From the NCBI GenBank assembly GCA_016209865.1, contig JACQVL010000343.1, forward strand, positions 1 to 17,087: 17,087 bases of DNA, written 5' to 3'. The notes below the pieces were generated by a model. The model did no database searches, was not told the origin of the DNA, and saw only the letters and a program-made list of their open reading frames with translations. Shown one piece after another: positions 1-17,087 of the stretch (its first letter is position 1; each line of letters begins with the position of its first letter). Both the position numbers and the translations under genes were made by a program. This DNA is from Candidatus Latescibacterota bacterium (GTDB taxonomy: Bacteria > JAAXHH01 > JACQVL01).

Positions 1-9
1 GATAAGTAC

Positions 10-1179
10 ATGCCTTCCCGAACCCCGAACCCCGAACCCCGAACCCCGAGTTCTCCCGCACCCGACGCGCTCCTGATGCTCGCCGCCAGCGAAGGGGACG
101 CCAACATGTACTACGCGACCGGCCTGTTCGTCCCCGACCCGTTCACGTACATCGAGCAGAACGGGACGACGGTCCTCATCATGAGCGACTTAGAGATCGA
201 CCGGGCGAAGGCGCACTCGAAAGCGAACACGGTGCTCTCGCTCACCGCCTACCAGAATCGTTTGAAGGAACGGGGGCTCAAGAGTCCGAAACTCACCGAT
301 GTCGTGGCCGAAGTCCTGAAGGAACGCGGCATCCGGTCGGTGCTCGTTCCGGCCACCTTCCCGGTCGGGTACGCGGACCAGCTCCGGGGGAAGGGGTTCA
401 GCGTGCGGTCGAAGGCCGACCCGTTCTTCGAGGAGCGGACGGTCAAATCGGCGCAGGAGATCGCCCACATCTCAGACGTCTCGCGTCACACCGAGTCCGC
501 GATGCGAGCGGCGATCGCAGCGATCAGCCAGGCGACCGTCCGGGACGGACTGCTGTACGGGCCGGACGGCGTCCTGACGGCGGAAGCGATCAAACGGCTC
601 ATCAGCGTCCATTTGCTCGAACGCGATTACATCGCCCAGCACACGATCATCGCGTGCGGCGTCCAGGGGTGCGACCCGCACAACCAGGGCTCCGGCCCGT
701 TGCGGGCGGGCCAGCCGATCATCCTCGACGTCTTCCCGAAATCCGCCCACACCGGTTATTACGCGGACATCACCCGTACAGTCGTGAAAGGGAGAGCCTC
801 GGATGCGCTCAAGCGGGTGTACGACACCCTGCTCGCCACGCAGGAGCTGGTCTTCGGGCGAGTGAAGGACGGGGTCGAAGGACAGGACGTGCATCGAGAG
901 GTCGAGGAATTTTTTAAACAATCCGGCTACGAGACGGGGGAGATCAACGGCCGGATGCAGGGGTTCTTCCACGGGACAGGACACGGCATCGGATAGGATA
1001 TCCACGAGCTGCCCCGGATCGGGACGATGCCGTACACCCTGAAGACCGGCCACGTCGTCACCGTCGAGCCCGGCCTGTACTACACAGACATCGGCGGAGT
1101 GCGGATCGAGGACAACGTGGTCATCACGGAGACAGGGTGCGAGAATCTGACACGGATGGAGAAGCGGTTGGAAGTGTAA
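10..1179 (+). pseudogene. M24 family metallopeptidase (Xaa-Pro aminopeptidase-like), interrupted by in-frame TAG
   Basis: Looks like a di-metal M24 peptidase (creatinase/Xaa-Pro dipeptidase type) that would cleave residues next to proline. An N-terminal creatinase-like domain (about residues 20-150) precedes the pita-bread catalytic domain. Visible metal ligands are D240 (ILDVFP), D253 (YADITRT) and H325 (HGTGHGIG). At 994-996, directly after GHGIG, a TAG stop replaces what is normally a hydrophobic residue (GHGIG-L-DIHE); TTG to TAG is one base change. The same frame then continues without damage through DIHELP, VEPGLYY (E353) and RIEDN (E367) to TAA at 1177-1179, so the last two metal ligands lie beyond the stop. 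The truncated 328-residue product should be inactive. Alternatives are a sequencing error or stop readthrough. The start is uncertain: the frame is open to base 1, and the first residues come from a heptamer array, so translation may begin outside the window. Confidence 0.8.
17..50. repeat. Tandem heptamer array (unit CCCGAAC), at the 5' end of the M24 gene
   Basis: About four and a half near-perfect copies of CCCGAAC in direct tandem. In the peptidase frame it gives a proline/arginine/asparagine-rich stretch (residues 3-14, SRTPNPEPRTP) not expected in M24 proteins, so it is either untranslated leader or an extra N-terminal tail. A partial echo of the same unit (GTTCGGG on the complementary strand) lies at the end of alr near 11180. 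Confidence 0.85.
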
Positions 1180-1210
1180 ACGAGAGGCCTGTCAACTGAA
1201 TCCGTATCCC

Positions 1211-2425
1211 CTACGGGGCGTCGTTGATCTCGTGCGCGACGCGTTGGCCGGACTCAAACGCGCCCTGCATCCACGACGATGCCGATGAGAGATGATCGCC
1301 GGCCAGATGCACGCGTCCTTCGGGCTGCGCGATCTTCTTGAGCTGCCACCAACTGCCTTCTGCCCAGGCGCCACGAGTCCATTCATCCTCATCCCAGCAC
1401 TTCGTGACACCCCCTTCACAATGCTGGCGGATACCGGGGAAGAGTTTCTCCATCTGGCCGAGCATGTGGGTGATGCGCTCGCTCTCTTTCATGGCGGTGA
1501 TCCGCTGCGCATAGTGCTGCCTCGTGTACGAGAGCAGGATGCCCCGCTTGCCCGGCTGGTTAAACGTCGGATGCCAGATTTCCATCGGATCATCGGTCAC
1601 CGCAAACCCATTGACTCCCTTCTCGAGCCAATATCGCTTTCTCACCTGCAGGAAGACACGCGCGACCGATGCGTACGTCATGTCCTGTATCGCTTGTCGT
1701 TTTTTCGGCGAGAACGGCGGGGAGACTTCAATCCGCCTGAGGAGAGCGAATGGAATGGCGCAAATCAGATGCTCCCCGGTGAGGGTCTGGTACGAACCCG
1801 CCTGCGAGAATGTCACTCGTACACTGCGTGCGTCGTGCGCGATCTTGACCACCGGCGATCCATACAGAATTTTTTCTGTGAGTCGCGCAGCAAAGGCTTT
1901 TGGAAGTAAATCGCTTCCCCCTCTGATCTTGAACCATCGTTGGCTGTCACGACCGAGGTCGATGCCGACCGCGCGTTCGACCGCCGACGCATACCCCTTC
2001 CATGTCAGCTCCGATCGCTTCGACTGGTTGGAGGACACGAACGACAGGGTGGCCGGGTAGACGGGGTCGAGCGAGAGGTTAAAGCGTTTGATGTACGCTA
2101 ACGTCAGGCCATGATTCGGAGGGATACGAGCGGCGCCGGCCTCGGCGTACATCCCATCAGAGAACGGTTCGCGGATCGTATAGACCCGGCCGCCCGGCCG
2201 CGTGCGTGCCTCAAGAATCGTCACATCATGGCCCACCTGTACCAATTCATACGCCGCCGAGAGTCCAGCCGGTCCGGCTCCGATGACGATCACTTTTTTG
2301 GGAGGCCCCTTTCTGACGAAGGGTTTGTTCCCTAACGCCAGCGCATCGAGCGGTGCCAGAGACAACGCGGCGGCGGCCAGGAGGCTGTGTCTGAGAAAGT
2401 CTCGCCGACTGAGGGGGTGGGCCAT
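1211..2425 (-). CDS. Tat-exported FAD-dependent amine oxidase / phytoene-desaturase-like flavoprotein
   Basis: 404 residues. The N-terminus has a twin-arginine signal ([20 protein letters not shown], residues 6-25), so the folded flavoprotein is probably exported by Tat. The mature part opens with an FAD-binding Rossmann fold: [17 protein letters not shown] from about residue 45, then the acidic residue of [10 protein letters not shown] (E72), which contacts the FAD ribose. Near the C-terminus the pattern LAGDHLS...WMQGAFESG is the usual second FAD contact of flavin monoamine oxidases. Substrate cannot be told from sequence; amine or amino-acid oxidation is the family expectation. It begins 23 bases after the quinone oxidoreductase gene on the same strand, so the two are probably co-transcribed. 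It ends in TAG, converging on the M24 gene. The upstream GAGAG is only a weak ribosome site, but the Tat motif supports this start. Confidence 0.88.
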
Positions 2426-2448
2426 GCGATGATTCTCTCACGCACATA

Positions 2449-3411
2449 TTACGGCACTAACACGATCTTCCCGTACGCTCCGGGTGCCATCACCATCTCG
2501 TGGGCGCGGGGCGCATCGCTCAACGGCAATTCCGTCCGGACGATCGGCCGGAAGGCGCGGGTCTCCAGGCCCGCCCGGATGGCCGCATGGATGCCCGCCA
2601 GCTCCGGATCGGGCGCGTTCAGCAGCGTCATCCCCACGATGGCCGCATCACGCGACATCGTATCGCGGGGGTTGATCTCCACCGGCCCCCGGCTGCCGAC
2701 CACGACCACGCGGCCTCCTCGGGCCAGGATGGGCAGGTCCTTGCCGAGGTTCACGTTGGCGAGCATCTCCACGATGACATCCACGCCCCGGCCGTTCGTC
2801 AGGTCGACCGCTTTCTTGAGATAGTCGGGGTCGTGATGATCGAGCACGTGATGGGCGCCCTGCTCGGCGACGAGCCGCCTGCCCTCCTCCGTCCCGCCCG
2901 TCCCGATCACCGTCAGACCCGCCGCGCGGGCGATCTGCACTGCCGCGATGCCCACCCCGCCGCTCGCTCCATGCACGAAGACGACCTCCCCCGGAACCGC
3001 GCGGGCCCGCTGCATCAGCGCGCGGTACGCGGTGCCGTACGGCACGCCCAGGGCAGCCCCCTGCGCGTACGTGATCCGGTCGGGCAGCGGGTACACCCGT
3101 GAGGCGTTGCAGAGCGCCCGTTCCGCATACGCGCCGCTGAGTGTCGTGAAAACATACACCCGATCTCCGCTCACCACGTTCGTGACCCCCTCACCGATCG
3201 TTTCGACCACGCCCGCCGCATCCATGCCAGGGGTGTACGGCAACGCGGGCTTGACCGCATACGTTCCCGTTCGAATGTACGTATCGACCGGGTTGACCCC
3301 CGCCGCATGCACCCGCACCACCACCTGTCCAGAGCCGGGCTTGACATCGGGCGCGTCTTCCACTCGCATGACCTCAGGCCCCCCAAACTGGTGGACTCGT
3401 ATGGCTTTCAT
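2449..3411 (-). CDS. NADPH:quinone oxidoreductase, zinc-free MDR family (Qor-like)
   Basis: 320 residues, a standard length for the quinone oxidoreductase/zeta-crystallin branch of the medium-chain dehydrogenase superfamily. The N-terminal GroES-like domain (MKAIRVHQFGGPEVM, then VHAAGVNPVDTYIR) lacks the cysteine and histidine that bind catalytic zinc in alcohol dehydrogenases: asparagine 40 is in the position typical for Qor. The cofactor fold carries GASGGVG (148-154) after VFVH, the NADPH-binding AXXGXXG-type loop of this family. It probably reduces quinones or other alpha,beta-unsaturated carbonyls with NADPH in the cytoplasm. The start is fixed by a strong Shine-Dalgarno sequence (GGGGAGGA, four bases before ATG). 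It lies between the M20 peptidase gene upstream, from which it is separated by an inverted pair of heptamer arrays, and the amine oxidase downstream. Exact substrate is unknown. Confidence 0.9.
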   Translation of the reverse strand: MKAIRVHQFGGPEVMRVEDAPDVKPGSGQVVVRVHAAGVNPVDTYIRTGTYAVKPALPYTPGMDAAGVVETIGEGVTNVVSGDRVYVFTTLSGAYAERALCNASRVYPLPDRITYAQGAALGVPYGTAYRALMQRARAVPGEVVFVHGASGGVGIAAVQIARAAGLTVIGTGGTEEGRRLVAEQGAHHVLDHHDPDYLKKAVDLTNGRGVDVIVEMLANVNLGKDLPILARGGRVVVVGSRGPVEINPRDTMSRDAAIVGMTLLNAPDPELAGIHAAIRAGLETRAFRPIVRTELPLSDAPRAHEMVMAPGAYGKIVLVP

Positions 3412-3429
3412 GATTCCTCCCCTTCTGTG

Positions 3430-3528
3430 AGTGAAGAGTTAAGAGTGAAGAGTTAAGAGTGAAAAGCAAAGAGGAACAGCAACTTACAATGTTTACCACT
3501 CTTCATTCTTCACTCTTAACTCTTCACT
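3430..3528. repeat. Inverted pair of heptamer arrays (unit GTKAAGA), long hairpin between M20 gene and quinone oxidoreductase gene
   Basis: Left arm 3431-3465 holds five heptamers alternating GTGAAGA and GTTAAGA; right arm 3496-3528 holds the same units on the opposite strand. Bases 3430-3451 are perfectly complementary to 3507-3528 (22 bp) around a 55-base loop. The right arm contains the TGA stop codon of the M20 peptidase gene (3524-3526), so its last codons are part of the array. In the minus-strand transcript it would fold into a long stem downstream of that stop; there is no clear U-run, so Rho-independent termination is not assured. Confidence 0.9.
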
Positions 3529-4834
3529 GAAGTCTCTCTATGACTTCAAACAGCATCTTCGGGCCGCGCTGCATGTTCTCGACCGAGATGCGTTCGTCGT
3601 TCCCGTGGATGCCCCGCAGGTCTTCATCCGGGATGATAAACGGGCTGAACCCGTAGCAATGGATACCCAGGTCGCGGAAGAAATGGCAGTCAGTGAACCC
3701 GGCAAGGACGTTCGGGATGACGTGCGTCCGCCTGTGATACTGAGAGACGACGTCCCGGACGGCGTTGACGAAGTCGGTATCGAACGGGGACGCGGTGTTG
3801 GTGAACGTCAGCACTGGCTCGATCTCGATCCCGTCATCGTCGATGACCCGGCGCAGGTCCGCCATAAACCGGTCGGGCGACTCGCCGGGGAGCAGGCGGC
3901 AGTCCAGCTCCGCCGTCGCCGTCTGGGGGATGATGTTGATCTTCGGGCTCCCCCGGAGCATCGTGATGGAGACGGTGTTCCGGAGCACCGCCGCGTGCTG
4001 GGAGCTGTGATTCAGGTCGGCTAAGAACGCCTGATCGTGGACGGCGGTCGCGATGTCCGCGAATTTCGTCCGCCGTTCGCCCTTCTGGAGAGGGGCCAGT
4101 CCTTTGAAATACAGATCGACGGGCGGGGAGACCTTGACGGGCGGGGTGTAGTCGAGCAGACGGTTGAGCGCTCGCACCAGTCGGTTGACCGCCGAGTTGG
4201 GTTTGGGACGTGAGCCGTGCCCTGGCTCTCCGGCCGCTCGAAGCCGAAGCCAGCACGGCGTCTTTTCCGTGATGTCCACAGAGTAGACGAGCGCATCGTG
4301 CTCGATCTTGCCCTTCCCGCTCTCGTTCACCAGGAATTCCGCATCCCGGATGAGGTCCGGATGATGCCGGACAAACCAGCCCGCCCCCATTGCTCCGCCA
4401 GCTTCCTCATCGGCCGTGACGAGGAGAATGACGTCCCGTGTGAGGGGAAATTTGCTCCGGTGCAAGGCCAGGAACACGACCAGTTCGATGATCCCTACGT
4501 TCTTCATATCCAGCGCCCCACGCCCCCAGATATACCCGTCCTTGATGAGGCCGGAGAGCGGGTCGACGCTCCAGAACTCGCGGTCGACCGGGACGACGTC
4601 GCTGTGGCTGAGGAGGATGATCGGACGTTTCGACCCGTCGCCCCGCAACCGGGCGTAGAGGTTCGACCGGCCGGGCGCCGATTCGAAGAGGGAATACGGA
4701 ATCCCTTCGCGCTTGAGAACCCGGCCGATGAACACCGAGGCGCGGTGTTCATTGCCCGGCGGGTTGATCGTATCGATCTGGATGTAGTGACTTAAGAGCT
4801 GGACGGCTTCCCGTCCGATCGTGTCCCAATTCAA
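3524..4834 (-). CDS. M20 family metallopeptidase (carboxypeptidase / ArgE-DapE-like)
   Basis: 436 residues from the proposed TTG start. Zinc-dependent amidohydrolase/peptidase fold: LLSHSDVVPVD supplies the first zinc ligand H77 with D79, WGRGALDMKN supplies the bridging D109, and TADEEAGG holds the catalytic glutamate and next ligand (E143-E144). The lid/dimerisation domain contains GHGSRPKPNSAVNRL, and the final ligand is probably the histidine in GIHGNDERIS. Length and motifs fit the carboxypeptidase Ss1/CPG2-like branch of M20; peptide, acyl-amino acid or dipeptide substrates are all possible. Start choice: the frame is open to an ATG at 4942, but that extension is translated heptamer repeat with no family similarity; GGAGGG at 4844-4849 sits nine bases before TTG at 4832-4834, which leads straight into the conserved N-terminus (NWDTIGREAVQLL). 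Its stop lies in a repeat array. Confidence 0.88.
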   Translation of the reverse strand: MNWDTIGREAVQLLSHYIQIDTINPPGNEHRASVFIGRVLKREGIPYSLFESAPGRSNLYARLRGDGSKRPIILLSHSDVVPVDREFWSVDPLSGLIKDGYIWGRGALDMKNVGIIELVVFLALHRSKFPLTRDVILLVTADEEAGGAMGAGWFVRHHPDLIRDAEFLVNESGKGKIEHDALVYSVDITEKTPCWLRLRAAGEPGHGSRPKPNSAVNRLVRALNRLLDYTPPVKVSPPVDLYFKGLAPLQKGERRTKFADIATAVHDQAFLADLNHSSQHAAVLRNTVSITMLRGSPKINIIPQTATAELDCRLLPGESPDRFMADLRRVIDDDGIEIEPVLTFTNTASPFDTDFVNAVRDVVSQYHRRTHVIPNVLAGFTDCHFFRDLGIHCYGFSPFIIPDEDLRGIHGNDERISVENMQRGPKMLFEVIERLQ

Positions 4835-4843
4835 GATGGCGTA

Positions 4844-4849
4844 CCCTCC
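4844..4849 (-). promoter_or_regulatory. Shine-Dalgarno GGAGGG deciding the TTG start of the M20 gene
   Basis: GGAGGG on the minus strand, nine bases before TTG at 4834. It argues for the TTG start over the in-frame ATG 36 codons upstream, which would translate a repeat array. Confidence 0.6.
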
Positions 4850-4861
4850 ATAAGAAACAGA

Positions 4862-4951
4862 GATGAATGGGAGAATGGGAGAGAGGGAGAATGGAGAAGG
4901 AGAGCAATACTGTTCAGTTTTTTCGCCCCCTCTCCCATTCACCCACTCATC
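4862..4951. repeat. Inverted pair of heptamer arrays (GATGAAT/TGGGAGA-type) between ROK kinase and M20 genes
   Basis: Left arm 4862-4890 and right arm 4930-4951 read almost the same sequence on opposite strands: GATGAATGGGAGAATGGGAG against GATGAGTGGGTGAATGGGAG, two mismatches in the first 20 bases, followed by further G/A-rich units on the left. The right arm contains the TGA stop of the ROK kinase gene (4947-4949). The arrangement repeats that seen at 3430-3528 with a different unit. Read as RNA it would give a purine-rich stem of about 20 bp with a loop of about 45 bases. Confidence 0.8.
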
Positions 4952-6008
4952 TTTTTACATACCCTTCGAGCGCCTGCCTGACGACGGCGATGGCGGCTAA
5001 GTCGCCGACCGCGTCCCCCAACCCGGCGGGGACGATCTGTACCGTCCGGTAGAGGCGGTCCCAGGTTTCCTGCTTCAGGTACTCCCGAATCGGGCTGAGC
5101 AGCAGGTCGCCCGCCTTGACGATGATCGTCCCGATGATGATGATCTCCGGGTTGAGCACGTTGATGAGCGTGCCCAGCCCCTGGGCCATGTACCGCGCGG
5201 TCTCGTCGACGACCCGGAGCGCCGTCGCATCCCCGCGCCGGGCCGCGTTCATCACCGTCTCGGCGGTGATGGCGTTGACATCCCCGTCTGCCAGGTCGAC
5301 CATCAGGTCTGGTCGTCCCGTCTGGACATCCGGCCTATCGGCCTGTTGACCTGGAACCTGAAACCTGGAACCTGGGACCGTTTCAGTGATCAATTCCCGT
5401 GCCCGCCGTGCGATCGCCGGGCCTGAGCAGAGCGCCTCCAGGCACCCGCGCTTTCCGCACCCGCAGCGCGGGCCGTTCGGGACGAGGGTTATATGTCCAA
5501 CTTCCCCGGCCGCGTCGCACGTCCCCCGGTACAGCCGTCCGTCCAGGATGAGGCCGCCCCCGATGCCGGTGCTCATCGTCATATACACGACGTTCCGGTA
5601 GCCGCGGCCCGCCCCGAACAGCCATTCGGCCAACGCCTCGGCGTTGGCGTCGTTCTCGACGAACGCCGCGATGTTGAGCGACTCTTCCAGCCACGCCTTG
5701 AGCGGGATGCCGTCCCAGCCGGGCAGGTTGGGCGGCGAATAGACGATCCCGGTCGCGGTGTCGAGCGGTCCCCCGCAACTCACCCCGATCCCGGCGACCT
5801 CGGTCAACCGAACGGACGCCAGACCCGCGACTTCGCGTACCATCTCGCAGAGCGACTCGACGATCAGCCGCGGCCCGCGTGCCGCCTCCGTTGGCCGTCT
5901 GGCCTTCTGGAGGATCGTCCCGTCGCGGTCCGCGACGACGGCCGCCAGTTTCGTCCCGCCGATGTCGAGGCCGATGAGGAACCGGCCGGTTGATTGGAGT
6001 GAGACCAT
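4947..6008 (-). CDS. ROK family sugar kinase (glucokinase-like) with repeat-derived insertion
   Basis: 353 residues. ROK kinases phosphorylate glucose, N-acetylmannosamine or related sugars with ATP in the cytoplasm. The N-terminal ATP-binding motif is LDIGGTK (14-20); the sugar-binding/catalytic region has VENDANAEA with catalytic D120, then TGIGGGLILDG; EVGH (169-172) and CGCGKRGCLEA (from 182) are the ROK zinc-binding signature. No helix-turn-helix is present, so it is a kinase rather than a repressor. Residues about 211-235, between the zinc motif and the AITAETV helix, are encoded by a degenerate heptamer array (5305-5378) and have no counterpart expected in the family; they fall in a surface loop, so the enzyme may still fold. 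No Shine-Dalgarno is evident before ATG. It could be read through from the iron operon upstream (87 bases after the ATPase stop). Confidence 0.88.
   Translation of the reverse strand: MVSLQSTGRFLIGLDIGGTKLAAVVADRDGTILQKARRPTEAARGPRLIVESLCEMVREVAGLASVRLTEVAGIGVSCGGPLDTATGIVYSPPNLPGWDGIPLKAWLEESLNIAAFVENDANAEALAEWLFGAGRGYRNVVYMTMSTGIGGGLILDGRLYRGTCDAAGEVGHITLVPNGPRCGCGKRGCLEALCSGPAIARRARELITETVPGSRFQVPGQQADRPDVQTGRPDLMVDLADGDVNAITAETVMNAARRGDATALRVVDETARYMAQGLGTLINVLNPEIIIIGTIIVKAGDLLLSPIREYLKQETWDRLYRTVQIVPAGLGDAVGDLAAIAVVRQALEGYVKR
5305..5378. repeat. Degenerate heptamer array inside the ROK kinase gene
   Basis: The clearest part, 5349-5376, is four tandem copies of ACCTGRR (ACCTGGA, ACCTGAA, ACCTGGA, ACCTGGG). 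The adjoining 5305-5348 continues a 7-base rhythm of YCYGG-type cores. The array keeps the kinase frame open and adds about 25 residues (VPGSRFQVPG... to GRPD). Similar arrays in this window are intergenic; this is the one clearly in the middle of a gene. Confidence 0.75.
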
Positions 6009-6033
6009 TGGGGAGTTCTACAAGATATCATGG

Positions 6034-6053
6034 ATTCCCGCGTTCCCGGGAAT
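6034..6053. repeat. dRS3-like 20-bp repeat ATTCCC-N8-GGGAAT
   Basis: ATTCCC, eight bases, GGGAAT: the exact pattern of the short dRS3 repeats known from Neisseria and of similar palindromes scattered in many genomes. It lies just upstream of the ROK kinase start, between it and the heptamer array at 6070-6097. One copy only is seen in the window. Confidence 0.5.
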
Positions 6054-6069
6054 GCCTCCGGATTTCTCT

Positions 6070-6097
6070 CGTCACTCGTCACTGGTCACTTGTCACT
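6070..6097. repeat. Heptamer array (unit NGTCACT), at the stop codon of the ABC ATPase-DtxR gene
   Basis: Four tandem heptamers CGTCACT, CGTCACT, GGTCACT, TGTCACT. On the minus strand the array begins inside the TAG stop codon (6096-6098) of the ATPase gene and fills part of the gap to the ROK kinase gene. Confidence 0.85.
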
Positions 6098-7196
6098 ACT
6101 TTTCGCTCTCTTCCCTCTCCGCCGGACAACACTGGCCCGGCGGGATCGGCTTCCCATGCGGACAGACACGCGGATGGTTGAGGAAAACGCAGATCTGGTC
6201 GGCCATCTCCGGGTTGAGCGCGTGCTCGAACCGGCAGGCATTAGCCGCCATCGCGCCGTTGCTCATGTGAAATAGGTCCCGGAAGAGAGTTTCGGCCAGA
6301 CGCATCCGGCGGACGACGTCCCGTGCCCGTCCCTCCCCTTCGGGCGTGAGGGCGAGTGCGCCGTCCGCCCAGACGGTCAGTCCGCGTGTGTGCAGCCGGT
6401 CGAGCAGTCCGTCCATATCGACGACGTCGGGAATCCTGACCGCCTGTCGCGTCGCCGGCTTCCCGTCCTCATGCAGCAGCCAGATGAACTCGAGGGCCAT
6501 CTCGATATCCTCTTCCGTCCATCGGGCAAAATACTGGAAGTCGGAAATCCGGCCATGCTCGAGCGCGATCAGCCGGTCGGCTAACCGTCCGACCGACGAG
6601 TCGTGCGTGACCATGACGATGGTATGGCCCGCCCGGTGAAGTTCCCGGAACAGCGTGAGCACGATGTCCTCATTCTTCTCATCTAAATTGCCCGTCGGTT
6701 CATCCGCCAGGATGATGCGCGGCTGGTTGATGAGCGCCCGGGCGATGCACACTCGCTGCTGTTCCCCGCCGGAGAGCTGGCGCGGGAGGTGGCTGATCCG
6801 GTCGCGCAGGCCGACTCGCATGAGCGCGTCGCGTGCCTCCGCTTCGTCCGCCATGCTGTGGTAGTACTGGGCGATCATCACGTTTTCCAGGGCGGTCAGG
6901 TAGGGGATCAGGTGAAATTGCTGAAAGACCAGACCGACGTGCTCCCGCCGGAACCGGGTGATGTCTTTCGCGTTCAGCGTCCCGATGTCCGTGCCATCGA
7001 TGAGCACCCGGCCTGACGTCGGGCGGTCGAGACAGCCGATGAGGTTGAGCAGGGTCGTTTTCCCGGAACCGGACGGCCCCATGATCGAGACCCATTCCCC
7101 CGCGTCGATCGCCAGAGAAACCTGGTCGAGGGCGAGGACGTTCCCGCCGTATTGTTTCGTGATGTGATCGAGGGTGATAAGCGCCATAGTATTCAT
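6096..7196 (-). CDS. ABC transporter ATPase (MacB/LolD type) fused to a DtxR/MntR-like iron-sensor domain
   Basis: 366 residues from the proposed ATG. Residues 5-220 form a complete LolD/MacB-type ATPase: Walker A GPSGSGKT (40-47), FQQF Q-loop (91-94), signature LSGGEQQ (141-147), Walker B IILADEP (161-167), H-loop H198. Residues about 225-357 resemble a DtxR-family repressor: a winged-helix region (EDIEMALEFIWLL ... LTPEGEGRA), the dimerisation segment VVRRMRLAETL, ACRFEH and the closing CPHGKPIPPGQCC. DtxR primary-site ligands appear kept (M233 for Met10, C321, E324, H325); of the ancillary site E302 is kept but His79 and His98 are replaced by M298 and A317. It presumably powers the two permeases encoded just upstream, with iron binding gating ATPase activity or DNA binding (inference). 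No good Shine-Dalgarno; ATG at 7187 or an upstream extension through the hairpin are alternatives. Confidence 0.9.
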   Translation of the reverse strand: MNTMALITLDHITKQYGGNVLALDQVSLAIDAGEWVSIMGPSGSGKTTLLNLIGCLDRPTSGRVLIDGTDIGTLNAKDITRFRREHVGLVFQQFHLIPYLTALENVMIAQYYHSMADEAEARDALMRVGLRDRISHLPRQLSGGEQQRVCIARALINQPRIILADEPTGNLDEKNEDIVLTLFRELHRAGHTIVMVTHDSSVGRLADRLIALEHGRISDFQYFARWTEEDIEMALEFIWLLHEDGKPATRQAVRIPDVVDMDGLLDRLHTRGLTVWADGALALTPEGEGRARDVVRRMRLAETLFRDLFHMSNGAMAANACRFEHALNPEMADQICVFLNHPRVCPHGKPIPPGQCCPAEREESEK

Positions 7197-7201
7197 CGTT
7201 G

Positions 7202-7263
7202 GGGCGAAGCATTCACCGATGATAGTCGGGAAACCCTCAAGCCTAAGGGTGAATGCTTCGCCC
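7202..7263. repeat. Inverted repeat, 16-bp perfect stem with 30-base loop
   Basis: GGGCGAAGCATTCACC (7202-7217) is perfectly complementary to 7248-7263. It lies in the 106-base gap between the second permease gene and the ATPase gene. On the plus strand it is followed by a short T-run (7269-7274), but genes here are on the minus strand, where no T-run follows. It may be an interspersed palindrome (GGGCGAAGCATTC-type) that also acts as an mRNA-stabilising or processing hairpin. Confidence 0.8.
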
Positions 7264-7274
7264 TGACTCTTTTT

Positions 7275-7302
7275 ACCGATCACTGACCACCGACTACCGC
7301 CG
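7275..7302. repeat. Heptamer array (unit ACCGATC-like), adjoining the stop codon of the second permease gene
   Basis: Four tandem heptamers: ACCGATC, ACTGACC, ACCGACT, ACCGCCG. The array touches the TGA stop (7303-7305) of the permease gene. Its first 12 bases (ACCGATCACTGA) recur exactly at 16053-16064 after another gene's stop codon. Confidence 0.8.
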
Positions 7303-8445
7303 TCATTCCCCCCGCAGTATCACCGCCGGGTCGATGGCCGTCGCCCGCCTGACGGGGATGAGACCGGCGAGGACTGACAGTCCGACCGCCAGGCCGATGA
7401 CGGCCGGAAAGACGAGGGGACGGATCGTCAACGACGACCCGAACGCGCTCTGCTCGATCGCCTGGCAGAGGAGCAGTCCCAGGCCGCATCCGGCGAGGCC
7501 GCCCCCAAGCCCGATCGTCCCGACCTCCCCTAACAGGAGCAAGCTGATGCTCCGGTTTTCCGCGCCCATCGCCTTCAGCAGGCCGATCTCCCGTTGTCGT
7601 TCGACGACGGCGGCGGTCATCGTCGTCATCACGCACAGGAGCACCGCGACGAGCGTCACTGACGTCACGACCCCGACCAGCACGGTGATCCGGCGGAGCA
7701 GCCGTCCCTCGGACGCGGCGACACGCCGGATCGGCTGCGCCCGTGCAGCGGGCGTCTGCGCGACGATGTCCCGTCCGACCGCCAACACCCGGTCGTTCCC
7801 CCCGATGACGCTGGCGGCGACCAGGCTGATCCGTTCAGGCCGGTTCAATAGGGGTTGCGCGAACCGGAGGGGGACAAACATCTGCTCGTCCTCCGACGCC
7901 CCGGTCGCCACGACCCCGGCGACCTGAAATTCCTGAGACCGGCCTTCATCGCCCGCTTCAGCGATAAATCGATCACCGGGACGGAGGCCAAGCCGCCGGG
8001 CGGCGTTCGTCCCGACCATCGCGTCCGCGTCGGTATCCCGGCCCCAGCGTCCGGTGACGCCCCAGTACGGGTACACCCGCCGGGCCTGATCGAACCGCGT
8101 CCCGGCCAGCGCTACTGTCACCCCGTTGACCTGAACGACGCCGTAGAGATACGGCACGTACCCGACAAGCGCCCCGCGCTGGTCAAGCCGATGGAAGGCC
8201 GCCAGGAGGCGGTCGGGCAGGTCTTCCTGTACCGCACCCGTCGACGGTTGGGTCTCTCCCGAATCCGGGACGATGGCCAGGTTCGCCCCGTACGCTCGCA
8301 ACTCCCGCGTCATCTTCTCGGTCATGTCGAGTGAGACGCCGACGAGCGCGGTGACGAGCGCGGCGCCGACCATCACCGCCACGAAGGGGATGGCCGTCCG
8401 GCTTTTGCGTTCTGTGAGGGAGCGAAGGAGGAGATGGAGATACAT
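7303..8445 (-). CDS. ABC transporter permease, MacB/FtsX type (second of two)
   Basis: 380 residues. MacB/FtsX-like integral membrane protein: one N-terminal transmembrane helix after MYLHLLLRSLTERKSRT, a large extracytoplasmic MacB-core-like domain (about residues 45-250), then three C-terminal helices. The cytoplasmic coupling segment MTAAVVERQREIGLLKAMGA after the second helix is typical of FtsX proteins. It shares the segment RELRAYGANL right after helix 1 with the preceding permease, so the pair looks like an old duplication forming a heterodimer. The start is ATG at 8443-8445, two bases after the stop of permease 1, implying translational coupling; a longer in-frame reading to 9258 only runs through that upstream gene in the wrong frame. 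By analogy with FTR1/P19-ABC clusters it should export or move something linked to periplasmic iron handling. Confidence 0.88.
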   Translation of the reverse strand: MYLHLLLRSLTERKSRTAIPFVAVMVGAALVTALVGVSLDMTEKMTRELRAYGANLAIVPDSGETQPSTGAVQEDLPDRLLAAFHRLDQRGALVGYVPYLYGVVQVNGVTVALAGTRFDQARRVYPYWGVTGRWGRDTDADAMVGTNAARRLGLRPGDRFIAEAGDEGRSQEFQVAGVVATGASEDEQMFVPLRFAQPLLNRPERISLVAASVIGGNDRVLAVGRDIVAQTPAARAQPIRRVAASEGRLLRRITVLVGVVTSVTLVAVLLCVMTTMTAAVVERQREIGLLKAMGAENRSISLLLLGEVGTIGLGGGLAGCGLGLLLCQAIEQSAFGSSLTIRPLVFPAVIGLAVGLSVLAGLIPVRRATAIDPAVILRGE

Positions 8446-8447
8446 CG

Positions 8448-9722
8448 TTATCGTTGCAATGTCATCACTGGATCGATCCGTAACGCGCGCCGGACCGGCA
8501 ACGCGCTCCCCGCCAGGGTCATCAACACCGCCGCAATCAACGACAACGGGATGACTGTCCCGTTGAACAGGATCGCAGACCCGAACACACTCCGTCCGAT
8601 CACCTGCGCCAGGCCGAACCCCAGCCCATACCCGACCAGCCCGCCGAGGAGTCCGATGATCAGCGCCTCGGCAAGAAAGAGGCCGGCGACCCCCCAGTTC
8701 CCTGCCCCGATCGCCTTGAGCAGTCCGATCTCGGTCCGGCGTTCCAGGACGGTCGTCGTCATCGTGCTCATCACACCCAGTCCCGATACGAAGAGGGCAG
8801 CGAGGGTGATGGCGAGCATCAGGCCCTGCACCCGCGAGAGGATCGCCCCTTCCGATTGGGCGATCTGCCGGATGGGCTTCGCCTCGGTGCCCGGGAGCGC
8901 CTCCTGGAGCTGCAGGGCGATCGACCCGACGTACGGAGTGCAGTACCACCGGTCGTATTCCTCGCGCGTCATCTCTTTGGGGTTGCGCCGGGCTAAGGCG
9001 TCGTCCGGGTTGGTGAGGGCGCTGACGTAGACACGGTTCACCCCGCCCGGCCGGCCGGTGAGCCGCTGGACGACGTTGAGCTGGGTGAATGCCTGCGCGT
9101 CTTCCGGCCCGCCCGTCGTGACGATGCCGACGACCCGGAGTGAGGCGGTCACCGTGTTGTAGCGGACGGCGAGGCGGTCGCCGATGCGCAGCCGAAGCCG
9201 GCGGGCGAGGTCGGCTCCGACCATCCCCTCCGGGTCGGCCGCCCCATCCCGGCTCCATGCCCCGCGGACCGACCAGAACGGGCTGACCGCGCGCAGGCCC
9301 GTGGTCATCGTCGTCCCGTCGCTCAACACGACCGGTTTCTCGAACCAGGCCCCGGTCAAGGTGATCCGGCGGCTCGTCCCGGCGACCTCGACGACGGCGG
9401 AGAGCGTCGGCGCGAACCCCAGGATGTTGTGCCGCCAGAACACATCCTTGATGCGCGGGAGCTGTCCCTCCTCGATCAGGCCCTGACCGGCGATCGGACG
9501 GTATTCGACGCCGGGGACCTCGACGGGCAGCTCTGCTTCCTCGGGGACGACGACCAGGTTCGCGCCGTACGCCCGGAGCTCACGGCCCACCTTATCGCCG
9601 ACACTCATCGCCACGTTGACGAGCGCGGTGGCGACCGCAGTCCCTAAGGCGACCGCCGTCATGGCGATCACTTTGCGCCGTTTTCCCCGGCTGAACGATT
9701 CACGGACGATGCGGAGGAACAT
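8448..9722 (-). CDS. ABC transporter permease, MacB/FtsX type (first of two)
   Basis: 424 residues, with the same topology as its neighbour: an N-terminal helix (VIAMTAVALGTAVATALVNV) after a basic leader MFLRIVRESFSRGKRRK, a large extracytoplasmic domain to about residue 300, and three C-terminal helices ending in ALPVRRALRIDPVMTLQR. The FtsX coupling signature MSTMTTTVLERRTEIGLLKA is present. It also carries RELRAYGANLVVVPEEAELP after helix 1. It begins five bases after the FTR1-DUF2318 gene stop and ends two bases before permease 2, a tight operon. It probably forms a heterodimer with permease 2 and uses the ATPase encoded downstream. MacB family proteins couple cytoplasmic ATP hydrolysis to periplasmic work rather than simple transport, which would fit moving iron or electrons' partner proteins at FTR1 (inference). 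Confidence 0.9.
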   Translation of the reverse strand: MFLRIVRESFSRGKRRKVIAMTAVALGTAVATALVNVAMSVGDKVGRELRAYGANLVVVPEEAELPVEVPGVEYRPIAGQGLIEEGQLPRIKDVFWRHNILGFAPTLSAVVEVAGTSRRITLTGAWFEKPVVLSDGTTMTTGLRAVSPFWSVRGAWSRDGAADPEGMVGADLARRLRLRIGDRLAVRYNTVTASLRVVGIVTTGGPEDAQAFTQLNVVQRLTGRPGGVNRVYVSALTNPDDALARRNPKEMTREEYDRWYCTPYVGSIALQLQEALPGTEAKPIRQIAQSEGAILSRVQGLMLAITLAALFVSGLGVMSTMTTTVLERRTEIGLLKAIGAGNWGVAGLFLAEALIIGLLGGLVGYGLGFGLAQVIGRSVFGSAILFNGTVIPLSLIAAVLMTLAGSALPVRRALRIDPVMTLQR

Positions 9723-9727
9723 AAGAC

Positions 9728-11005
9728 CTACCTGAACATCCCCACCCGCTCTTTGAGGTCGGCGATCTTGATGACCACCGTATCCCCGATGACCGTCGCC
9801 GGGAGGGCGATCGGGTTACAGCCGCCGCCTTTGCCGATCGTCGGGACGTAGATACGGGCGGTGCAGTGGGCACAGATGACTTCCCGGCCGTCCTGGTAGT
9901 AACCGTGGCTCCCACAGATCTCACAGGCATCGAAAGCTGTCCCGATCTGGCCGGGCCCGGTTTGAATCAACAGAAACCGCACCGTCGTCCCGTCGATCAG
10001 ACAGCCGAAGCGATGCAGGTTGCCGTCCCGCGTCTGAGCCGCCGGGATGTGTACGACTCCGTCCATCGCGGTCACGGACACGGCCGGGGAGAGTTGGACC
10101 GGAGCGTCCGAGTAGACGTAGTCCAGGCCGAGCAGGAGGATGACGATCGACGCAGCGCTCCCGGCCAGCATCCGCCATCGCCGGTTGGCCTGGACCTGGG
10201 CGAGGAACTTGCGTCGCTCCGCTCCGGTTGCGGTCGACGGGGTCTCGTCCTGCACGGCGCTCTGGCCGGGGACGAGCAGGGCGATGACCGGCAGGGCGAC
10301 GACCGCTAAGATGAACAACAAGTTCTGCCGGACGATCGGGCCGACCAGCGCCATCTCACGCTCGGATGACGGCAGGATGCGTGCCTCAGAGAGTTCATGG
10401 AGGCTGTTAATCAGCAACTGGACGACTAATACCGCCAGGACGATCCCGGTGATCTTGAAGAACCGGCCCAGGTCGATGCGCATGCTGCCTTTCATGAAGG
10501 AAACGCCGAAGAGCGCCGCTAAGGTCAACCCGATCCCCGCCCCGAACAGGCTCATCACCCCGCTGGTGCTCAAGGACACCACGCTCAGGAAGACGACCGT
10601 CTCGATGCCCTCTCGGAAGATCATCAGGAAGGTAAACCCCAGCAGGCCGATGCCATACCGGCCTGCTGGAGCAGCCTGAGCCCCGGCGTGCGCCGCGAGT
10701 GTCTCGACTTTCTCCTCGATCGCCAGCTTGAGACCGTTGGACGTCCGCCACATCCACGCCATCATCGACCCGACGAAGAGGGCGGAGAGCAGCATCGTGA
10801 TGCCCTCGAACGCTTCCTCACTCACGGCCAACCGCTGAAACAGGGCAGCGCCGGCCACGCTGGCGATGACCGCCAGCACCACCCCCCAGACGACGAACCG
10901 GATCAGGCGTTCCCGTCCCGTCTTCCGGAGGTAGGCGGCCACGATGCCGATGACGATGGCCGCTTCCACCCCTTCACGCAACGTGATGATCAACGATTCG
11001 AGCAT
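9728..11005 (-). CDS. FTR1 family high-affinity iron permease fused to a DUF2318 (CxxC) domain
   Basis: 425 residues from ATG at 11003-11005. Residues 1-250 are an FTR1/EfeU-type permease with about seven transmembrane helices and two REXXE iron-binding motifs, REGVE (10-14) and REGIE (131-135). After a linker and another helix (281-297), residues 300-425 form a DUF2318-type extracytoplasmic domain with CEIC (361-364), CAHC (378-381) and C396 in TIGKGGGCNPI, probably binding a metal or redox centre. In Campylobacter and E. coli fet clusters FTR1 and the DUF2318 protein are separate genes; here they are one. The likely job is taking iron across the inner membrane with redox help. It is the first gene of the operon, behind a sigma70-like promoter (11120-11148) and a palindrome. 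An ATG 17 codons upstream is in frame but lies in the palindrome; the chosen start gives the usual MLESLIITLREG opening. Confidence 0.92.
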   Translation of the reverse strand: MLESLIITLREGVEAAIVIGIVAAYLRKTGRERLIRFVVWGVVLAVIASVAGAALFQRLAVSEEAFEGITMLLSALFVGSMMAWMWRTSNGLKLAIEEKVETLAAHAGAQAAPAGRYGIGLLGFTFLMIFREGIETVVFLSVVSLSTSGVMSLFGAGIGLTLAALFGVSFMKGSMRIDLGRFFKITGIVLAVLVVQLLINSLHELSEARILPSSEREMALVGPIVRQNLLFILAVVALPVIALLVPGQSAVQDETPSTATGAERRKFLAQVQANRRWRMLAGSAASIVILLLGLDYVYSDAPVQLSPAVSVTAMDGVVHIPAAQTRDGNLHRFGCLIDGTTVRFLLIQTGPGQIGTAFDACEICGSHGYYQDGREVICAHCTARIYVPTIGKGGGCNPIALPATVIGDTVVIKIADLKERVGMFR

Positions 11006-11039
11006 CCACACCCCGGACTCACGGGCCGAATTAACGCAT

Positions 11040-11068
11040 TGTAGGGGCGGAGTCACTCCGCCCCTACA
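11040..11068. repeat. Perfect palindrome, 14-bp arms (TGTAGGGGCGGAGT), in the FTR1 operon leader
   Basis: TGTAGGGGCGGAGT, one central C, then its exact reverse complement. GTAGGGGC...GCCCCTAC palindromes occur as dispersed intergenic elements in many bacteria. Here it is in the 5' leader of the iron operon, 34 bases upstream of the FTR1 start, where the RNA hairpin could influence translation or early termination. Confidence 0.9.
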
Positions 11069-11119
11069 GCAACGACGTTCGAGTTCTCGTTAACACATGA
11101 CCTCACTCAAACCGCTTTC

Positions 11120-11148
11120 AATATAGGCTTCTCTCAGGGTTCGGTCAA
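11120..11148 (-). promoter_or_regulatory. Sigma70-type promoter for the iron operon (TTGACC-17-TATATT)
   Basis: On the minus strand TTGACC (11148-11143), a 17-base spacer and TATATT (11125-11120). It would start transcription near 11113, about 108 bases before the FTR1 ATG. I see no Fur or DtxR consensus box overlapping it. Confidence 0.6.
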
Positions 11149-11173
11149 CAATTTTTCAGCCTGATGCTCGCTC

Positions 11174-12328
11174 TCACCATTCCCGAACCCCGACCACCCG
11201 GCCTCCTCGGAGGAACAGCCGGGGGACGCGGGTGCCGATCAGACAGACCGCTTCGTTGGGAATCGTCCCGAGCCGCCGCGCCAGCTCGTAGATCGAGACC
11301 TCGTCCGTCCCCTGCCGTCCGACCAGGACGACCTCATCCCCGATCGACACGCCGGGAATATGCCCGACATCGATCAGGCACTGGTCCATGCACACCCGTC
11401 CCACGACCGGTGCCCGCTGGCCGCGCACCAGCACAACGCCACGGTTAGAGAGCGCCCGGCTGTAGCCGTCCTCGTACCCGACTGGCAGAGTGGCGATCAC
11501 GGTGTCCTGCGGGGTGACGTACGTGCGGCCGTAGCTGAGGCCCGTCCCGGCGGGCACGCGCTTGAGGTAGACGATCCGGGTCTTCCACGTCATCGCGGGC
11601 TGGAGCGGGAGACTCCGGCTGACCCCGCCGACCGGATAATACCCGTAGACGATCAGGCCGGGACGGACCATGTCGAAGTACGACTCGGGCAGGTCGAGGA
11701 TGGCTCCGCTGTTGGCCGCGTGCGCGATGGCCGGCCGGAGGCCCTGCCGGTCCAGGTCGACGAGGAGCTGGCGGAAACGATGGGTTTGTTCGACCGTGAA
11801 CCGTTTGTCCGCATCATCCGCCGTCGAGAAGTGGGTGAAAACCCCTTCGACGGCGAGGGATCGGTAGGCGGCGAGCTGGCGGATGAACGGGACGACGTCC
11901 TCGACTGGCAGGCCGAGCCGCCCCATGCCGGTGTCCACTTTGACGTGCACGGGGACAGCCTGGCCCGCCGCCGCTGCCCGGTCCGCCAGCGCCGCCGCCA
12001 AGTCGATCGTACACACCGTCTGCGTCAGGCGGTACTGCACGATGGTCGCCGCCTGTTCCGGCAGGGATACCCCCAGGACGAGGACGGGGAGGTCGATCCC
12101 GGCGTTCCGGAGACGAACCCCCTCTTCCACGACCGCCACCCCTACCATCTCCGTCCCCACTTCGACGGCCACTTTCGCGGCCTCCACGATCCCATGACCG
12201 TACCCATCCGCCTTGACCGCGGCCAGCACCTTCACGCCTGGCCCGACCCGGGCCTGGACGCCGCGCAGGTTGGCCGCGATGGCGTCCAGGTCGATCTCCA
12301 GATGCGTCGGCCGTATCATCTTTCTCAT
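11174..12328 (-). CDS. alr: Alanine racemase
   Basis: 384 residues, close to the family norm. PLP-dependent racemase that makes D-alanine for peptidoglycan. AVKADGYGHG holds the PLP lysine K39; the second catalytic base is the tyrosine in LSYGRTY (about Y266); GYEDGY and GRVCMDQ (substrate carboxylate contacts) are all in place. The TIM-barrel residues HVKVDTGMGRLG and AHAANSGAIL are also typical. Start: ATG at 12326-12328 with GAGGAGAGG five bases upstream; a longer in-frame ATG at 12388 lies inside the promoter and can be dismissed. Transcription should come from TTGACA-17-TATATT at 12360-12388. The last codons (VVGVREW) include two units resembling the GTTCGGG heptamer seen at 17-50. It is upstream of the iron operon on the same strand, but that operon has its own promoter. 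Confidence 0.95.
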   Translation of the reverse strand: MRKMIRPTHLEIDLDAIAANLRGVQARVGPGVKVLAAVKADGYGHGIVEAAKVAVEVGTEMVGVAVVEEGVRLRNAGIDLPVLVLGVSLPEQAATIVQYRLTQTVCTIDLAAALADRAAAAGQAVPVHVKVDTGMGRLGLPVEDVVPFIRQLAAYRSLAVEGVFTHFSTADDADKRFTVEQTHRFRQLLVDLDRQGLRPAIAHAANSGAILDLPESYFDMVRPGLIVYGYYPVGGVSRSLPLQPAMTWKTRIVYLKRVPAGTGLSYGRTYVTPQDTVIATLPVGYEDGYSRALSNRGVVLVRGQRAPVVGRVCMDQCLIDVGHIPGVSIGDEVVLVGRQGTDEVSIYELARRLGTIPNEAVCLIGTRVPRLFLRGGRVVGVREW

Positions 12329-12359
12329 CGTCCTCTCCTCATGATCCGTCGTTATCGCC

Positions 12360-12388
12360 AATATACGTCGGCCTTCCCGACCTGTCAA
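12360..12388 (-). promoter_or_regulatory. Near-consensus sigma70 promoter for alr (TTGACA-17-TATATT) with a dyad in the spacer
   Basis: Minus strand TTGACA (12388-12383), 17-base spacer, TATATT (12365-12360); the -10 is about 32 bases before the alr start codon. The spacer contains the dyad GTCGG-N5-CCGAC (12367-12381), a possible operator. Confidence 0.75.
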
Positions 12389-12427
12389 CGGCGAGACGCG
12401 GCGCGCAGCGGCGGTGTGAAAAAGTTG

Positions 12428-12457
12428 TTGACAATCCTGCGCTCCTCTGCCATTTTA
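12428..12457 (+). promoter_or_regulatory. Possible promoter for the HEAT-repeat gene (TTGACA-18-ATTTTA)
   Basis: TTGACA at 12428-12433 with ATTTTA at 12452-12457, spacer 18. It lies in the divergent region with alr, about 65 bases before the proposed HEAT gene start. The -10 match is poor, so this is tentative. Confidence 0.4.
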
Positions 12458-12522
12458 GAAATGAAGAAAAAAACGGAAGAAAACGGCACGCGCTCACCGG
12501 TCACCGCATCCGTCGACACACT

Positions 12523-13449
12523 ATGGAACACACACCGCCAGTCTCCAGGTCTGAGTCTCCAAACGGCCATCAACCGGTTTCGTTCGACACGCCCGTTCCG
12601 CCAACGCCCGCTCCGAAGGCCTCGACGTTTCCATGGCTTGCCCGCTTGTTCCTGATCCCGATGCTGATCGTCGTGGCGTTTGTGATGGTGTTCGTCCTCA
12701 TCAAGTTTATCATGGGCAGTGAGAACACCCCGGTCGATTATTTAAGCACGATCAAACTCGGCGGCATCAACCAGCGCTGGCAGGCCGCCTACGAGCTGTC
12801 GCGCATCTTAGCCCGCCAGAAGAACCCCGACCCGGACGGGAAACTGGGCACCGAGCTGATCGAGGCGTTCAAGAGTGCGCAGAACGACGACCCGCGCATC
12901 CAGCGCTACCTCGTCCTGGCGATGGGCCGGATGAAGGATATCCGGGCCGTCCCGGTCCTCCTCGATGCGCTCCGGGATGACGATAGCGATACGCGCGTGT
13001 ATGCCGTCTGGGCGTTGGGCGCGATCGGGGACACCACCGTCGTGCCCGCGTTGATCGTCCTGGTGGAGGATGACGACAGCGCGGTCCGCAAGAACGCAGT
13101 GTACACCCTGGGAAACCTGAAAGACCGGCGGGCGGTGCCTGCGCTCCGGACGGCCCTGCACGACGAGACTGAGGATGTCCGGTGGAACGCTGCCATCGCC
13201 ATCGCACGGTTTGGGGATCCAGGGGGGCTGGACATTCTGCGGGAGATGCTCGACCGGCGGCATCTCGACGAGCAGGCCCGGATGACCGAGGAAGAGAAAC
13301 AGGAGGCGATGGTCGGCGCCATCAAGGCGATCGCCATCCTCCGCGAGCGCTCCGTCCTCCCGGTCCTGACGGGGATCAGCACGGGTGATCCGAACCTGAA
13401 AGTGCGCCAGGCGGCCATCGAAGCGCTCCGCCTCCTCCGGACGCCATAG
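12523..13449 (+). CDS. Membrane-anchored HEAT-repeat (PBS lyase HEAT-like) protein
   Basis: 308 residues. A short proline-rich cytoplasmic tail, one transmembrane helix (about 39-64, LARLFLIPMLIVVAFVMVFV), then an alpha-solenoid domain. At least four 31-residue HEAT/Armadillo-like repeats are visible from about residue 125, each with the pattern DxxVRxxAxxALGxxxDxRAVPxLxxxLxD, plus a degenerate last repeat ending KVRQAAIEALRLL. These domains bind proteins and have no catalysis of their own. Position directly upstream of the Rieske/cytochrome b genes on the same strand suggests an assembly or scaffold role for that complex (inference). The 5' end is uncertain: no Shine-Dalgarno precedes ATG at 12523, and residues 7-13 come from a possible heptamer triplet (12541-12561). 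It ends in TAG, and a separate promoter follows. Confidence 0.85.
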   Translation: MEHTPPVSRSESPNGHQPVSFDTPVPPTPAPKASTFPWLARLFLIPMLIVVAFVMVFVLIKFIMGSENTPVDYLSTIKLGGINQRWQAAYELSRILARQKNPDPDGKLGTELIEAFKSAQNDDPRIQRYLVLAMGRMKDIRAVPVLLDALRDDDSDTRVYAVWALGAIGDTTVVPALIVLVEDDDSAVRKNAVYTLGNLKDRRAVPALRTALHDETEDVRWNAAIAIARFGDPGGLDILREMLDRRHLDEQARMTEEEKQEAMVGAIKAIAILRERSVLPVLTGISTGDPNLKVRQAAIEALRLLRTP

Positions 13450-13493
13450 TGGAGCAGACATTGACGAAAAAATCCGTTTTGAAAAAGAAAAAC

Positions 13494-13522
13494 TTGCCTT
13501 TTTTGAAAAGACCTCATATATT
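13494..13522 (+). promoter_or_regulatory. Sigma70-type promoter for the Rieske/cytochrome b operon (TTGCCT-17-TATATT)
   Basis: TTGCCT (13494-13499), 17-base spacer, TATATT (13517-13522), in an A/T-rich 190-base gap that stands out from the GC-rich genes around it. Its -10 is the same TATATT seen for alr and the iron operon. The predicted start near 13529 leaves a leader of about 110 bases before the Rieske ATG. Confidence 0.55.
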
Positions 13523-13641
13523 TTCAGCCTTTGAATTCACACACACATTTTTGAGTCCTGCAGTTCTGACGATCCATCGAGACATGGTTCGCATGCAGGT
13601 CTCTTCGCGTATCTGTACGGTGATCGAATGAGGGAGAAGCG

Positions 13642-14145
13642 ATGGCGGACACAACCAAAGAAGGGGTTTCTCGTCGTGGCTTCCTGTCCTGGCTAGGGCT
13701 GGCCTGGACGGCGTTCTCGGCAGCGATGGCGGCGAGCGGGATCGCTCTGGCGCGGTTCATGTTCCCCAACGTCTTGTTCGAACCGCCGATGTCCTTCAAG
13801 GTCGGTCGTCCTGAGGAATTCGCCCTGGGGGTCGACGAACGGTTCAAGCCGCAAGGGGTCTGGATCGTCAAGACGACGAAGGAAATCTTTGCGCTCAGCA
13901 CGGTCTGCACCCATCTGGGGTGTACGCCCAACTGGCTCTCGGCTGAACAGAAATTTAAATGCCCGTGCCATGGGAGCGGGTACTACGTGAGCGGGGTCAA
14001 CTTCGAGGGACCCACCCCGCGGCCACTGGAACGGTTCGCCGTCTTCGTCGCGGACGATGGCCAGGTCGTCGTGGATAAAAACCGGATCTTCCAGTATGAG
14101 AAGGGACAGTGGACCGATCCCCAGTCGCATATCCTGCTGTCGTAA
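13642..14145 (+). CDS. Rieske [2Fe-2S] subunit of a quinol:cytochrome c reductase
   Basis: 167 residues. The N-terminus has a twin-arginine motif (SRRGFLSWLGL, from residue 10) and one membrane helix (about 16-38), as in Rieske subunits anchored by an uncleaved Tat signal. Cluster-binding boxes are CTHLGC (89-94; C89, H91) and CPCHGSGY (107-114; C107, H110), with C94 and C109 able to form the stabilising disulfide. The protein is short, like b6f-type and menaquinol Rieske subunits. It takes the first electron from quinol at the Qo site. A good Shine-Dalgarno (GAGGGAGAAG) precedes ATG. It is the first gene of a tight operon: 21 bases to the cytochrome b gene, then subunit IV and a cytochrome. 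Confidence 0.95.
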   Translation: MADTTKEGVSRRGFLSWLGLAWTAFSAAMAASGIALARFMFPNVLFEPPMSFKVGRPEEFALGVDERFKPQGVWIVKTTKEIFALSTVCTHLGCTPNWLSAEQKFKCPCHGSGYYVSGVNFEGPTPRPLERFAVFVADDGQVVVDKNRIFQYEKGQWTDPQSHILLS

Positions 14146-14166
14146 GAACGGAACGCGGAGGAGACT

Positions 14167-14952
14167 ATGCCAGGTTTGAAGGATGTTATGGAATCCGTCA
14201 AAGAATCGCAGGTCTGGAAGTCGGTCGCCCGCAACCCGCTACCGTCGAACGCCAGGACACGAGCCTTGGCGGTGTTGAATAATGTCTTCCTTCATCTCCA
14301 CCCGGTACGGGCCCCGCAATCGGGGATTCGGCTCAAGTACACCTGGTGTATGGGGGGGCTGACCTTCTTCGTCTTCCTCGTCGAGGTCATCACCGGCATT
14401 CTCCTGATGTTCTACTACCGTCCGACCGTCGAGTTTGCGTACGCGGACATCATCGACCTTCGCGAGCAGGCGCCGTTGGGGCTGATGCGGGAGCTCCATC
14501 GTTGGGGGGCGCATACGATGGTCATCACCGTCTGGCTGCACATGATGCGGGTGTTCATGACCGGCGCGTACAAGCCGCCCCGCGAGTTCAACTGGGTGGT
14601 GGGGGTCGTCCTCCTGCTCCTCACCCTCCTGCTGAGTTTTACCGGCTATCTGCTGCCCTGGGATCAACTGGCCATGTGGGCGGTGACGGTGGGGACGAAC
14701 ATGGCGCGCGCGACCCCGTTCGTCGGCTATGAAGGGCCAGGGGCTGCGCTCTTAAAATTGGGGGATATCAATCTCGTGCACTCCGCGGACGACGTCCGCT
14801 TTGCCCTGTTAGCGGGCCGGTTTGTCGGCGAAGCGACCCTCCTCCGGTTCTACGTGCTGCACTGTGTCGCCATCCCGTTCGTGGCGACGATCCTGATGGC
14901 GGTCCATTTCTGGCGCATCCGGAAGGACGGCGGCATCTCTGGCCCGATGTAG
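14167..14952 (+). CDS. petB: Cytochrome b6-like subunit (N-terminal half of cytochrome b)
   Basis: 261 residues, four transmembrane helices. Haem ligands are H111 and H125 in helix B ([16 protein letters not shown]) and H232 and H247 in helix D ([18 protein letters not shown]); the 14- and 15-residue spacings are those of cytochrome b6. C61 in [12 protein letters not shown] aligns with the cysteine of b6 (YCLGG) that covalently holds the extra haem c_i/c_n in b6f and in some menaquinol complexes. [14 protein letters not shown] is also b6-like. It binds haems b_L and b_H of the quinol-oxidising complex in the inner membrane. ATG follows GGAGGAGACT. An N-terminal cytoplasmic tail of about 50 residues precedes helix A. 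It ends in TAG, 12 bases before the subunit-IV gene. Confidence 0.92.
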
Positions 14953-14964
14953 GCGGAGGGAGTT

Positions 14965-16032
14965 ATGATTAAGATCATCATCAACTGGTTAGCCCTACCC
15001 TACATGTACGTATCGATCGCGATCGTCCTGTTCTTCCTCACCATCCGGTCGCGCAAGCTCTGGACGGGGAAAGCCGGGGGGCTGCTCCTCCTGGGGTCGA
15101 TCCTCTTCCTCGCGTACAGTCTGACGGATGAACACTTCAGAGGCCTGGTCACCCGTCCAGATAACGTGCCCATCGTCATGCTGTTGTTCGCGGTCGGGTT
15201 TTTCGTCTGGTTTGCCCTCAAACAGGCGCACGAGAACGATGAACGTGTGATGCAGGGAAAGCCGTTGGACGAAGTCGCATGGAAAGATAAGGTCTTCGTC
15301 TGGCCGAACCTGGTCTACACCGAACTGATCTGTATGGTCGTCGCCACGATCGTCCTCGTCGTGTGGTCGATCTACATCCCCGCCCCGCTCGAGCAGCCCG
15401 CCAACCCGTCGAGCTCGCCCAACCCGTCAAAGGCGCCCTGGTATTTCCTCGGCCTCCAGGAGATGCTCGTCTACTTCGACCCCTGGATCGCCGGGGTGCT
15501 GCTCCCCGGGTTCATCATCCTCGGCCTGATGGCCACCCCGTACATCGATAAAAACCCGAAAGGCAACGGGTACTATACGTTCAAAGAGCGGAAGTTTGCG
15601 ATCACGATCTACCTCTTCGGGTTCTCTATTATGTGGGTGTTGCTCATCATCAACGGCACGTTCTTGCGCGGCCCCAACTGGAACTTCTTCGGCCCGTATG
15701 AGCCCTGGGACATCCATAAGCTCGTCCCGTTGAACAACGTCAACCTCTCTGAGTTCATCTACGTGAAATTCCTGGGCACGGGACTCCCGAAGCACTGGTT
15801 CTTCCGAGAAATCTTCGGGATTGCCCTGGTGGTCGGGTATTTTGCGGTCGGTCACTGGTACTTAGCGAAGAAGCTGCTCAAGCGGTTCCACGACCTGATG
15901 GGGCCGGTGCGATTCCATCTCATGGCGTTCTTGCTGTTGGTGATGGTCGCTACGATCGCCAAGATGTACCTGCGATGGACGATGAACCTGAAATACATCA
16001 TCGGGATCTCGGAATTCTTCTTCAATATCTAA
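14965..16032 (+). CDS. petD: Subunit IV-like (C-terminal cytochrome b) protein, enlarged
   Basis: 355 residues, more than twice the 160 of b6f subunit IV. Residues 10-85 form an added N-terminal region with about three transmembrane helices (YVSIAIVLFFLTI; GLLLLGSILFLAY; IVMLLFAVGFFVWF). From about 105 on it follows the family: WPNLVYTELICMVV..., then the Qo-loop NPSKAPWYFLGLQE, where PEWY is replaced by APWY (157-160), so the proton-accepting glutamate is absent. Two or three further helices extend the C-terminus, ending in ISEFFFNI. It completes the quinol site with the cytochrome b6-like subunit. Such PEWY replacements are known from menaquinol-using complexes, so a menaquinol substrate is likely (inference). 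Start ATG follows GGAGGGAG. The stop is followed at once by a heptamer array (16034-16068). Confidence 0.88.
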   Translation: MIKIIINWLALPYMYVSIAIVLFFLTIRSRKLWTGKAGGLLLLGSILFLAYSLTDEHFRGLVTRPDNVPIVMLLFAVGFFVWFALKQAHENDERVMQGKPLDEVAWKDKVFVWPNLVYTELICMVVATIVLVVWSIYIPAPLEQPANPSSSPNPSKAPWYFLGLQEMLVYFDPWIAGVLLPGFIILGLMATPYIDKNPKGNGYYTFKERKFAITIYLFGFSIMWVLLIINGTFLRGPNWNFFGPYEPWDIHKLVPLNNVNLSEFIYVKFLGTGLPKHWFFREIFGIALVVGYFAVGHWYLAKKLLKRFHDLMGPVRFHLMAFLLLVMVATIAKMYLRWTMNLKYIIGISEFFFNI

Positions 16033-16033
16033 A

Positions 16034-16068
16034 CGGTCGACACCGATCGACCACCGATCACTGATAGA
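16034..16068. repeat. Heptamer array after the subunit-IV gene stop
   Basis: About five heptamers: CGGTCGA, CACCGAT, CGACCAC, CGATCAC, TGATAGA. It starts one base after the TAA stop (16030-16032). Bases 16053-16064 (ACCGATCACTGA) match 7275-7286 exactly. It sits immediately before the Shine-Dalgarno of the cytochrome gene. Confidence 0.7.
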
Positions 16069-16069
16069 C

Positions 16070-16077
16070 GAGGGAGG
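16070..16077 (+). promoter_or_regulatory. Shine-Dalgarno GAGGGAGG deciding the TTG start of the cytochrome gene
   Basis: GAGGGAGG with a six-base gap to TTG at 16084-16086. It shows that the following open frame, which has no good early ATG, is translated. Confidence 0.75.
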
Positions 16078-16083
16078 CCGGTC

Positions 16084-17087
16084 TTGAACAAACAGAATGG
16101 AGACGGAGAGGATCTTTATAATATCAAGAAACTCAACGCCACCTTTGCCATCTCCAGCCTCATCGTGTTGATCGCCATCGTCGGCATGGTGTGGGCCGAC
16201 TACGCGCGTGAATGGAAGGTCTGGCAGCGAGCGTTCAACGACCTGGAGATCGCGCGAACCGAGCGGGCGATCGCGCAGGCGGACAGCGCGATCGACAAGA
16301 CGCAGCTTCAGCAGCTCGAAGATTCCCTCAAGGTGGTCAACGACCAGCTCACTCAGCGGCAGAGCGACATCGACGCGGCCCAGAAGCGCGTCAACTCCCT
16401 GGCCGCGCAGTGGTATAAGATCGATCAGGTTGCCCGGTTTGCCAAAGCGACGTACGATGCGCAGAAGTACGAGTATGAGAAAGCCGCTCAGATCGACAGC
16501 GTCGGCGCGAAGAAGAGACGAGAACAGCTCGACCAATCACTCGCCCGGCTGACCGACCTGAATGAGCAGGTCAAACAGATCGCCGCACAGCGCGACAGCG
16601 CGGAAGTCTCGTTGACCCAGTTGACGGCGGACCGGGAGCAGATTCAGAAGCGGATCGCCGACCTCGAGCTGTCCCGGACTCGCCTGGAGAAAAAACTGGC
16701 GAGCATCAGCCGTTTCAACCTGAGCACCCTGCTCAGCAAGGATGCGGGCCGGATTCTCAGCGGACTGATCAATGACTTCTTCCGCAATCAACCGCTCGTC
16801 GACTTTATCAACCCGTCCCTCAAGATTCAACAGGTCGTGGTCGATAACATCAGGGAAAACGTCAACTTCTCGACCATCCCCAAAGTCGATCGCTGCATGA
16901 CTTGCCATCTGGCGATCGAAAAGCCGGGCTACGAGGAGCAACAGCCATTCAAGTCTCACCCCAACCTCGCCCTCTTCCTGGATGCCCGCTCTCCCCATCC
17001 GATGGCCAAATTCGGCTGCACCGCCTGCCATCTGGGCCGCGGCCGGGGGACGACGTTCGCCAGCGTCGCCCACACCCCCCACGACGC
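16084..17087 (+). CDS. Membrane-anchored coiled-coil c-type cytochrome (partial, runs off right edge)
   Basis: At least 334 codons, open to the window edge, starting with TTG behind an ideal Shine-Dalgarno. Order: cytoplasmic tail (about 1-18), one transmembrane helix (about 21-38, TFAISSLIVLIAIVGMVW), a long heptad-rich Gln/Asp/Arg stretch (about 45-205) that should form a coiled coil outside the membrane, a short linker (NPSLKIQQVVVDNIREN), and then haem c sites CMTCH (271-275) and CTACH (312-316), with further histidines (SHPN, SPHP) as possible distal ligands. More CxxCH motifs probably follow outside the window. The gene follows the subunit-IV gene by 51 bases and likely encodes the electron-accepting cytochrome of this bc/b6f-like complex, holding its haems away from the membrane on the coiled coil (inference). 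An ATG-only gene search would miss it. Confidence 0.9.
   Translation, partial: MNKQNGDGEDLYNIKKLNATFAISSLIVLIAIVGMVWADYAREWKVWQRAFNDLEIARTERAIAQADSAIDKTQLQQLEDSLKVVNDQLTQRQSDIDAAQKRVNSLAAQWYKIDQVARFAKATYDAQKYEYEKAAQIDSVGAKKRREQLDQSLARLTDLNEQVKQIAAQRDSAEVSLTQLTADREQIQKRIADLELSRTRLEKKLASISRFNLSTLLSKDAGRILSGLINDFFRNQPLVDFINPSLKIQQVVVDNIRENVNFSTIPKVDRCMTCHLAIEKPGYEEQQPFKSHPNLALFLDARSPHPMAKFGCTACHLGRGRGTTFASVAHTPHD

Follow-up and report, generated by a model that had tools for sequence, protein, structure and literature searches.

We describe here an ABC transporter ATPase that carries at its C-terminus a module derived from the iron-dependent repressors DtxR and IdeR. The gene lies in a 17,087-nucleotide contig of a Candidatus Latescibacterota bacterium (this whole stretch is referred to below as the window) and belongs to an operon of the Fet type; no description of an ATPase-DtxR fusion was found in the literature searched. 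Our favored interpretation, to which we assign a probability of roughly 0.6, is that the module has lost its DNA-reading element and that the protein serves as a cytoplasmic iron sensor mounted on the transporter. The occurrence of an iron-sensing repressor domain on an ATPase in several little-known bacterial lineages, apparently without its DNA-reading part, raises the possibility that cellular iron controls the transporter itself rather than its gene.

The fused gene and its operon

The frame of the fused gene is open from 7283 to 6096 on the (-) strand, and the start codon assumed in an earlier note on this DNA is the ATG at 7196. Both Pfam domains fall within this single frame: ABC_tran (PF00005) with 129 bits against a cut-off of 25, and Fe_dep_repr_C (PF02742) with 77.6 bits (E 7e-22) against a cut-off of 27, as had been claimed when the protein was described as a LolD/MacB-type ATPase followed in frame by a DtxR-like module. 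The catalytic motifs of the ATPase are complete, namely Walker A (GPSGSGKT), Q-loop (FQQ), signature (LSGGEQQR), Walker B (ILADEP) and H-loop (VTH), and the nearest solved structures are the ATPases of MacB, LolD and FtsE, with Z about 26. The coordinates of the features are collected in Table 1.

Table 1. Features of the fused gene, its product and the surrounding operon in the window
Feature	Position	Strand	Remarks
Fused gene: FetD-type ABC ATPase with DtxR/IdeR-derived module	6096..7196	(-)	366 aa
ABC ATPase domain	6540..7196	(-)	PF00005, 129 bits; MacB/LolD/FtsE ATPases in structure search
DtxR/IdeR-derived module, residues 220-366	6096..6539	(-)	PF02742; AF2 model; IdeR/DtxR best match
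Met233, DtxR Met10 equivalent	6498..6500	(-)	Unconserved; Glu in 11/14 fused members
Degenerate HTH region, residues 244-260	6417..6467	(-)	Helix 2 of DtxR HTH unformed in model
C321-x2-E324-H325, equivalents of DtxR Cys102/Glu105/His106	6222..6236	(-)	Residue alignment
C336-x4-H341-x3-C345-P-H-G-x2-I-P-x-G-x-C356-C357	6126..6191	(-)	Absent from DtxR/IdeR
MacB/FtsX-type permease 2, FetC-like	7303..8511	(-)	Start uncertain
MacB/FtsX-type permease 1, FetB-like	8448..9722	(-)	
FTR1 iron permease fused to FtrD-like (DUF2318) domain	9728..11005	(-)	Likely ATG 11005; ORF opens 11056
Operon promoter, sigma-70-like	11120..11148	(-)	TTGACC-17-TATATT; 1 found vs 0.5 expected by chance

The genes of the operon are all on the (-) strand, in the order FTR1-FtrD, permease, permease and fused ATPase. 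By its position next to FTR1, FtrD and a pair of MacB/FtsX permeases, the MacB/LolD-type ATPase of the window qualifies as a Fet (FTR1-linked) ABC ATPase. The operon resembles the iron-linked fetMP-fetABCDEF locus of Campylobacter jejuni in combining an FTR1 permease, a DUF2318 (FtrD) component, two ABC permeases and a single ATPase (PMC10783030). In C. jejuni, FetD is the ATPase, and the fetA to fetD mutants are each poor growers under iron limitation (PMC10783030). The operon in the window differs from that of C. jejuni in that FTR1 and FtrD form one gene, the ATPase bears the DtxR-derived module, and neither a P19/FetP-like nor a thioredoxin gene was seen adjoining it.

Three other features of the surroundings were observed. 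A perfect 14-bp inverted repeat (TGTAGGGGCGGAGT/ACTCCGCCCCTACA) lies at 11040-11068, between the operon promoter and FTR1, and occurs as a single copy in the genome. At 7202-7263, close upstream of the ATPase start, a 30-bp loop separates the arms of a perfect 16-bp inverted repeat; the arm sequence recurs at two further places in the genome (contigs C47 and C179), and hence the repeat is probably a small dispersed element. On the opposite strand, 13642-17087 (+) encodes a Rieske protein, pieces of cytochrome b and a protein with CxxCH motifs, i.e., a respiratory bc-type operon.

Distribution of the fusion

The fused gene was identified in 14 genomes from at least three phylum-level groups. 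Besides the window, the carriers are two genomes of one phylum (G371 and G394), ten from the Ca. Eisenbacteria phylum, among which G442 belongs to another family, and a record with the title Acidobacteria gp13; none of the 15 other genomes examined from the phylum of the window has the fusion. A contig scan with an alignment of four module sequences detected such genes, the window module as a single query giving no match. Since 14 distinct fused genes occur in separate genomes, the fusion is genuine and not an assembly artefact. The earlier note had proposed to check whether the fusion always sits beside FTR1, and this proved to be so: all 14 fused genes are the last of an FTR1-FtrD/permease/permease/ATPase operon.

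A broad sample of 384 genomes contained seven FTR1-FtrD genes (E 1e-40), four with a fused ATPase and three (in G046, G063 and G072) with an unfused one; the module is therefore dispensable to such operons, which counts against the reading favored here. In the ATPase tree the FTR1-linked sequences group in one clade (support 0.94), and fused and unfused members are intermixed, with weak support. One common origin for the fused modules is not rejected (p-AU 0.19), nor does this result establish it.

Fold and closest relatives of the module

When the full-protein model was submitted to the structure search only ABC ATPases were returned, the ATPase domain filling the list, and the module was therefore modeled alone. 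The resulting AF2 model, built from 12 sequences, has a pLDDT of 89.8 and finds its best structural matches in IdeR and DtxR (TM-score 0.75-0.80; Z 18.7 with IdeR 2it0; 2.0 A over 138 residues), so that the C-terminal part is indeed modeled with the winged helix and dimerization fold of DtxR. In a phmmer comparison, the segment from the first helix to the dimerization segment aligned with IdeR 1b1b (E 6e-12) and DtxR. The description of the module as matching DtxR from the wing to the dimerization segment was thus accurate, though the helix-turn-helix (HTH) before the wing is degenerate. By fold the module belongs to the DtxR/IdeR family, with the metal-binding and dimerization domain (Fe_dep_repr_C) present, and it has in common with these repressors the equivalents of C102, E105 and H106 (in most members) and the PIP motif. 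It departs from them in its degenerate HTH, in having mostly Glu at the Met10 position, in an extra Cys/His motif, in the absence of an SH3 or FeoA domain from the fused form, and in the attached ATPase.

The closest relatives are stand-alone proteins in which this module, its Cys/His motif and degenerate HTH included, is joined to a FeoA domain instead of an ATPase. Such proteins were observed directly behind feoB in many lineages (loci L102, L104, L107-L110 and L195-L214), and no description of them was found in the literature searched. A total of 29 stand-alone loci were examined, two of which are cut by a contig end; feoB lies directly upstream on the same strand in 23 of the 27 that could be judged and is missing from that position in four. 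A stand-alone copy (E 1e-9) was not found in the three distant fusion genomes of the 384-genome sample. With FeoA-bearing relatives behind feoB on the one hand and the Fet ATPase fusion on the other, the module is linked to two iron transporters of unrelated kinds. We consider the chances about even that it has given up DNA binding and become a portable, transporter-mounted iron sensor, equipped with its own Cys/His centre and serving two unrelated uptake machines, FeoB through FeoA and the Fet ATPase by fusion.

A related gene was noted on contig C230 of the genome to which the window belongs (locus L004, 7387-8406 (-)). Its product, of 339 aa, has a single apparent membrane helix at the N-terminus, DtxR dimerization and FeoA domains and no PF01325 match. 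Next to the gene lie a DtxR-FeoA gene of the canonical kind and a split feoB, with G-domain and permease in separate genes. The 339-aa protein is possibly a second membrane-mounted DtxR module.

Metal-site residues and an additional Cys/His motif

The residue assignments made earlier were borne out by the alignment, in which M233, C321, E324, H325, M298 and A317 correspond to DtxR positions 10, 102, 105, 106, 79 and 98, respectively. The window protein itself has all four equivalents of the primary site (Met10, Cys102, Glu105 and His106). Across the family, conservation of these ligands holds for C321, E324 and H325, all three of which are kept in 12 of the 14 fused proteins and in 29/29 stand-alone proteins (41/43 modules); it does not hold for M233, which is peculiar to this genome, the Met10 position being Glu in 11 fused members, Asn in two and Met in the window alone. 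Glu is thus the family residue, and an acidic residue at this position is a likeness to MntR, the site of the Porphyromonas gingivalis protein consisting of an acidic residue together with Cys, Glu and His and binding both Mn and Fe (PMC4805248). Taken position by position among the 14 fused proteins, the equivalents of Cys102, Glu105 and His106 are kept in 12, 13 and 12, and the two members that lack parts of the site (L101 and L183) indicate that DtxR-type sensing is not universal. As for the ancillary site, His79 and His98 had rightly been described as replaced in the window (M298 and A317), and both positions vary among the fused members (R9/H4/M1 and E9/A2/H2/D1, respectively); the Glu83 equivalent is invariant in 43/43 modules, and the set His79/Glu83/His98 of DtxR is not present as such.

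A feature overlooked in the earlier note is the Cys/His motif listed in Table 1. Its five residues, C336, H341, C345, C356 and C357, are kept in 14/14 fused proteins, including L101 and L183 with their broken C/E/H site; in this count CP-x9-CC was the selection rule, so that its invariance is by construction, and C336 and H341 lie outside the rule. CP-x9-CC was also present in 29/29 loci chosen by score alone, which are free of this bias. As judged from the alignment, the motif is more conserved among the fused members than the DtxR-type site.

This conservation raises the question of whether the Cys/His motif is the working centre, either as a Zn or Fe-S site that senses oxygen or redox state, or as a purely structural metal site in a module that acts as a dimerization clamp. 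The retention of all five residues in members whose C/E/H site is broken, and of CP-x9-CC in the score-picked loci, speaks for such a reading, for which FeoC, a protein with a winged-helix fold, offers a precedent. FeoC, a small iron-sulfur protein whose Fe-S cluster is oxygen-sensitive, regulates FeoB post-translationally (PMC10710835). However, a purely structural Cys motif leaves unexplained why C/E/H is kept in 41/43 modules, and we regard this alternative to the DtxR-type site as rather unlikely.

The DNA-reading half of the module

The earlier note left two options: iron could gate the ATPase directly, or the ATPase could moonlight as the repressor of its own operon. The second option is disfavored by several features of the 43 modules (14 fused and 29 stand-alone). 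None reached the cut-off for the N-terminal HTH domain PF01325, three giving very weak matches (best E 0.059), while the DtxR encoded on contig C230 of the same genome, used as a positive control, scored 73 bits. In the AF2 model, residues 244-260 are non-helical yet confidently placed (pLDDT 90), i.e., helix 2 of the HTH is missing. DtxR contacts DNA through Arg27, Ala28, Arg29, Thr40, Ser42, Arg47, Arg50 and Arg60 (PMC7762939). The Ser/Thr-x-Ser/Thr pattern of the recognition helix (DtxR 40 and 42) is lost in 14/14 fused and nearly all stand-alone proteins and present in 8/8 canonical controls; the remaining contact positions are uninformative, being variable among the canonical controls as well. 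With PF01325 below the cut-off, helix 2 missing and the Ser/Thr motif lost, DNA reading of the DtxR kind appears unlikely, on the evidence of sequence and model, and so does the action of the module as a repressor of its own operon.

A variant of the repressor reading holds that the ATPase, or a C-terminal part freed by proteolysis, binds the promoter of the operon under iron-replete conditions. Its precedent is YtgC-YtgR of Chlamydia, a metal permease bearing a DtxR-like repressor which, once released by cleavage, autoregulates its operon (PMC6504234), and the perfect 14-bp inverted repeat between the promoter and FTR1, unique in the genome, also speaks for it. Both YtgCR and the fused gene comprise a metal-transporter subunit with a DtxR-like domain at the C-terminus; in YtgCR, however, the partner is a permease and the released YtgR binds DNA (PMC6504234), whereas here the partner is an ATPase and the DNA-reading part is degenerate, which sets the window gene apart from fusions of the YtgCR type. 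Moreover, a scan of the window for the DtxR/IdeR consensus box gave 12/19 as its best match, at a place away from the promoter, with the proviso that a box of the module's own, if any, may differ. Together with the degenerate HTH, this makes the promoter-binding variant quite improbable. Repression is possible elsewhere, given that the genome encodes the separate DtxR with an intact HTH and that in G371 a fur gene (PF01475, 103 bits; L094, 2222-2665 (+)) closely precedes the fused operon; Fur was not found in the genome to which the window belongs, which is 83% complete.

That the module is merely a decayed relic, a repressor domain preserved by the fusion without a present function, might be read from the degenerate HTH and the C/E/H site broken in two members, but is highly improbable given that at least three phylum-level groups have retained the fusion and that the module keeps many invariant columns.

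Proposed mechanism

The two options of the earlier note are thus narrowed to one, metal gating of the ATPase, which we infer to be the best reading of the putative iron sensor mounted on the transporter. As the operon encodes two different permeases but a single ATPase, each complex would contain two ATPase copies and hence two modules side by side, which could pair in the manner of DtxR dimerization domains. Binding of Fe(II) or Mn, or occupancy of the Cys/His motif by a metal or an Fe-S cluster, may alter this pairing and so keep the ATPases apart or together, by which means the MacB-type ABC engine that supports FTR1 would be switched by cytoplasmic iron.

MacB-type (type VII) ABC transporters are generally not importers, so substrate transinhibition is an analogy only. 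MetNI and ModABC are controlled by dimerizing C-terminal domains of their ATPases that bind the substrate (PMC10710835). Like the C2 domain of MetN and the corresponding domain of ModC (PMC10710835), the module would be a C-terminal, dimerizing, substrate-sensing part of an ABC ATPase that acts on the transporter; unlike it, these domains have other folds and belong to importers with binding proteins, as opposed to a MacB-type ABC beside an FTR1 permease. The ABC ATPases with an AAA_assoc_C domain (PF09821; ORFs of 426-473 aa) likewise carry a winged-helix-like C-terminal domain, and were considered as the same thing. They were set aside, as the profile comparison gave a match to the wing alone (37 columns, probability 62%) and the other C-terminal half is different.

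Implications

A repressor domain has apparently been reused as an allosteric part of transporters. Little is understood of how bacteria throttle iron uptake at the level of the proteins themselves, and a sensor fused to the ATPase makes testable both this question and that of the substrate and job of the Fet ABC transporter; the stand-alone form linked to feoB opens the same test for Feo. If the proposed role is true, iron would exert a direct post-translational feedback on its own uptake.
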